Shown here: piece by piece, positions 1 through 64,000 of the stretch | Layout: every line of letters starts with the position of its first letter | How positions within the stretch are numbered: the first letter of the stretch is position 1 | From: a virus | Virus record (IMG/VR): IMGVR_UViG_3300045125_000071 | Location: 1 to 64,000 of that record | Length of the DNA stretch: 64,000 nucleotides | Direction: 5' to 3' (one strand) | Notes under the pieces: model-generated | The model's database searches: none | What the model was told of the DNA's origin: nothing | The model's input: only the letters and a program-made list of their open reading frames with translations | Made by a program: the position numbers and the translations under genes

Positions 1-130
1 AACACTTCGTTCAATTCATAAGAATTTGGTGTTTAGCGTTTTCGCATTTATCGTGAAACGCTTTCGCGTTTTCGTGCGCCCATAAATGGGGCCATCGAAC
101 CCTTACTATTCCATAACTGCCAACACTCAT
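1..130 (-). CDS. start of a tail/structural gene, running off the window edge
   Basis: A minus-strand reading frame begins with ATG at 130 and opens with the residues MSVGSYGIVR. From memory, this resembles the N-terminus of a conserved virion protein of T4-like phages. In the first frame the protein stops after about 40 codons, but another frame continues without a stop for longer, so at least one frameshift is likely. The gene follows the other tail genes on the same strand and leaves the window at base 1. The DNA at 36-100 is richer in G+C than its surroundings, with repeated GCGTTTTCG and a GCCCAT/ATGGGGC hairpin, so a junction or error here is possible. The function is not established. 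Confidence 0.35.
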
Positions 131-172
131 TTATTTTGTTTTTAATTGTTTAACTTATTAATAAATATAATT

Positions 173-1297
173 TTATTGTTTTTTTATTTCAAAATATTCA
201 TTTTGATACACAGATAATTCTCCAATACTTTCAATATCACCCAATCTAAAAATTTTCTCCATGACACTTTGTTTTCCCCGTTGGACAAAAATGTCCGAAT
301 ATATTGTTGGTTCATCAACAAACCCAAGAAAATGCTCATTTCTTGTTATTATTTGATTAAAAACATCCTCTTTGTATATCCAGTTGTTGTACCAGTAATC
401 ATAGTATAACCATCTGAATAATCTTTATAGTATAAACCATTTATTGTATATGCGCTATAGTTACCTACGGAATCTGTGCCAGTTGTTATGCCAGAATAGG
501 TATTTGAACCATATAATTTAAGTGACGATATTTGACTTTTCCCTATTGCTAAATATGTGAAACCATTCAAAGTGTATCCTGTATTATTGGTATAATCTAA
601 ATCATTTAAATAATTTTGTGTTTGACCTGTTAAATTTGAATACGCTGGTATCGTAATCCCAGTAAAAGTTCCCAATTCATTTTCAACTTCCAAATTACCA
701 GGTACTTGTATTTTTTGATAATTTTTCATTAGACCATGGCGATTGTAAGGAAATTGTTATTGTATATCCAGAATTTACTAAGTATGTATGTGAAACACTT
801 GGTAAATTCGTATTTGATTTGCCGCTGTTTACATCAATTTGGGATGTATGTCCATCACCCCAATTTACAGTATATGTTTGTTGAACAATTAACCTTAATT
901 TATCTGGATTTACTGTGTTATAGACAGTAACAGTATTATTAGATTGTTTGTATGTAAAATTTACTATTTGTTCAATTTGCTCGATATTACCGTCAAAACC
1001 AACCATTACACCAAATTCATCTGTATGTGATTCTAAGTACACAGGTATGTTGTAACTGAAATAAGTATCTTCTTTATCTATATTAACCCATTTGGTACCA
1101 TTCCAATTATAGTAACCTTCAGACAATGTTCCACCAGTGTTATAATATACATCATTAATATTTGGACCATAATAGATGCTACCTGACCACGCAAATAATT
1201 GATTATTTGAATCATACCAATTCTGGCTAGTTTCAGATACTAATATTGTTTTTGGTATGTTGTTTATCAGTATTTTATAATCATTTTTATTTAACAT
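173..1297 (-). CDS. PKD-domain virion protein (frameshifted)
   Basis: This is a reconstructed gene of about 375 codons made of ORF 695-1297, ORF 349-729 and a tail reaching the stop at 173. The first break is at a run of A (about 710-720): adding one base turns the end of the first ORF into SNEKLSKKIQVPG, which continues into the second. The second break is near 365. The middle of the first part contains a PKD-like beta-sandwich (YTVNWGDGHTSQ, then SHTY, then GYTITISL at about residues 140-185). PKD folds are common in phage fibre and decoration proteins. It follows other tail genes on the same strand, so a role at the tail tip or as a virion surface protein is inferred. The exact function is unknown. 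Confidence 0.65.
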
Positions 1298-2101
1298 GTT
1301 GCACCTCCTTTCTCATAGAATTTTATAGGATTCTGTCTTGTTCCCGCTCTCACACCTTTTTCACCATCGTATTCGTATATTTTATAAGAATAGTTTGCCA
1401 TGTCAATATCCATTTGATAATAAATGTCATCAGATTCTGAAATTTCTGTAGTTGGGGAAAGACATTTATTAGTAAAATCTAACACATCACCATTTTTAGC
1501 GTTAAAATATTTTGCGGTTACCCAAAAAGTGTTTCCAGTATATAGCGTTTCATCATATGGTGTTGTATCTTGGAACCAATAGATATACATATTTTCTTTA
1601 TTCCTATAATTATTTCCAGTAAAAACTGGTACAAAGACATAATCATTTAAATTATTTTTTGTTGTATAAAACTTTTCTCCTGAGGTAAAAACTAGATTTT
1701 TAGCAAATACTAATTTTCTATTTGCTCTTTCTGGAGATTCGTTATTTGGAGTTTTATAAAATTCTAGTCGAAAAAAACTTTTTGTTGCTTGTGATAATAA
1801 AGATTTATTTTCAGAATTTGATAACTCTGTTGCTTCATAATTTTGAACATATGTGTTATTATTTATAAAGTAAAAATAAAACCATATATCAGTTTGTAAT
1901 AAATTAATATCACTAGTTATACCAGAATATGCTTCATGTATATATCTAACAGTTTCATAATTTTCTGGGTCATTAGTTACGACCTCTAACATATCGTTTT
2001 CATATTCAGAAAAAACTTTCAGACCAACCCAAATTGTTTTGGAATGGTTGTGTGTTAGTAAAAACAATATTATTATTTTCTGTTATTCTTAATGTTTTCA
2101 T
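1291..2101 (-). CDS. virion structural protein, unknown function (frameshifted)
   Basis: ORF 1291-2067 (258 codons) is the body of this gene. Its apparent N-terminus is out of frame. The better start is the ATG at 2101, giving MKTLRITENNNIVF and then QPFQNNLGW, joined to FSEYENDML by an indel in a T run near 2026. The reconstructed protein is about 270 residues, rich in Tyr, Phe and Asn, with no signal peptide or membrane segment and no catalytic motif that I recognise. The stop overlaps the start of the next gene (1297) by a few bases, which suggests translational coupling. Its place between large tail genes and a PKD protein suggests a tail or fibre component; this is inferred from context. 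Confidence 0.6.
1304..1309 (-). promoter_or_regulatory. Shine-Dalgarno-like AGGAGG site
   Basis: The minus strand reads AGGAGG six bases upstream of the ATG at 1297. Most other starts in the window have only A/T-rich leaders, so this near-perfect site is an outlier. It also lies inside the 3' end of the preceding gene (1291-2101), so it could be a coincidence of coding sequence, although its position is ideal for ribosome binding. Confidence 0.45.
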
Positions 2102-2184
2102 ATTAACAATCAATAATTCTTGTTAAGAATTCTTTAAACCATCTGATTTATTTGTGTAATTTTTTTCATTACGTAAATAAAAAT

Positions 2185-3880
2185 TTATACTTTTTCTACA
2201 TAATGTATATCGTTTGCAAATGGAAAATCTGTACCATATCCATCAGTATCTACATATCCATGGTCATATAAATCTCTCCATTTCCATAAACCTTCTTGTT
2301 CGAAATATTTTGTGTTTTCTGGTAAATTCAAAACATCATTTGTTTTTGAACTTTCAATATATGGTGATAATTGTCTAATTTTAATAGAATAATGTGGTTG
2401 ATAATATAAACCATATAAATTTGTCGATGATGCTCCAGAATAATTTGCTGGGTCATCTTGACCATGATAAAATATAGATGTTGGTATTGTTAATTTGTGA
2501 TATGCTTCACTAATAACACGCTCTTTCATTTCAGATGCATTGTATTCAACAAACGCACCAGTTAATATTGTTCCTTTTTCAAGTGTTGTTCCACTTTTAA
2601 ATGAATATGTTGTGGTGTTTTGTGTTTTAGTAAATGTTGAATATGATAACGTATTTTCATTAGATTTTGGTCCATCAAAATGATTATCAATCCAGGTATC
2701 ATGAAAATTAAATTTCCAGCCGACTTTTAATGGATAATCAAAATACCCATTACCATTTTTAAATATAATTGATGATATATATCTCTGTTGGTGTATATCC
2801 TAAATTATTTGTAATTCCAGATAAAATAAAATGGTGTTTTAAAATCATATATTAAACTTTCCATTTTATTTTTTTCAACTAAAACATTATTTTCACCTGA
2901 GTAATTTTCATATAATAATTTTTTTCATCTCTCCATATTGGAGATTCAAATCCCACTTTATCTAATAGATAATCATTTGCATCTGTAATTGTTTTATGTT
3001 TATGTACATAATATTGTGATGTTGTTCCGCTAATATCTCTAACATTTAAACATCTTTTACCAAGATAAACATAATTATCTGTTAGAGTTAAGCCGCTTTT
3101 CATTTGTTTTTTTGAAATTTTTACAACATAGTTTTCTGAATCATATGTGTTATTCCCAATTGAATTAATGTAAAACGTTTTATCTTTTATATCTAATGTA
3201 TTGTTAAATGTTCTTCCGCTAATAACAATATATTCACCAGAATTCATACCATGTTTAACTGGTGATGTTAAAATATAATAATCATCATCAGAAGTTATCC
3301 TAAACGGTATTCCATCTCCAGAATTAAAACTATATACAGTGTTACCAGAATAAGTGTATATTTCATCAAATTTTGTATCACCAAAAAACGTATGATAAAT
3401 AAATGTTCCAGTTCTGATATGGTGCTTGTATATCAGTAATAGTTGTGTGGCCTGTATATTGTGTTGTTAATTGTATATTTTTGACTAAAATTTGAAATTG
3501 AAAATCCGCTTTGTGGTATATTTATTTCTCTTAATATATCATTTCTTAAAAACGCAAATTCATTATATGGTAAATAACCTTCATAATTATTTCCTATTGT
3601 ATCATTTTTAAATACAGATTATTTTTTAAATAAACATAATCAGTATTACCAGGAATAATCATTATCAAAATCATTTTTATTTTACCAAATATTTTATATT
3701 TAATACTTTTATTCTTTTCTTTTTGATATAAATCAGCAACATCTAATACAATATTCCTATCATTTTCTCTAATATTGTTTCATTATTATATAATTCTAAT
3801 AATGTTTTGATTTCTTCTAGGCGCATTAAAATATTTTTTACTTGGTAAAATAATTTTTTGTTTTTCATTAGACACATTTA
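2185..3880 (-). CDS. large tail structural protein, fragmented by frameshifts
   Basis: Several frames here belong to one protein. Legible pieces are ORF 2879-3247 (GMNSGEYIVISG, then GLTLTDNYVYLGKRCLNVRD), a stretch at about 2560-2780 in the minus direction (GYFDYPLKVGWKFNFHDTW), and the C-terminal ORF 2185-2529 (ERVISEAYHKLTIPTSIFYHG), which reads through upstream without a stop. At least four indels interrupt the gene. The start is uncertain; a boundary with the upstream giant gene lies around 3.83-3.95 kb, where a new sequence type begins (RFINVSNEKQKIILPSKKYF). The composition (Asn, Tyr, Thr, Ser) and position in the tail cluster indicate a virion protein. No enzymatic motif was seen. The start coordinate is approximate. 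Confidence 0.45.
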
Positions 3881-6800
3881 TAAAGCGTTTCTTGAGGCCA
3901 AAATATTTTATTAATAAGTCAAAAGCGGTTTTGTTAGGTGTTATACCAATGTAAAATAAAAATGGTGTGGATAACACTTGCTTTGAGCCGCTATAGTTTT
4001 TTTCAGTTTGAAATAGAAACATTTCATATTTGCTCATTAACAAATCCTTGAGATTGTTTAACCCAGGTTTTGTTTACTACAACATATATATCACCAGTTA
4101 TTGGTTTGCTTTCTATAATCAATACCAACATATGTTTTAACATGTAACCACAAATCACCATCAATAAATGACAATGCACCATTTACAGATGTATCAGGTG
4201 ATTGATTACTAATAACTTCATATCTTTCTAAAGTTCCAACTTGATAATTTCCTTCTAAATTGTAAGTTGGGTGTGTTATGGTCATAGGTTTTGGTAAGTA
4301 TTCTTCCTCAGCGTCAGCCATTAAATAATTTGTTGTGGTTGAATTATGTGATGAAACTGAAAATATTCCTTGTAATTTCATAGTCGCAATATTTTGCCTG
4401 TCCCATTTTTGTATGTCAGATAGATTTCCATAATTACCAAAATAGCCTTCATTACCTTTATCCATAAATAAAAGTACTTTTGTGAAAAATCGCCAAGTCT
4501 ATAATTTGAACAACCTCTAATAAAACTGCCATTTCATCAAAATTTAAAATCTATTGGTAATGGACTATATAAATTACTGTTTTTAAAATATGTTGCGTAA
4601 TAAGGGTCATCTATGGGTCCAAAAATCCATTATTAAACATAAAGTAATGCATGGACTCTCTAAATCAAAAGCTTCGATTCAGCTTCACAATTAAATAGAC
4701 ATGAGTTGATAATATGTCGCCATCCAAACCTTGTATGTTTGGTCCATAATCGTCCTGCCACTAAAAAAATCACCAATATCTACTTTACCGTTATATATAA
4801 TCAAGCTTATAATTTAAACGCATATTCAATAATATTGCTCAGGTCTTGATATGATGTCTGAGATATATCTCTGGCTACAGAACAATTTGGGTCTACTGTT
4901 GGGTCTGTACAAATTTCATTAAAGAAAATATCTCCTGTCACCTAAATGCATAAATGTTGTTGGATCTTAATATTTGTCTTTAGATAAACATTATTAATTT
5001 TAAAGAAACTTTGACCAATAAATTACCCCACTTTTGTTTTCATATTTAATATGTGTACTCTATAATAGAAATTTTCATCCAATATGTTAAAAATATAATT
5101 CTCTTATAATTTGAAACCTTGGTTTAAATCATAATTTTGTAAATCATCCCATTTAATTCTTTATCAATTTAAAAAATACAAGACACCATTAAGCCAGGTA
5201 TCACCAAATGAATATTTACGATACACCACAAAAATGATAACATAACTCTTTTTCTTCTATACACACACATTCTTTAATGACGTCCATATTTTTTTACGTG
5301 TATAATTTTTAGTATAATTGTAAAAACACCATCTCTAAATTCAGATAATCCAGATTTTGTTCTCTATCATATGTTGCGTTTGGTATTTTTGTTATATGAT
5401 TTTTTATATGGTAATCATACTATTATTGGCACCAATTAGCATTGTTGAGATTAAAATTTTATTAAATGGTTTCGTTAAAGATTCTTCATAACCTCCAGTA
5501 TATGTAGGTGGGTTTAGCGGGTCTGTTGGGCTTCCGTAATCAGATGTTGTGTTCCCCATAAATATGTTTTTATTATTGACTCATCAAATACTGAATCCAT
5601 ATTTAGAACAACCTTAATTCAATTTCTATTCCATTATTTGACGTTGATGTTGGCGTATCAACTAAAACATGCCTATAAAGTTATGTATAAGTGTTTTCAT
5701 CATCAATAGATTGCAATTACTATAATCAATTCAGTGAGTCTAAACCATTTATCATAAGAAAATTCAATATATTTTCCTGGACTAAACCAGCATCGGTCAT
5801 TTTCAGACGTAATCAACATTAAATTTAATATCGGTATCATTAATGTTAATATCGTTGAAAAAACCAACAAAATTATTAGTAATACTATTCAAATCCGATG
5901 ATGAATATACTTCAAGCATAATATTTTGAAGTGTTATTATCATTTGGTATGTTTACAGAATATGTATGTAAATTATTCAACTCAGAATAAACCATAACTG
6001 GAATATCTTCACATTCTGAGTTATTTGACTTAGAAGATTCATTTGGAAAAAGACATTATTAGAAGTTGTCCCAATATCCGAATCGCTACTAAAATTAGTA
6101 ATACTATTCGAATCTTTAATATATAATAAAACAACATTTTCACTATTAATTGTAAAATTGTCAACTTTTTTAATTTTACTTCAGCAACTCTACAGTATGT
6201 GTTAGTATAATTTATATTTTGTAGCTATAGCATCAACATCTTGGGAACACTCTTCACAATCTGGATAAATTATTAACGGTAATGTTTTTGTAAAATTTGA
6301 TTGTATTTTATATGATGCATCTAATAATTTTTTCAGAAAATCTTTTGAATAATTCTTTTTCCAATAAAAATGTATCGGCAAAAAGTCTATGTAAATCATA
6401 AAGTATTGAGCCAAGAATCTCACCAACTTTTACTGATACTGTTGTGAATATGTATTGAAAAGTGAGTACAATGTTCAGATCAAAATTATTGAAAAAATTT
6501 CTTATATTATTAAAAGCAAAATTTGTTGGAAAGAATTTACTTTTGATGTGCAATCACTTCCTCATCTTTTGGTCTTATTTGTTTTACACCCAAAACGCAT
6601 CTTTGGATTCTCTCCTTAAAAATGAATTTATAGCAATTGCACCAGGTGTAAATGATGGTAATTGAGGTGCCGATTGATAATGTGTTCCTTGAAATGAAGA
6701 AACGGTATAGACTTTTCCATATACGAATTTATAGAAATAGTCTTCTGGTACACCATTATTAAAAGTACCAAGCATTAAATCTTTTTATGGTTTTTAACTG

Positions 6801-8119
6801 CTTGAGAATAATTTGTTGTGTTGAACGTAACAGACGATAGCGGCGGTAAGACATTTATATAATCCTCAAAAACATCTGAGAACTGATATGTTGCAAAGCA
6901 TACCCATACTATACTCATATCTGGTATTCAATCCTGTGACAGTATCTGGATTAAATTCTCTAATATTTGGTACTAGATACTTTGCTGTTGTTTTTTCTAT
7001 CTTCAAAAAGTAAACTAAATCTAAATCTTGCAGTGGTTGTTGTTGGTACTCCTTTAGATGAATCGTTAGTTATTTCTTGCTCCCCAAATTCGTTTGTGTA
7101 AACATAATCCATGTTCATGGGTAATGGTGCCATAGCAACACCATCCTCATCTATAACATCAGTGATGGTTAAATATTCTAATTCAGGGTAAACCGACTTA
7201 CCATCAGAACCTGTTACTTTTTTTCCAGTGTATCTGACACATTCAATGGTTCCTGGTGCAGTTTGTAAATTACATTTATAACCAGACCTTGGCCTAATTC
7301 TACCATTTCTTTTATAGCATCACTGTTATCATCTGTAAAAGATGAAACTAAAATTAATGATACTGGTTCAATTTCAATTCCAACAGTAGTTAAATCAAAA
7401 TCTGTTCTAGTGATACCAATTTCACATAGATTTTGATTACTCCAAAATGGATAAACATCTATTGTTTTGAAATTTACAATTTGTGGTAACCCGTCAATAT
7501 CGCTACTTGGATTTAAAATTATGAAAACCTATCGAAATTTTCTTCATTAATCCCTTTTTATAAAATCATATGGTCGTAATTGAAAACAACCTAGTACGGA
7601 TAAATCAATATCAATATGTATAGTCTGAGAACCAACAGGAACTCCCATATCATAAAATCGCCAGCATCATTTGTTTTTACAGTATAATTGTAATATTTTT
7701 CATATACTTCTAAAACCTCTTCCCTGGTTAAAATATCTTTCTTGGCTTGAGGAATGTTCCAGTTGGTGTGTGGACCACCATGTTGTTTTTCTGATGGTAA
7801 TAAATTATACCGATACCCATTTTCATTTTTATCTGAAATTTGTAGTGTAGGGATATGACGCATTTATTACTGGGTCGTCAGAATCATTGGCATCTTGCTC
7901 TATAAAAATTGAAACTTTGGCATTTGGTATACCAAGACCATTATTTGCGCTTATGCGACCTACAACCACGCCATAATCAGGAACACAATGACGAATAGAT
8001 GTCTTTTTGTGTAAAATTTCAAAGACAAGATTTCTAATAAATCATAGTCTTGTTTAAGTTCTACCAAAATCTTTTGGTCTCTACCAATACTTAGTTGAAA
8101 TTCTATGTTTTTGTATCAT
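3881..8119 (-). CDS. giant tail/baseplate-associated protein with carboxypeptidase-regulatory-like domain (heavily frameshifted)
   Basis: The gene starts at the ATG at 8119 (MIQKHRIST) and shifts frame within about 15 codons. Piecing the frames together gives QLSIGRDQKILVELKQDYD, then DYGVVVGRISANNGLGIPN, then ORF 7591-7863 (NGYRYNLLPSEKQHGG) and GVPVGSQTIHIDIDLSVLGC. The GRISANNGLGIPNAKVSIF and GVPVGSQTIHIDIDL segments resemble a carboxypeptidase-regulatory-like beta-sandwich. Later pieces include ORF 6584-6775 (NNGVPEDYFYKFVYGKVYT), ORFs 6202-6553, ORF 4091-4465 and ORF 3786-4043 (STPFLFYIG, then FDLLIKYFG). About 1,400 codons in total, with ten or more indels. The stretch 4.5-6.2 kb has no ORF above 60 codons but still reads as this kind of protein in changing frames. 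It lies directly downstream of gp6, so a baseplate-periphery role is inferred. Confidence 0.5.
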
Positions 8120-8174
8120 TACTATAATAAATAGAAAAAATGAAATTTTCTTATTATTATAATTAAAAAAGATG

Positions 8175-10008
8175 TTAAAATGAAGTCGTACCTAATGTTT
8201 TAACCCTAATTTTAATATCTTTATTTGGAAATCTTATTTGATAAATTTGATTAGACTTCATATATATTGTCATATCAGATTGTTGAACTTCTTTTGTTAT
8301 GTTATCTTTATATGCTTGGGCAACTTCTGAACTAGAATATTCCCCGCCAATAAGATTAAAAACCCTAACATCAACAACGTTCACAATTCCATTTATATTA
8401 CCAAGAATCCTATATAAATCACCAACAAACAATGGGTCACCCATTTTTCTTCTATTAATTGAAAAATATTCCGTGACATCATCTATAGTTGTTCTCAACA
8501 CTTCTGTTTGGTTTATATTTTTATCGACAACTAAATCTATTTCTAATTTAAAATCTATGACTTCTCCGCTTTCAATATCTAAATAATCATTTAGCATTCT
8601 ATATTGTGACAAATATTTTATTATATTATTTTTTAAAGTATTTGAAACAACATTTGTAAGATTACCTCTCTCATCATAAGATAATATTTTAATTCTAACT
8701 TTATTATCTTCCTCGGTAACATTAACCTTTGCTGGTGCACCAAAAACAGATGGCATATTTTCTATCATTGATTTATAGTCATTTAAGGTAACCGCCCGAT
8801 TTTGTGCTGCAAAATTGTATGCGACCATATTTCTAATTTCTTCTATAGATGGTTGGTCAGCGCCACCTATTGCTGGTGTTACATTTGTAACTCTTAATGA
8901 TTGTTCAACTTGGGTATTAATTGTTGAGTTTGGACCAAGAATAATAAAATCAATATTATCAACACTAGTTATAACATTTACACCCAAATTAGAATCTTGT
9001 CCTCCACCAATTCTATATTTTACAAATAGCGTAGTATTAGATTTTGGTGTCATTCCAAGTGACATATTATTTAGATAACTTGATAACGAAACCTTTAAAT
9101 TATTTGTCATAAAATTGTCCAAATTGTCCATAGGGTCAACAACGCCAGAACCAAAAGTTAATGAGAAAAATCCTTCTGGTGTATATTCCGTTATAAATTT
9201 ATTTGATATTTTCAAATAAACACCAGCAGTATAGTTATCCCTATCTGATACTGATGTTGGGTCTGGAATAAAAACACTATCCTCAACTAAAGATTTAACT
9301 TCATACCATCTATTTGTTACAGATTCAAATTCAGAAGGTAAAGGGTTTGCACCAAAATTTGTGCCTTCTTTATGGATTACTGAGGTAACACCTAATACAT
9401 TTTGTTCAGGTAAAAATAATTTTAAAAATGGTTTTTGGTCTGACTGATTTATAACCCTTCTATAAATTCTTGTTACACCATTTACAACAGCATCTCTTTT
9501 AACAATTGTATATGAAATGAGTCTATTGTTAGCATCAAAATTTGGTATTTTTAATCTGTTTGGTTCTCCTTTACTATTAAAGGGATTTGAAAAATCAATA
9601 TCTTCAATTGTTTCAAATATTTGTCCTCCACCAGATACTTGTGCACCACTTTTTAAAACACCCAAGTATCTTTCATCTTCTTTATCACCCCTGACAGGTA
9701 CGTTAACAGAAAAATCACATAACGCTACTGATGGCCTATTTCCAGGTATCTCTTAATCCATATGTTTTTGCAATATGAAATAAAGATTGGCGTTGTTGTG
9801 CAAAATCTAAAATAGTTTCTTGCCAAACTCTGTCTATATGAAAGTGCATATTATCCGCAACAGCAGCATTCATATCTAATAAAACAGAAAAATAGACGCG
9901 TCATTAGTATTGGTTGCTAAATCTGGATAATATTGTTTTGTTAAATTAACAAGTTCTTCCCTTAACCCAGCGAAATCCCTTGTTGCGTAAGATATCTTTT
10001 TACTCATT
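8175..10008 (-). CDS. gp6: baseplate wedge protein, gp6/Baseplate_J-like (two frameshifts)
   Basis: ORF 8175-9665 (496 codons) is the C-terminal four fifths. The true start is the ATG at 10008: MSKKISYATRDFAGLREELV, then DMNAAVADNMHFHIDRVWQE. The first break, at about 9893, is one missing T in a T run (A-S-I-F then S-V-L-L-D-M). The second is near 9750 (GLRDT, then GNRPSVALCDFSV). The reconstructed length is about 610 residues against 660 for T4 gp6. The central part carries the Baseplate_J signature region (RNMVAYNFAAQNRAVTLNDY). In T4, gp6 dimers form the wedge ring with gp7 and gp53. The start abuts the stop of the gp25 gene upstream, which supports the assignment as a wedge operon. Confidence 0.85.
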
Positions 10009-10461
10009 TTATATGTTTATAATTATGAAATCAGAGGTTGAAAATGCTCCGTTATTGACAGTATAATCTATTTTAACCTTAGCTGTATATGGTTTTGTAG
10101 AGTAATTTGAAACTCTAAATAATCTTTCGTCTTCAAGCTCATTTACACTCATAACGTCGCTTGGGTCATCTTCTGCTGATGTAACAGTTATAGAATTAAT
10201 ATCGAGATTTGGAATGTATTTTTTTACACTTTCTCTAATCTCTTCTTCAATTAATCCCCACGTCACAAAATCATTTTGGTCAAAAATAAATTCATATATT
10301 CTTGTTCCAAAATCTGGTAAATAATAACGAGAACCTCTTCTTGTTAATATCAAATGTATTAAATTAGCCCTAACTTCTCTTTCGGGAATTTCGGTCATAC
10401 TTAAAAAATCACCTTTTTGACTGTCCCTAAAAGGAAAATCTATACCATATTTAACTGCCAT
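10009..10461 (-). CDS. gp25: baseplate wedge protein gp25-like (GPW/gp25 family)
   Basis: An intact 150-codon gene. The N-terminal half matches the GPW_gp25 pattern: an acidic N-terminus, then EVRANLIHLILTRRGSRYY followed by PDFGTRIYEFIFD, with a helix-strand-helix layout. T4 gp25 has 132 residues and forms part of the wedge that contacts the sheath initiator. The extra residues here are a C-terminal beta-rich extension (about residues 100-150). It sits immediately before gp6 with no gap, and after the terminator at 10501-10529, so it begins a new late unit. The start has no Shine-Dalgarno site, only an A/T-rich leader. Confidence 0.92.
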   Translation of the reverse strand: MAVKYGIDFPFRDSQKGDFLSMTEIPEREVRANLIHLILTRRGSRYYLPDFGTRIYEFIFDQNDFVTWGLIEEEIRESVKKYIPNLDINSITVTSAEDDPSDVMSVNELEDERLFRVSNYSTKPYTAKVKIDYTVNNGAFSTSDFIIINI

Positions 10462-10500
10462 ATCAATAAATATAATGATTGATGAAATGTATATAAATAA

Positions 10501-10529
10501 GAAAACCCAGATTATTGGTCTGAGTTTTC
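10501..10529 (-). terminator. rho-independent terminator
   Basis: An inverted repeat, GAAAACCCAG with CTGAGTTTTC (one mismatch), has a 9-base loop. It overlaps the stop codon of the DUF5522 gene and separates that gene from gp25. Tracts of T or A flank both sides, so it could work in either direction, but only minus-strand genes surround it. Confidence 0.6.
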
Positions 10530-10694
10530 TTTTATTTTAGTATTACCCCTTTCTCCCTTTGGTTCATATGGACAATGTCTACATCCGTCTTTCTTTGAAC
10601 CACAACAATATCCTCTTTCGATGTGGTATTTTTCGGTGAATACCACTCTATCACCATCTAAATAATAATGAACTTCTTTTATAAATTCTTTCAT
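10512..10694 (-). CDS. DUF5522-type cysteine-rich small protein
   Basis: A 60-residue protein whose core, VVFTEKYHIERGYCCGSKKD followed by GCRHCPY, matches the DUF5522 pattern (F-T-x-x-Y-H-x-x-R-G-[YF]-C-C-x-n-G-C-R-H-C-P-Y). Cysteines at residues 30, 31, 38 and 41 could bind a metal; this is inferred. The usual spacing between the CC and CxxC pairs is lengthened here by SKKD. Members are small, of unknown function, and in my knowledge mostly from Bacteroidota, which supports the host inference. It lies 11 bases after the epimerase gene on the same strand and is followed by a terminator. A host-derived accessory gene is likely. Confidence 0.8.
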   Translation of the reverse strand: MKEFIKEVHYYLDGDRVVFTEKYHIERGYCCGSKKDGCRHCPYEPKGERGNTKIKENSDQ

Positions 10695-10705
10695 GGTATT
10701 ATTTT

Positions 10706-11535
10706 TTATAAACTAATAATAGATTGAAGATACTTTTTATATTCTCCCAATCCATTTTCTAAATTATATTTTGGTTCCCACCCATCCATCCATAAAATTT
10801 TATTTGAACATGTGTAGAACTGGTATCCAAATGGTATTTTATTTTCTTCATGATATGTAAATGGAATATCCATAATATCCAATATATCTTCGAATGTTCT
10901 TGATTCACCATAACCAACATCATAAAATTTTCCTTTAAGTTTTACATAATTGTCTTCAGCATATAAATTAGCATTTACAACATCTTTAACATATATAAAA
11001 TCTCTTTTAGGTTTTAATGGGAATAATTTACATTCTTCATGTTTTCTATGTTTAATAAACGACTGATATGCGACAGATGACATCCGTCCTTTATGTTCTT
11101 CCCCTGGACCATACACATTAAAATATCTAAGTGCAATACCATTGTTTGATATTACATATTTCTCTGCAACGTATTTGCTCCACCCATAAAGATTAGATGG
11201 ATATTTCCCATTATCACCATAATTCGCTGCCGATGATGAATAAATCATTTTTGTGTTAGTCTTTACACAATAATCAGTTAAAATCTTTGTGAATTCAAAA
11301 TTTAACTTCATCATGTAATTAACATCTGTCTCTAATGTATCAGAACATGCCCCAACATGAAAAATAACTTTTGGGTTGTTCTTTTTAAGAATACCTAAAG
11401 GTTTTCATCCCAATCAGAATCATCAAATATATCTTCGTTTATTTCAATAACAAAATATGAAGACATTCTTCTAATTGTGTTAGCTAAATTTTTTCCTATG
11501 AACCCTTTTGCCCCTGTTACTATAACATTTACCAT
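10706..11535 (-). CDS. NAD-dependent sugar epimerase, HldD-like (one frameshift)
   Basis: A short-chain dehydrogenase-type nucleotide-sugar epimerase. The ATG at 11535 gives MVNVIVTGAKGFIGKNLA, with the Rossmann GxxGFIG motif at the extreme N-terminus. The frame shifts near 11398 and continues as VIFHVGACSDTLETDVNYMM and then ORF 10706-11314. Further motifs are IYSSSAANYG, the catalytic YGWSK (YxxxK), RYFNVYGPGE and KRDFIYVKDVV. The GACSDTxExD and KRDFIYVxDVV segments are those of ADP-glyceromanno-heptose 6-epimerase, which inverts C6 of ADP-heptose for LPS core. About 276 residues against roughly 310 for E. coli HldD. Its start overlaps the stop of the heptose-kinase-like gene by 7 bases, a strong sign of joint function. 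A different nucleotide-sugar substrate cannot be excluded. Confidence 0.8.
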
Positions 11536-12268
11536 GGTGTTACTACTCCTCTTTTTGATACTACTATTGATGACATTTCATTTTGCAACTACAATAGAGT
11601 CTAAAATGTTTTTGTTTGATGATATTTTAAAATAAACGATGCTGTAAATGTATCTCCAGCACCACTAACATCTATAGTTTCCTTTGGTGATGGTGATGGG
11701 AATATATCATTTTTGTATTTGACACCTTTAGACCCTAATGTGATTAAAATATTATCAAAATTTTTAAACCTTGATTATTTTTCGCTTCGTTTTCATTTAA
11801 CTTAACAAATGTGAATTTACTTATTGTTTCATCATCAAGTATTTTTTTTGAATCAAGTATAGATAACTTAGAAAGATTACCGATAATATTTAATGATTTA
11901 ATATTTAAAAACCCTTTATCATAATCACTTACAATTACAATGTCGTATTTTGGTATTTTTTCTAATAATTCGTTAGTTAGATTTATACCAGATATATTTT
12001 CCTCACCTTCATCTAATCTTAAAAACATATGATTACTTTTTTTATCAACGTATCTTGTCTTTGTAATTTTTTCATTTTGAAAAATTTGATTGATATTCAA
12101 TGATTTATCAAGTGATTTAAGATTGTTTAAAACATTACCTGACATTCCTTTATTTCTTATAATTTCTATTGGATTTAAAACAGGTACAGGTGCTTCTGGT
12201 GATAATCTTTTACAATCCCCATAAATAAAAACATCATCACAAACCTCACCTATTATTAATATTTTCAT
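11529..12268 (-). CDS. PfkB-family sugar kinase, RfaE/HldE kinase-domain-like (frameshifted)
   Basis: ORF 11744-12268 is the N-terminal part: KILIIGEVCDDVFIYGDCKR, then the RfaE hallmark LSPEAPVPV and a G-x-S-G-N-V-L-N-N-L segment (normally GGAANVA). After an indel near 11760 the protein continues with NILITLGSKGVKYKN and the PfkB signature DVSGAGDTFTASF (GAGD carries the catalytic base). A second indel near 11605 leads to the end EMSSIVVSKRGVVTPW, stopping at 11529. In bacteria this domain phosphorylates heptose-7-phosphate on the way to ADP-heptose. It has about 246 residues, and the cytidylyltransferase half of HldE is absent. It is coupled to the HldD-like gene (7-base overlap). Confidence 0.78.
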
Positions 12269-12330
12269 TTAAAAAAAATATCAATTTTTTTGCATATTCG
12301 AAAGCGTAAATATTTTTTGTAATTTATGAT

Positions 12331-12825
12331 TTAATTCTTAATATTGTCGATTGAAATTATATATTTTGATATGTTATCAATACCGTCATCTATATTTTTA
12401 AAATAAATCCTTTCTTCTTGCTCATCATAATCCGCCAGTTTGATTAAAAAATCTCTCACAACATTTTCTGGTTCATTTTCTAACCAATCGTATTCCCAAC
12501 TATTTTCATAATTCCACCCTGGCATGTAGGCAAATGGTTTAATTTTATATTTATTAGATAATTTATCCCCATCTAATGTAATTCTATAATCAGTTTTAAC
12601 TTGCCAAGTCGTATTCCTTTTATGAAAATTTTTATTTCTTGTAAAAGAAATATAGTTTAGTTGATGTCCTCTATAAAATTCTTCTGAAGTATTTAATTTA
12701 TTTGTTTTTAAAATGTTTTCTAAACCAGTTTTAGAAGTATAATGGTACAATAATCCGACTTGCTTTGATTCATTCAAAACAATAATCATGGATTTAATTC
12801 TTGATATTTGTTCTTGTAAATTCAT
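12331..12825 (-). CDS. ADP-ribosyltransferase-like protein with N-terminal tag-like peptide
   Basis: A 164-residue intact ORF. After a 20-residue amphipathic N-terminus (LQEQISRIKSM, ending LNE) comes GLLYHYTSKTGLENILKTN. In order, the sequence shows H28 in LYHYTS, S60/T62/R63 in ISFTRN, and E137-E138-R139 in EERIYF. The order H, then S/T, then E in an H-Y-T-S...S-F-T-R...E-E-R-I frame is typical of small ART-fold proteins of phages, where the last Glu would be catalytic. This is motif reasoning only; no homology search was run. The N-terminal segment resembles peptides seen in three other proteins here and could be a capsid-targeting sequence (T4 packages its ART, Alt). It sits between the phosphoesterase and the kinase, both 11-60 bases away. 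Confidence 0.6.
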   Translation of the reverse strand: MNLQEQISRIKSMIIVLNESKQVGLLYHYTSKTGLENILKTNKLNTSEEFYRGHQLNYISFTRNKNFHKRNTTWQVKTDYRITLDGDKLSNKYKIKPFAYMPGWNYENSWEYDWLENEPENVVRDFLIKLADYDEQEERIYFKNIDDGIDNISKYIISIDNIKN

Positions 12826-12836
12826 AATAATAAATA

Positions 12837-13628
12837 TTATACCACCATTGATTTATCTTCAATTGGTTTGTAGTGTATAATTTCTATTTTACCATCATCA
12901 TGAATCAATATTGCTGTCATTGATTCGACCCAGTCACCTGAATTTAAATAATGAACATTATCAATAATTCTATCCATTTCTTGGTGAATATGTCCACATA
13001 TTACTCCTTGACATCCATGATATTCGGCCATTTTTGCTGCGGTATTTTCAAAATCATTGACATAGTTTGTGGCGGTCTTTACTTTTTGTTTCAATGGTTT
13101 TGATATTGATTTATATTTAAAACCTCTGAATTTTCTCCATTTATTATATTGCGTATTCATCCATAACGCAATATCATAACCAACACTACCAATTTTTGAT
13201 AACCATTTATATTTTAACATGAAAATATCGATTTCATCGCCATGAAAAACAAAGTATCTTTTATTTTCAAATTTATCTTGGGTAATCCATTTATTAATAT
13301 TTATAACATGATTTTTTACTATTTTTATATTACCCATGTTAAAACCAATGTAGTCATCTAAGAATTCATCATGGTTTCCTCTAACCCATATGACTTCAGT
13401 TGTTTCAGATATTTTCAATAGTTTATTTACAACTTTAGTATGTTTTTTCTTCCATTTTGAACCTCTTTTCAATGCCCATCCATCTATTATATCTCCATTC
13501 AAAATTAAAGTATTACAAGAGGTATTGTCTAAAAATTCTATTATTTCATTTGTCTTTGAATCTCTTGTACCCAAATGTAAATCAGAAATTACAATCATAT
13601 TAACCATTCTATCAGTTTTATAAAACAA
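12837..13628 (-). CDS. LpxH-like metallophosphoesterase
   Basis: An intact calcineurin-like phosphoesterase of about 255-263 residues with every metal-binding motif in place: SDLHLG (residues 15-20), NGDIIDGW (44-51), RGNHDEF (83-89), FHGDEID, GHIHQE and NSGDWVES. This motif set is that of the UDP-2,3-diacylglucosamine pyrophosphatase (LpxH) type, which hydrolyses a pyrophosphate in lipid A synthesis. Related enzymes act on other nucleotides, so the substrate is open. The start could be Met1, Met8 or Met11; the core begins at MIVISDLHLG, so Met8 or Met11 is likely. It lies between a GT2 gene and the ART-like gene in a run of surface-sugar genes, which favours a role in host envelope modification. 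Confidence 0.85.
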   Translation of the reverse strand: MFYKTDRMVNMIVISDLHLGTRDSKTNEIIEFLDNTSCNTLILNGDIIDGWALKRGSKWKKKHTKVVNKLLKISETTEVIWVRGNHDEFLDDYIGFNMGNIKIVKNHVININKWITQDKFENKRYFVFHGDEIDIFMLKYKWLSKIGSVGYDIALWMNTQYNKWRKFRGFKYKSISKPLKQKVKTATNYVNDFENTAAKMAEYHGCQGVICGHIHQEMDRIIDNVHYLNSGDWVESMTAILIHDDGKIEIIHYKPIEDKSMVV

Positions 13629-13680
13629 ATGGTTAGTAACACCGTACTAACAATTATTAATTCTAAATTTATTTTCCTTT

Positions 13681-14355
13681 TCATGACCAATAATTATGTG
13701 ATTTGTAAAACCAAGATTTATTATTTCTATTAAACCAACTTTTTATGATTAGTACATACATCCACATAACACCTTTTTTATCAAATCGTCTGCCAGATGT
13801 ATATATATACTTTTTAACTAACTTATGTCTATCTTTAAGTATCATCCTACTTAATAACCAATCTTCGGCAACTTTTACGTTTTCGTTAAATTTTCCACAT
13901 TCGATAAATTTTTTTGTTCTCCATAATTGAAATCCACCTATTACAAAAGTCTCTGGTAGTATTTTTTGTAATAAATGAAACCCATTCCATAACCAATCAT
14001 ATTTTTTATCATCACATCGATATATACAAGAAACCAAATCATATTCGTCAATCGATTTTAAACAAGTTTCAATTAACTTTGTATCATATATCATCATATC
14101 CGCATCTAAAAATAAAACGAAAGGGGTTTGACATAAATCAAACCCCTTGTTTCTTGCAATAGATGGCAATCCACCATCGATTATTTTTATATGATTTTTG
14201 TTTTTAACATAATCATGTAATTCAACGTCTTTAATATCTGAAGAATCTGCAATAATTATATCAAAATTTATAGATTGTAATTCTAATAATTTTAAGCATT
14301 TTATAAGTGTATGACCTTCATTTTTTGATGGTATAACAATTGTTAGAATATTCAT
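13681..14355 (-). CDS. family 2 (GT-A) glycosyltransferase
   Basis: An intact protein of 224 residues with the GT2 layout: TIVIPSKNEGHTL at residues 5-17, nucleotide-sugar contacts at IIIADSSD, GLPSIARNKGF (62-72), and the metal-binding DxD as LDADM (83-87). Toward the C-terminus is VAEDWLLSRM, where the ED pair fits the usual catalytic base region. It lacks a transmembrane tail. GT2 enzymes move sugars to lipids, proteins, polysaccharides or modified DNA bases. Here it follows the reductase by 28 bases and precedes the phosphoesterase and heptose-type genes, so surface-polysaccharide modification is the best guess. DNA or virion glycosylation remains possible. Confidence 0.85.
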   Translation of the reverse strand: MNILTIVIPSKNEGHTLIKCLKLLELQSINFDIIIADSSDIKDVELHDYVKNKNHIKIIDGGLPSIARNKGFDLCQTPFVLFLDADMMIYDTKLIETCLKSIDEYDLVSCIYRCDDKKYDWLWNGFHLLQKILPETFVIGGFQLWRTKKFIECGKFNENVKVAEDWLLSRMILKDRHKLVKKYIYTSGRRFDKKGVMWMYVLIIKSWFNRNNKSWFYKSHNYWS

Positions 14356-14383
14356 CTATTATAAATATCATATATTTTTTTGT

Positions 14384-17300
14384 TTATATGCGTGTAATTT
14401 CGCAACTTGACCCAGAACAAGCCATTGAACCATATTCTCCAATGTCCTTATATTGTGGTTTATCAAGAATTTCGCCAAAGTTAACTTCCTTGAACTGACG
14501 AGTAACGGTTTCCCACTTGTGGAAAAGATGCACATCCTTCAAGCAATATACCATTTTTCTCATGTCACCCTTAAAGTAATTCTTAGCGAATTTCTTTGCC
14601 CTATCTAACCAATATTTCTTCAATAATACTTGTTCCCTTGTTCCTGTAATTGGTAGAGCATATTCTGTGCCCATATTAATTAAAGTATCACAAGCTAACC
14701 AAAGGTTGTTGTCGAAGTAATGGAGACCATCTACAACCAATCCAGAAGCCAATACAGCGCCTTTTCCATATTCCTCGACAAGTTCTTCGAGGTTAAGTAC
14801 TGAGGTGAATGGTGCTTGGTTAAAATCCTTATCGCCGTAGTCTGACATGAATGATACCGCAGTAAATTCTTCTTTATTATCCCAAATGTAATCTACAATA
14901 ACATCCTTGTCATCAATGATTACAGTGCAACTGGTATTGTGGTTTACAGGATTATATATACATTTTTCTGGATTTGTACCAGCATTAACCCAGTTTTGTT
15001 GGACTAATTTGATAAGTTCAAGGTGTTTAATACCCTTCATATCTTTTTTGAACAACCCTTTTTTAGGGTTCTCAACAGGGACGAATACAACATAATCACT
15101 TTTTGTTTGCGACCAAACACTATCTTCTAATAAGAAGTCCATATTATCAACCAACCATTTAGCAGTATTGGATTCTTTGTTTAATTGCATGACTCTGAAA
15201 TATTTTTCAGAATGTTCTGGATGAATACCAGATGCTGTACCAAGAACTACAGATGCATTACCTGAAGGTTTAACGCAAGTGGTTCTTGCTGCCTGATTAA
15301 TATCAATAACTTCTGCAAGTTCCTTATTTGTTTTCTTAACAATCTCAGCACCTTCTTTAAGAAGTTCGGCGTTGAATAACATCGGATTATTCATCCAACC
15401 AGTTATGCTCACACCAAGCAACGCCTCTCTTGCAAAAATCTTTTCACTAACCTCTCCAAGATATGGGAAACTGTTATATCCCGCCTGAAGTGTACCAAGG
15501 ATTGTCGCGTCTTTACATGCCTTAAAGAATTTCTCTTTTGTTGTACATTTTTCAGCATTAATCTCTGATAGGTTGCATTGTTTAGTTAAAACATTATTAA
15601 ATAACCCTTGATGTTTATATTGTTCTTCAAAACAATATGAATTGTGGAATCCTTCTAATTGTACAATACTATCAATACATTGATATTTACCCTTATATTT
15701 TACTTCACTTGGCTGAAACCTAGTTTTGGTTGACCATAATTCTCCACAATCACTAATTTGAACATACCAAACATCTCTATTTCTTGTTCCAAAGTTTGTT
15801 ACCTCGCCCTTTTTGCTACAAAGATTAACAGTAGAATTTACCCCAATTTTAGTTAATAAAAGTTGTAAATCCCTAATCTTGTTTTCTTCACCATAAATTC
15901 TGGCTTTGTTATTATATGTAATTGTTCCATCGGTATCTATCCAACCAGCAATAAATGCAAGAATTGATTTTTTACTCCAACTAAAAATTTCAGAAGGTAA
16001 ACCATCTTCATATTTTAATTTATGAGATAGTTCCTTATCTAACTTATTAAAAGTAACATTATAATATTCTGTTTCAATTCCATTATAAGATTCTTTTAAT
16101 TTTTTACCAATTGTACCATCAACAAAAGGATATTCATTAGAAAAATTACTTTCATAGACAGAAGCAAAGGGGGTTCTGTATTTATCACCTATCTTAGGAC
16201 AAGTACCATCGCCTAAAACAAAACCATAATCATAAGCATAAATTTCATCGTGACCAAAATCAAAATCATTTACATTACTTCTTGGTACTTGAAGTTTATA
16301 TTTGGTAGTTTTTAGCAATTCAATTAAATCTTTTGTCTCGATTTCTTTAAATTGTTTTTCAAATCTATTTTTAACTAACCATTTATGGTTTTCAGTACAA
16401 TCCAAATATGAACCATCATTTAATTTTACCCTAAAAAGTTTTCTATTTGTACCAGTAAGAATAGGTTTGACTTTTGACCAATTTTCTCCATTCCAAATTT
16501 CAACCTCCCTATTTTCATCAACTACCTTACCAATCATTTCAATTCCATCCTTAGTAATTAATTTTGTTTCATATGAAACACACCCTTGGATACCAAACTT
16601 ATGTTTGTTCACACTCACATAATGCTCAACATCTTCATAGTCGATTTTTGAGAAATCAACCTCATCGAGTATTGGTAATTTCAATATTTCAAAACATGGG
16701 TTGAACATATCAAACCAAGAATTTGCGAATACAAAACCAATATCGTTTGCACCATCGTTTAGTTTAACAAGATAATCAAACTGGTCTTTAGTCACTTTAC
16801 CCCTTAACAAGAGAACCGAATTGTTCGACCTTGCTCTTTGTGGATTTTCTTCTCTCCAATTACCCGTTTTAGCATGAATCATTTCGGTATCATTTGGGTC
16901 AACAATCATATTTAATGCTGACCTTCTAACCCCGCCAGACAATACCGCATCAGATGCATGACAAATGATGTCAAATGCCAAGATTGGCCTGATTTTATTT
17001 CCTTCCTTATCAATCCACCTTTCGATTAATTGTTCGATTTTTTCAAGGGATTGTTTAAGTCCATCGGGACCAGGAGCCTTGAATCCGCCACTAATGAATG
17101 TACCCTTTTCTCTAACTTGTGAATAATCAAATTTAACCTCATATCCTGCATATTCAGGGAATGGTTGGTTGTCAACAAAATATGATGACAAAAGAACGCC
17201 GAGTGAGTCCGCCCAACCTTCAATAGAGTCAGGTACAACAAATGTCTTAGCACCTAAAACCCTTTTCTGAATACGACTAAGATTATTAACAAATGGGATT

Positions 17301-17656
17301 AACAATCCGCCACCAACACCGCAACCAGATAAACCAAGATAAAATATTTCTTGGAATACTCTATTCCTCATTATGTGTGTACTAGTACAGTTATACATCC
17401 TTGTGTTATGTCTCAAAATTTCAGTATGTCTATACTGCAAATTTCTTTGAGATGCTAACACAACCTGGTCTTCCATACTTTCAAGAGCAGATTGTAGATA
17501 TTCTTCAATCTGATAATTAGAGTATTTTTGCCTATGACCATTTATAATGTCTGCACAAGCCTCTTTCCAATTTTCGTACCTTCCAATTTCATCCCTCCAT
17601 TTGAAGTAATCGGAATACAATTTTAAGTCGCTAAGAAATTTCTTACCTTTTTGCAT
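14384..17656 (-). CDS. nrdJ: adenosylcobalamin-dependent (class II) ribonucleotide reductase with intein
   Basis: A single open frame of 1090 codons containing a 335-residue intein (residues 359-693). The joined exteins make 755 residues, close to the monomeric ribonucleoside-triphosphate reductase type (about 740). Visible motifs are MYNCTS (Cys90, first redox Cys), LSGCGVGGG, GGVRRSA, NPCFEI (Cys321, thiyl-radical Cys with Glu323), CNLSEIN (Cys694, second redox Cys), KPSGNASVVLGTASGIHPEH, and the C-terminal shuttle pair CSGSSC (Cys1080, Cys1085). It makes dNTPs for phage replication without a separate small subunit and without oxygen dependence. It sits 21 bases downstream of the helicase in the replication operon. 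It is the longest intact gene in the window, whereas most of its neighbours are frameshifted. Confidence 0.95.
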   Translation of the reverse strand: MQKGKKFLSDLKLYSDYFKWRDEIGRYENWKEACADIINGHRQKYSNYQIEEYLQSALESMEDQVVLASQRNLQYRHTEILRHNTRMYNCTSTHIMRNRVFQEIFYLGLSGCGVGGGLLIPFVNNLSRIQKRVLGAKTFVVPDSIEGWADSLGVLLSSYFVDNQPFPEYAGYEVKFDYSQVREKGTFISGGFKAPGPDGLKQSLEKIEQLIERWIDKEGNKIRPILAFDIICHASDAVLSGGVRRSALNMIVDPNDTEMIHAKTGNWREENPQRARSNNSVLLLRGKVTKDQFDYLVKLNDGANDIGFVFANSWFDMFNPCFEILKLPILDEVDFSKIDYEDVEHYVSVNKHKFGIQGCVSYETKLITKDGIEMIGKVVDENREVEIWNGENWSKVKPILTGTNRKLFRVKLNDGSYLDCTENHKWLVKNRFEKQFKEIETKDLIELLKTTKYKLQVPRSNVNDFDFGHDEIYAYDYGFVLGDGTCPKIGDKYRTPFASVYESNFSNEYPFVDGTIGKKLKESYNGIETEYYNVTFNKLDKELSHKLKYEDGLPSEIFSWSKKSILAFIAGWIDTDGTITYNNKARIYGEENKIRDLQLLLTKIGVNSTVNLCSKKGEVTNFGTRNRDVWYVQISDCGELWSTKTRFQPSEVKYKGKYQCIDSIVQLEGFHNSYCFEEQYKHQGLFNNVLTKQCNLSEINAEKCTTKEKFFKACKDATILGTLQAGYNSFPYLGEVSEKIFAREALLGVSITGWMNNPMLFNAELLKEGAEIVKKTNKELAEVIDINQAARTTCVKPSGNASVVLGTASGIHPEHSEKYFRVMQLNKESNTAKWLVDNMDFLLEDSVWSQTKSDYVVFVPVENPKKGLFKKDMKGIKHLELIKLVQQNWVNAGTNPEKCIYNPVNHNTSCTVIIDDKDVIVDYIWDNKEEFTAVSFMSDYGDKDFNQAPFTSVLNLEELVEEYGKGAVLASGLVVDGLHYFDNNLWLACDTLINMGTEYALPITGTREQVLLKKYWLDRAKKFAKNYFKGDMRKMVYCLKDVHLFHKWETVTRQFKEVNFGEILDKPQYKDIGEYGSMACSGSSCEITRI
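15578..16582 (-). mobile_element. intein with LAGLIDADG homing endonuclease, in nrdJ
   Basis: The intein runs from Cys359 (GIQG|CVSYETKLITKDG) to Gln693 (NNVLTKQ|CNLSEIN). Splicing block A is CVSYETK, and block B is the DCTENHKWLV region with its T-x-x-H. Two dodecapeptide endonuclease motifs are present, YDYGFVLGDGT and LAFIAGWIDTDGT, each with its acidic residue, so an active DOD homing nuclease is plausible. Block F is QLEGFHNSYCF. The C-terminal residue is Gln, not Asn, and the residue before it is Lys, not His. Terminal-Gln inteins are known, for example in an iridovirus reductase. The +1 nucleophile is Cys694, the reductase's own redox cysteine. Confidence 0.9.
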
Positions 17657-17677
17657 TTTTTAGTTTTATTTATTTAT

Positions 17678-19045
17678 TTATTTATTATTTAATTCCTGTC
17701 TTTTAAGAAAGGCTTTCTTTGCCAATTCTTGTTTGTTTTGAACTTGTTGGTTTTCAAAACCAAGTAGTGTATTTTGTGATTCGGTATCTATATCGAGATA
17801 TTCGTTATTAAATTTACAGTTTTGGAATATGATACCATCTTTTCCTACTCTTGATTTAACTAAAGTCATTGTTGCTAAGTTGTGTTCCTTTTGTTCTAGT
17901 GTTTTACCAAGCGATAATATGACATGCGCTATTTGTGCTTTTTTGATTGAACCACCCATTTGGTCTGTACTAACAACTTCAGATGATATTGACTCTCTAT
18001 TGCCTTGGGTTGCTGTCCATATAGCAATTTCGAATTCATCTGTCATCGCCTCAAGTCTTCTCATTATTGAACCCTCACCCTTCCATTCATCACCATTGAT
18101 TGATTTTTCTGGTGCAATACAATCAACATAATCAAGAACAAGTAGGTCTATATTAAAACCATCCGAAATCATTTTTCTGATTTTTGACTTGATTTCAGAA
18201 ATAGATACATCACTACTAGCCAATTTCAATAATTTCAATTGACCAGATGATTGACTCTGTTTTTCTCTTGCAACACTTAAAACCTCTTCTTTATTTTCTG
18301 GCTGGTCATCAGGTGCTACACCACTCCAAATAGTGTAGTGTTTTCTTTTGATATCCCCTGGATTATCTTCAAAAAATATTTGAAGAACATTGTAACCACA
18401 GTTAAATGCTGTATTTGCCATTTTTGTAAGCAAGGTTGTTTTACCAGTACCTGTAGGTGCAAGTACAACCCCCAATTCACCTCTTCCTAAACCACCTTTA
18501 AGCAGATTATCAACCCCAACAATACCTGTCGGTATTGGGTGTCTATAGTCCTTCTGGAGAGCATCTTCCATGTTTTCAAACACATCAGATATCTCATCTT
18601 CTTCAAGACCAACTTGTAAAGCATCATTAAATAAACCTTCAAGTTTTTTGTATTGCTCAAAATCACCACCTTCAATGATTTTTTCCGCAATTTTTATAAC
18701 CCGTTTGAGATTTTGTTGTTTACAGAAATTCATCGCGGTTTCCTGAACATAATCAGGGTTACCATTTAAACCTTTTAATATTTCTAAGGTATCTAAATGG
18801 ATTTTGATGCCGAATCTCCGTTTTCGTTAATAAGTTTTTGTGCTAATGTCACATAATCAGGAATTCTTTCAAATTGAGAATAGAATTCCTTTATATTTTC
18901 CATTATAAATCTAAAGGAAGCATTTTCAAAATACTTACTTTCGATTAACTCGATTATTTGCTCAGCATATTTCCTATCTTCAATGATAGTCTTGATTAAT
19001 GTTTTGTTGAAAATCAAAACCAAGATATCCAAAGTTCTTTTCCAT
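17678..19045 (-). CDS. gp41: replicative DNA helicase, DnaB/T4 gp41-like (frameshifted)
   Basis: ORF 17678-18733 carries the RecA-fold C-terminal domain: PIPTGIVGVDNLLKGGLGRG, Walker A APTGTGKTT, the IFFEDNP region, Walker B DLLVLDYVDCI, WTATQGNR, and the SIKKAQIAHVILSL segment. The N-terminal domain is in ORF 18793-19053 (FMEN IKEFYSQFERIPDY). The two are joined by an indel in an A run near 18803 (DSASK, then HLDTLEILKGLNGNPDYVQ). A further indel near 19005 gives the likely true start at 19045, MEKNFGYLGFDFQ. The total is about 455 residues, against 475 for T4 gp41. It would unwind the fork ahead of the phage polymerase. It is part of the SSB-UvsX-exonuclease-helicase-reductase operon. No primase was seen in this window. 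Confidence 0.87.
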
Positions 19046-19049
19046 CTTA

Positions 19050-19506
19050 TCAATTTAATTGTAAATCATGCCCCAAATAATTTGTCTCCAAATCTTTAGA
19101 AGACAGTGTATCTGTCAATGCAGACAACATGTCTTTAAGTTTTGGACGAATATCTACCGTATATCTAACCTTAGGATGATAGAAGTATGCGGGAAATATT
19201 CTTGAAATAAATACGTTGTCATCTTGTTTAATTTCAAGTAAAAAATATTCTTCTTTTTCATCATTTAACATGTTCCACATCTTCATAAGATAACAAAAAA
19301 TTTTGATTTTCACATAAAAAATCGGAACTTTTTATTTTCAAATCTTCTGAAATTTCTTCACAAATATTTTTTACTCTTTCATGAAGATTGATAGAACGCT
19401 TTGATTTTGGATTATGATTTTTTACATTAAAAAATCTTTGACAAATAATATTGCCTTCTAGCGTCAATACAAACTCAAATTTTGTCACATCTTGTTGATT
19501 ACTCAT
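19050..19506 (-). CDS. conserved hypothetical protein in replication operon (frameshifted)
   Basis: Two overlapping ORFs belong together. ORF 19261-19506 (MSNQQDVTKFEFVLTLEGNI) ends in LLSYEDVEH, and the reading continues in the frame of ORF 19050-19313 with NDEKEEYFLLEIKQDDNVF and HPKVRYTVDIRPKLKDML. The total is about 150 residues, acidic, alpha/beta, with no catalytic motif that I know. It overlaps the end of the exonuclease gene by 8 bases and stops just before the helicase start, so it is expressed with replication genes and may be an accessory factor such as a helicase loader analogue. That is guesswork from position only. Confidence 0.6.
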
Positions 19507-20522
19507 GATTTCTAATTTTAATGTTTCTCTTATTTTTTTCTTTTCTGGTTAATCTTAAAAACGGATTTAAAAAATTAACCCAGGCATCGTCTGATTTAGG
19601 TAGGACATTAAATAAACCATCTTCCATCATCATTTTCATGGTATTCTTATATGACCTACCATCTGGGTCTAATTCTTCATTTATTAATGACAATATGTCA
19701 GCTTTAGCCTCTTCAGTTAAGAATGGTTTTTCTAAACTTACAATAGTCTCGTTTACAATGAAAAATTCATCACCTAAAACACCTTCTTTTGTTACGCCAG
19801 TTAGAAGGTTTGCGATTGTTTTATTGTTTTTATCTTGTTCAAAAATGTTGTTTGACTTCTCAATAACTTCCAATACCGAAAGTTTTTTTGTTTTTATTTC
19901 AGGGAAAAACGTTATCATTTTTTGATACCCAAACCCCTTATTCCGTAAATGTTGTCAGACTTGTCACCACATATGATTTTCGCAATTTTTAAGGTTATCA
20001 ACTAAGATTTCTTCTTTGTCATAGGTGATTAGCTCACCATTTTTGATAATTCTACCCTTTGAAGGATTGTACAATATGTACCTTATCAGAAATAAGTTGA
20101 GCCAAATCACCATCGGAAGAATATATTATTACTTCTTCGTTTTTGACATTTTGTGTGTAAAAAGCAATGGAATCGTCTGTTTCACAATATTGGAACTCGC
20201 CTTGTCTAACATAAAGTTCTTCCAAGTATTGTTTTACCCTGGTTCTTTGATAATTGTATGAACTGATTTCTTCCTCTGTTCTTAATCGTCTTGCGTCCTA
20301 TTGACTTTATACTGATGGTATATTTTCTTTCTTGTCATTTGACAATCTTCACCATCCCAAAAAACAACGACTTTATCTAAATCGATATGTTTCAATCGCT
20401 CTTCGGATAGTATTAAGAAAATGAAAAATTGCTCCAATGTGTTTTCCCTTATAAAAATGGTTTTTGAGACCATAGAAACCAATCGTAAGTAAATTGTCAC
20501 CATCAATTAATAAAACAGACAT
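19499..20522 (-). CDS. 5'-3' exonuclease / RNase H, FEN family (frameshifted)
   Basis: Starts at the ATG at 20522: SVLLIDGDNLLTIGFYGLK, a PIN-type first acidic motif (DGD). Then come VVVFWDGEDCQMTRKKIYHQ (ORF 20282-20506), CETDDSIAFYTQN with VIIYSSDGDLAQLIS (second acidic cluster), and the H3TH segment AKIICGDKSDNIYGIRGLGI. The C-terminal ORF 19499-19918 has FFPEIKTKKLSVLEVIEKS. At least four indels separate the pieces. The total is about 340 residues, near T4 RNase H (305) and other phage flap nucleases. It would remove RNA primers and 5' flaps during lagging-strand synthesis. It is flanked by UvsX and the small operon gene at 19050. Confidence 0.82.
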
Positions 20523-20546
20523 TAATTATTATTACAGAGTTAAAAA

Positions 20547-21534
20547 TCAATCTTCATCTTCTTCGTCAAAAACAACAGTTTCTTTCAATTCAAAATCACC
20601 ACCGCCTAATTTTTGATTCCAAAAATCGGAATATTCTTTTTGTATTGTTCTAACGCCTCTTTCGTATCAGCAATATAACCGTTATGTACAACAATAAGCT
20701 TACCATCTTTGTAACCCAATCCATTTACATGATTTTTTAATACTGAAACTTTTGTTCTAACAGCATATAGAAATCTTCCTTCCGTTTTTAACAGCATCAA
20801 TGTGATTGATTCCAGACTTCTTTTGATTACCGAACAAGAAAACAAGAGCAGATGCCAACCAAATTAGCTTCACCGCCTTTAGCTTTAATTTCTAGGTTGA
20901 CCAAATGGATTATCAGGTAATTCAACCCATGGCTGGTTCACAATAATCATTGTGACGAAATACGGATAGTCCTCTTTCTTCGATTTTGTAATTCGAGCAT
21001 GGATACCCATCCCGATTTTATCTGCCAATGTTGATGCGTTATGCTGCTTACCGCCCTTACCTTCAAAAGTCATTTTACAAGGAATCAGAACCAATTGAAT
21101 CCCAACAAATCTGAATATGCCTTGGTATTTCACCTTTTGCATGTAAATCTAAAATTTCATTGATAAAATCGGTTTAGCTTGTTCAATATAATCAAATGAA
21201 TCGTTGAAAATAAAATCACCAATCCATTCACCATTTTCATCTTGTTCTGCTTGAAAACCAAGTTCAATTGCGTGTTCCCATTTCCATTTTCTTTCGGTGA
21301 TAATGAGGATTGGTAGATGTCCTTTTCTTTGTGCATCAACAGCAGCAAGAATCATTGCTGTTGTCTTTGATGAGTTTGTGTGTCCAAGGAACATATTAAT
21401 ATTGCCCATTACTGGACCTGGAAGACCACAAGCATTACTGAAAGCTTCACCACAATAATAAAAGCTTTCAGGTTTATATTTTGTTTTACTTGAAAACTTG
21501 GATATATAATCAAATTCTTTTTCTTAATTGCCAT
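20547..21534 (-). CDS. uvsX: UvsX/RecA-like recombinase (frameshifted)
   Basis: Starts at the ATG at 21534 and reads through GEAFSNACGLPGPVMGNINM into Walker A FLGHTNSSKTT (ORF 21149-21409), with LIITERKWKWEHAIELGF. It continues as PRHIQICWDSIGS (Walker B region) and ORF 20885-21142: KGGKQHNASTLADKIGMGIH, then YFVTMIIVNQPWVELPDNP. After another indel come KAKGGEANWLASALVFLFG and GLGYKDGKLIVVHNGYIADT. The end is an acidic tail ELKETVVFDEEDED at 20547. About 325 residues with three or more indels. The acidic C-terminus is typical of RecA-type proteins and of UvsX. It catalyses strand exchange for recombination-dependent replication and lies directly downstream of SSB. Confidence 0.87.
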
Positions 21535-21564
21535 ATATTAATTTTATTAAATTTTAGAGAAAAG

Positions 21565-21614
21565 GAACCCCCACTCATTATTATTGACCAATTAATAATT
21601 CCGAGTGAGGGTTC
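21565..21614. terminator. strong hairpin between SSB and uvsX genes
   Basis: Arms GAACCCCCACTC and GAGTGAGGGTTC pair with a single mismatch, and the enclosed ATTATTATTGACCAATTAATAAT can extend the stem. It lies between the SSB stop (21629) and the UvsX start (21534). It could attenuate transcription so that SSB is made in excess, or be a processing site; this is inferred. Confidence 0.6.
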
Positions 21615-21628
21615 ACTAATTTTAATAA

Positions 21629-22480
21629 TTAGAATGGTAAATCTTCATCAGTATCATCTTCCTCCTGGGGGTCAACTATTGTTGTTGATTTGCTTGCACC
21701 GCCACCAACAATAGTGTCTTCTGAAGTAGAATTAGATACCCATTTCCCAGTCACTGAGTCCCAACGGGGAACTTCACCTTTAGCTACCATTTCAAGGTAA
21801 TCTTTCAGCTTTTCCTTGAATATACATCAGACCAAACAAGTGAATCATCGAGCCATTCTTTAGCAATCGATTCGTCATCATGCAAAGGAGATGGGTCTTC
21901 TGGAAGAATTGAATTAATTGCGGTATATTCTCTTCCGTTTCCAGATTTTGTGAGAGTAAGAATAAGTGTTAAATCCCTACCTTTTTCTGGGTCCATGATA
22001 TTTGCCTTTCTTTTGGAAAATTGGAAAGACCTTATCAAGAATTCCGTCCTGTTTTGCATTATGCTTAAACCTCCAAAACTTTACACCATCTTGCTCATTA
22101 TCCCTATCAATAACCTTAACAATATAAAACTTTCTAGACCTATATTGTTTTGCAAGTTCTTTACTTTGTTCGTCACCTTGCATCATAAGACCTTCCCTAA
22201 CTTCATTTAGAGGTGAACGCTTACCTTCTTGTGCTGGGTCGTAAAGCTTTACCCATTTTCCATCAACTTGAATTTCGTGGAAAAACACTTCTTTGAATGG
22301 TGAAGAACCATCTTTTTGTTGGAAGAATACGAATTCTTCTTTCTTCTCCCTTTGACCCTTTAGGAAGAACAGTTGTAAAATACTTTTTCATCCTGTCCTC
22401 TTGGGACACTGCTGACCTGTTGCCGCTTGCGGCTTGTTTGTTTTTTCGTACTGTGCGAGCACTGCTTCAAATGAACCCAT
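21629..22480 (-). CDS. ssb: single-stranded DNA-binding protein (frameshifted)
   Basis: Starts at 22480 with MGSFEAVLAQYEKTNKPQA. After indels near 22395 and 22310 it continues as ORF 21977-22288 (FFHEIQVDGKWVKLYDPAQE, then QYRSRKFYIVKVIDRDNEQD) and, after another near 22020, as ORF 21805-22059 (GRDLTLILTLTKSGNGREYT). The last part is KDYLEMVAKGEVPRWD and an acidic tail ending EEDDTDEDLPF. The D-E-D-L-P-F end is the classic SSB C-terminal tip that recruits partner proteins. About 280 residues, similar in size to T4 gp32 (301), with an extended beta-rich core. It coats ssDNA at forks and in recombination and is the first gene of the replication run, between two terminator hairpins. Confidence 0.85.
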
Positions 22481-22527
22481 AGTTTAAATGTTTAAAATGT
22501 TTGTTATATAGAAAATATAGAAAAAAA

Positions 22528-22547
22528 GTCGGATAAAAAAATCCGAC
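22528..22547 (-). terminator. rho-independent terminator
   Basis: A perfect 7-bp stem GTCGGAT/ATCCGAC with an A-rich loop, followed on the minus strand by a run of seven T. It lies just after the stop of the gene at 22570-22941 and before the SSB gene, and separates the tail-gene unit from the replication unit. Confidence 0.75.
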
Positions 22548-22569
22548 CTTAATTTTTTTGAAAATTTTT

Positions 22570-22941
22570 TTAGTCTTGAGTTAAGAGGTATGCCGTCTTA
22601 TAAACAAGACCAAGCATCTCATCTCTGATGTTTAAAAGATTCGTATCTGATGGGTCTAGTTCACTTGTAAATTGTTCAAGTGCTTGACCAACATTTTTAC
22701 AAAAACTTTTAACATCTATATCTTTTAAATTTTGTATTGTAAAATTTGATGTTTCATCATCTAATACAAATCTTCCGTATTTACCCATATATTGTTCAAC
22801 GTATTCGTCGATTAATGGGTCCAATCCTTCATATAGCATTCCGAATGCACTATGACGTGCATGACCTTTAGTTTGCCAATGACAAACACGAATTTGTGAT
22901 TGTAATGATAAAAAGAAATTAATGTTAGAACCTAGTTTCAT
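22570..22941 (-). CDS. Dps/ferritin-like helical protein (DUF5856-like)
   Basis: An intact 123-residue, mostly helical protein. The segment SLQSQIRVCHWQTKGHARHS, followed by YEGLDPLIDEYVEQYMGKYG, resembles the first helices of Dps/ferritin-like proteins, where H-W-x-T and D-x-x-x-E side chains bind metal. From memory, it matches a small phage family annotated DUF5856. Known Dps proteins store iron and bind DNA, but they are longer (about 160 residues), so the fold is suggested and the activity is not shown. The start overlaps the end of the GDVP-repeat gene by 17 bases. A terminator follows. Confidence 0.72.
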   Translation of the reverse strand: MKLGSNINFFLSLQSQIRVCHWQTKGHARHSAFGMLYEGLDPLIDEYVEQYMGKYGRFVLDDETSNFTIQNLKDIDVKSFCKNVGQALEQFTSELDPSDTNLLNIRDEMLGLVYKTAYLLTQD

Positions 22942-23546
22942 CTTGATATGTTTCTGGGTTAAAGGTATCTCTTATGGTATCTTTTGAATAATTTTCAACA
23001 TCATTTTTGTTAAAACGTATTCATTTTTACCTGTTTGTCTCATTTCGTCATGTTTATTAGCAAAAATTGTTGTGGATTTTGATTAAAAGGATATGAATCC
23101 AAAGACCTCATTTCTAATTTTTCCTCAGGTGTTTTTGGTCTGACATTATCGATTTTTGTGCTTAACATATCAATTTTTGCCATAACATTATCCATAGCTG
23201 CGAGTTTTTGTTCCAAATCATTTAATTTGGTAAAAACATCATCCATTTTGGTTATTACACCTGAATTATCCCCCTTACTCGCATCCAATTCTTTTTTTAT
23301 ACTTTTAGTCATATTAACTAAATCTGTAATATCAACCTCCTCAACTTCATTTTCTGGCATTGCTGGTACATCACCACCAGGAGCTGGTACATCACCTTCT
23401 GTGGGTGGTGGAACATCTCCACCAGGTAATGGGGGTACATCACCTTCAGCAGGTGGTGGGGGTATTTCTTGCTCTGATATAATATATTTGTACTTATAAA
23501 TTTGATTAAACCTATTTAATTCTTCCTGTAATTTTTTCTTATTCAT
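22925..23546 (-). CDS. proline-rich GDVP-repeat protein with coiled coil (one or two frameshifts)
   Basis: The probable start is the ATG at 23546 (MNKKKLQEELNRFNQIYKYK); the longer ORF up to 23612 overlaps the upstream gene. After a first segment ending IISEQ there is a proline-rich repeat: EGDVPPLPGGDVPPPTEGD, then GGDVPAMPENE. Next comes DITDLVNMTKSIKKEL and a heptad-like region (MDDVFTKLNDLEQKLAAMDN) and the well-formed LEMRSLDSYPFNQNP. After an indel near 23045 it continues as TGKNEYVLT and DTIRDTFNPETYQDET, stopping at 22925. About 205 residues. Virion or core association is inferred from the coiled coil and the amphipathic N-terminal peptide shared with other genes. The function is unknown. 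Confidence 0.62.
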
Positions 23547-23550
23547 AGTA

Positions 23551-23748
23551 TTAATCTTGTAATAATTGTCTTCCGTCTTCTGTGACGTATTTTTTATTAA
23601 TTCTTTCAACAATACCGTCTTTTTCTCTTACAATATAACATTCACCAGTTACTAAATCACACTCTTCGCGCTCTTTATTGTTTATGTTTTTTGTAACTTT
23701 TGGATTTAGAAATTGATTTATGCTATTTTCTATTTTATTATTGTTCAT
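23551..23748 (-). CDS. small conserved hypothetical protein
   Basis: 65 residues from the ATG at 23748 (MNNNKIENSINQFLNPKV); the longer ORF start at 23781 is less likely because it lies against the previous gene's stop. It contains ECDLVTGECYIVREKDGIVE, with a Cys pair six residues apart (C-x6-C), and ends EDGRQLLQD. No domain was recognised. It lies 4 bases before the GDVP-repeat gene and 36 after the giant gene, so it belongs to the tail transcription unit. Confidence 0.6.
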   Translation of the reverse strand: MNNNKIENSINQFLNPKVTKNINNKEREECDLVTGECYIVREKDGIVERINKKYVTEDGRQLLQD

Positions 23749-23783
23749 ATACTTTTTATATAAATATACAGAAATTATCATTT

Positions 23784-26700
23784 TTACTCCATTCTAAAAT
23801 AAACAATATTTCCAGGATTAACTCTAATTGTTTCATCAAGGAATATGATAGTGCCAATCCAAAATTATCAATAATCCTAGTGTCAATAGCTCCAGTAAAT
23901 TTTCTACTACCAATTTCACCCGTTACAGTAGGTAAAACTTTTACTATTTGTTTTTGTTTCTGGATTTATAAATGTTGTAATTGCTGAACGGATTTTTTCG
24001 AACGTGACTTCATTTTTATTATCACCATAACCAAAGGGCACGGAATAAAAATTATGTGTTTTGTTGTTCCACTAATTTCTTCCCATAATACGTTTTTATT
24101 GTTTTTTAATTGGGATAGAATCACCATGACATTATTTTTTGGGTTAACTAAATCACCATTAAATTCATAAATTCTGGCCCTTAACCATTCTCTTTCAACA
24201 TCACCAGGGTGCGTATATTTAACAAGTTGTACATTTTCATTATTGTTATAACCATTATATGATATACCGAATTCATTATATCCAGCTTTACTAACTTTAA
24301 TTTTGTCAAAATCTTCCCCAAAAGCTTCTTGTCCAATATTGACTCTATATGTTTTTCCATCCGTACTTGTAATAGTTGCTGATTCGTTAATTGAGCCTGT
24401 GCTTGATTTGTTTTGTTTTTTAATAACATCTCTTCTCAATTTATCAAATAAAACTCTATAACTTGATATAAATGAATCTTTTGGGTCTGGTAATGATGAT
24501 TGTGGTATTCTTGTACCTTTGAATGTTGTTGTAAAATTATTACCTCTAATTTGATGTGTTACTTCAGTTATCCAATAGGAACCCTTGAACATAGGAATAT
24601 TTTTCAAATAAAAAAACATTGTTGGTTTGTATCATTGCATTACCCATACATGTTACATCACAGGTATATGATGCCTGTCTATAATAATCAAATAAACTTA
24701 TATCAACGTTATATGCGCCAGCACCAGATTCAGACCTTGCCAAGTTTTCTAAAACAACAAAAGATTCAGTTGTGTTTTTTAATGTTGTTTGGTCCAATGT
24801 GACACCTTTAAATATGCCCTGGTTTTGGTCACCAAAACTAACTTCAAACGTAACAGCCCTATTAGATTTAGATAAATCAATATTATTAAAAACATCTGGT
24901 TTTGTTATAATGATTGGATTTTATTCGGGTCGGCTATGTTAAAACTATCATCGGCAAATTTATATTTCTTACTTATAATATCTGGGTGTTTAGAAGTGTT
25001 ACCAACTAATTGTAATATGATTTTAGGTGAAGAATCCTGATAATCAACATCCAAGAACATACCAAATAAATCATTAGCAACTTTTTTCGATGGTGTAATT
25101 TTATTTTTACTTTAGCATTATTACCATAAAAATTTATATATGCTGGCATTGGTCTCATATCTACACCAGTATCCTTTATTAAAAGAGATATAATACCATA
25201 TAAGTTTGTTTTATCAAAATCTTGTTTACCAAGAGATATTATTTTACTTAAATTTAAAAATAATTCATCACCTATATCTTTATTTGCTTTATCAAAAAAT
25301 AAAAATTCCTCTAATAATAGTCTCTGACCAATAGAATTTCCACCAACCCATTTATCATTAAAAGATTTAAAATAATTATATAATTCAATTTTTAATTTAT
25401 CATTTTCATAACCACTTACAATATTGTTAAATGTGCCTGTTATAGGTGTAATTGTCAGTTTAGAAAAATTCCTAATTAATTGTGTTAAAAAATATTTTCT
25501 TCTTAGAATTGAGCCGCTTGTTTTTCTAATATTTTCATTATAATTAAAAATATTTGTTCTCAAATAATTTTTAAAAGCCTCTGATGTGTCATCACCACCG
25601 CTTTTTACATATCCTGCATATATCTGTATTAACGGTCTAAATTGTAAAATATTATTTTCATTTAGTTTGACATTATTTTTTCAAAGAAACTTTGATAGTA
25701 TCCGTCAATATCCTCACCAAGATATAATTTGATTAGTTGTTTATTACTATCTGTTAATTGTGATGAAAAATAGTTATCGGTGGTAAAAGTATTTACATTA
25801 TCTACATCAGCAAATCCATACCATAAATGATAATCAATTTCTTTTGGATTTGAGATTGTAAATTTCAATGTATTTGTAGATAACAAAATATTATCACTTA
25901 TATCTTTAAGTTTTTTTGCTGTCTTGTTTTTAATTTTTGTATTAATTCGTCTGGAGATAATAAATCATCACCACTTTCTTTATTAAATGAACAAATTTCC
26001 TTTAATAGTGATTGGAAATTGATATACTTTATATTTGGAAATCTTGAATTATTATAATTTTTATATGTTTGTGATGAAAATTCTAAAAATATATTTTCAA
26101 AATCTTCTAAAATTTTGGACTAAAAACCGCAATTAAATCTATAACTTTTTTATTATTAGCATCTAATGTGTATAAATTATTCCCAGTTGTTCCTGTTGAA
26201 TATGATTTAATATATTCATCATATGCTGGAAATGTTTTACCAGTAAATGCATCATTTATATATCCGTCTTCCCAAATAATTTTAAAATAAGATTGTGAGG
26301 CACTAATAAAATCTTCAGTATTTGTTGATATTTGTGCTCCAGTAATTAAATTTGGTATTTGTACCGTTCTATTAATATTAATATCCCCACCATCACAAGG
26401 TAAAATTGTTAACCTATTATCTGCTGGGTCGAATTTACTATTATCAACATATGTTGTCCAGTAATTTAAATTATTGGATTGTTTTCTTATTCTTGGATTA
26501 ATAGCTTTTTCGTTAACGTTTGTTGAAAAAGATGTGTTTCCAGATATTATATTATAATGCGCGTAATCATTTATTACTTGGTGAAATATTGCATCATAGA
26601 AAGGATGTATAGCAACATCTTTGCTTTCTGAATATGTAATCGTATTTCCACTTGCTGTAAATCCAGTGTATTGTGCACCAGTTTCATTATTATTAAAGAA

Positions 26701-29571
26701 CTTTAGCCCATCAATAGCTTTTGTTTTATTATTAGTATCCAAGAAACCATCCAATATATCAACACCATCTAAGATATATTTTTATAACGATGATACATTG
26801 CACCCCATTTACATATTAAATGATATGGTACATAATGTGTAGAACCAATTTCTTTAAATAATGCTATTAGATTTACATTATCGTATGGTCGCGTATCATC
26901 ACCAAATTGAATACTATCTTCTAAATCAAGAAAAGGTAATGAGGTCAATAACAAATATGAAGAACCTGCATATCTCGCATAATCAGATATTTTTCAAAAT
27001 CATTAAATAATTGATTATGAAAATATGATTGTGTTTATTATATGGGTATTTGTTTTGTTAATTTTTAATTTATTAGAAAATAAATGTTGACCAGCAAAAT
27101 TTTGGTTTACCCAGGCTTTTGGGTCCATTATTGATGCTATAAAACCTTCTTCTAGCTTATGTTGTAAAACACTATTAAAATTGAAAAAATCTGGTGTTAA
27201 TTTATTTAAGCCAAGATAACTCAAATATAAATCAGAATTATAGGGATATATGTTTACCCTATAATCTTCTGGTTTATAAAAATTTAAATTATCTATGAGA
27301 CCTGAAATTAATGTTGTTGCAACTTTTCTGTTTTTTACATTATATTCCGTTATTTCGTGTGATGTTTCTAAAGAACTTTTTATATATGGAACTGTTGGTA
27401 ATTGGTCTTGATAATATGGATACCTTTCAAAAGGTGAAAAAGATTTTAGAATATCATAAAAATCTGGTTCACTTTTTACCAATTCTTTTAATATTGTAAT
27501 AATTTGATTATCTTCCTTAATAGCATTTGAAATATTTTCAAACTCAATATTTGCTAATTCATTTAATGTTACATTACTAAAAGAATCAAATGCAGTAAAA
27601 TAATTTGCTCTTTCATATATTTCATATAAAAAAGATGATGGTGCAGTATCAATATATGGAATTGTATTTGCAACATATCCTAACGTACTAATTAATCTAG
27701 TGTTATCTAAATTATCATCATTTTCATACCCAGCAGTAACTGGACTTGATGTATGTTCTTTTCAGCGAGCGGGTCAACTTTGTTTGTTGCAACTTCAATA
27801 AATCCTTCAACAAATTCTACTTCTGGCCATAATGTTGCATTATTAGAATTTAATTTAGTTATTAAATCTTTTTCACCTGGATATGCGATAACTCTATTTT
27901 TTTCATTATCAGAATCTTTTTTAATTTCTGGCCACGGATATATTGCTGGGTCGCCTTTGGTTTCTTTAGAAAGTTTTTCTAAAAGCTTTTTTCTATTATT
28001 TGCTTGGTCAAAAGCTCTTTTGTGAACATCTTTCATTAATCTAATATAAACCTCAGCATTAGCTAATATTATTGCAAATATGTTTCTGATTGTTGGTTGA
28101 AAACCAAAACCGCTTTTTCCATTTTTGACAATATTATTCATTTCCTCCTCAATATTCTTCTCTAACTTGTCCCTTTCTTCTATAAATACTTTATAAATCT
28201 CATTTAAATCTTCGATTAGAACATCAAACTTTACTTGAAGTGTATCTTGTTTATAATATTTGTCAATTTTACCAGCAAATTTTGATAACAATTTATCTTT
28301 TTTGAAATCACCACCGCCTGTTTTTCCATCAGATGCCGCTTTTACTAACTCTTCAGTAAAAAGACTACTATTTTGTAATGCTTTATTATTTTCAATAATT
28401 AAAAATTCTAATGTTCCTGGTCTATCAGAGCCAACAATTTTTTCATTTGTGGTTGCACCAGTAATACCTTTTAAAGAATAATATTCAACACCATTTTCTG
28501 TCGTTGAATTATTTTTTAAATTTTGTTTAGCCCACGCTATTGCAGCTTTTATAAAATCATCAATCTTTTTTCAAAATCTTGCAAACCTATGAAAATATCT
28601 GGATGTAACTTTTGATATAAAATCTCTCTTTCTAATATTTTATCTAAAGATTGCGCTTTTACAATCAATTCTCTTAATGTAATAACTGGGAAATCTTGAG
28701 GTACTAAATTCTTTTTTTGTATTCTGAATATATGTTCTTCAAAATCAAATACCCTCTTGATGTTTTTCCAACATTTTTACTTACATTTTGTGTAGTTTTC
28801 GTTTAATGTACCATCAGTAAGATTATCTAATGGAAACATATATGGCGCATTCATAATGACTTTTAAAGATAAATCATTTAAGAAAGCAAAAGTTGACCCA
28901 ACAAAACTGTCGTTACTTCAAAATTTCCATTCGTATCATTGAATTTAGATGAAAATTTAACAAGATGTAATCTATAACGTATTGCTTTACCATAATATCC
29001 CTTTTAATGTTAAATAAAATATTAGGCTAAGGAACATGAAAAAAAGCATTATATGGTGAATTTTCAGCCGCTTCAAATAATGTTTTACCTCTAACATCTA
29101 TAAAATTAATAGTTACTTGTGGTATTAATTTGCGCCTTTAATTGTAACATATGATATTATCTATACCAAAGATTGTCCAGAATCCATCTGATGTGGTATA
29201 TTTATCAGCTAATTTGTATGGAAATATTGTACCTGGAATATTTTCAGTTTTGGCAAATTTTGGTGTTGTGTTTGTATATGAATCAGTCCATGCAGAATCA
29301 TAATCTCTACCATTCTGATTAGACATGAAAATTTGAAGTCCCTTTTGCTAATAGAAACAAGTGTATCCTGGTCATTATGTTGCTTTGAGAATCGGACGTA
29401 GGTACAATATCCGCTTCTAAATTTACGTAAATAACCAAATTTCCTGGATACACCTCTTGGATGTATATTACCATCCTTATCAATAACACTATTTGGGTCG
29501 ATATATACTAAATTATTTTGGTCGACTTTAACTAAAATATTTTCATTATTCGATAAATCATTGTTCACCAT
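23784..29571 (-). CDS. giant tail/baseplate structural protein (heavily frameshifted)
   Basis: Starts at the ATG at 29571: ENILVKVDQNNLVYIDPNSV, then GNIHPRGV, and after an indel QENLVIYVNLEADIVPTS. It runs about 1,930 codons to a stop at 23784 (ETIRVNPGNIVYFRME). Main pieces: 27707-28291 (a helical region, EDLNEIYKVFIEERDKLEKN), 27015-27482, 26107-26754, 25006-25563 (YFKSFNDKWVGGNSIGQRLL), 24564-24797 (GAYNVDISLFDYYRQASYTC) and 23966-24619 (MFKGSYWITEVTHQIRGNNF, then FTTTFKGTRIPQ). The YWITEVxHxIxGNNFTTTFKG piece is typical of tail-hub or baseplate proteins. More than a dozen indels interrupt it. The start overlaps the preceding gp53-like gene by 14 bases. A central baseplate role is inferred; no catalytic domain was seen. 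Confidence 0.55.
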
Positions 29572-30610
29572 AATATAAATTATATAAATCTACAGCTCTT
29601 TTGTAATCTTGTAAAGTGCTTATCAAAGGAAAATGGTATTCTAAGTAAAGAATTATCTGGTATTTCGTATTCTACACCGCCAACAGATGGATTCGTCAAT
29701 AAAATTAACCAACCGAAAACTGGTGTATTATAATATTCCTTGAGATATTTTATCTAACCTAGTTTTACCTACTTTATAAAATATGTATTTATCAGTTCCC
29801 TTTATTGGTAGTTCAATACCTGGAACAATTCTAAAAGTTCCGTCTTGTTCAAAGTATTGATATCTGTCAAAATAATCTCTACTCACTATGCTGTTTTTAA
29901 TTTTATAAAAATTTAAATTAGTCTTAGCATCAACAATTGATTGAATTTATTTTTTTACCATCAGATATTAAATCTTCATCTGTTGTTTCTGTTTCAGTTA
30001 ATATTATATATTCAAATTTCTTTTCATTTTTTCTATCTTTAAATTTATCGAATTTGAAGATTTTTTCTTTTGGTATACTAATAAAAGAATCTAATTTATA
30101 TGATAATCTTTTTTATTGTTTTTTCATCAAATTCATTTTTAAATAAATTTAAAATATTTTCTTTTATCCTTTTGAATCAACACAGATAAAATATCTGATA
30201 AATCTGATGTTGTGATTGTTGGATTCAAGAAAATTTATACTGTTATCTAAATCACTATATAATGTTGTTGATTTTGATGATATATAATCAATACAATATG
30301 AATATTCATTATAAAGTAAATTTCTAGTAAACCAGACAATTCTATTTCATAATTTTTTCTTTATTAATTTTGAAATCTCTTTCATGTTTAACAATAAAAT
30401 TAACTTTTATCCAATGATGTTATTAATAAATTCCTTTTTATTTTCAAAATTTTAATTCCAATATTTTCATTTAATTGTATAGTTTATTATCAACTAATGT
30501 TTTGATAAAAGGTTTTAACAATCTATTTGCCCTACTATGTTTTGTGTCGGTATTTCTTTATCAAATCCAAATATCTCACAAAGATTTGCGTTATCAATCT
30601 ATTCAAACAT
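29558..30610 (-). CDS. gp53/LysM-like baseplate protein (heavily frameshifted)
   Basis: The legible start at 30610 gives IDNANLCEIFGFDKEIPTQN. The C-terminal third reads LPIKGTDKYIFYKVGKTRLD, then ISQG, and YYNTPVFGWLILLTNPSVGG, EYEIPDNSLLRIPF. The pattern of a compact domain with L-D-x-I-[SA]-x-x-[YF]-x-x-P-x-x-x-W-L-I-x-x-x-N and a final I-P is that of LysM/gp53-type baseplate proteins (T4 gp53 bridges wedges). The middle (29.9-30.5 kb) is broken by many indels and cannot be read reliably. It overlaps both neighbours by a few bases, so the three form one translationally coupled unit. Confidence 0.5.
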
Positions 30611-33600
30611 TTTTTATTTTAAATGTTTGAATCAATCTGCTCAATTCAAAACCTTTTTTATATATCCCAAACAAACTTAAATTAGTAGTTGTATTATCAC
30701 CTTTAGTAATTACATATTGATTTATTTGCCTATATTCAGTTGATAAAACCATATTGGCAATTTTATTACCATAATTTAGTACTATTATATTATATAATGT
30801 TTGATATTCTGTAAAGTAATTTTTTGTATTTGTATAAACATCATTGATTAATGATGCGTAACCTAATTTATTATCAATAATTTCACCAATATATTTACCT
30901 TCAGCAACAACATTTGTTGGTGAAATAGCTTCTGGTTTTACTGTTTTATTTTTTAAATCAAAACTTTCTAAAAATTCTTTTGTGAATTTATTAGCATCTT
31001 GACCAGCAATTTTAGTATTTGTTGGTATTGACCTTTCATCATATATTTCTGTATTTGCATAGAAATTAGATGATAAAGCATTTTGTAACCTTGATACTGG
31101 TTCTTCCAAACCTTGACCACCAATAAAATTAAGTGATAATGTTACACTCGCTAACATTGGTTGCATACCAATTCCCTCTGGGTTAAAATCCCATGGAGAA
31201 TCTTCATATGATATTTGCACATCTCTGATTACAACTTTAGAATGATAAAAATCACCAATTCTTAAAATACAAATCGGTGGGGGACCAAATGTTGTGTTTC
31301 TTGCATCAACATCAACATCATCAACTCTTCCCTTTATTGGTATTGTATCTCCTGGTCTAATACATTGATGTAAAAATGTTAATCTTGAATTTAAACCCTC
31401 TGGTGTTGTTGAATGAAAACCTGGATGGAAATATCTTAATTTTTCTCTTAAAGATTTAAAAACTAATGGTGAATCTTCTTCAAGTTTTTTAAAGTAATAA
31501 CATTCAGATAGCGTTTTCATAATGATTCGCTTCATTACATCTACTAGGCGGTTTTTTTACTTTGGACTGTCTTGTTACTGTTACCAGATTCAACAATTCT
31601 ATTCTTTGTGGTACGACTTTTTCTGGTTCTGGATTTATTGGTTTTACAGCTTCATCTTTAATTTTATATTTAAAATCAATTTCAGCTCTTCTACAATAAA
31701 AAGATATCGGTGAATACTTGTTTAGTTCAGGAACACTTTTAAAGTCCTTATTCCAACAGTCATTATCAACACCACCATTTGTATTTAATGAATTATTTTC
31801 ACCAACAGATTGAACTTTAATTTTAATTGTTGTATTGTAATCGGTCCACCCCAAATCTTTTAAAGAATATTCATACTCCTTAGTTAATTAAAATCACGAG
31901 TAAGTTCATTCATCATGAAATCCATTTTATTGCTTGATGGTAAAGTATTATCTTTACTAATTCTTTTTAAGAAATCAATCATAACACTATAACATCTTCA
32001 ATGATAATAAAAAATTATATTGGTCGGAATCTGATGATGATGTTGATGCATTAATGTTTACAACAATTTCTTGTGCTTTTTTTCTGTGATTTTTGTTTTT
32101 AAATCTGCTGTTTTTGTTGAATATGTATTGAAATTATTTGTCAAATTTGTAAAATAATTTGTAATTTGACTTGTTACAGCCGATGCGTTTCCTGTTGTTG
32201 AATTAAACAAAATTTTTCTATCCGAATTAGCATCTTTATCATTTGCTGGTTTAGCATTTAATTGATTTACACTGGTTGTTAATCTATCAATAAATGTTGT
32301 TTGGTTATTGGAACTTGTATAATCGTTATATAATGTTGTATAATCTGATTGCGTCTTTGATTGCCCTGGAACACCAGGAATCGCATTTGAAAAATTTAAT
32401 GATATTGTTTGTAAACTTCACTTTCCGTAGTTTTCGGTTCTGATGGTGTTATAACATTAGATTTAGGTTTTTCAACTTCCTCAGTAACAACATTGTATTG
32501 TTTTATTTGTTCTGGTGAACCACCCTTATTTAAATATGCTAATATATACTCAACATCTGATTTATCAAGTGTTGTGTATCTTTTAATTAAATCATAAAAA
32601 TCATAATTTTCACATCCAGCAAATAAAGCGTTTATATAATTATCAGCTTCCTCATCTGACATATTTTTAAACTCTTCCCGAACCATTAAGTTAAGTATAC
32701 TAGGATGGTCAACAACAATTTTAAAACTTAATTGACCAGTTCTTTCTGTGCTTGAATAGGTATATATTGGTTCTGGTCTACCTAAAAATTTGTTTGCTTC
32801 CCAAGTACGCTTGGTTGTTTTCACTTACTTTCAAATCATATGGTGGAAACCACATAACTCTACCGCCATTCGGTCCTCTTTCACAATATGGTAAATCTAA
32901 AACTGTAAATCCAGATTTGTCAGATGTTCTCCATGCAAGGTTTTCAATAGAAAACATGTATTTTTTCGCATAAAAACTTTTACCATCAGAATCTGGCCCA
33001 TACTTATAGCCTTCAACAATATTTGAATCTAGAGGAAAATCCTTTTTACCATTTGACATATGGTGCAATGCTAAGATTCCAAGGGTCTTTAACAACAGTA
33101 CCATCAAATTTCCTAATATTACCACCCTTTTTCATTGTATCTGAATGTGTAATATATGGTCTGTCTTTAGTCCATACTCTACAATATTCCACACCACTTT
33201 GCTGACCATACGAATCGACATATTGAATAGCAGAACCTCTAGAAATAAAAGTATTACCTTCTCTAAAATTCTTGTTGTTTGGTCAATAACATTTGCAACG
33301 TGAGACCTTGCTTCACCACCATTTGTGGGCATACTATCAAGAATATCTTGGGTATAACCTAATAGTGAATCATCCCTAAAATCAAATCTTGTAGATAGTG
33401 AACCTCAAGTTGTGAGCGTTGTGAATCATACTCTGAGTTATTAGCACCTAATGCATTTTTTGAATTAATACTAATCCAAGTTAATTTACCACTAATTTGC
33501 CCACCTTCACCTATGTTCTTTTTCTTTCAAATAATTCAGTTTGTACTGGGTCAAATAAAAGACTTAAATAATATGGACTTCTAACTGGTCTATCATTGAA

Positions 33601-34617
33601 GTCATTCATTGCATATTTTACATCATTACCTCTATCATCACCTATATATGCATTACTATTAGGTGCTTCAACACCTAACAAATTTTTTGCACTTTGAGCA
33701 AATTATCTACAAAATTGAATAATTTTGATGTGTTTTGTGACCTTGCTGTTGTTGTATAATTTGGAGCATATTTTGAATAGGATAATAAATCATAAAGTGT
33801 TTGTTTCTGACCACTACCCATATATTCAATAAACAAATCTGATGGTTTTCTTTCACTTGTAGGTCTTCTTTGTATTCCTAAAATGAACCTAGAGCACCTG
33901 TAGTGTCTTGAAATATTTTACCATATTCACTATTTGGTACTGGTTTTACATTTATCGGATTAGAAGGATTAGATAAATAATCACCAGGTATTTCTGCCCA
34001 TGGAAATTCTATACCCAGAAACAGTTTGAATGAAATCAATTCCTTTACCTATTGGTGTTTTCGCGACAGTAATTTGATAGTTTGATTCAACTAATGGTTC
34101 TTTTCCTGTAATAATATTTGTTGCTGTTGCTAAATTACCATTTAATGCATCTAATATTCTAACTCTACCAAATAGTTGCTTTATATAAATTTTGTTCAAT
34201 TCTTGAATATACAGGACCTTTTTGATTTTTATCTTGAATATATGAAGCTGCAAATTTGAATAATTCAGATTCATTATCATAATTCTGATTACTCATTATA
34301 CCAACTAAAGTATGTTTTTCAGCAACAAAATATGGAGTTCCATTATAATATAATGAAAGATTCGCTTTTCTTGGAATAACATTTAATTCCTCAACAATAT
34401 TATATTTTAATGGTTTAAAAACATTAGCGTTTTGAGATTTTAATAAATCATTATCTCTATTTGTATCTACAGCGCCAGGGTCTACATTTGGAAAATCATT
34501 TAAGTTTTTTACTGCATAGTTATTTTCATTAAATGTTTGTGGACCATTTGGTACTTGTAATGTTTTTGATAGTACAAAATCCCTAAATCTTTTTGTTGTA
34601 TTAAAATCTAAAGGCAT
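30603..34617 (-). CDS. large tail/baseplate structural protein (frameshifted)
   Basis: Starts at the ATG at 34617: FNTTKRFRDFVLSKTLQVPN, with ORF 34165-34617 as the first piece. It continues through QLFGRVRILDALNGNLATAT, then ITVAKTPIGKGIDF (ORF 33981-34280), MPTNGGEARSHVANVIDQTT (33132-33332), RPEPIYTYSSTERTGQLSFK with IVVDHPSILNLMV (32396-32824), GWTDYNTTIKIKVQSVGENN (31504-31854), and the 310-codon ORF 30603-31535 (DTTFGPPPICILR-like; EDSPWDFNPEGIGMQPMLAS). The total is about 1,330 codons with roughly ten indels. The RTGQLSFKIVVDHPSI segment followed by a beta-rich C-terminal domain suggests a hub or tail-tip protein. The function is inferred from its position between the tape measure and the gp53-like gene. 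Confidence 0.55.
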
Positions 34618-34675
34618 TAATATGTTTTATACTATAAATAGATAAATAATAAAATTGTTAATTTATAGATTGAAA

Positions 34676-37169
34676 TTAAACATATGAATTAGATAAATAA
34701 GACAACCTATCAACTAATTTACCACCCAATTCGGATGACGATAATAACATTTCATTTACTGCCCTACCAACTTTATCTACCGAACCATCATTTGCAGCTA
34801 ATAAAATTTTAACCGTGTGAGTTGTTTCAGTTTTATTTTTTTCCATTGTATTTTCTGGTGTTGGTTTTTCAATTATTTTTTCGCGTAATTCCAATGGTTT
34901 TATGGTTGATGCGAAACTAACTAAATTATCTTTTGTAACTAAATTTTTATTTGGTTCTTCTGGTTCTACATTTGGTTTTGTTTGGTTAAACTTAGCAAAT
35001 ATTCCAAATTGATTATTTATTAAGTCTAATGTTTTTGTTGTATTTGATGTATTCATCATAATACCATCATTTTGCTTGATTAATATGTCTTGACCATTAT
35101 TAATTTAGAATATGCATCAATTAAAATTACTTACTAAGGTGTTTGATGTTGAATCAGTAAACCATTTGTTGATTTAGTTTGTGAAGCAAACGTATTCAAA
35201 TAATTTAATAATTGGTTATTTAAACTAAGAATATTATTAGAAGTATTTTGTGTGTTTTGTGCTATATTCAACGTATTTGTAACTAAACCATCTTGTTTTG
35301 TATTTAAACTTGTTAAGTTAGTAATAGCATCATTGTTAAATGAAAAATTTATACTACTTAAATCAACACCAGTTAGTGTGCTAGTAGTTTCTGATTTTTT
35401 TGTTGTTTTAGTTGGTTTTTCACCAGTTTCTGGTGATTCGGGAGTAGTTAACTAGATGTTTTTTCGGGTTTTTTTCCTCTATTCATAATATCAGACATAG
35501 CTCTTTTCATTTCATCAGCGAGTTCTTTACCTTTACCTGTCATATTGGCAATATACTCTTTAAGCCATAGGTCCAGTCATATCTGAAAACCTTTCATATT
35601 TACCGCCTGTTGTTGCTTGAACAATTGATTTACCTTGTTCTCTTATAAAAACACCAACCTTGTTTAGCTGCAATTGATAAAATTGCTGATACATCTCTTT
35701 AAGATTTTCAACATCTGAAGCTTGTTTTCTGACAATTTCTTCGGATGACATTTTTACAAATTCATCTTGAAATTCAGTTAATCTTACCAATTGTTTTTGA
35801 TGTCAAATCTTCTAATGCAACTTCTTTTGCACCAAATTCTTTTTGTAATTGTTCGCTGTTTAATTCAATTGTCATTTTACCACCTTTCATTTGAGAGATG
35901 TTGGTGATAAACTCTCTTTGACTATCTGTTAACGTTAATCCACGAGCTGCTAAATCAGAAGCTGCTTTGCTTCTTTCTGCGGCTGCAATTGCTACCTTTG
36001 AGAACTCTTGATAACTAACACCTAAAGCATCTGCCATTGCTTTAGCTTTTCTTAAATTAATTCCAGTTATTTCAAATCTACCCTGTTCTTCATTATATAA
36101 TGCTAAACCACCTGTTGCACCTATCAACGCATCTTGCAAACCCTCAACATTGTTTGTTGCCATATACATTAATTCTGGGGGTCATTAAAATCACCAATTG
36201 CACCACCAAGAACTTGTAAGTTAGCTGACAAATCTAAAGCACCTTCTGGATTGATTACTTTATCAGCAATTTTAAAACATCATCCATGCTCATTCTAAAT
36301 TCAGTGGCTTTTCTTGTCATAGCCGCTAAACCATCAATACCATTTTTAAAACCATATTCATTTAACTTACTAATATTTGTCGATAAATCCTTTGTCGCTT
36401 TTTGTGCTTGTAAACCAAGACCTAAAGCCGCTTTACCAGCTGCTCCTATCCTTTCTTGTGCATCTGCGGCCCCTAAACCAACTTTTTCAAATTCAGGGTA
36501 CATTGCAACTAAATTTTCTAAAGAACCAACATACGCTTTAGCTAATGCGCCAGCTCTTGTCCAAGTATCAGCGTTAATTGTTGCGAATCTACCTGATTGT
36601 GTTACTAAATTTTGTGCAGATTGTGCTAATTCATCGAACCCGATACCTAATTGTAATAATCTTGGATTTGCTGTTGTTAATTCTTCTCTAAATCTTTCAG
36701 CATAATCTCCAGTCATTCCAGCCTTTTCATTAATCATTGTTAATAAAGCAGACTGTTGTTGAAAATATGTCTCAAGAGATTCTATTGCGGTTTTAATGAG
36801 TTTACCCATTATTTCTCTTGGACTCATTAACTTATCTTGCTCATTGAATATTAAACTATACGCTTCCTTAATAGATAATAATTCATCATTACAGGCCTGG
36901 CATATATTCCCTTTTTTCTTGAGCAAGAAATCATGGTTTGGAATAATTCTGGAACACTTAATTTTGATACTTCAGATTTTATTGGTTTTACTCCAGAAGG
37001 AGTATACGTTCTTGATGATAATTTAGCACTCTTTATATTACTAATATCGTCATTTAATTCTCTCGATGTTTTGTTTGGATTCGAAGATTTCCACAAATTT
37101 ATTGCAGCTTCCTCTGATACACCACTATCTAAACATGCTTGAATAAAATTTCTTTAATTCGTTATTCAT
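34676..37169 (-). CDS. tail tape-measure-like protein (frameshifted)
   Basis: Starts at the ATG at 37169 (MNNELKKF, then after an indel CLDSGVSEEAAINLWKSSNP). Main pieces: 36255-36926 (MGKLIKTAIESLETYFQQQS, then RLLQLGIGFDELAQSAQNLV), then VINPEGALDLSANLQVLGGA with IGDFNDP, 35774-36169 (NVEGLQDALIGATGGLALYN), 35560-35790, and a Ser/Thr-rich end in 34676-35059. About 830 residues, strongly helical and Ala/Leu-rich, with the LSANLQVLGGAIGDFNDP motif seen in phage tape-measure proteins. It sits between the gp26-like gene and the tail-tip proteins, where a tape measure is expected. No clear transmembrane segment was seen. At least seven indels. Confidence 0.68.
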
Positions 37170-37278
37170 AATAATAAATACATAATTACTGTTTTTCCAA
37201 CTCCATTATGTATTCTTATGTAATATCGCCTAATGAAGACTGGCATACTGATTACATCGCTGTAACTAAAATTTCTGT

Positions 37279-38062
37279 TGACTAAGATACAGATATTTCA
37301 GATAATTGGTTCTTCTTATACTCCGAAGAAAGGGCGAAAAATTCAACCCCAAAGCCGATATAATATTCGACCTTTTCTCCTGATGGGGCTGTTGCTGTTT
37401 GCTTTTAATTCTATACCTGGTTTATGTTTGTTAACATACTTTCTAAATTCTTGTAGAATCTTTGATTGGTAATGTATCGATGAAATTTTTAATATTCATC
37501 ATATCCCTATTACCCTTAACTGATTTAATCATAAACTCAAGTTCTTTTGTTTTGACTGGCGGAACACCTAAACCATTCCAACTTTTTTAATTTCTTCCAA
37601 CTCTTTTTCTTGTTTTTGATTCAAAACTTGAATGTGATATCAATACCAGTTTTAACCATTGTATATGAATATTCACCCATAGCATCTGCAACCAATTCAA
37701 ATGGTTTGAAGTCAAGAGAACCTAAATCACACTTTGCAGTAAATGTTTCATCTGTTTTTGGGTCGGTTAACGTTAATTCGTATTCTGAACCAAATGCGGT
37801 GTTTCTTAAAAATATCAAAATTGCTCGAACATCCTCATCAACCAATTCTTCAGTATTGATATCTCTATCAATTACTTTTCTTTTATAATTTCTGTAATGA
37901 GATTATTGGATTGTATTAAATTGGGTGCCGATAATATGTTTCATCTGCTGCTGTCAAATATGCAACACGAACAGATTTTTTATTATTAGCATAATAAATT
38001 CCTCTACTTAGTAATTCAACTACATCATATGCGATGTTTGGGTCAATTCTATATTCTTCCAT
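37279..38062 (-). CDS. baseplate hub protein, gp26/T4_baseplate-like (frameshifted)
   Basis: Starts at the ATG at 38062: EEYRIDPNIAYDVVELLSRG, then IYYANNKKSVRVAYLTAADE. After two indels it continues as ORF 37621-37845 (EDVRAILIFLRNTAFGSEYE, then LGSLDFKPFELVADAMGEYS) and, after another near 37590, VWNGLGVPPVKTKELEFMIK with NFIDTLPIKDS and EFRKYVNKHKPGIELK. The end near 37279 is approximate. About 250 residues. The VELPSRGxxY start, the LRNTAFG segment and the final KPGI segment fit the T4_baseplate (gp26) family as I remember it. It follows the tube gene after a terminator, the usual order in these phages. Confidence 0.6.
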
Positions 38063-38109
38063 ATCTATAATTTAAAACAATAATTATCAGAAAATCAAGT
38101 TTAAAAAAA

Positions 38110-38132
38110 GAACCCACCAAAATTGGTAGGTT
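38110..38132 (-). terminator. rho-independent terminator after tube gene
   Basis: Stem GAACCCACCA/TGGTAGGTTC (one mismatch) with an AAAT loop. On the minus strand it is followed by a run of seven T. It lies 26 bases after the stop of the tube gene, so it would limit read-through from the highly expressed tube gene. Confidence 0.75.
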
Positions 38133-38158
38133 CCAATAAACAAATGCAACAAATATAA

Positions 38159-38646
38159 TTAGTATACCTGTATACAACGGTCCATGCGTAATGTGCAGTC
38201 GATACTTGCCAAATCATCCCTGGAATAATCCAAATCACCGAAGTTCAAATCTGTGATAAAGCAACCAACAAGAATCCATTTTTCCACAACAACACCAGTT
38301 GGGTCGAGCATTTCAAGCTCCACATCCTTCTTATAGCCCGCTGCATAGCCCATTCTGCCCGTTACAGACTCAGCATGGAGTCTGAACCACTCCATCAATG
38401 CCTGAGATGCTGAAGGGCCTATTGGGTCTTTAAACTGTACTTTAATGGACTCCCAGTTAAATCTACCAGCTACGTATGTTGAAGTATTTAAAAGGGAATT
38501 TCTACATCCTTAATCTTTGCACTTGGTCTTGATGCCGATGTAACATACCATTCATTGATACCTAAACTTGATGGAAATCTTACAATAAGCCTATTTTTCC
38601 TCTTAGGTTCAAATGGTATTGGCATTTTCATTAGTAAATCCGCCAT
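38159..38646 (-). CDS. gp19: tail tube protein, gp19-like (one frameshift)
   Basis: Starts at the ATG at 38646: MADLLMKMPIPFEPKRKNRL, then IVRFPSSLGINEWYVTSASR and PSAKIKDVEIPF. An indel in a T run near 38492 leads to STYVAGRFNWESIKVQFKDP and ORF 38159-38398 (EWFRLHAESVTGRMGYAAGY, then LDPTGVVVEKWILVGCFITD). About 160 residues, against 163 for T4 gp19. The beta-strand pattern, the P-K-R-x-N-R start and the L-D-P-x-G-x-V-V-E-x-W-x-L-x-G-x-F motif are typical of contractile tail tubes. It is preceded by a 340-base gene-free repeat region and the sheath gene, and followed by a terminator. Confidence 0.9.
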
Positions 38647-38759
38647 AATGTATTTTTTTAAAAATTTATTAGTTTATTATTTTATTATAAATATGTGGTT
38701 AAAAAAATAATTTTTGAGCACCTCTTGATTTTTTGATTTTTTTTTTAGTATTTTTTCCG

Positions 38760-38946
38760 AACACCAATATACTAGTTACTAATACTACTAATACTAAATT
38801 AATATTATATAAGTAATAAAATATATACTAGTACTAATACTACTAGTACTACTAATATTAAATTAATATTACTATATAGTAATAACAATACATAGAATTA
38901 TATACATAGTAATAAAATATTAGTATAGTACTAGTATTATAATACT
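38760..38946. repeat. dense ACTAGTA/ACTAATA repeat array in the sheath-tube gap
   Basis: The region between the tube start (38646) and the sheath stop (38989) holds no gene. Its central part is built of ACTA[GA]TA units. A block near 38768-38822 (TACTAGTTACTAATACTACT, then an AAATTAATATTA core) is repeated near 38831-38885, and 38900-38946 carries related units in inverted orientation. The sequence is almost pure A/T with scattered C and G in ACTAGT palindromes. 38647-38759 is low-complexity A/T with nothing else visible. It could be a regulatory or replication-related element; this is not shown. Confidence 0.65.
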
Positions 38947-38952
38947 AAAACT

Positions 38953-38983
38953 AAAAACCCCGAAAGAAATTTAGGGTTTTTTT
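38953..38983. terminator. terminator after sheath gene
   Basis: AAAAACCC and GGGTTTTT arms with a 13-base loop, flanked by T-rich sequence on both strands. It begins 6 bases past the stop of the sheath gene and would end the sheath transcript before the repeat array. Confidence 0.65.
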
Positions 38984-38988
38984 ATTTG

Positions 38989-41877
38989 CTATACCGTTAT
39001 ATTATATATTTTCAAAACGATGCTCCAGTTGGATGTGATAATGAATTCAACATCTATGAATTCTAGCGCACGAGTGGGTTTAATATAAATCTTACCCCTC
39101 AATGTGTTAGCATCAATATCCTCTGGGTCATTTGATACTGTTACTCTGAAATCTGTTAAACCTCTTTCCTTTTTAATTGATTCAAGAATTGGGTTAACTA
39201 ATCTCAAGAATTCATTTCTAACTTGTTCATCATTTTGTTCGAACAACAATCTAACCGCAACTGCTGAAATGAGTTTTCTTGCTCTAAGTAACAATCTTCT
39301 AACATTCATTCTATCCAATGCTGATTCTTTAACTTGAAGTGTTTTATTACCCCAAATAATCGTACCAGTATCAGAGAATGTTGCAATTGGGTTAATTCTT
39401 GCTTGATAAAGGTCATCTCTTTCGTCAAGTGTAAGTTTCTTGTACGCTTTAACAGAATTAACAAGACCTCTTGAATAACCAGCAACAGAGAACCAAGGAT
39501 ATGCAACATTATCAGTCAATGCTATGTTTCTAACAACTTCACAAGTAGGTGGAACATATAAATTAGTACCACTATCAGCATCTTTTACTTGTATCCATGG
39601 CCAATATGTTGCAGAATAGTTTGAATCCAAATCAGCAGCTTCTAATTCAGCAATTACAACATCAGCTGATTCTGAATTTCTAGTGTTGATTATGTATAAA
39701 GAATCCGCTCTATCTGTTTCAACCATATCGATAGCTTGTTGTGTTAAAGATGTATGGTCATAAAAGTTAATACCTGGTGTTGCGAAAACATTGATATCAA
39801 CCGCTTCTGGGTTTGCAAATGTTTGAATACCAGTTAAATAAGCGTAGTAATCGGAATTACCAACTGTTGAACTGAATACACCACTTGTTGCAACGGCAGT
39901 TGATTGGTTTGCAGTATATGTGTTTTTACCAAAAATGTATGCATCATCGTATGTTCTAACATTTCTATAGATATCCCAACCATCAAAACCACCAGAACAA
40001 GCAAATGTGAATTTTCTATTTCCAATCGGTGCTAAAAGACCTTTTGATGTACCTTCCAAATCATAAGGTGTTGTTTCGAATTCATAACCTGTTGGGGTAT
40101 TTCCAGTAAATCCAGATGCGTTTACTGACAAATGGAAACCAGGAGTTACACCTGTTACTGACGCAGAACCTTTATAAGTAAATAAGTCATTATCAAATGA
40201 AAAACCAGCTTGAGTGGATAAACCAAGAGAAACTTTCTTAATTTTATCACCATTTGAAATAACTGCTGTACCGTCTGATTCATATCTAACAACGTCACCA
40301 GCACTTAAATAACTTTTCTTATATACAACTCCACCGAGTGTTTTAGCACCAAATGTATCATTAACACTAAATCCTCTGAAACCACTAGGTACAGCATCCG
40401 TTGGGTGATTATCGGCATAGACTAATCATGATATATTTAGAAACCAATGGATAATCACCATTTGATGTACCGATTTTTTTGCGATAAATCCTGGAACATC
40501 TGGATTCATAGAACATCTAGCATATCTTTCTATTACAACCATGTTATCGTCTGTATCATTAAAATCACGAACAATTACATCGAATTCCATTTTTCTAAAT
40601 CGATATTTTGAATCATGACCTTAACTTCAGTGTTTGAAGAATTACCATCTGATACAGTAACAACACGGAATAAATCAACCACTTTATTACCTCTAACTTC
40701 TGATACAACATATGGTGATTGTGCTGTTCTCCATTCTGAGACAAATTCACTTGCATCAAGATTTGTTGTTACAGTGGTACTTAAACCTCTTATATGACCT
40801 TGGTCATATAAATTTTTAACCAAATTGCTATAATTTTTCATGTACGTAAAGTGGAAAATCAGAATAATCTCTATCATAAACGTCACTACCTAAAACTTTA
40901 GAAATGAATTTGGTAGATGATGAATCTAATGAACAATTAAATGTTTTTTCACCACCAGTATATCCAGTAACATTTATAACAAACTCACCAAGAGCATTAG
41001 AATCTAAATTATCAACTTCTGATATTGTAACACTAGTTGCACCAGTAACTTCTCTAATCAAGGTTTGTCCATCATAATGTCCTCTTGACCTTAAAGCCAT
41101 AACAATTAAATCTTCATAATTTTCATTAACATATGCACCATATGAGTATCTTGTTACGTTAAAAGTCGAACCCGTTGTATACACAAATAAGTAAGCATAT
41201 ACACTTGTTAAACCTGATGAATATAATTTGTTATACCATTCTTTTCCATTAGTATTTTCATCATTATATAATCCAGTTAATGGTGAAACTAATTCAGTAC
41301 CAGTTAAGCTAGTTGTTCCTGATGATGGTACTTTTCCTAATACAAACCATTTATCAGCATCTGTTGTACCAGTAAAACCTGAAAAATTTGCAACTAAATA
41401 ATCAGTGATTGTTTCACCATCTATTGCAAGTTTATCAGATAATTCAGTATAAAATGTACTACCTGTTATAGATGATTCTGATGTCGCATCTAATGTTCCA
41501 GATGTTGTTGTTGGTGTTGTACCAGTAACAACTAAACCACCTAAAGTTGATAAACCATAAGTTCTATATGGTTTATAACCAGTTAATCCTAATACTCTTG
41601 TTATAAACAATTGATTAGATTCTTGCAAATATGATTTTGCAACATATGGTAATTCATATTTTGGATTACCATTACCATCTTTTAAAACGGAAGTGCCTCC
41701 GAAATAAGTCCTAAAGTCATCATAATTTGTTACTAAAACTGGTTCAAATGCTGGTCCTTTTAAGGTTTCACCAACAAGACCCAATGTTGTAACACCCACA
41801 CTCTGAGCTACAAACGTCAAATCTTTTTCCGATGTGTACACACCAGGTGATACAAATACTCTGTTAGAAGTTGCCAT
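38989..41877 (-). CDS. gp18: tail sheath protein, gp18-like (frameshifted)
   Basis: Starts at the ATG at 41877: NRVFVSPGVYTSEKDLTFVA, then SVGVTTLGLVGETLKGPAF, the classic sheath N-terminus. ORF 40828-41877 covers the first 349 residues, ORF 40575-40886 the next part, and ORF 38989-40131 the last 380, which holds the conserved C-terminal sheath domain (RINPIATFSDTGTIIWGNKT, then RMNVRRLLLRARKLI). Indels lie near 40850, 40570-40430, 40131 and close to the stop. The reconstructed length is about 960 residues, well above T4 gp18 (659); the excess is in a Gly/Thr-rich middle region. Sheath subunits contract to drive the tube into the host. Confidence 0.9.
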
Positions 41878-41997
41878 TGATTTTAATTATTTTAAAAAAT
41901 TTATTATCTACCTTATAAATATCTTTATTTTGTTCAAAGATTTTTATATTATTATATTTGAAGATAGTTTTAGATAATTAATTATCTTTTTGTATTT

Positions 41998-42163
41998 ATG
42001 ATTCAAAAAATCTCATATAAGAATATAAAAATCAGTGAAAAACATCATAAAATGTTGAAAGACCACTGTGACAAGAACGGTTTAAAAATTCATAAAATTT
42101 TGGAAAAATGGATTGAAGAAAATTTAAAACCAAAGAAAAAAAGACATATATGGGGAAGATTAA
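41998..42163 (+). CDS. small basic helical protein on the opposite strand (possible RHH type)
   Basis: A plus-strand gene among minus-strand virion genes. It reads QKISYKNIKISEKHHKMLKD and CDKNGLKIHKILEKWIEENL. After one indel in the A run near 42141 it ends KPKKKDIYGED with stop at 42163; the longer ORF to 42213 is out of frame from there. About 54 residues, basic, with a short beta strand and two helices, compatible with a ribbon-helix-helix DNA binder, though this is only a size and pattern argument. Its stop interlocks with the stop of the convergent gene at 42160 (TTAA shared). A TATAAATA lies 77 bases upstream of the start. Confidence 0.55.
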
Positions 42164-43414
42164 TGCAAATATGTGATTCCAATTTTAGAACCAACCATTG
42201 GTGTATAATTTAATTTTAAAACATAATCGCTCGTTATTTCATATCCGATATTTTCTTCTTCAACAAGACCATTAATATCCAATGATATAATATCTTTTAT
42301 AGCATTAATAACAGTAAATTCTAAACTTGTACCATCATAAGTGTAATATTCGGTAGCCACAAATAACGGTTTTCCGTAATTATCAATAAAATTTGTTGTT
42401 TTGTTTTTATAGTATGTTATTGTTATTACTACTACCCTCAAGTGGCGCTTCCTCAAATGTAATCTTTGAAGTACCAGCTATATGGTAATAATCATCATTC
42501 ATTTGTTGCAACAACCCGTTAACAGCAACACTAAATAATACAGATATTGTTTCACCAACACTAAATTGTGTTTGCATACCATCTGCTGTAAAGTTTGATA
42601 CTTTTATATCTATTGATTTATTTATAACTTTGGTTTCAATTGCTCTCCTATCAATAAATTCATTCATTAAGAAAAATCTACTTATTGCTGGTTTAACTTC
42701 AAACTCTTCTCTATCAATTAAAAAACCTAACATGATAAGTTTATAATTTTGAATATAAAATCTTCTACCATCAATAGTATCCATTGGTGTACTATCATCT
42801 ATTGTATCTAAAATAATTGGTATATAATGTCCCTTTACTGTTGTATATGCCTGTCTAGATGAAAATTTTTGTAAAACAATTTTATTGAATCTGTTTAAAT
42901 CCCTGAATTTATTACAAACTATTGTAATTTCATATGTTATGTCAACCGCAACAGGCTGTGGTATTTTATATATATCGGCACCCATTTGTGAACCATTCCA
43001 TGTTGGAACAGAAGCATAATAAAAGGTTTTTCTATCTGGTATTGTTCTTTGTGTTACTGGATTTGTTCCTGGCTGAACATCTGGTTTTCTAATTACAGCA
43101 ATAAATGGTAATTGCATATTACCATCATCATCAGCAAATTCCCAATTATTAGAAAATTCTGCCCATCTTTGTATTGTCAATATTTTATTTATGACTGGTA
43201 TTTTTTGACCATCTGATATTACAACAAATGATGTTTTAATAAAATCTAGCATACCCAAATCTAAATCGTCATGTAAAATAGAATCTGGTAAATAGGTATC
43301 TGATTTGGTAATTCTGTCAAGTAATTCTTGCCTCCTATTTTGTATATCCTTACCTAAAAAGTATGGTTTATTTCCATAAACCTCAATATTGTTTTTTCTT
43401 TTTGGATATGCCAT
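42160..43414 (-). CDS. virion protein with repeated C-terminal beta domain (one frameshift)
   Basis: ORF 42407-43414 (KRKNNIEVYGNKPYFLGKDI at the start) continues into ORF 42160-42456 after an indel near 42415. About 418 residues. The N-terminal 270 residues are a mixed alpha/beta domain (TIQRWAEFSNNWEFADDDGN, DITYEITIVCNKFRDLNRFN). The C-terminal part holds two copies of an 80-residue unit, F-x-V-x(n)-S-V-x-V-N-G-L, then Y-x-I, F-E-x-A-P-x-x-G-S, I-x-I-T-Y, the second less regular (LDINGLVEEENIGYEITSDY). Such VNG-x(n)-Y-x-V units occur in phage decoration and fibre proteins. It lies next to sheath and neck-type genes, so head-tail connection is possible; the function is unknown. Confidence 0.65.
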
Positions 43415-43423
43415 TTTTTATGT

Positions 43424-43935
43424 TTATATTCCTCTAAATTCACTGTCTTGTACATAAGCACAAGTTATTGTTGTATAATGTGGTTTATAACCAAACATTT
43501 TATGTTTATTGTCTGCAATTACTCGACCATCATTTGTTACACTATAAAATCTTAATTTTTCATCTGATTCTGGATAACCAATATAGTCACCATATCTTAT
43601 ATCAATACCTAAATCTTCTAAATGGCTTAAATAAATATTAATAGTTAAATTTCCTGGCTCATTATAACGTAGTAATCCATTTTTGTATGTCGCATTTTTA
43701 GGGTCATCAATTTTTACTAAACCATTAAATTCAACTGGTGGTAAAAATTTTATTTCATCTTTACCCACTTCGCCATATACATTATCAATATCTGTTTTTT
43801 CCCTATCAACACGATATAAAACTAATCGCATATTTATATCTCCGTGCAAATATTCTTTGCCCAATTGAACTTGTAAAAAAAATCTTCTTCTGAGAAGAAT
43901 TTAGATAGTCTTGTTATAGGTAACCGATTATTCAT
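43424..43935 (-). CDS. conserved virion protein, probable neck/tail component (one frameshift)
   Basis: The true start is probably the ATG at 43935: MNNRLPITRLSKFFSEEDFF, joined by an indel in a run of eight T (near 43880) to LQVQLGKEYLHGDINM and the rest of ORF 43424-43864. About 170 residues with RLVLYRVDREKTDIDNVYGE, KFLPPVEFNGLVKIDDPKNA and DIRYGDYIGYPESDEKLRF. It resembles a conserved structural protein of T4-like phages that I cannot name with certainty. Nine bases separate it from the next structural gene. Its start overlaps the stop of the homing endonuclease gene by 4 bases (ATGA). Confidence 0.65.
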
Positions 43936-44938
43936 TTTAAATGTTTTTTAATATATTTATTTATAATTTTTGGAGAACAATTATATATTTTAGATATCTC
44001 AACTTGTTTCATACCTTTATTTAAATATTCTTTAATATCTTCAATATTAAAAAAATATTTTTTTCTAACATGTTCACGACTCAATCCAAATTCTATAATT
44101 TTTTTTATTATTAACTGATATGAACATCCATAATATTCACTAATTTGTGTTACCGAATATTTTTTATTTATATATAAATCAATAAATATATTTTTATCAA
44201 TATCAAATTGATAATTTGGATTATTTTTTCCTTTGTATGTCCCGTTTTTTTTAACTTTTTCTGACCTTTTTAATAATGTTTCTTTTGATAATTGTTTTCC
44301 AAACATTGGATTATTTTGACCACTATTTAAAATACTCATCAATTTTTTTGTTTCATTGGAGTGAAAAAATTTATTTTTATGTGGGTAATATTTAATTTTT
44401 CTATTTTTATTTGATTCCGAAATTTTTTCTTCGTTTCTTCAGAATGACTAAACCCAAACCTTTTTTTTCTATTTAAAAATTTTTCTCTAACAATATTTGC
44501 CCATTGTTCATCATTCCATAATTCTTTTAATCTTTCTTTCTGTTTTTTCTTTTCTTCAGAACTTCTTTTCCTACCTTTTTGAATTATAGATATTTTTTCT
44601 TTACTTTCTTTGGTATGGTGTTTACCAAACATTGGATTTATATCTCCGCCATCTGAAATATTATATAAAAAATAATTACTTTCTCTACATTTTTTTATTT
44701 CTAAAATTTCAGATTGTAATAAATCATCATATGTTTTACATTCTTTTTATTAATAAAATATTTGGTTTTAAACTTTTTCTTGCAGTTCTTCGAACCAATT
44801 TTTAATATATAGATTGGTTGGTTTTTTTAAATGCGCATTCAATCTACTTTTTAAACTACCAGTAGTTATACCAATATATTTCAAATCATTATATATTGGA
44901 CAATATAAACCATATAAATAAAATTTCTTATTGTTCAT
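43932..44938 (-). mobile_element. GIY-YIG homing endonuclease with NUMOD3 repeats (frameshifted)
   Basis: Starts at the ATG at 44938: FYLYGLYCPIYNDLKYIGIT is the GIY-YIG core, followed by GSLKSRLNAHLKK (the R of the family). After an indel near 44768 it continues as DDLLQSEILEIKKC, then YNISDGGDINPMFGKHHTKE (NUMOD3), ORF 44339-44632 with a second NUMOD3 (FSHSEETKKK), and ORF 43932-44342 with a third (NPMFGKQLSKET) and two helix-turn-helix-like segments (YSVTQISEYYGCSYQLI, and MKQVEISKIYNCSPKI). About 330 residues. A free-standing homing nuclease like T4 Seg proteins is likely. It sits precisely between two genes. Confidence 0.85.
43958..43965 (-). promoter_or_regulatory. TATAAATA late-promoter-like motif
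   Basis: The minus strand reads TATAAATA, the T4 late-promoter core, 22 bases upstream of the ATG at 43935. It lies inside the 3' end of the homing endonuclease gene. In such AT-rich DNA chance matches occur, so the call rests on spacing and on similar sites at 44945 and 58420. Confidence 0.35.
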
Positions 44939-44944
44939 ATAATA

Positions 44945-44952
44945 TATAAATA
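44945..44952 (+). promoter_or_regulatory. TATAAATA late-promoter-like motif
   Basis: TATAAATA on the plus strand, 44 bases before the start of the SNF2-type helicase gene, in the short divergent gap between that gene and the homing endonuclease. It matches the T4 late consensus, but a helicase is an early or middle function in T4, so this is tentative. Confidence 0.3.
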
Positions 44953-44996
44953 GTTGAAAATGACATTGTAATTATATATATTTAATATGTTTTATT

Positions 44997-46736
44997 ATGA
45001 TACCTGAAATTGAAGCAAAAGAAATTTTAGAAAGTTACGATGGAAGTAATAACCAGTTGTTGGAATGGAAATTAAAATTTACAAATATAAAAAATTTTAA
45101 ATTAACAAGACCACAGGCGGATTATGTTTTGAAATACCATAATCAACAACCAAAAGTTGCGAAAAAATACCTTAATATTGTAGAAGGATTTGGTAAAAAA
45201 ATTATGGAAGATAAATTATTACCAGAACCACCAGAAAAAATATGGTGTGAAAAATTATTATGCGAAAGCGAAAAAGCATATCATTTATGGGGTCGAGTAA
45301 TTGAATCTGAAAAAAACTATGCATTCTGGATACCTAAAACAGCAATAATACAAGAAGAAAAAAATTAGATAGGGAAGTGGACTACAATAAATATTCTGCA
45401 AGGCCGCCATTGGAACATCAAAAAGTTGCGATAGAAAAGTTATTGGCGAATAATAGATATATTTTAGCTGACGATATGGGGGTGGGTAAAACGACCTCTG
45501 CTGTTATAGCATCACTTGAAAGTGAGGCGAAAAAATATTAATAGTATGTCCAGCATCATTGAAGATAAACTGGAAAAGGGAAATTGAAAATTACACTGAT
45601 AAAAGAATTTTTATAATTGAAGGTAGAAAATGGGGTTCTACTTTTGATTATTACATAATAAATTATGACATCATAAAAAATTACCATAGTACAGATAAAT
45701 CAGAAGATAGTGATGATTACAAATTATTGGTAAATGCTGGATTTGATTTAGCCATTGTTGATGAAGCGCATTATTTATCAAATCCGCAAGCAAATAGAAC
45801 AAAATTATTAAATGATGTTTTAAGCAAAATACCAAAAGTGTGGTTATTGACAGGTACTCCGATGACATCAAGGCCCATAAATTATTTTAATTTGCTTAAA
45901 ATTGTAAATTCTCCATTATCATTAAACTGGCAAACCTATGTTAAGAGATATTGTAAAGGTTATCAATTTAAAGTTGGTAATCGAAAAATATGGAATACAA
46001 GTGGTGCAAGTAATTTAGATGAATTAAGAGAATTAACAAAAAATATTGTATTAAGAAGAATGAAAACCGATATTTTGGATTTACCTGAAAAAATTATAAA
46101 TCCAATTTATTTGGAATTGAAAAGTACATTCTACGATGAAGAACTTGAAGAGTTTATGAGAATAAGTGAAGATAAGAAAAAGGATGAGAGTATAACTGTT
46201 ACATTAAATAGATTAATGAAAATTAGACAATTAATTGCAATGGAAAAAATTCCATATACTTGTGAATTAATTGATAAAGTTTTAGAACAAGATAAAAAGT
46301 AATTGTTTTTACAAATTTTACTAATGTTCTTGATAGTTTACATGAAAAATATAAAAAAAATTCTGTAGTTCTTGATGGTAGAATGTCAAAGGAAAAAAGG
46401 CAAGATAGTGTAGATAAATTTCAAAATAACGATAAAATAAAAATTTTTATATCAAATATCATAGCAGGCGGTGTTGGCATAACATTAACTGCTGCCGAAA
46501 CCGTAATTATGAATGATTTGTCTTTTGTTCTCCGCACATCATTCTCAAGCAGAGGATAGGGCGTATAGATATGTGGCAAAAAATTCTGTTCTTGTTTACT
46601 ATCCAATATTTGAAAATACAATAGAAAGGATTGTTTATAATATCTTACAAAAGAAAAAAATATTATCGACCAAGTTATGGGTGATAGTGAATACTCTGAA
46701 TCATTTACCAGGGAGTTGATTGATGAAATTTTTTAA
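44997..46736 (+). CDS. SNF2/SWI2-family DEAH helicase (frameshifted)
   Basis: The first ORF (44997-45368) is an N-terminal domain (PEIEAKEILESYDGSNNQLL). After an indel near 45370 the helicase core follows: ARPPLEHQKVAIEKLL, motif I ILADDMGVGKTTSAV, LIVCPASLKINWKREI (Ia), DLAIVDEAHYLSNP (II, DEAH), WLLTGTPMTSRPINYFNLL (III) in ORF 45559-46302. After further indels near 46302 and 46540: VIVFTNFTNVLDSLHEKY (IV), FISNIIAGGVGITLTAAETV (V), and SQAEDRAYRYVAKNSV (VI). The order and spacing are those of SNF2 proteins such as SMARCAL1 and phage UvsW-like enzymes. Likely fork remodelling or recombination. About 575 residues, stop at 46736, on the plus strand against most neighbours. Confidence 0.85.
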
Positions 46737-46931
46737 ATTTATAAACCCATCATCAATAATTTTATCCAAGTTTTTGTCTTTTGGATTACAAATGAATACG
46801 GTAAAAATATATTTACCATCTACCATTTTATAATGTGTAGAATTAATATCGGATTGTGTATCAATTTCAAATATTATTTTTTTATCAAAACAATATGTGG
46901 CTATTTCATTTATGGTTTTTTCTGATAACAT
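46701..46931 (-). CDS. small hypothetical protein convergent with the helicase
   Basis: 76 residues: EKTINEIATYCFDKKIIFEI, then HYKMVDGKYIFTVFICNPKD. Alpha/beta, no motif recognised. Its 3' end overlaps the helicase 3' end by 36 bases in the opposite direction. Codon use and composition look like genuine phage coding sequence, and it has its own upstream gap shared divergently with the gene at 46971. It is the only minus-strand gene between two plus-strand genes, so it is kept with moderate confidence. Confidence 0.5.
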   Translation of the reverse strand: MLSEKTINEIATYCFDKKIIFEIDTQSDINSTHYKMVDGKYIFTVFICNPKDKNLDKIIDDGFINLKNFINQLPGK

Positions 46932-46970
46932 AATGTTAAATATAAACTATTTATTGTAATAAATAAAGTT

Positions 46971-48099
46971 ATGAGTACAGTAATCACACAGACAGAAAAA
47001 GAGAAATTATATACACAAATCTTCCATTTGCTTGGTATGCCAGTTCGTGGGGTTGAATTGACGGAAGAACAAATGGACTCATTTTTTAGAATTATCTATG
47101 AATGATTATGAGCAATATGTACATAATTGGCTTATTGAATCTCAGTGGTCTTCTTTGGTAAATGTCGATGTTGATACAATATCATTAACGAGGGCGTTTA
47201 CCACAAGAAGCCCCTTGATTATGAAACACAATACTCTTATGCATATTCTAAAATTGTCGGTCTTCAGGCTGGTGGACCATGGGAATTAAAAGATTACATT
47301 GAATTAAGTGCGAACACACAAACATATATTATACCAGCTGGAAGAGAAATTAATGAACTCTTATGGTTTACAAGAGCAGAATTGACAGATAGTATCGTAG
47401 ACCCCTTTTTAGGCGGTTTTGGCGGTCTTGGTGGCGTTGGATTTGGTGGTGTGGGTGGTTTTGCTCAGATTGGTACATCGGGCTCTTATTTCATGCTACC
47501 AGCGTTTGATTTGTTATTGAGAATGCAAGATAGAAGCATGAAAAATAAATTGATTGGCGGTGAATTAACGTACAGAATTACTGCTGGACCAAATGGTACT
47601 AAATTGGTTCATTTATATAACACACCTGGCGGTAGATTTGACTTCGGTTCAATACAACAACATAATTATAAAGTTTGGTATTGGTACTATGAAACCACCG
47701 ATAATAGGGATGAATGTTTGGCCCAAAATAAAGATATTGTAAAATTACCCTCAGATGTACAAACAGAAGGGATATTGTGGTCTGATTTAAATAGACCTGC
47801 ACAAAACTGGGTTAGAAGATATTTGATGACCTATGCCAAAGAAGGTTTGGCAAGAATTTGGGGTAAATTCTCTGGTGAATTACAAGTTCCAGACAGTACT
47901 GTTAAATTAGATTACAATAGTTTGTTGACTGAAGCCTAAAGACGACAGAATGAAATTAATTGAAGAGCTTATAGGTGCTGAAGGTATCTTAACAAGACTC
48001 AGACCCGAAAAACTCATGGAAAGAAGAAAGTTAGAGGCAGAGAATCTGAATGGTGCAATGAAATTCAGAGCAATGCCTGTTCCTATCATTCCTATTTAA
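46971..48099 (+). CDS. virion (neck-type) protein with glycine-rich segment (frameshifted)
   Basis: Starts STVITQTEKEKLYTQIFHLL, then GMPVRGVELTEEQMDSFF. Indels near 47085 and 47205 link to MNDYEQYVHNWLIESQWSSL and then TQYSYAYSKIVGLQAGGPWE, followed by ORF 47382-47939. The middle has a glycine-rich loop GGFGGLGGVGFGGVGGFAQ (about residues 140-160). The C-terminal part continues past a stop at 47937 in another frame (RMKLIEELIGAEGILTRLRP) to the true stop at 48099. About 370 residues. I recall homologues among structural proteins of T4-like marine phages, possibly neck proteins; the exact gp assignment is not made. It shares a terminator with the polymerase gene. Confidence 0.65.
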
Positions 48100-50992
48100 A
48101 CGAAAATAGCGTGTGCAATAGTGTCGCTATTTTCTTCATTAAAAATTTCATCTTCATTGTTTTTAACATGGCTTTGATTATTATCCAATAGTTTTCTATT
48201 ATGGTCAATCCATGATTGGTCAATATATTTTAAACTATCTTCTACATACATAAAATATGGGTCTATACCCATTTTATTCCAAAACAAAACTTCACTATCC
48301 GACAATGTTAAAACCTCATCCAACTTGTCTTGGTTTTCAGGTTTTAATGGATGACCATTCACCAATTTGCACTGGTGTTTTGTGAAATATTGTCTGTTTT
48401 TAGGGTCATCAATAAGTATATCTTCTCTTATTTCGGGTTTAAATACCACGAGCAGAGGTTCGATTCTTTTATTGAAAATTTCAATATATCTTGCAACATT
48501 ATAATCACCTTTCATATCGGGATTTTCCATGATTTCTTTTTCTGGAATCATATAGAGAATTAATCTCTAATACCCTATAATTATCTGGCATAGGTATCCC
48601 ATGAGTTGACTCATATTCTTTTTTCTCTTTTTTTGTCCACTTATTTTTCATGTTGACATCACCAGAACCTTTTTTGTTCCGTTATTAACATAGAATATGG
48701 TTTCACCCAAATTTGCTGGGTAGTTATTTTGTATTACTAATTCCATATGTGCTTGCCTGGACATTGGTGTTCCCGCTTTTGTTACTTTCTTAATATGTTT
48801 TCCGTAATCATCAACTGATTGTTTCACACGAGCTTTGTTAGCAATTTTAGCCAATGGTATCTCTTTGTTATGAATCTTTTCGATGTATGAATAATACAAT
48901 TCAATGAATGATAAACCATCACCATTTAACAAGTGCTTTAATCCTTCATCCAAAAAGTCTGCAACATATTGTTGTAACTTCTTTGACTTAATAGTATTAC
49001 CTGTAAGTTTAATTTTTTCTTTACCTTTTTTAACAATCTTAATGATGTAGTTTTTCTTTGAAACATTTATTGTTGCTGGGGCAATATAGTCAATATCTAA
49101 ACCCATTTCATCTCTCATGAATATGTCATTGAATTCAGCAACATCAGCAGCAATTCCTTCATATAACTTACCATTTTCAACCAATTCATTCAACCCCTTT
49201 CCAATATATGTGTGTGTTTCAACGTCTGGTGGTGTTTCAAAGTTCACACCATCAGTGTCCATAACCAATGCTTTATAACCTTTTTTCATGAAAAACATAA
49301 TCATCATCCTCAAGCATTGTCTTCCAATACAAGTTGTCATTTCACCAAGATTCATATCACCCCATGGGAATACGTGAGGTGCCGACAATGAGCCGAAAAA
49401 CGCGTTGATGAAGATTTTGATTGGTAATTGTTTTCTATCATACATTTCTGACATTGTGGGGTCAGAATCTTTTAATTCGGAAGTTAACCTTTTATATTTG
49501 ATACGAATGTTTCTAAAATAACCCAGCATTGTTTTTAGTGCACCCAAGATATCACAATCAGGAAATATGTCATAGTACAGCTCAATAGACGGGTATAGAG
49601 AAGCAAAGTCAAACTTTACAATATTTTTAGAATATCCAACATTCAGTAACCTAGATAGACCACCAGTAATCTTTCTTTTTCATCTTTAAGTGGAATCGGT
49701 AAATTATTCTCGTAAGACCAAGCAACCATAATTAGTCTCCACAATGACGCTGTACCCATCGTGGCAACTTTTTCATATGTTGTTGGGACAAGTTTTGAAA
49801 GCAAAAAAGTTGATTGACTAAAAGAATCGTCAACAATCATTGTTTCATACAAGTCGTCATCAAGATATTGTTCTACAATTTTTTGACCTGACCATATTTC
49901 ATATGATTTCGGATACTTTTGTAGTAAGTTTTCAGTACCAGGGGTACCAATCTTTTTGTATTTACCTGTTTTAGGATTTACATAATAACTCTCATCATCC
50001 AAATAAATTTTGCTGATTTTATCACCATCAACATATACACGATTTGGTTTTTCTTTTTCAAGAAACTTTGTAACGTACTTTAACCCCCAAGATTTAATTT
50101 CTGAATTTATCGCTTGTGCTCTTCTAACTGAATGTGCGATATCTATAATGTTAAAACCAAATAAAATATGTTGGGTGTATTTTTCAACTTCATTACCTAA
50201 TTTTAATACACCCTCTCTTTCTTTAATTGGTTTATTGGTTATAATACTTGTTAATTTGTCAACATCCAAACCTAACAATTCTGCTCTTTTTAAAATAAAA
50301 GGCAAGTCAAAAGAGGCGGAGTTGTAACCACCAATAATTGTTGGTTTTAATAATCTAATAGATTCAAAAATTCTATTATACATAATTTTTCACCATTTTC
50401 ACCATACGCTGGTATTGTTTTTTTGTACCCTCTATTATCTTTAACACCAATTAATATTATTTTATTGACATTAGGGTCTAGTCCAGTTGTTTCAATGTCA
50501 TATACAAATCGATGAACATCTGAATAATCTTCTATCCCCTTAAATAACTTTTTTCTTTTGAATAAGAAATTGTTCAACTGGAGATAATATTGTGAAATGT
50601 TTTTTATAATTTTCATTCCACGGGTCAATACCACCATTCTTAAAAAATTAATCATGTGGGTATAAGTTTTAATACATTTAATTAAAAACTTATGCCCATT
50701 TTCTAACCTTTTGTCACCATGAGTATTTAATTTTTCAATTAAAATACCATAATGACTCATCATTTTTTTAATTCGGATTTATTTCCTCTGTAAAAATTTA
50801 ATTCAGACAAATCCCCACACACATAAATGGTGTAAATGTGTCTGGTTTTGTTATCTTACCTTGTTCTGGGTCCTGAATGATTTTATGAATTAGATGATTC
50901 TTATAGTCATATTCAACACCAACAATATATTTTTCATTATCCTCACCATCCAAAAATTTTTCAATAATTTCTTGTGAAATGACATTAGACAT
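48096..50992 (-). CDS. gp43: family B DNA polymerase (frameshifted)
   Basis: Starts at 50992 (SNVISQEIIEKFLDGEDNEK). Exonuclease motifs: Exo I VHRFVYDIETTGLDPN (ORF 50347-50763) and Exo II GGYNSASFDLPFIL (ORF 49643-50383). Polymerase motif A is IVKFDFASLYPSIELYYD near 49.6 kb. ORF 48648-49547 has the motif B region (QLPIKIFINAFFGSLSAPH) and motif C as VMDTDGVNF, with DTDG rather than the usual DTDS. The C-terminal ORF 48096-48551 (YIEIFNKRIEPLLVVFKPEI) holds the thumb and tail. About 960 residues, against 898 for T4 gp43, with five or more indels, including one in the B-motif-to-thumb linker near 48.6 kb. This is the main replicative polymerase with proofreading. It is downstream of small virion genes on the same strand. 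Confidence 0.92.
48102..48134. terminator. bidirectional terminator between convergent genes
   Basis: A perfect 10-bp stem, GAAAATAGCG with CGCTATTTTC, has a 13-base loop and A/T tracts on both sides. It starts 3 bases after the stop of the plus-strand virion gene and overlaps the 3' coding end of the polymerase, so it serves both convergent transcripts. Confidence 0.8.
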
Positions 50993-51062
50993 AAATAATT
51001 CAATATTTTATATAAAAACCAAAATAGTTAGAACATGCAATCTAAAGAAAAATATTCGCAAA

Positions 51063-51431
51063 TCAAACAATGTTGATAAACAATTTTTCTCTAATTGGTA
51101 AAATCAATTTTGTTGTTGGATTTTGGTCTGTATCAAGGAATTGAATAATTATTTTTCCTTCAAAACGGCCTTTTTCTGCTGTCTGTAATTCAGTAAATCT
51201 GTATACAATATAATACTCGTCTGTTGTATTTTGGAATTTTTTTGTTCTTGTTGTGATACTACATTCTTCATCTAATATAACAGGAATATCTGTTTTAATA
51301 TCATACATTTCAAATGTTATATTAGCATTTTCTAACATATCATTCATAGATGATTTATCATTTTTTCCATCATCAATCATTCTTAATTTCAGTATGGGGT
51401 CACTAGCACCCTGTCTAATAAAAAATTCCAT
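51063..51431 (-). CDS. conserved virion-type beta-sandwich protein, unknown function
   Basis: An intact 122-residue protein: FFIRQGASDPILKLRMIDDG, ENANITFEMYDIKTDIPV, then TTRTKKFQNTTDEYYIVYRF and GRFEGKIIIQF, ending LPIREKLFINIV. The alternating strands and the R-Q-G-A-x-x-P-x-L-x-x-x-[ML] start recall the N-terminal immunoglobulin-like domain of baseplate/receptor-binding adaptor proteins, but this is only a pattern impression. It lies between fibre-type genes and the DNA polymerase on the same strand, 70 bases upstream of the polymerase start. 51432-51580 holds no gene. Confidence 0.65.
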   Translation of the reverse strand: MEFFIRQGASDPILKLRMIDDGKNDKSSMNDMLENANITFEMYDIKTDIPVILDEECSITTRTKKFQNTTDEYYIVYRFTELQTAEKGRFEGKIIIQFLDTDQNPTTKLILPIREKLFINIV

Positions 51432-51580
51432 ATACTATAAATATAGCACCTAATGGATATTTTTTTAATATTTTTATGATAAACTTATACAAAAGAACAC
51501 AGGAAGGGTAAGGAGGCCTTTCACCCCATTTTCCGTAGATTTGGATATTATAAATAAATATTGTTAAAAAGTAAATTGTT

Positions 51581-51718
51581 TTATAATGATGATTCTATAG
51601 TAAACATAGTAGCATCACCATTATTATTTATCCAATTTATTGCATCAGTTATGTTATCAAATTCCAAATTTGGAACTACCAATGGTGTTTCTTTTCTTAA
51701 ATCAATTATATAGTACAT
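51581..51718 (-). CDS. small protein coupled to the fibre-type gene
   Basis: A 45-codon gene: MYYIIDLRKETPLVVPNLEF, then DNITDAINWINNNGDATMF. It begins one base after the stop of the Thr/Pro-rich fibre gene (TAACATG), a clear translational-coupling arrangement. The short alpha/beta protein has no recognised domain. The frame is clean and the composition matches neighbouring genes, so it is probably real. Confidence 0.55.
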   Translation of the reverse strand: MYYIIDLRKETPLVVPNLEFDNITDAINWINNNGDATMFTIESSL

Positions 51719-51719
51719 G

Positions 51720-52648
51720 TTATGAGAATGTTATTGTTATTGTTTGTGTTGGGGCATTGCAAGTTGATTGGTTTGTACCACCCCAGTTTGCGTTTCTTAT
51801 AAATGGTCTCATTGTATATTTCCCAGCGCCACCACAAGCACATAAACCATCGTTGGTAAACTCAATAGCATTGGCTGGTGTTGGAGATGTTACACTACAG
51901 TTTTGTGCTACACGCCAAGTATTGCTGCCGATTACAACCGATACGCTTGTGCCTGTTGTGCCTGTCCTAAGTGCATTTGCTAATGTTTGTACATTACTTG
52001 CGTGTGATACCGTTATACTACTACCATTTGAGCTTGACCATACAAATTGTGTGTAAGTTCCTGTTAATTGTCCCCTAAATGTTGTCCACGCATTTTCTAT
52101 TGTTGTACCAGGACTTACACCATTTGTAAATGTTTGCGGAAAAGTTACACCCGTACTTTGTGTTGGTGTCACACTTGGTGTTGGTGTATTGGTTGTTGTA
52201 ACAGTTGGTGTTACGGTTGGTGTTGGCGTATTTGTCCTAGTTTGTGTTTGTGACGGTGTGACAGTTGGAGTTGGTGTGGCAGATTGTACTGGTGTACTGC
52301 TTGGTGTAATATCAAATATATCAGATGTTGTCAAATCAGATGATGTTACCCACATATTTGATTGATTGTCTGCCCAAGCCAATACATCAGATATTGTACT
52401 ACCAGTTGAACCAAAGATTTCAAAAAATAAATGCATTGTAAATCATCATTTGCAACATGAATACTTGGTCCCTGGAACTCTTTTGCGACATATATTGTAT
52501 ATCCACCTACTGGTGGAGTAATCCCATTATAAAATCCAGTTATATTTGTTGGGCCATAATCCGCAGCACCACTTACACCAACACGAAAATTTTCTCCTTG
52601 TTGTGGATAAGATACTACTTGTTGTACCTGATTTTATGTAATTGGGCA
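51720..52648 (-). CDS. Thr/Pro-repeat fibre-like protein (frameshifted)
   Basis: The likely start at 52648 (MPNYIKSG) leads, after an indel, to QQVVSYPQQGENFRVGVSGA, NGITPPVGGYTIYVAKEFQG and, after another near 52436, ORF 51720-52436. This has FGSTGSTISDVLAWADNQSN, then a linker of TPTPTVTP-type repeats (about 52145-52300) and a C-terminal domain, VSPGTTIENAWTTFRGQLTG, with Cys-containing strands (NDGLCACGGAGKYTMRPFI). About 305 residues. Thr/Pro linkers join domains in secreted adhesins of Bacteroidota and in phage fibres. A similar linker is present in the gene at 53230-54154. Confidence 0.62.
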
Positions 52649-52733
52649 TGTTAAATTTTATAAAAATAAATATCTTAATAATTTTTATACTATACTTAAA
52701 AGATATTTATTAATGACAAAAAAATAATATAAC

Positions 52734-52925
52734 ATGGAAAACGGAAAATTATTTAGTTTTATTGGTTCTTTTATTAGTCATGGCTATTGCCATCGGAATC
52801 TTCTTTATGTTAATGGAAAAGGAAATGCCCCAGTCAAATAGGGAATTATTAATTGCCTTTGTTCTGTATTATTCGGTGCAATGGCCACATCAATTAAAAA
52901 AATAACTGGAGACAATGAAAAGTAA
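52734..52925 (+). CDS. small membrane protein (frameshifted)
   Basis: The ATG at 52734 gives MENGKLF. After an indel in a T run, the frame continues as LVLLLVMAIAIGIFFMLMEK, a transmembrane helix, then MPQSNRELLIAFV and, after another indel, SVLFGAMATSIKKITGDNEK. About 64 residues with one or two hydrophobic segments and a basic end. Its stop overlaps the next gene's ATG by 11 bases. A two-helix membrane protein next to a single-anchor coiled-coil protein could be a holin with a spanin-like partner. That is inference from size and topology, not from homology. Confidence 0.45.
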
Positions 52926-53223
52926 GGAATTTATCATTATGACTATTGCATCCCTATTATTATTAGGGTTTGTAGTGTATATGTTTAATTATTCATTCAA
53001 AATGACAAAAACAGGATTAATTCGTCAAGATTTACAAAACGATAGTGTCTTGATGATACAAAACAATCAATTAAAATCATCAGATTCTTTGTTAAATGTT
53101 AATGATGACCAATTAAATATCAAATTGGACAACCATGAAACAAGATTAAGAAAATTGGAAACCAGAAAACCAATTGTTAGAAAAGACACCGTGTTTTTAG
53201 TCGGTGAACAAATTGGGGAATAA
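52915..53223 (+). CDS. single-pass membrane protein with coiled-coil domain
   Basis: Intact, 102 residues. Residues about 6-27 (FIIMTIASLLLLGFVVYMFN) form a transmembrane helix, followed by a hydrophilic, helical outside or periplasmic part (QNNQLKSSDSLLNVNDDQLN, then HETRLRKLETRKP). The N-terminal anchor with a following coiled coil is the topology of i-spanin-like or Rz-like proteins, but length and sequence do not prove it. It overlaps the preceding membrane protein gene and ends within a strong terminator. Confidence 0.6.
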   Translation: MKSKEFIIMTIASLLLLGFVVYMFNYSFKMTKTGLIRQDLQNDSVLMIQNNQLKSSDSLLNVNDDQLNIKLDNHETRLRKLETRKPIVRKDTVFLVGEQIGE

Positions 53224-53243
53224 TCTATATTAGGTTATTCCCC
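53215..53243. terminator. bidirectional terminator between convergent genes
   Basis: A perfect 9-bp stem GGGGAATAA/TTATTCCCC with an 11-base loop, followed by ATTTATTTTTT on the plus strand. The stem includes the stop codon of the plus-strand membrane protein gene and the 3' end of the minus-strand lectin-like gene, so both use it. Confidence 0.85.
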
Positions 53244-54154
53244 ATTTATTTTTTAAGTAAGTTTCTGTATTTGTTATTTCAGTATTTGTTAATGCTTTTG
53301 TATAAAGTAATAATTCACCAATATAACCATCTAAATCTTCTGTTGCATCTGCGGTTTCACCTATGTAGAATACAGATGTATCAGAACTTGTTTGTTCCAC
53401 TTGGATTTTGTGAAAATGTCAATGTTCTATCTACACCATCAATTCTAAATTTCAACCTATTACTTATTTCCTGTTTGTGTCCCATCAAATACTGCGGTAA
53501 ATACATGAAACACTGTTGTTATTGTAACACCACTTGTTTTCCCAAACCTTGGCCCATACCAATTTGATAATCACCGCTTCTTATTGATAACCAATTTGCG
53601 TTTCTTTGTGCATTATTAGTACCTAATTGAGTCAAGGTATTTGTTGCAGATGCGTTGTTAAATCTACCCACAATAATCATGGTTGCACCTGTCAATGATT
53701 GGAAATTTGTTATTGGATTAATGGTAAACAAATCATTATCACCATCGAAATAAGCAACATCTTTCCCATTTTGAAAACTTGTTACCTGTTTTGGTCTTTT
53801 ACCACCAGTTGAGTTAGCTGGTTTAACAGTACCCGTAGATTTGTCATTTACAGAGTTAATATCTGTACCTGTCCCTAATGTAATGGTTGTGTTGTCAGAA
53901 AAATCATACCAAACTTCCAAAGTTGGGTCATTAGCAACAGGTGGTGGTATTGTACTTGTTGATGGTGTAATTGTTGGAGTCACTGTATTGGTCGGTGTAA
54001 CACTTTGTGTTGGAGTCACTGTATTGGTCGGTGTTGGAGTAGGAGTGTTAGTCGGAGTATTGGTAGGTGTTGCAGTAGGTGATATCACCTGGTTTGGTTT
54101 TCTTTTTCCAAATCTATTACTGCTACCCCTAAATGATGATATTCTATTTATCAT
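53230..54154 (-). CDS. LamG/concanavalin-like fibre protein with Thr/Pro linker (frameshifted)
   Basis: The likely start at 54154 (MINRISSFRGSSNRFGKRKP) overlaps the stop of the fibre gene upstream (ATGA). A linker of TPTNTPTNTPTPTPTNTVTP-type repeats follows at about 53935-54085. The C-terminal domain begins LEVWYDFSDNTTITLGTGTD and contains DVAYFDGDNDLFTINPITNF, GATMIIVGRFN and, across two indels, RLKFRIDGVDRTLTFSQNPS with LDGYIGELLLYTKALTNTE. This is the jelly-roll layout of concanavalin-like/LamG domains, which often bind glycans. About 305 residues. It probably decorates a tail fibre and helps recognise host surface sugar. Confidence 0.7.
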
Positions 54155-57100
54155 GACCCAAATGATGATAAGGAACCTAAAACATCCCAAGTTGAACCAA
54201 CTCTAAATGCTGTAAGACCAATTATTTCTGTTTTATTTGCACTACCAGATGGTACAATACTATCGGCCCATTTAATCGTCACATTGCTTGAATTAAATTG
54301 ATATGCCGATGCACTATATGGAGTAACACCTTGTGTAACAACAAACGTCATCGTTAATGCTTTATTATTTGTTGTTGGAACATTTGTTATGTTCCATGTT
54401 CCATTACCAGTCAATCCTGTAAGATAAAATATTGAACCACTTGTATAATCAAATGTATTTCCACTGAACCCGCCACTGACCGCTAAATTCTCACTAACTC
54501 CCCCTTATATCCAATGAACCAGTTATTGTTAGCCCATTTGTATAGTTGCCAGAACCACTAACATCTAAAGAATAGATTGGTAAAGGTTGATTTATACCTA
54601 TTCTACCATTAGCTGAGCCCAAAAATGGTGATAATGAAGATGTTTCAAAATACGAACCAGTACCAAATATTAAACCACCCAAGTTAATACTATCTTTTCT
54701 TCCGTTTTCAAGTGATATATTTGTACCAATAATTATATTATTAGAATTAACACCTGTATTATCGGGTGATTTACCAACTTGGTATCCTATAAAAGTAGAA
54801 AAAGAAGCACTTCTTGCATATTGACCAGTATGATATCCTATAAAATTTGAATACGATGCGCTATATGCCGATTCACCAGCATATTCACCAATTAAAACAG
54901 AATATTTTCCATGTTCAGAATCTAAACCAGCACGACTACCTATAAAAATACTTCCAGTCACAGACCTTACACTATACCCAGCGTATGTTCCAATAAATAC
55001 AGATTCAAACGCACTTGCATATTCTCCAGCATTATTTCCTATAAACGTAGAAAAACTTGAACTCAAAGATTCTCTACCAGAAGCATAACCAACAAAAACC
55101 GAAACTCTTGAATTTCTTGTTCTCCATCCAGATTGGTATCCAATAAATGTATTTATATCTGATACTCCTTGTATTTCCATACCCGCTTCTCTTCCTATAT
55201 ATTGTGAAAGATAACTATTTGATGAACTATACCCAGCGTTTTGTCCAATAAAAATTGAACTATTATTGTTTACTAAAGATGTGTTATATGTGTACAATGA
55301 ACTTCCTGTTACTGCAAATGGATATGATGAACTAACTGCATTATTTGCCCAACTTGATGTTCCTTGTAATGAACCTGTAAAATTAGTTGCCTCAATAGAA
55401 CCTGTAACTGTTAATCCATTTGTATAGTTACCAGAACCACTGACATCTAAAGAATAGATTGGTAAAGGTTGATTTATACCTATTCTACCATTAGCGGAAC
55501 CAGAAAAAGGATTACCTGTTGTTGTTGCATATGACCCAGTACCGAATATTAAACCGCCTAAATTAATACTATCTTTTCTATCATTTTCAAGAGTGATATT
55601 AGTACCAATTATTGTGTTATTGCTTCCTATACCATTACTACTAACTCTAGCACCAACGTTATAACCAATCAATATTAAATCTCTCTTTAATGTTACTGAT
55701 ACGCCATTTATTCCAACACCAGCACCATTTCCTATTATATTTGAATGTATAACATTGGTAGTTTTAGCACCAGCAGAAAGACCTATCATTGTGTTCGGGC
55801 CCTTATCATCCATAACTGAACCAGACCCTGCATTTGTACCTATTAAAATAGTATTTTGTAATCCTTGAGAATATATTCCCGCATTAGTTCCTATTGCAAT
55901 AATATTAGTAGAAGGTGATGAATTTTGACCCGCTGAAGTACCTATTAAAATAGCATCATTTGTAGTACTACCTAAATTAGAACCCGCTTGATAACCTATT
56001 ATATTAGAATTAGATAATGCTCTAGTTTGATACCCCGCTTGATAACCAAAAATATTACTATTTTGTACAGTAAAGAATTGATTTGCTCGTCCAGCATCCA
56101 CACCAACTACAATATTGTTTGTTGTTACACTTGTATCTGATGGTGTTTTTGGTATCCATGAATTTAATGAATATATTGCGCTTCCTGTTACTGCAAATGG
56201 ATATGATGAACTAACTGCATTATTTGCCCAACTTGATGTTCCTTGTAATGAACCTGTAAAACTATTAGCAACAACAGAACCAGTGACTATCTGATTACCA
56301 TTAAATTGATTTGAACCTGTCGTTACTAAATTTGTAGGGATTCCTGTAAATGCGGTTGTTTGTATTGTTGAATCTGGAAATGATATTGTTCCTTCAGGAT
56401 TAAACGACCAAAGATAATTATTTGATACAATATTGATTTGTGGATTTTCACCACTTGGTATACTAACATTACTATTTTCGCCACCCAAATATAAAGAGGC
56501 ACTTGAATTATCTTGAACACCACCAGCCCTTATATGGATATGATTTGGATATGTCGGGTCAATTATCAAATATTGGTCATATTCAGTGTCTTTTCTGGTT
56601 TCAATTCAATTGTTGTAAAACCATTACCATCACCCGAACTATTTGGAACAAAACGTAAACTACCTGAACCACCAATAATATCATTCGGAATAGTTAATGA
56701 ACCAGACCTATCAAAAGTAAAAGTATGACTACCTGAAAACCAATTTGTTCCAATGTATGCAGCCGTATCATCAACCCACATATATTGATTTGAATCACTA
56801 CTTTGTAACTCAGCCCATCCACCTTCAGCAGCTTTTAAATCAATACTACCAGAATTACCACTATCATTTGCGATTATTTGTGCACCACCATCAAAAGTGA
56901 TAGACCCCGTAACAACAATATCTGATTCTCCATTTATTATTAAAGAACCTGTTATTTTAACGGAACCTGTAAAGTTGTGGGTATCATCAAATGAATTACC
57001 GAATTGAGTCGAACCACTTATTGTTTCTATAACAATATTTGATACGGATGAACTTAAAATATATTGTTGTGCGGTTAATGAACCGCTTATAATCAAATCT

Positions 57101-57276
57101 CCATTTATTGTTTGACTACCTGTAAACATATGTGAACCACTATTTACCAATACTTGTCTTAAATGATTTAATGTGTGTTGAAATGTAACACCAGAATAAA
57201 CTACGGTTGTCACACCACTTAAAGGTAAATTAGATAACGAACCGCTTGTTAATTCTGTAATTTTCTTTGTTGCCAT
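54151..57276 (-). CDS. long tail fibre/adhesin with YadA-head-like repeats (two frameshifts)
   Basis: ORF 56566-57276 (KKITELTSGSLSNLPLSGVT) continues into ORF 54494-56569 (LIIDPTYPNHIHIRAGGVQD) and then ORF 54151-54414, with indels near 56575 and 54500. The total is about 1,040 residues. The N-terminal part has beta units with GSLxIxG and GSLTAQQYIL. Then two arrays of about 16-residue repeats, F-I-G-x-x-A-G-x(n)-S or xxxIGxxAG, such as SVFIGTYAGYSVRSV and NFIGYHTGQYARSAS, resemble YadA-type trimeric adhesin heads. Modules are duplicated at DNA level (55302/56181 and 54530/55407). The C-terminal domain is TWDVLGSLSSFG. It is probably a trimeric receptor-binding fibre. Confidence 0.75.
55302..55382 (-). 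repeat. 80-bp direct repeat copy 1, in fibre gene
   Basis: This copy and the one at 56181-56261 are identical over about 80 bases, encoding TGSLQGTSSWANNAVSSSYP. A second repeated pair (about 54530-54620 and 55407-55500) encodes GRIGINQPLPIYSLDVSGSG. They border the two IGxxAG repeat arrays, so the array region looks like a tandem duplication. Confidence 0.8.
56181..56261 (-). repeat. 80-bp direct repeat copy 2, in fibre gene
   Basis: Identical to the copy at 55302-55382. The 880-base spacing equals one repeat module (linker plus IGxxAG array plus GINQPLP segment). Homologous recombination between the copies would delete or add a whole module. Confidence 0.8.
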
Positions 57277-57288
57277 TTACATAAATAT

Positions 57289-58389
57289 TTAATATACTAA
57301 TATGTTATTATCTTCTGTTAATATTATTTCATCTAATTCTGTCATTATTGCAAATTCTGAAAATTGCATTATTATGTTTATACACTCATCTTGACATTCA
57401 TTCACATTATAATATGGAATAATTTCTGTTTTGTAATAATGTTTTATATTTGGATAACCTAATGGTTCTTCAAAATATTTTATTTGTTTTAAATTAAACT
57501 CAGTTGTTCCAGTATGAATATTTGTAGAACCAGATGTACCGCCACCCCATATTTGTACAATATTATTATCAGAACCCCTAACAGAAGGAACAACTTCTTC
57601 CCAATCTTTTACTTTATATATTAATCTACCATTTAGGTATATCTTTAAAGTACCTAATCTATAATCTCTTTCGGATAACCAATTTTTGTTTAATGTTTCG
57701 ATTATTGTATATTCTTCAGTGGCCCCTGTAATTACATCAATTGGATTTGTAACCGTCCATCCCGTTATATAATCGTTTGAACCGCCTCTATTTAAAATGT
57801 CACAATTATCCAAATAATTGTTTCGTTTAAAAACTATTGTAATATCAAAATCATTTGATGTACCACCACTACATAAAACATTTGTTTGTCCAGAAGCAAT
57901 ATAATTCAATTCCGTATATCCTGATGTTGTTTCACAATATCCCGAAATGTGATAAGATTCCCATTTAATTCTACCATCATCAGTAAAACTGAACGAAAGG
58001 TTATTATCTAAATAAAATCTTTCGTTTGTTTCATTTTCAATACCCCAGTAATAAAATGTACTACCACTTGTCCAGGGTAACGTTTCTCTATTGAAAACAA
58101 AATCTAAAGTCCACCCATATTCTGTTCTTTTTCTAATTGTAAAATCACAAGTATTTCCCGTATAAGGCTCTGTAATATTTATAGACCATGGTTTAATACT
58201 ATCTAATGTTACATCTAAACAAGAAGAATCTATTGTTAACCCAGTATAAGTAATTTGATTGTTAAAATCTAAAACATCTGTATCAAAATCAATTTCTGAC
58301 GTACCAAATTCATAATCATAGAATTGAGATGAATCTAATCTTAATTTTAGTCTTTGACCCCAGTATCTTAAAATATTTTGACTATTCAT
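57289..58389 (-). CDS. virion/fibre protein with beta-rich lectin-like domain
   Basis: An intact protein of 366 residues: NSQNILRYWGQRLKLRLDSS at the start; SFTDDGRIKWESYHISGYCE, NDFDITIVFKRNNYLDNCDI, then LGTLKIYLNGRLIYKVKDWE and KYFEEPLGYPNIKHYY. The L-K-I-Y-L-N-G-R-x-I-Y-K-V segment is like those of concanavalin-type domains. It is the first gene of the minus-strand fibre operon (then 57276 and 54154), with 12 bases to the next gene and a TATAAATA motif 31 bases before its start. Host attachment or fibre base is inferred. No catalytic residues were recognised. Confidence 0.72.
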   Translation of the reverse strand: MNSQNILRYWGQRLKLRLDSSQFYDYEFGTSEIDFDTDVLDFNNQITYTGLTIDSSCLDVTLDSIKPWSINITEPYTGNTCDFTIRKRTEYGWTLDFVFNRETLPWTSGSTFYYWGIENETNERFYLDNNLSFSFTDDGRIKWESYHISGYCETTSGYTELNYIASGQTNVLCSGGTSNDFDITIVFKRNNYLDNCDILNRGGSNDYITGWTVTNPIDVITGATEEYTIIETLNKNWLSERDYRLGTLKIYLNGRLIYKVKDWEEVVPSVRGSDNNIVQIWGGGTSGSTNIHTGTTEFNLKQIKYFEEPLGYPNIKHYYKTEIIPYYNVNECQDECINIIMQFSEFAIMTELDEIILTEDNNILVY

Positions 58390-58419
58390 GTATTAATAAA
58401 TATCTTTCATAACATTTGA

Positions 58420-58427
58420 TATTTATA
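58420..58427 (-). promoter_or_regulatory. TATAAATA late-promoter-like motif for the fibre operon
   Basis: The minus strand reads TATAAATA 31 bases upstream of the ATG at 58389, in a 52-base gap between divergent genes. This is the T4 late-promoter core at about the right distance for the first gene of a structural operon. Chance occurrence in AT-rich DNA cannot be excluded. Confidence 0.45.
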
Positions 58428-58441
58428 TAAAAAACGATTTG

Positions 58442-59221
58442 ATGAATAATTTTATAAAACAAGTTATAGAAGAAAAATTCGCATCAAAAGCACAACAGAG
58501 GTATTTTTATGCACAAGCTGGAAAAGGTGGTAAAAAGGGTAAAAAATGGGCTAAATGGGCAAAAGAATTTTCTGATGATACCGATTTTGAAAAAATACCC
58601 GAAAAAGTAGAGGAAGAAGAGATTGATGAAATTGTTGATGAGAAAGGTAATATTATGAGAAAAAATACCATTATCATTAAAGAAAAGCGGAATAACGCAA
58701 AAAGACATAACAGATAGAGTAGTGAAAACTGGCGCAGCATCTATGGGTACTCACGGTGTACACGGTACACACACATCATTGAGATATTGGGCCGAAAATA
58801 GACAAGAATTAAAAAAACTTATTGAAAATACAATTGATGAAATAGAAATGGATGATGCTCTTGGATATGATGAAACATTAGGTAAAGACGCTTCTTATGA
58901 TGAGGCGTACAAATATTTTAGAAAAATTTAAATTTATCTGATGAAGAAACTATAGAAAGACTAAAAAATTTAGGATATGATGAAAAATTAAAAGGTAATA
59001 AAGTTAGATTGATTGAAAACCCTAAAAAATTTATTGAAGAATTTATTGAAAGTATATTATCTAGAAAAAATTCAGATTATGAACTGGTAAATTCGTCAAA
59101 TAAAGAAATTAAAGAAATTAACCCAATTATAAAAAGACAATTAAAATCATTTAAAGAAACGTTAGAAAATAATAATTTATCTATAGAAGATGTTTTAGAA
59201 TATTTAAAAAACAATGAATAG
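58442..59221 (+). CDS. conserved virion-type protein, unknown function (frameshifted)
   Basis: Begins NNFIKQVIEEKFASKAQQRY, then FYAQAGKGGKKGKKWAKWAK, a basic stretch, then an acidic one (EKIPEKVEEEEIDEIVDEKG). Indels near 58675 and 58925 link to GITQKDITDRVVKTGAASMG, THGVHGTHTSLRYWAENRQE and finally NPKKFIEEFIESILSRKNSD. About 258 residues. The F-x-x-x-A-Q-Q-R-[FY]-F-Y-A-Q-A segment is a pattern I recall from structural or core proteins of related phages. It is the first gene of the plus-strand block. No catalytic motif was seen. Its end overlaps the next gene by 8 bases. Confidence 0.62.
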
Positions 59222-59711
59222 CCAATTAAAAAATAGAATTTTTGATATACCAAAAAATGTTTTAGATTTAATAAATCATACTGTATCAGGTTTAAGCGGG
59301 AAAAGAACATCAGGTATTCAAAGAGCTGAAAAACTTTTATCAGATAAAAAAGTAAATTATGGTCAATTAAAAAGAATTATCCACGATTTACAAAATATGG
59401 ATAAAAATAACCAATTGACAAAATATAATTTAGCTGGTGGTGATACTATGTTAAATTGGGGAAGTAAATTTTTAGATGGTGAAAGAAATTTAATAAGTAA
59501 TAAAAAAGATTCTAAAAAAAGAGCTGATGAAATTTCTGGGTTGTCTGGTGAAAGAAAAAATACACATATAAAAAAACATAAAAAAAGATTTGATTTTAAT
59601 GTAAAACCAAATTTAATAAAAAATTCTTCACATAAATCATCAATAAAGCCAATAATGTCTTTAGGTTTATTTGAAGAAATAAATAAAATAAAAAAATTAA
59701 TACTATACTAA
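59214..59711 (+). CDS. conserved hypothetical virion-type protein with C-terminal tag-like peptide
   Basis: An intact, basic protein of 165 residues. The N-terminal part FDIPKNVLDLINHTVSGLSG and YGQLKRIIHDLQNMDKNNQ are helical; GGDTMLNWGSKFLDGERNLI follows, then SKKRADEISGLSGERKNTH. The C-terminal segment LFEEINKIKKLI resembles the amphipathic peptide at the N-terminus of the ART-like protein. The gene overlaps its upstream neighbour and is separated from the next by one base. No known domain. A role in the prohead core or internal virion is suggested by context and by the tag. Confidence 0.62.
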   Translation: MNSQLKNRIFDIPKNVLDLINHTVSGLSGKRTSGIQRAEKLLSDKKVNYGQLKRIIHDLQNMDKNNQLTKYNLAGGDTMLNWGSKFLDGERNLISNKKDSKKRADEISGLSGERKNTHIKKHKKRFDFNVKPNLIKNSSHKSSIKPIMSLGLFEEINKIKKLILY

Positions 59712-59712
59712 T

Positions 59713-60087
59713 ATGACAGAGTTAGAAAAATTAGCGAATCAATATCGCATAGAACATTTGGCGAGAAATGCTTATGACTATAATGACCTTTATAGCTCAA
59801 CAAATAAAAACGCATTATCTGATGGTGATGATAAAGGTAAAGGAGATAACAATGGTAGCGTTGGTTCAAGCGTAGATATTCAAACAAGAATTGAAACTAT
59901 GGCAAAAAATCAATATAAGTCTGAAAATGAATATTCATCAAATAATAAAAATGCTCTTTCAGATGGGGATGAGAAAGGTAAGGGTGATAATAACGGTAAT
60001 GTGGGTGGTTTAACAGATATAAAAACAAGGGTCGAATCGGTTGTGAGAAACAAATACGGCGAAAATAACAAGTATCCTAATTTTTAA
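59713..60087 (+). CDS. repeat protein with 47-residue tandem units
   Basis: 124 residues, acidic. Two 47-residue units (residues 19-65 and 66-112) share N-x-Y-x(4)-[ND]-x-Y-S-S-x-N-K-N-A-L-S-D-G-D and K-G-K-G-D-N-N-G-x-V-G, with a partial third (NKYGENNKY). The unit ends T-R-[IV]-E-[TS], a helix. The D-G-D-x-K-G-K-G-D-N-N-G stretch could bind calcium like an EF-type loop; this is inference. The gene is between two probable virion genes with very short gaps. No named family. Confidence 0.6.
   Translation: MTELEKLANQYRIEHLARNAYDYNDLYSSTNKNALSDGDDKGKGDNNGSVGSSVDIQTRIETMAKNQYKSENEYSSNNKNALSDGDEKGKGDNNGNVGGLTDIKTRVESVVRNKYGENNKYPNF
59767..60084 (+). repeat. 141-bp tandem repeat in the gene at 59713
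   Basis: Two diverged copies of 141 bases (59767-59907 and 59908-60048) and the first third of another. Amino acid identity between the copies is clearly higher than DNA identity, which suggests an old duplication kept by selection. Confidence 0.6.
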
Positions 60088-60089
60088 CA

Positions 60090-60808
60090 ATGAATGATAG
60101 TATTCTTTTTCAAATACTGGTTGAACAAAATATTCTTAAAACAACGCAAACTAAACCAATAGTAAATGCTATTAAGAATAAAAGAAAAATCACCTTTGAT
60201 TATTATGGGCCAAGAAAACCAAAAAAGATAGTGTAAGACCTGGAAGAAGAATAAAAGCGGAACCGTATGCTATTGGTTTAAGTAAAAAAGGTAAATTAAT
60301 TATTAGAATGTGGGTTGAACCACCATCAATCTCAAAAAAGGTTTTGCAAAAACCAACTGGAGAACATTTATGGGTGTTAGAATGAGAAATGTTGTAATAA
60401 CAGATGAAACATTTACAGGCGATAGACCAGGTTATAAACAAGGAAATGATAATTCAATGACTGTTACTTATGTTAGTTTAGATAAATCTACACAACCAAA
60501 ACCAGTTAAACAAAAGACACCAATAGAGAAGAAACCCGAAATTAAAAAACCAGTAAAATTACCTACAGCGACAAAACCACCAGTAACAGTTAAAGAACCC
60601 GAAAAATTACCACAACCTAAACCAGAAAAAAACCAGAAGAAATTAAAAAAGAACCTGAGGTTGAAAAACCTGAAGATTTAACTAATAAAGAAAGGAACTA
60701 CCACAACCAAAACCAGAAGATAAACCATCAGATGATGTTTTAGATAATAATTTGAAAGAAGAATTAATAAGAATGAAAGCTTTAATGTTTTCACAAAAAT
60801 TCATATAA
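60090..60808 (+). CDS. WYL-like-domain protein with proline-rich tail and terminal tag-like peptide (frameshifted)
   Basis: Starts NDSILFQILVEQNILKTTQT. It then reads IVNAIKNKRKITFDYYGPRK and, across two indels (near 60226 and 60335), DSVRPGRRIKAEPYAIGLSK, LIIRMWVEPPSIS, NWRTFMGVRMRNVVITDET. The order I-x-x-A-I-x-x-x-R-x-x-x-F-x-Y, then P-Y-x-I-G, R-x-W, R-x-F-x-x-x-R-[MI] matches a WYL-type beta-barrel. A Pro/Lys/Glu-rich tail follows (KPEIKKPVKLP), and the end NLKEELIRMKALM carries the shared amphipathic peptide. About 239 residues. WYL domains in bacteria bind ligands or nucleic acid in regulators, yet this gene is in a virion-type block. Confidence 0.6.
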
Positions 60809-60821
60809 TTAATAAAAAATT

Positions 60822-61394
60822 ATGTCACAACAGCAAGGTACAATATCACCAAATGAATTAATGACACGTTTGGTACAAGCAAAAAAAGTAATGAATAAAG
60901 TCGAAACAGGTAATTTTGAAAAAGGTCATGTAAATGAACAAATTTTAAAATCAAATCCTGAAGATTTAGTCAATATTCAAAATATCCAACCGTCACAAAA
61001 ACCAGTTGCACATCAATTAAATGCAGATAAAATTAATAGTTCCAAATTACCTGATGCAATTAAAAAAGCGATGATTGAAAATCCAATACCACAAATCACA
61101 TTAAATGATAATATCAATATGGATTTTATTCAGGGTGCTAAAAAATTAATGGAAAAGGAAGGATTATCAAAAAAACCATCACAAAAACTTTATGAAAGTC
61201 AACAGAATTTTTCAAATATTGATATGAGTTCTTTAACCACATTGATTGAAAATACAATTCGTAAAGTGTTGGATGAAAAATTAAATCAAATTTTAACAGC
61301 TCAACAAACAGCAACTATTAATGAAAATTTAGTTCTTAAAGTTGGTGATTCAATATTTAAAGGAAAAATTACTGGCGTAAATAAAGCCAAATAG
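60822..61394 (+). CDS. conserved virion/core-type protein, unknown function
   Basis: An intact protein of 190 residues: TISPNELMTRLVQAKKVMNK, QNIQPSQKPVAHQLNADKIN, FIQGAKKLMEKEGLSKKPSQ, then NIDMSSLTTLIENTIRKVLD and LKVGDSIFKGKITGVNKAK. The last third is a helix followed by a small beta unit. Mostly helical and charged, as in prohead core or scaffold components; this is inference. It ends the run of short virion-type genes; 47 A/T-rich bases with T runs separate it from the glycosyltransferase. Confidence 0.6.
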   Translation: MSQQQGTISPNELMTRLVQAKKVMNKVETGNFEKGHVNEQILKSNPEDLVNIQNIQPSQKPVAHQLNADKINSSKLPDAIKKAMIENPIPQITLNDNINMDFIQGAKKLMEKEGLSKKPSQKLYESQQNFSNIDMSSLTTLIENTIRKVLDEKLNQILTAQQTATINENLVLKVGDSIFKGKITGVNKAK

Positions 61395-61441
61395 TTTATT
61401 TTTTTATTTTTTTACTATTATTTAGACATAATATTATATTA

Positions 61442-62656
61442 ATGTCTAAAATAAAATTATTAGCAATCCCGTCAGATACACACGGCGTAGGTAAGTTTAG
61501 AATTCTTGACCCATTCAAATATATTGGGGATAACTTTTCAGATGATATCCATGTCGATATTATGTTTGATGCACCAGACCTGGATAGTACATTTGATGGT
61601 TATGACATCGTATATTTACATTCTTTTATTCACAAAACATCACACGAGGCTAATGTAAAAAGAATTAAATGGTTAAAATCAAAAGGTATCAAAGTTATTG
61701 TGGATATCGATGATTTATGGTTTGTTGACCAAAGACATCCAATGTATCATCAAGTTATTGCAACAAAAGTACCAGAAAAGAAAATTGAATTACTGAAATT
61801 AGCAGATTATGTAACAACAACAACACCAGTATTCAGTAAAACAATAAAAGATAGATTAAATCTAAAAAATGTAATTATTTTTCCGAATGCAGTAAATGAA
61901 GACGAGGAACAGTTTAAAGTAAACAAAATACCTTCTGAAAAAATTAGATTTGGGTGGCTTGGCGGCAGTAGTCATTTACATGATATTGAATTATTAGAAC
62001 AAGGAATATCAAGCATACATGCATCTTATAAAGATAAAGTTCAATTTGTTCTTTGTGGTTTTGATTTAAGAGGGACGGTAACAGAAATCAAAAAAGAAAC
62101 TGGCGAGCAAGTACAAAGACCAATACAACCACTAGAAACTGTTTGGTTTAAATATGAAAGCATATTCACAGACAAATATAGAACATTAGACCAAGAATAC
62201 AAAACATATTTGTTTAATTTCACAGAAGCACCGTATAATGATACTAATAAACCATATGTTAGAAGATGGACAAAAAACATTAATACATATGCAACGAATT
62301 ACAATCATTTTGATGTTTCATTGGCCCCTCTTGTAGAATCAATGTTTAACGCTAACAAATCACAGTTAAAAGTTATCGAAGCTGGTTTCCATAAAAAAGC
62401 TATTATTGCAAGTGAAACAAATCCTTATACCATAGATTTGGTAAATTCAATAGAAAATGGTATATTTAACAACAAGGGCAATGCGCTTCTTGTTTCATCG
62501 AGAAAAAACCATAAACAATGGGCGCAACATATGAAAAAATTAATCGAAAACCCTTCCATGATTGAAGACCTGGGAAATAGATTATACGAAACAGTAAAAG
62601 ACACATATTCATTAAAAAAGTGTGTAACGATAGAGTTCAATTTTTTAAAACCATAA
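61442..62656 (+). CDS. GT4-like (GT-B fold) glycosyltransferase
   Basis: An intact protein of 404 residues. The first domain starts KIKLLAIPSDTHGVGKFRIL and has DGYDIVYLHSFIHKTSH and VIVDIDDLWFVDQRHP; the second starts NVIIFPNAVNE, with IRFGWLGGSSHLHDIELLE (nucleotide-sugar binding loop), VQFVLCGFDLRG and DVSLAPLVESMFNANKSQLK with VIEAGFHKKAIIAS (the E-x7-E-type donor motif region). This is the GT4 layout. The acceptor is unknown: host polysaccharide, virion protein or modified DNA are all possible. It comes before the small DUF4494-like gene, dUTPase and PhoH. With the GT2 at 13681 it makes two unrelated glycosyltransferases in the window. Confidence 0.87.
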   Translation: MSKIKLLAIPSDTHGVGKFRILDPFKYIGDNFSDDIHVDIMFDAPDLDSTFDGYDIVYLHSFIHKTSHEANVKRIKWLKSKGIKVIVDIDDLWFVDQRHPMYHQVIATKVPEKKIELLKLADYVTTTTPVFSKTIKDRLNLKNVIIFPNAVNEDEEQFKVNKIPSEKIRFGWLGGSSHLHDIELLEQGISSIHASYKDKVQFVLCGFDLRGTVTEIKKETGEQVQRPIQPLETVWFKYESIFTDKYRTLDQEYKTYLFNFTEAPYNDTNKPYVRRWTKNINTYATNYNHFDVSLAPLVESMFNANKSQLKVIEAGFHKKAIIASETNPYTIDLVNSIENGIFNNKGNALLVSSRKNHKQWAQHMKKLIENPSMIEDLGNRLYETVKDTYSLKKCVTIEFNFLKP

Positions 62657-62670
62657 TAAACAAGTAAACT

Positions 62671-62904
62671 ATGCATTATTTAGTAACAATCGGCTACGAA
62701 ACGGAGCAAATGGACAGAAATGGAAATCCAAGACTCCAGAAATTAAAGTATGTTATTGAGGCAGAATCTGTTGAGGAAGCGACAATAATTGCTTCTAAAT
62801 ACAGAGCAGAAGACATTAGGTCATCTGAAAGTATCTCTATTATGAAATTGCCAATAGAGTGTGTTATTGATTCAAAAAATACCCCGCAATACTATAAATC
62901 CTAA
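62671..62904 (+). CDS. small protein, DUF4494-like
   Basis: Intact, 77 residues: HYLVTIGYETEQMDRNGNPR, then LKYVIEAESVEEATIIASKY and SISIMKLPIECVIDS. The strand-helix-strand arrangement with a Y-V-I-E-A-x-S-x-E-E-A core resembles DUF4494-type small proteins of Bacteroidota and their phages; the function is unknown. It lies 14 bases after the GT4 gene and 4 bases before the dUTPase start. Confidence 0.7.
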   Translation: MHYLVTIGYETEQMDRNGNPRLQKLKYVIEAESVEEATIIASKYRAEDIRSSESISIMKLPIECVIDSKNTPQYYKS

Positions 62905-62908
62905 TAAA

Positions 62909-63688
62909 ATGGAATTCTACAACAGAGACATCCAAATTTTACGTCAGTCACAAAGCAAAATGGCTTTGGAATTTGTCACTCACATGGGTTTGACAATCAC
63001 ATTCGCAGAATTACAAAGAATTACCGATGTATTTGTGGAATGTTGTTTACGAGCCCAGGATGATGAATTAAAAGAAAGAATAAAAAAATTAGACGTTTGG
63101 TTAAAAAATAAAAAGATAACAATGAATAACATAAATTTAGAAGAACTAATCTCAAAATTAAGAGATGTTGAATCATCAATAAATGATGATACTGAGAATA
63201 GTACATCTTTTATGAAAGAATTAGATGACATTATGTTATTTTTAAATCCAAAAAATAACATTGTAAATGTCAATATCAAAAAACTCCATAAAGACGCTGT
63301 AATCCCTTCATACGCTAAAGATGGTGACGCTGGTTTGGATATGACAGCAACTGAAATTATATCAGAAACTGATGAAGATATAACGTATGGAACTGGTCTT
63401 GCTATGGAAATTCCAAGAGGATATGTTGGATTGGTATTTCCAAGGTCATCAATTAGGAAATATCAATTAAAGTTATCCAACTCAGTTGGTGTTATTGATA
63501 GTGATTATAGGGGTGAAATACAAGCAACATTTAAAAAGACAAGTGGATTTTTTAGCAAAGCGTATTTAGCGGGTGAAAGAGTTTGTCAAATTATAATTTT
63601 ACCATATCCACAGATAAAATTTAATGAAGTACAAGAACTTTCTGAAACTAATAGAGGGACTGGGGGTTTTGGAAGTACTGGTTTGTGA
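62909..63688 (+). CDS. dut: dUTP diphosphatase with N-terminal helical extension
   Basis: The ATG at 62909 is preferred over the ORF start at 62861, which overlaps the upstream gene. The last 140 residues contain the five trimeric dUTPase motifs: GDAGLDMTA (1), PRSSIRK (2), NSVGVIDSDYRGEI (3), GERVCQIII (4) and RGTGGFGSTG (5). They lie in order, with the nucleotide-binding residues present. Ahead of them is a 110-residue helical extension (DIQILRQSQSKMALEFVTHM, then FAELQRITDVFVECCLRAQD) that looks like a separate small gene in frame with the enzyme. The enzyme hydrolyses dUTP to keep uracil out of DNA and to supply dUMP, fitting the reductase. Confidence 0.92.
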   Translation: MEFYNRDIQILRQSQSKMALEFVTHMGLTITFAELQRITDVFVECCLRAQDDELKERIKKLDVWLKNKKITMNNINLEELISKLRDVESSINDDTENSTSFMKELDDIMLFLNPKNNIVNVNIKKLHKDAVIPSYAKDGDAGLDMTATEIISETDEDITYGTGLAMEIPRGYVGLVFPRSSIRKYQLKLSNSVGVIDSDYRGEIQATFKKTSGFFSKAYLAGERVCQIIILPYPQIKFNEVQELSETNRGTGGFGSTGL

Positions 63689-63728
63689 TATTTAATAATA
63701 TAATAAGTTATATTAAATTTTTAATTTC

Positions 63729-64000
63729 TTGAGAACAAAAACTAGGGTAGTTTCAGCGGAAGAAGAAAAAAGAACACCAAATAAAGAAAGAATTAGAGAA
63801 ATCATAAAAAAACCAAAAGAAAAGTTTTTAACAAAATCTCAAAAAGATTATTGGGATATTTTGGGTGAAAATGAAATAACAATTTGTATTGGACCAGCAG
63901 GAGTCGGAAAATCATATATTGCAATGAAAAAAGCAATTGATTTATTGCATGATGATAAAAACAAATATGAAAAGATTATCATTGTTAGGCCAGCAGTAGA
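63729..64000 (+). CDS. phoH: PhoH-like ATPase (partial, cut by window edge)
   Basis: The 5' part of a PhoH-like protein running past 64000. The frame has FLTKSQKDYWDILGENEITI, then Walker A CIGPAGVGKSYIAMKKAIDL and IIIVRPAVE, which is the PhoH pattern (G-P-A-G-[TV]-G-K-S-Y-I-A and I-I-[IV]-x-R-P-A-V). The start is uncertain: TTG at 63729 is the first in-frame possibility seen, and an indel upstream may hide an ATG. PhoH ATPases are common in phages of this type, with unclear roles in RNA metabolism or phosphate stress. Confidence 0.85.
   Translation, partial: MRTKTRVVSAEEEKRTPNKERIREIIKKPKEKFLTKSQKDYWDILGENEITICIGPAGVGKSYIAMKKAIDLLHDDKNKYEKIIIVRPAV

Follow-up and report, generated by a model that had tools for sequence, protein, structure and literature searches.

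A heptose-type kinase–epimerase pair, a putative reduced sugar-nucleotide cassette, next to a glycosyltransferase–phosphoesterase module in a phage record

Four sugar-related genes lie close together in the virus record IMGVR_UViG_3300045125_000071 and were described by the initial annotation as one heptose/LPS-type cassette, which raises the question of whether they act together and on what. The window, i.e. the whole stretch of DNA analysed here, comprises bases 1–64000 of this 251,358-base record. The open reading frames and Pfam matches confirm a single minus-strand run between replication and baseplate genes, flanked by ribonucleotide reductase and helicase genes at one end and by the baseplate genes gp25 and gpJ at the other (Table 1). 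On balance, we lean towards reading the run as two independent accessory modules, in which the kinase–epimerase pair would be a reduced sugar-nucleotide cassette relying on host enzymes.

Table 1. Features of the minus-strand run, in window coordinates
Feature	Position	Strand	Evidence or remark
GT2 glycosyltransferase, 224 aa, intact	13681..14355	-	PF00535 E 1.2e-15; first gene of the GT2–phosphoesterase module
Calcineurin-like metallophosphoesterase, LpxH-like fold, 263 aa from TTG (start uncertain), intact	12837..13628	-	PF00149 E 2e-16
164-aa ORF, between phosphoesterase and kinase	12331..12825	-	ORF list
Short HldE-type PfkB sugar kinase, three frame changes in contig	11529..12268	-	TIGR02198, PHROG 8133, PfkB match
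HldD-like nucleotide-sugar epimerase, one frame change near 11400	10706..11535	-	TIGR02197 and viral alignment
DUF5522 small protein, downstream of epimerase	10512..10694	-	PF17653 E 6e-15
Terminator-like hairpin, 13-pair stem, end of run before gp25	10499..10531	-	Consensus match only

The GT2 assignment was upheld by its Pfam match. The reported 7-base overlap between the kinase and the epimerase was also confirmed (ATGGTAA at 11535–11529). The 164-aa ORF, which had been missed in the earlier gene list, lies inside the supposed cassette and found no match in Pfam, NCBIfam, PHROG or PDB. Sigma-70-like promoters were not enriched (38 observed versus 39.8 in shuffles), and TATAAATA late-promoter-like sites occurred at chance level (20 versus 19.9). 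A 12-pair hairpin lies within the GT2 coding sequence (14121–14148). The ribonucleotide reductase ORF (14384–17656, minus strand) contains a LAGLIDADG, intein-like insertion, for which PF14528 scored above and PF14890 below the cut-off. A similar short leader (e.g. MKNNIILTESQLKRIIEKVIAEQ) seemed to open the 164-aa ORF and the proteins at record positions 76317, 117143, 125898, 145388 and 150327; this is an impression only, and the shared N-terminal pattern did not exceed its controls (11 matches versus 10.2 in internal stretches and 5.4 in shuffles). Elsewhere in the record, a nicotinamide phosphoribosyltransferase-like ORF was found (L010:17300–18148, minus strand, PF18127), and the G+C content is 0.31–0.40 at 144001–224000 (L008–L011) versus 0.27–0.33 in the remainder, possibly because this part has another origin or because the contig is chimeric.

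The heptose-type character proposed for the kinase and the epimerase was borne out, HldE-kinase and HldD being their best matches. The first open piece of the kinase scored 84.7 bits with TIGR02198 and matched only heptose-7-phosphate kinase models in NCBIfam, the window kinase matched PHROG 8133 (E 1e-45), and the piece carrying DVSGAGDTF has a PfkB match. An intact relative at locus L026 scored 131 bits with HldE domain I versus 47 with ribokinase, and the seven best PDB matches of its structural model (pLDDT 92.7) were all Burkholderia HldA, with ribokinases behind. The phage kinase shares with HldE/HldA the motifs SPEAPVPV, SDYxKG and DVSGAGDT, all of which are present, and finds in them its best PDB match in both sequence and fold; however, it is shorter (about 247 versus about 315 residues), has no fused nucleotidyltransferase and misses the TIGR02198 equivalog cut-off of 345 bits, with the window piece as well as with L026. 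Two segments of HldE, with estimated lengths of roughly 24 and roughly 19 residues, are absent from it. In a tree of 96 kinases, the short ones were split from classical HldE with 100/100 support and formed a nearly all-viral clade, which also takes in six kinases of Patescibacteria or of a bacterial genome bin placed next to them and a few other genome-bin contigs that may be viral. As a sole query, the window kinase retrieved no relatives from viral contigs; an alignment query was used instead for the viral relatives, and the same kind of kinase is present in hundreds of other phages. The window kinase groups (91/84) with six loci, five of which (L029, L032, L039, L042 and L050) carry HAD, nucleotidyltransferase, kinase and epimerase genes, and the sixth (L033) all but HAD. 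Judging from these sequence features, we infer a short HldE-like kinase that would phosphorylate a heptose-7-phosphate-like sugar at C1.

The short kinase also occurs in patescibacterial genomes (L111, L113 and L115–L118), in most of them beside E1-like genes and a zinc dehydrogenase gene. These kinases fall within the viral clade, close to that of S-SM2, which suggests transfer between phages and Patescibacteria.

The 202-aa piece of the epimerase scored 138 bits with TIGR02197, the next different family reaching 39.6, and the intact epimerase of L025 scored 208 bits on this HldD model; both miss its cut-off of 274.6 bits. The catalytic residues of HldD lie in the YxxxK motif and at the HKG lysine. 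The phage protein keeps SSSAA, YGWSK and EEHKGRMSS, and the Tyr and both Lys are conserved in the alignment of viral relatives. This alignment also contains a stray fragment of 26 residues, which has no bearing on the results given here. HldD (ADP-glyceromanno-heptose 6-epimerase) is thus by far the best match and shares the catalytic Tyr and Lys motifs, but the phage relatives are mostly 260–288 aa, compared with about 310 or more, and score below the equivalog level.

Within 6 kb of 80 viral kinase loci, we found a nucleotidyltransferase at 47, a cupin at 44, an HldD-like epimerase at 23 and a HAD protein at 20. The nucleotidyltransferase of the relatives has HldE domain II as its best match (103 bits, cut-off 181.5). 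Among the 20 related viral records that are 97 kb or longer, several of them near-duplicates, 18 carry it. A GmhA-type isomerase was found in none of 28 related viral records. The 251-kb record itself yielded no homologue of the nucleotidyltransferase, GmhA, HAD or cupin; it may be incomplete, and the absence of partner genes is therefore no proof of loss. In the ADP-heptose route, the enzyme concerned is an adenylyltransferase (HldE domain II), cytidylyltransferase being only the name of the superfamily. The step previously noted as missing under the latter name is indeed missing, from the whole record and not only from the window. Compact cassettes of cupin, HAD, nucleotidyltransferase, kinase and epimerase genes were seen at L026, L032, L039, L042 and L050, and the cupin could replace GmhA in compact phage cassettes.

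All the matches to heptose enzymes lie below the NCBIfam equivalog cut-offs (131 of 345, 208 of 275 and 103 of 181.5 bits), so the substrates may differ. The kinase and epimerase might serve another sugar (a hexose, a pentose or a modified heptose), the heptose label then reflecting ancestry only; besides the low scores, the consistently short kinase, the lack of GmhA in the related records, the frequent cupin at kinase loci, and the dehydrogenase and thiamine enzymes that accompany it in CPR bacteria, L034 and S-SM2 all speak for this. In CPR relatives, the partners of the kinase are a zinc dehydrogenase and an E1-like, thiamine-dependent enzyme, not heptose genes. Nevertheless, each of the three cassette enzymes of the relatives has its counterpart family in the heptose pathway as its best match (HldE domain I 131, HldE domain II 103 and HldD 208 bits), the HldD catalytic motif is kept and HldA is the best fold match. 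We consider a different sugar unlikely, while giving it more weight than any other alternative. Should heptoses be the substrates, then the lack of GmhA in all 28 records, together with the repeated occurrence of the cupin, turns the source of heptose-7-phosphate into a directly testable question.

The upstream pair, GT2 and phosphoesterase, has different neighbours in related viral contigs. The phosphoesterase contains the motifs DLHLG, NGDIIDGW, GNHDEF, FHGD and GHIHQ, and the best fold match of its model (pLDDT 80) is Haemophilus influenzae LpxH (5k8k). Its description as LpxH-like with all metal motifs is accordingly sound as to fold and metal ligands (DxH, GD, GNxD and GHxH), both shared with LpxH (UDP-2,3-diacylglucosamine diphosphatase), but not as to identity: the Arg of the LpxH motif GNRD, present in two genuine LpxH proteins, is replaced in GNHD of the window protein and of all 12 aligned viral homologues, GHIHQ stands for GHTHR, and the LpxH score is 40 bits of the 134 required. 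By this active-site motif, the protein is not LpxH. Searching PDB with a profile of the phosphoesterase family gave nothing significant. PMC4807358 describes LpxH itself as calcineurin-like and notes that in other bacteria its reaction can be carried out by an unrelated or diverged enzyme, so the phosphoesterase may act on the LpxH substrate or on another one.

A GT2 match stands directly upstream of the phosphoesterase in 9 of 15 viral loci (8 of 14 plus one truncated locus). None of the 15 viral loci found with the phosphoesterase showed a match to the kinase or to the epimerase within about 6 kb, and at none of the 80 viral kinase loci was there a phosphoesterase match. By this pattern of sequence neighbourhoods, GT2 and phosphoesterase form a separate conserved module, independent of the kinase and epimerase. 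The same strand, the short gaps and the terminator-like hairpin after DUF5522 would fit one operon in which all four enzymes act jointly on heptose and LPS; however, related viral contigs carry the two pairs separately, an unrelated 164-aa ORF separates them here and the phosphoesterase is without the LpxH arginine, which makes a joint operon improbable. The single four-gene cassette of the initial annotation is not sustained, and in related phages the kinase and epimerase accompany the nucleotidyltransferase, cupin and HAD genes instead. Two modules that resemble one operon are now separated.

The kinase and epimerase had also been taken as open genes. The kinase motifs SPEAPVPV and DVSGAGDTF are present, yet they sit in different reading frames, and frame changes occur at about 11770, 11605 and 11580; likewise, the reported epimerase motifs GACSDT, YGWSK and KRDFIYVKDVV are there, but the gene is interrupted by its single frame change. 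The open pieces in the contig measure only 174 aa (kinase) and 202 aa (epimerase), whereas the relatives have an intact kinase of about 247 aa (most 242–258) and an intact epimerase of about 270–286 aa (mostly 260–288). Intact proteins from relatives, mapped onto the record, revealed frame switches in 22 of 55 matched places (a manual count); core genes were among them, with three switches in a DNA polymerase and four in a ClpB-like ATPase, both named from the appearance of their sequences and the polymerase also from similarity to phages. The breaks in the kinase and epimerase fall at or beside homopolymer runs. They are probably contig-wide indel errors, because a viable phage is unlikely to have its essential genes disrupted and the copies of relatives are intact. 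That the pair consists of decaying pseudogenes, as four frame breaks within 1.56 kb and the nucleotidyltransferase missing from the record might suggest, is very improbable in view of the frame switches across the record (DNA polymerase and ClpB-like ATPase included), the intact active-site motifs of both proteins and the homopolymer runs at the breaks. The broken gene call is thereby corrected, and the pair is placed in a widespread viral kinase clade.

Returning to the favoured reading of two modules with a host-dependent kinase–epimerase pair, the analysis shows the gene content, family placement, conserved motifs, HldA fold match, modular linkage in relatives and absence of the partner enzymes from this record, whereas the sugar acted on, the help from host enzymes, the glycan targeted and the gain to the phage are inferred. 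The kinase would phosphorylate C1 of a heptose-7-phosphate-like sugar to give the sugar 1,7-bisphosphate, host enzymes would supply isomerisation, removal of the 7-phosphate and adenylylation, and the phage epimerase would then invert C6 of the NDP-heptose. Phage or host glycosyltransferases could place the sugar on the host envelope; other glycosyltransferase-like genes are found in the window (61442–62656) and elsewhere in the record. By analogy with other phages, the cassette probably alters the host surface glycan, and the most likely benefit would be an infected cell that is less receptive to other phages. It is a long shot that phages keep a compact heptose-like nucleotide-sugar route with the cupin in place of GmhA, of which some, like this one, retain only the kinase and epimerase and so redirect the host heptose-phosphate/ADP-heptose pool rather than build a new sugar. 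The DNA polymerase is weakly similar to those of Salinibacter phages and the helicase to those of Flavobacterium phages among others, and these similarities hint at a host among Bacteroidota or relatives.

Cassettes of this kind are known from other phages. The co-occurrence of cyanophage gene clusters 304, 305, 307 and 308 was reported in 2010 (PMC3037559), a 2021 paper described a sugar cassette of this kind in jumbo phages (PMC7824862), a cyanophage announcement names such genes heptose genes (PMC7378029), and the host envelope has been proposed as the target in cyanophages and pelagimyophages (PMC7824862, PMC7029224). By sequence identities, the P-SSM2 members of the four clusters are a nucleotidyltransferase, a kinase, a cupin-like protein and an epimerase; PSSM2_312 is annotated as a nucleotidyltransferase, yet is cupin-like by sequence. 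With the T4-like cyanophage cassettes (P-SSM2 PSSM2_309–313; S-SM2 SSM2_200–203; T4-GC 304, 305, 307 and 308), the present locus shares the short HldE-type kinase, at 37–41% identity (tblastn), and an HldD-like epimerase in a tailed phage. P-SSM2 and S-SM2 add a nucleotidyltransferase and a HAD protein, and P-SSM2 also a cupin, whereas here the short kinase and HldD-like epimerase alone remain, adjacent and overlapping, with no nucleotidyltransferase found in the same phage. The kinase type is real but largely known already; the kinase–epimerase pair is a new reduced member of a known cassette, carried by a phage that is not closely related to the cyanophages.

Follow-up and report, generated by a model that had tools for sequence, protein, structure and literature searches.

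A Gln-ending intein, predicted to be of class 1, precedes the redox cysteine of a phage class II ribonucleotide reductase

Results

The nrdJ locus

The DNA analyzed, referred to here as the window, comprises the first 64,000 nucleotides of the IMG/VR virus record IMGVR_UViG_3300045125_000071, which is 251,358 bases long and whose genes for a baseplate and a tail sheath suggest a myovirus. One open reading frame on the minus strand codes for a protein that, judging from its sequence, is a monomeric class II (RTPR-type) ribonucleotide reductase, NrdJ. RTPR is an adenosylcobalamin-dependent triphosphate reductase. The reading frame contains an in-frame insert of 335 amino acids that occupies exactly positions 15578-16582, the interval originally predicted to be an intein. 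The parts of the gene are as follows.

14384-17656, minus strand: nrdJ open reading frame, unspliced precursor of 1090 amino acids (755 once spliced)
16583-17656, minus strand: N-extein, amino acids 1-358, last residues FGIQG
15578-16582, minus strand: predicted intein, 335 amino acids from Cys1 to Gln335, starting CVSYETKLIT and ending FNNVLTKQ
14384-15577, minus strand: C-extein, starting CNLSEIN, with a C-terminal CSGSSC whose cysteines are the relay cysteines (RTPR C731/C736)

The precursor matched the RTPR model TIGR02505 with an E value of 1e-33, a score under the curated cut-off, as expected for an nrdJ that is interrupted and divergent. The Pfam reductase model PF02867 had no match on the record, even to the window nrdJ, which shows only that this model misses such a gene. 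When the 251,358-base record, which may be incomplete, was searched with the precursor protein, the window nrdJ was the only one retrieved, and the window intein was the sole intein-splicing match in the whole record.

A gene for a DnaB-like replicative helicase, in which no intein was seen, lies directly upstream of nrdJ (17678-18733). On the other side, nrdJ is adjoined by a cluster of sugar- or surface-type genes (10706-14355) that includes an NAD-dependent epimerase (10706-11314), an open reading frame that by eye resembles heptose kinases and whose sole match was phrog_8133 (11744-12268), a metallophosphoesterase that is LpxH-like by eye (12837-13628) and a family 2 glycosyltransferase (13681-14355).

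Motifs and predicted fold of the insert

The insert matched the NCBIfam model intein_Nterm (TIGR01445, E value 1e-8) and the Pfam model LAGLIDADG_3 (PF14528), both over cut-off. Although the match to Intein_splicing (PF14890) was under cut-off, there is little room for doubt, given the TIGR01445 match and the fold, that the insert is an intein. The AlphaFold2 model (mean pLDDT, 95.3) predicts a Hint fold and was matched along its whole length by intein structures. The TliVMA intein (7qsu) aligned across residues 1-335 with a Z score of 25.0 (291 residues, 3.1 A), followed by PI-PfuI (Z 23.1, 304 residues, 4.0 A) and PI-SceI (Z near 20), and Foldseek also returned endonuclease-bearing inteins. 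The motifs listed below are numbered by intein residue, with the blocks named after PMC4031507; conservation refers to a 42-row alignment of inteins, from which two rows belonging to annotated phage records were left out.

16580-16582, minus strand: Cys1, predicted N-terminal splicing nucleophile, invariant
16385-16396, minus strand: block B TxxH (T63-E-N-H66); H66 invariant, T63 conserved in at least 90% of rows
16202-16237, minus strand: LAGLIDADG motif 1, AYDYGFVLGDGT; D125 invariant, helix 116-125 in the model
15926-15973, minus strand: LAGLIDADG motif 2, ..AFIAGWIDTDG; D218 invariant, helix 204-218 in the model
15578-15643, minus strand: blocks F and G, NSYCFEEQYKHQGLFNNVLTKQ, with Cys317 at F:4, His324 at the F:13 position, penultimate Lys334 and terminal Gln335

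Both LAGLIDADG motifs thus keep their acidic residues, as originally noted, and together they predict a LAGLIDADG homing endonuclease domain. In the same alignment, C317 is invariant and Q335 is found in at least 90% of the rows. The residues expected of class 1 inteins are present at the N-terminal side (Cys1 and the block B TxxH) and at the +1 position (Cys). At the C-terminal end, VLTKQ/C (the slash marks a splice junction or insertion point), the terminal residue is Gln, an accepted substitute for the canonical Asn, like Asp or Glu, and Lys334 takes the place of the penultimate His that is typical of class 1 without being essential. Taken together, the sequence and the model identify the insert as an intein of class 1 that includes a LAGLIDADG endonuclease domain; splicing is predicted by analogy with the Chilo iridescent virus (CIV) ribonucleotide reductase (RNR) and Pol II inteins.

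The intein precedes the redox cysteine

The 80 closest viral NrdJ loci were fetched using the precursor as query. The sequence FGIQG/CNLXEIN, where X is T, S or N, is uninterrupted in 77 of them, and the boundaries of the intein are therefore exact; this comparison with intein-free phage nrdJ leaves the insertion point where it had been placed. An intein occupies the CNL site in the remaining three loci (L001, L002 and L004), and five loci have an insert at another cysteine, NP/C (L001, L002, L003, L014 and L015), so that both sites are occupied in L001 and L002. At the DNA level, the sequence around the junction of the empty alleles is conserved, with the consensus TTtGGtATtCAAGGt/TGTAA.tTaAC in the 77 close loci.

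Five cysteines, C90, C321, C359 and a C-terminal CxxxxC pair, are invariant among eight aligned phage NrdJ proteins that lack inteins, and the profile of these exteins matched the Lactobacillus leichmannii RTPR structure (1l1l) with an E value of 1e-67. In the profile alignment, Cys359 of the spliced enzyme (the cysteine of CNL) lies opposite Cys419, C321 (NPC) opposite C408, C90 opposite C119, and the C-terminal pair opposite C731/C736. In RTPR, Cys408 carries the thiyl radical, Cys119 and Cys419 form the redox pair, and C731/C736 act as the relay. All five catalytic and relay cysteines expected of a monomeric class II reductase are present, three of them at the following positions.

17387-17389, minus strand: Cys90, invariant in the intein-free phage proteins, equivalent to RTPR Cys119 (redox pair)
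16694-16696, minus strand: Cys321 of NPC, equivalent to RTPR Cys408; second intein site in relatives
15575-15577, minus strand: +1 Cys, amino acid 694 of the precursor and Cys359 of the spliced enzyme, equivalent to RTPR Cys419

Since the CNL cysteine aligns with Cys419, the +1 nucleophile would be the redox partner of the Cys119 equivalent. The proposal that the enzyme's own redox cysteine follows the intein directly is thus borne out, and the Cys694 named in it is the correct residue, numbered in the unspliced precursor, where the intein Cys1 is amino acid 359 and the terminal Gln is amino acid 693. Insertion at the radical cysteine was considered and ruled out by the alignments with the viral loci and with 1l1l. 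The codons at the C-terminal junction, ACT AAA CAA / TGC AAC (T K Q / C N), confirm the terminal Gln preceded by Lys.

In the Pseudaeromonas phage KLEP7 (L089:1144-1420), nrdJ is annotated as two open reading frames with the break just after the NP of NPC. The interrupting stretch of about 240 bases appears by eye to be non-coding and intron-like, and a comparison with Rfam gave no match.

Integrity of the intein

The intein reading frame has neither stops nor frameshifts. The dN/dS ratio was 0.085 in comparison with L001 (86% identical) and 0.13 in comparison with L111, and values of about 0.09 indicate strongly purifying selection, so the intein is not a relic. The KQ/CNL junction recurs in L001, L004, L111-L121 and others; since independent contigs share it, faulty assembly or sequencing was ruled out as the source of the Gln end. 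Synonymous divergence (pS) was 0.53 in the intein versus 0.66 and 0.76 in the exteins. A recent transfer is not claimed from this difference, as the higher AT content of the intein (GC, 28% versus 36%) lowers saturation.

Two clades of reductase inteins

Relatives of the intein were gathered from viral contigs, phage records and species genomes, and a tree of 111 full-length sequences was built leaving out the last six residues; the terminal-Asn inteins of Caulobacter and Brevundimonas phages were not included in it. Two clades were obtained, each with an SH-aLRT support of 100. One has 66 rows, 64 of them located at the redox cysteine, the exceptions being L274, at the radical cysteine and on a long branch, and the unclassified L250. 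Its members come from viral NrdJ proteins, cyanobacteria (L189-L213 and L215) and one Clostridiales MAG (L214). The 45 rows of the other clade are at or adjoining the radical cysteine and include the inteins of ICP1, Rheinheimera, Staphylococcus, Pectobacterium and other phages. By this sequence comparison, the window intein belongs to the redox-cysteine clade; inteins of the sister clade are found at the radical cysteine of phage NrdA.

In this 111-row sample, for which alone the proportions hold, Gln is the last residue in 84 rows and Asn in 27. The searches were seeded with Gln-ending sequences, and such queries favor Gln-ending relatives; the patterns used in the alignment-based viral scans excluded the last residue, but one of the two used to scan genomes included it (LTKQCNLxE). 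By site, there are 51 Gln and 13 Asn ends at the redox cysteine, 32 Gln and 11 Asn at the radical cysteine, three Asn at an NPC/S site, and one Gln in the unclassified row. All sampled viral alleles at the redox site end in Gln except one. Terminal Gln had been regarded as uncommon in inteins; this is not so here, where the sequences make it the usual end in the sampled family. The tree requires at least 13 changes between Asn and Gln; counted apart, the radical-site rows require 9 and the redox-site rows 2. The Asn rows of the redox clade, 12 cyanobacterial ones and the viral L286, are nested among Gln rows, and Gln is therefore the more economical ancestral state in this clade.

The residue preceding the last one varies across the relatives (G, Y, K, F, H, S, A or M). 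None of the 27 Asn-ending rows has a penultimate His. The original statement that Lys replaces this His holds for the window intein, and its terminal K-Q recurs in close relatives, but absence of the His is not specific to the Gln end, since the Asn-ending relatives lack it as well.

Discussion

Relation to known inteins

The closest known systems are the cyanobacterial NrdJ inteins of Trichodesmium, Nostoc, Calothrix and others, which share the insertion residue (before CNL) and the clade of the window intein and are homologous to it over their full length (36-43% identity). They differ in being located in cyanobacterial chromosomes and in having mostly Gly-Asn ends, with a Gln end in L211 and L213 only. 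Four inteins were reported in the Trichodesmium erythraeum reductase (PMC1635734), and a genome of this species (L198) has inteins at both the NP/C and the CNL positions. The redox insertion site has therefore very probably been catalogued already. The inteins of phage NrdA and NrdE proteins (ICP1, Rheinheimera, Staphylococcus and Pectobacterium phages and the SPbeta bnrdE) are also homologous, with Cys1, a LAGLIDADG domain, no penultimate His and, in many cases, a GQ/C end. In contrast to the window intein, they precede the class I radical cysteine (SNL/C) and form the separate clade; the SPbeta bnrdE intein, at SNL/C, ends in GN/C. A C-terminal Gln in reductase inteins is already known from CIV, whose RNR intein, compared here by description, splices (PMC4031507). 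It was grouped with the B. subtilis prophage reductase inteins (PMC1635734), of which the SPbeta one is at the radical cysteine. The Pab, Pho and Mma Pol II inteins, in another host gene, also end in Gln (PMC4031507, PMC8229266), and PhoPol-II has a penultimate His (His165, PMC8229266), unlike the Lys334 of the window intein. The inteins at the NPC/S site, such as L277 and L086, have Asn ends. Another class II reductase intein is NrdJ-1, the structure of which (8ubs) matched the window model with a Z score of 16.5. It is a split intein that is not known to carry an endonuclease, and its site is near the radical cysteine.

Proposed splicing pathway and alternatives

The boundaries, the identity of the site, the motifs, the predicted fold, the family and the purifying selection are the direct basis for a reading that we hold with high confidence: the insert is a class 1 intein that bears an endonuclease and interrupts a phage NrdJ immediately before the redox cysteine. 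The splicing steps are outlined here by analogy with known inteins. Cys1 would take up the N-extein as a thioester, aided by Thr63 and His66 of block B. The redox cysteine of the enzyme, at +1, would then attack the thioester to give the branched intermediate, and cyclization of Gln335 would release the intein, probably with help from His324 of block F. This role is proposed because the penultimate position is Lys334; it is uncertain, as only 37 of the 51 Gln-ending relatives at the redox site have the block F His. Finally, an S-to-N shift would join GIQG to CNLSEIN and restore the active site; by the same analogy, the precursor would be inactive. Intein-free nrdJ alleles are the expected target of the LAGLIDADG domain, which would cut them around GGTATTCAAGGT/TGTAA and thereby spread the intein. 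Precedents exist for the unusual end: inteins with a terminal Gln have been assigned to the class 1 mechanism, the penultimate His is replaced by another residue in about 5% of functional inteins (PMC4031507), and the block F His of PhoPol-II was proposed to act on its Gln (PMC8229266).

One alternative is that the window intein is decaying: without a terminal Asn and a penultimate His it would splice poorly or only undergo cleavage, and the phage would depend on another reductase. In favor of this, splicing of the Pab and Mma Pol II inteins is slower with Gln than with Asn (PMC4031507). We consider such decay very improbable in view of the low dN/dS, the intact reading frame, the conservation of the Gln end across deep branches of the clade and the CIV RNR intein, which splices better with its native Gln than with Asn (PMC4031507); moreover, the precursor retrieved no further nrdJ from the record, incomplete as this may be. 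It is next to inconceivable that the insert is a non-intein domain retained in the mature reductase. NrdJ proteins do bear insertion domains, e.g., PF21995, but this insert has an intein fold from Cys1 to Gln335, separates two active-site cysteines, is absent from the 77 close relatives and recurs at the same residue in distant reductases.

A variant of the preferred reading, a class 1 intein that splices, adds gating by redox state, with the reductase released only under reducing conditions. It is suggested by the meeting of Cys1, Cys317 and the +1 redox cysteine in one site; neither Cys1 nor Cys317 varies in the 42-row alignment, and the three cysteines occur together. An internal disulfide switch is known for one intein (Nicastri 2013, to which PMC4031507 refers in connection with the Gln-ending Mma Pol II intein). 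Cys317 is nonetheless weak evidence for gating, since Cys is the second commonest residue at F:4 among inteins generally (PMC4031507), and we judge the variant unlikely. A broader proposal also reads as doubtful, if somewhat less so: that Gln is ancestral and stably kept in the whole redox clade instead of being a degenerate Asn, that the cyanobacterial Asn ends are reversions, and that splicing is redox-tuned, the last point being raised by the +1 residue, the enzyme's own redox cysteine.

Taken singly, the window intein adds one more putatively mobile element to those of phage reductases. More useful is the set around it, in which homologous inteins occupy two of the catalytic cysteines of one enzyme and end in Gln in 84 cases and in Asn in 27, with repeated interchange. 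This set offers a natural series of comparisons from which to judge whether Gln serves splicing as well as Asn does or only lamely; a review (PMC4031507) cites just three inteins in which this was tested. Reductase inteins closely track the catalytic cysteines, and at both sites an essential cysteine of the enzyme is the predicted splicing nucleophile.

Unusual alleles in related loci

Four arrangements seen among the relatives are recorded here. In L001:5072-9415, a single viral nrdJ has two inteins, before the radical and the redox cysteines, ending in AVHN/C and LTKQ/C, respectively; Trichodesmium loci such as L198 have the same double arrangement. The radical-site insert of a related viral NrdJ (L003:3075-4283) ends in NGITAAR/CAEI, apparently with a terminal Arg (AGA), in an open frame known from a single contig; a search for close relatives returned only L003 itself. 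Such an Arg could not cyclize like Asn or Gln, and this insert may be dead, misread or a new variant. A short intein of 265 amino acids in L274:4001-4795 groups with the redox clade, yet is located at the radical cysteine (GSNP/C...LTHQ/CVEQ), a possible site switch, with the qualification that the branch is long. In seven loci (L127, L128, L130, L131, L132, L134 and L266), inteins of the redox clade are inserted one residue downstream (ELC/C...Q/CLVE); the mature enzyme would read CC, and the +1 residue would be the neighbor of the redox cysteine.
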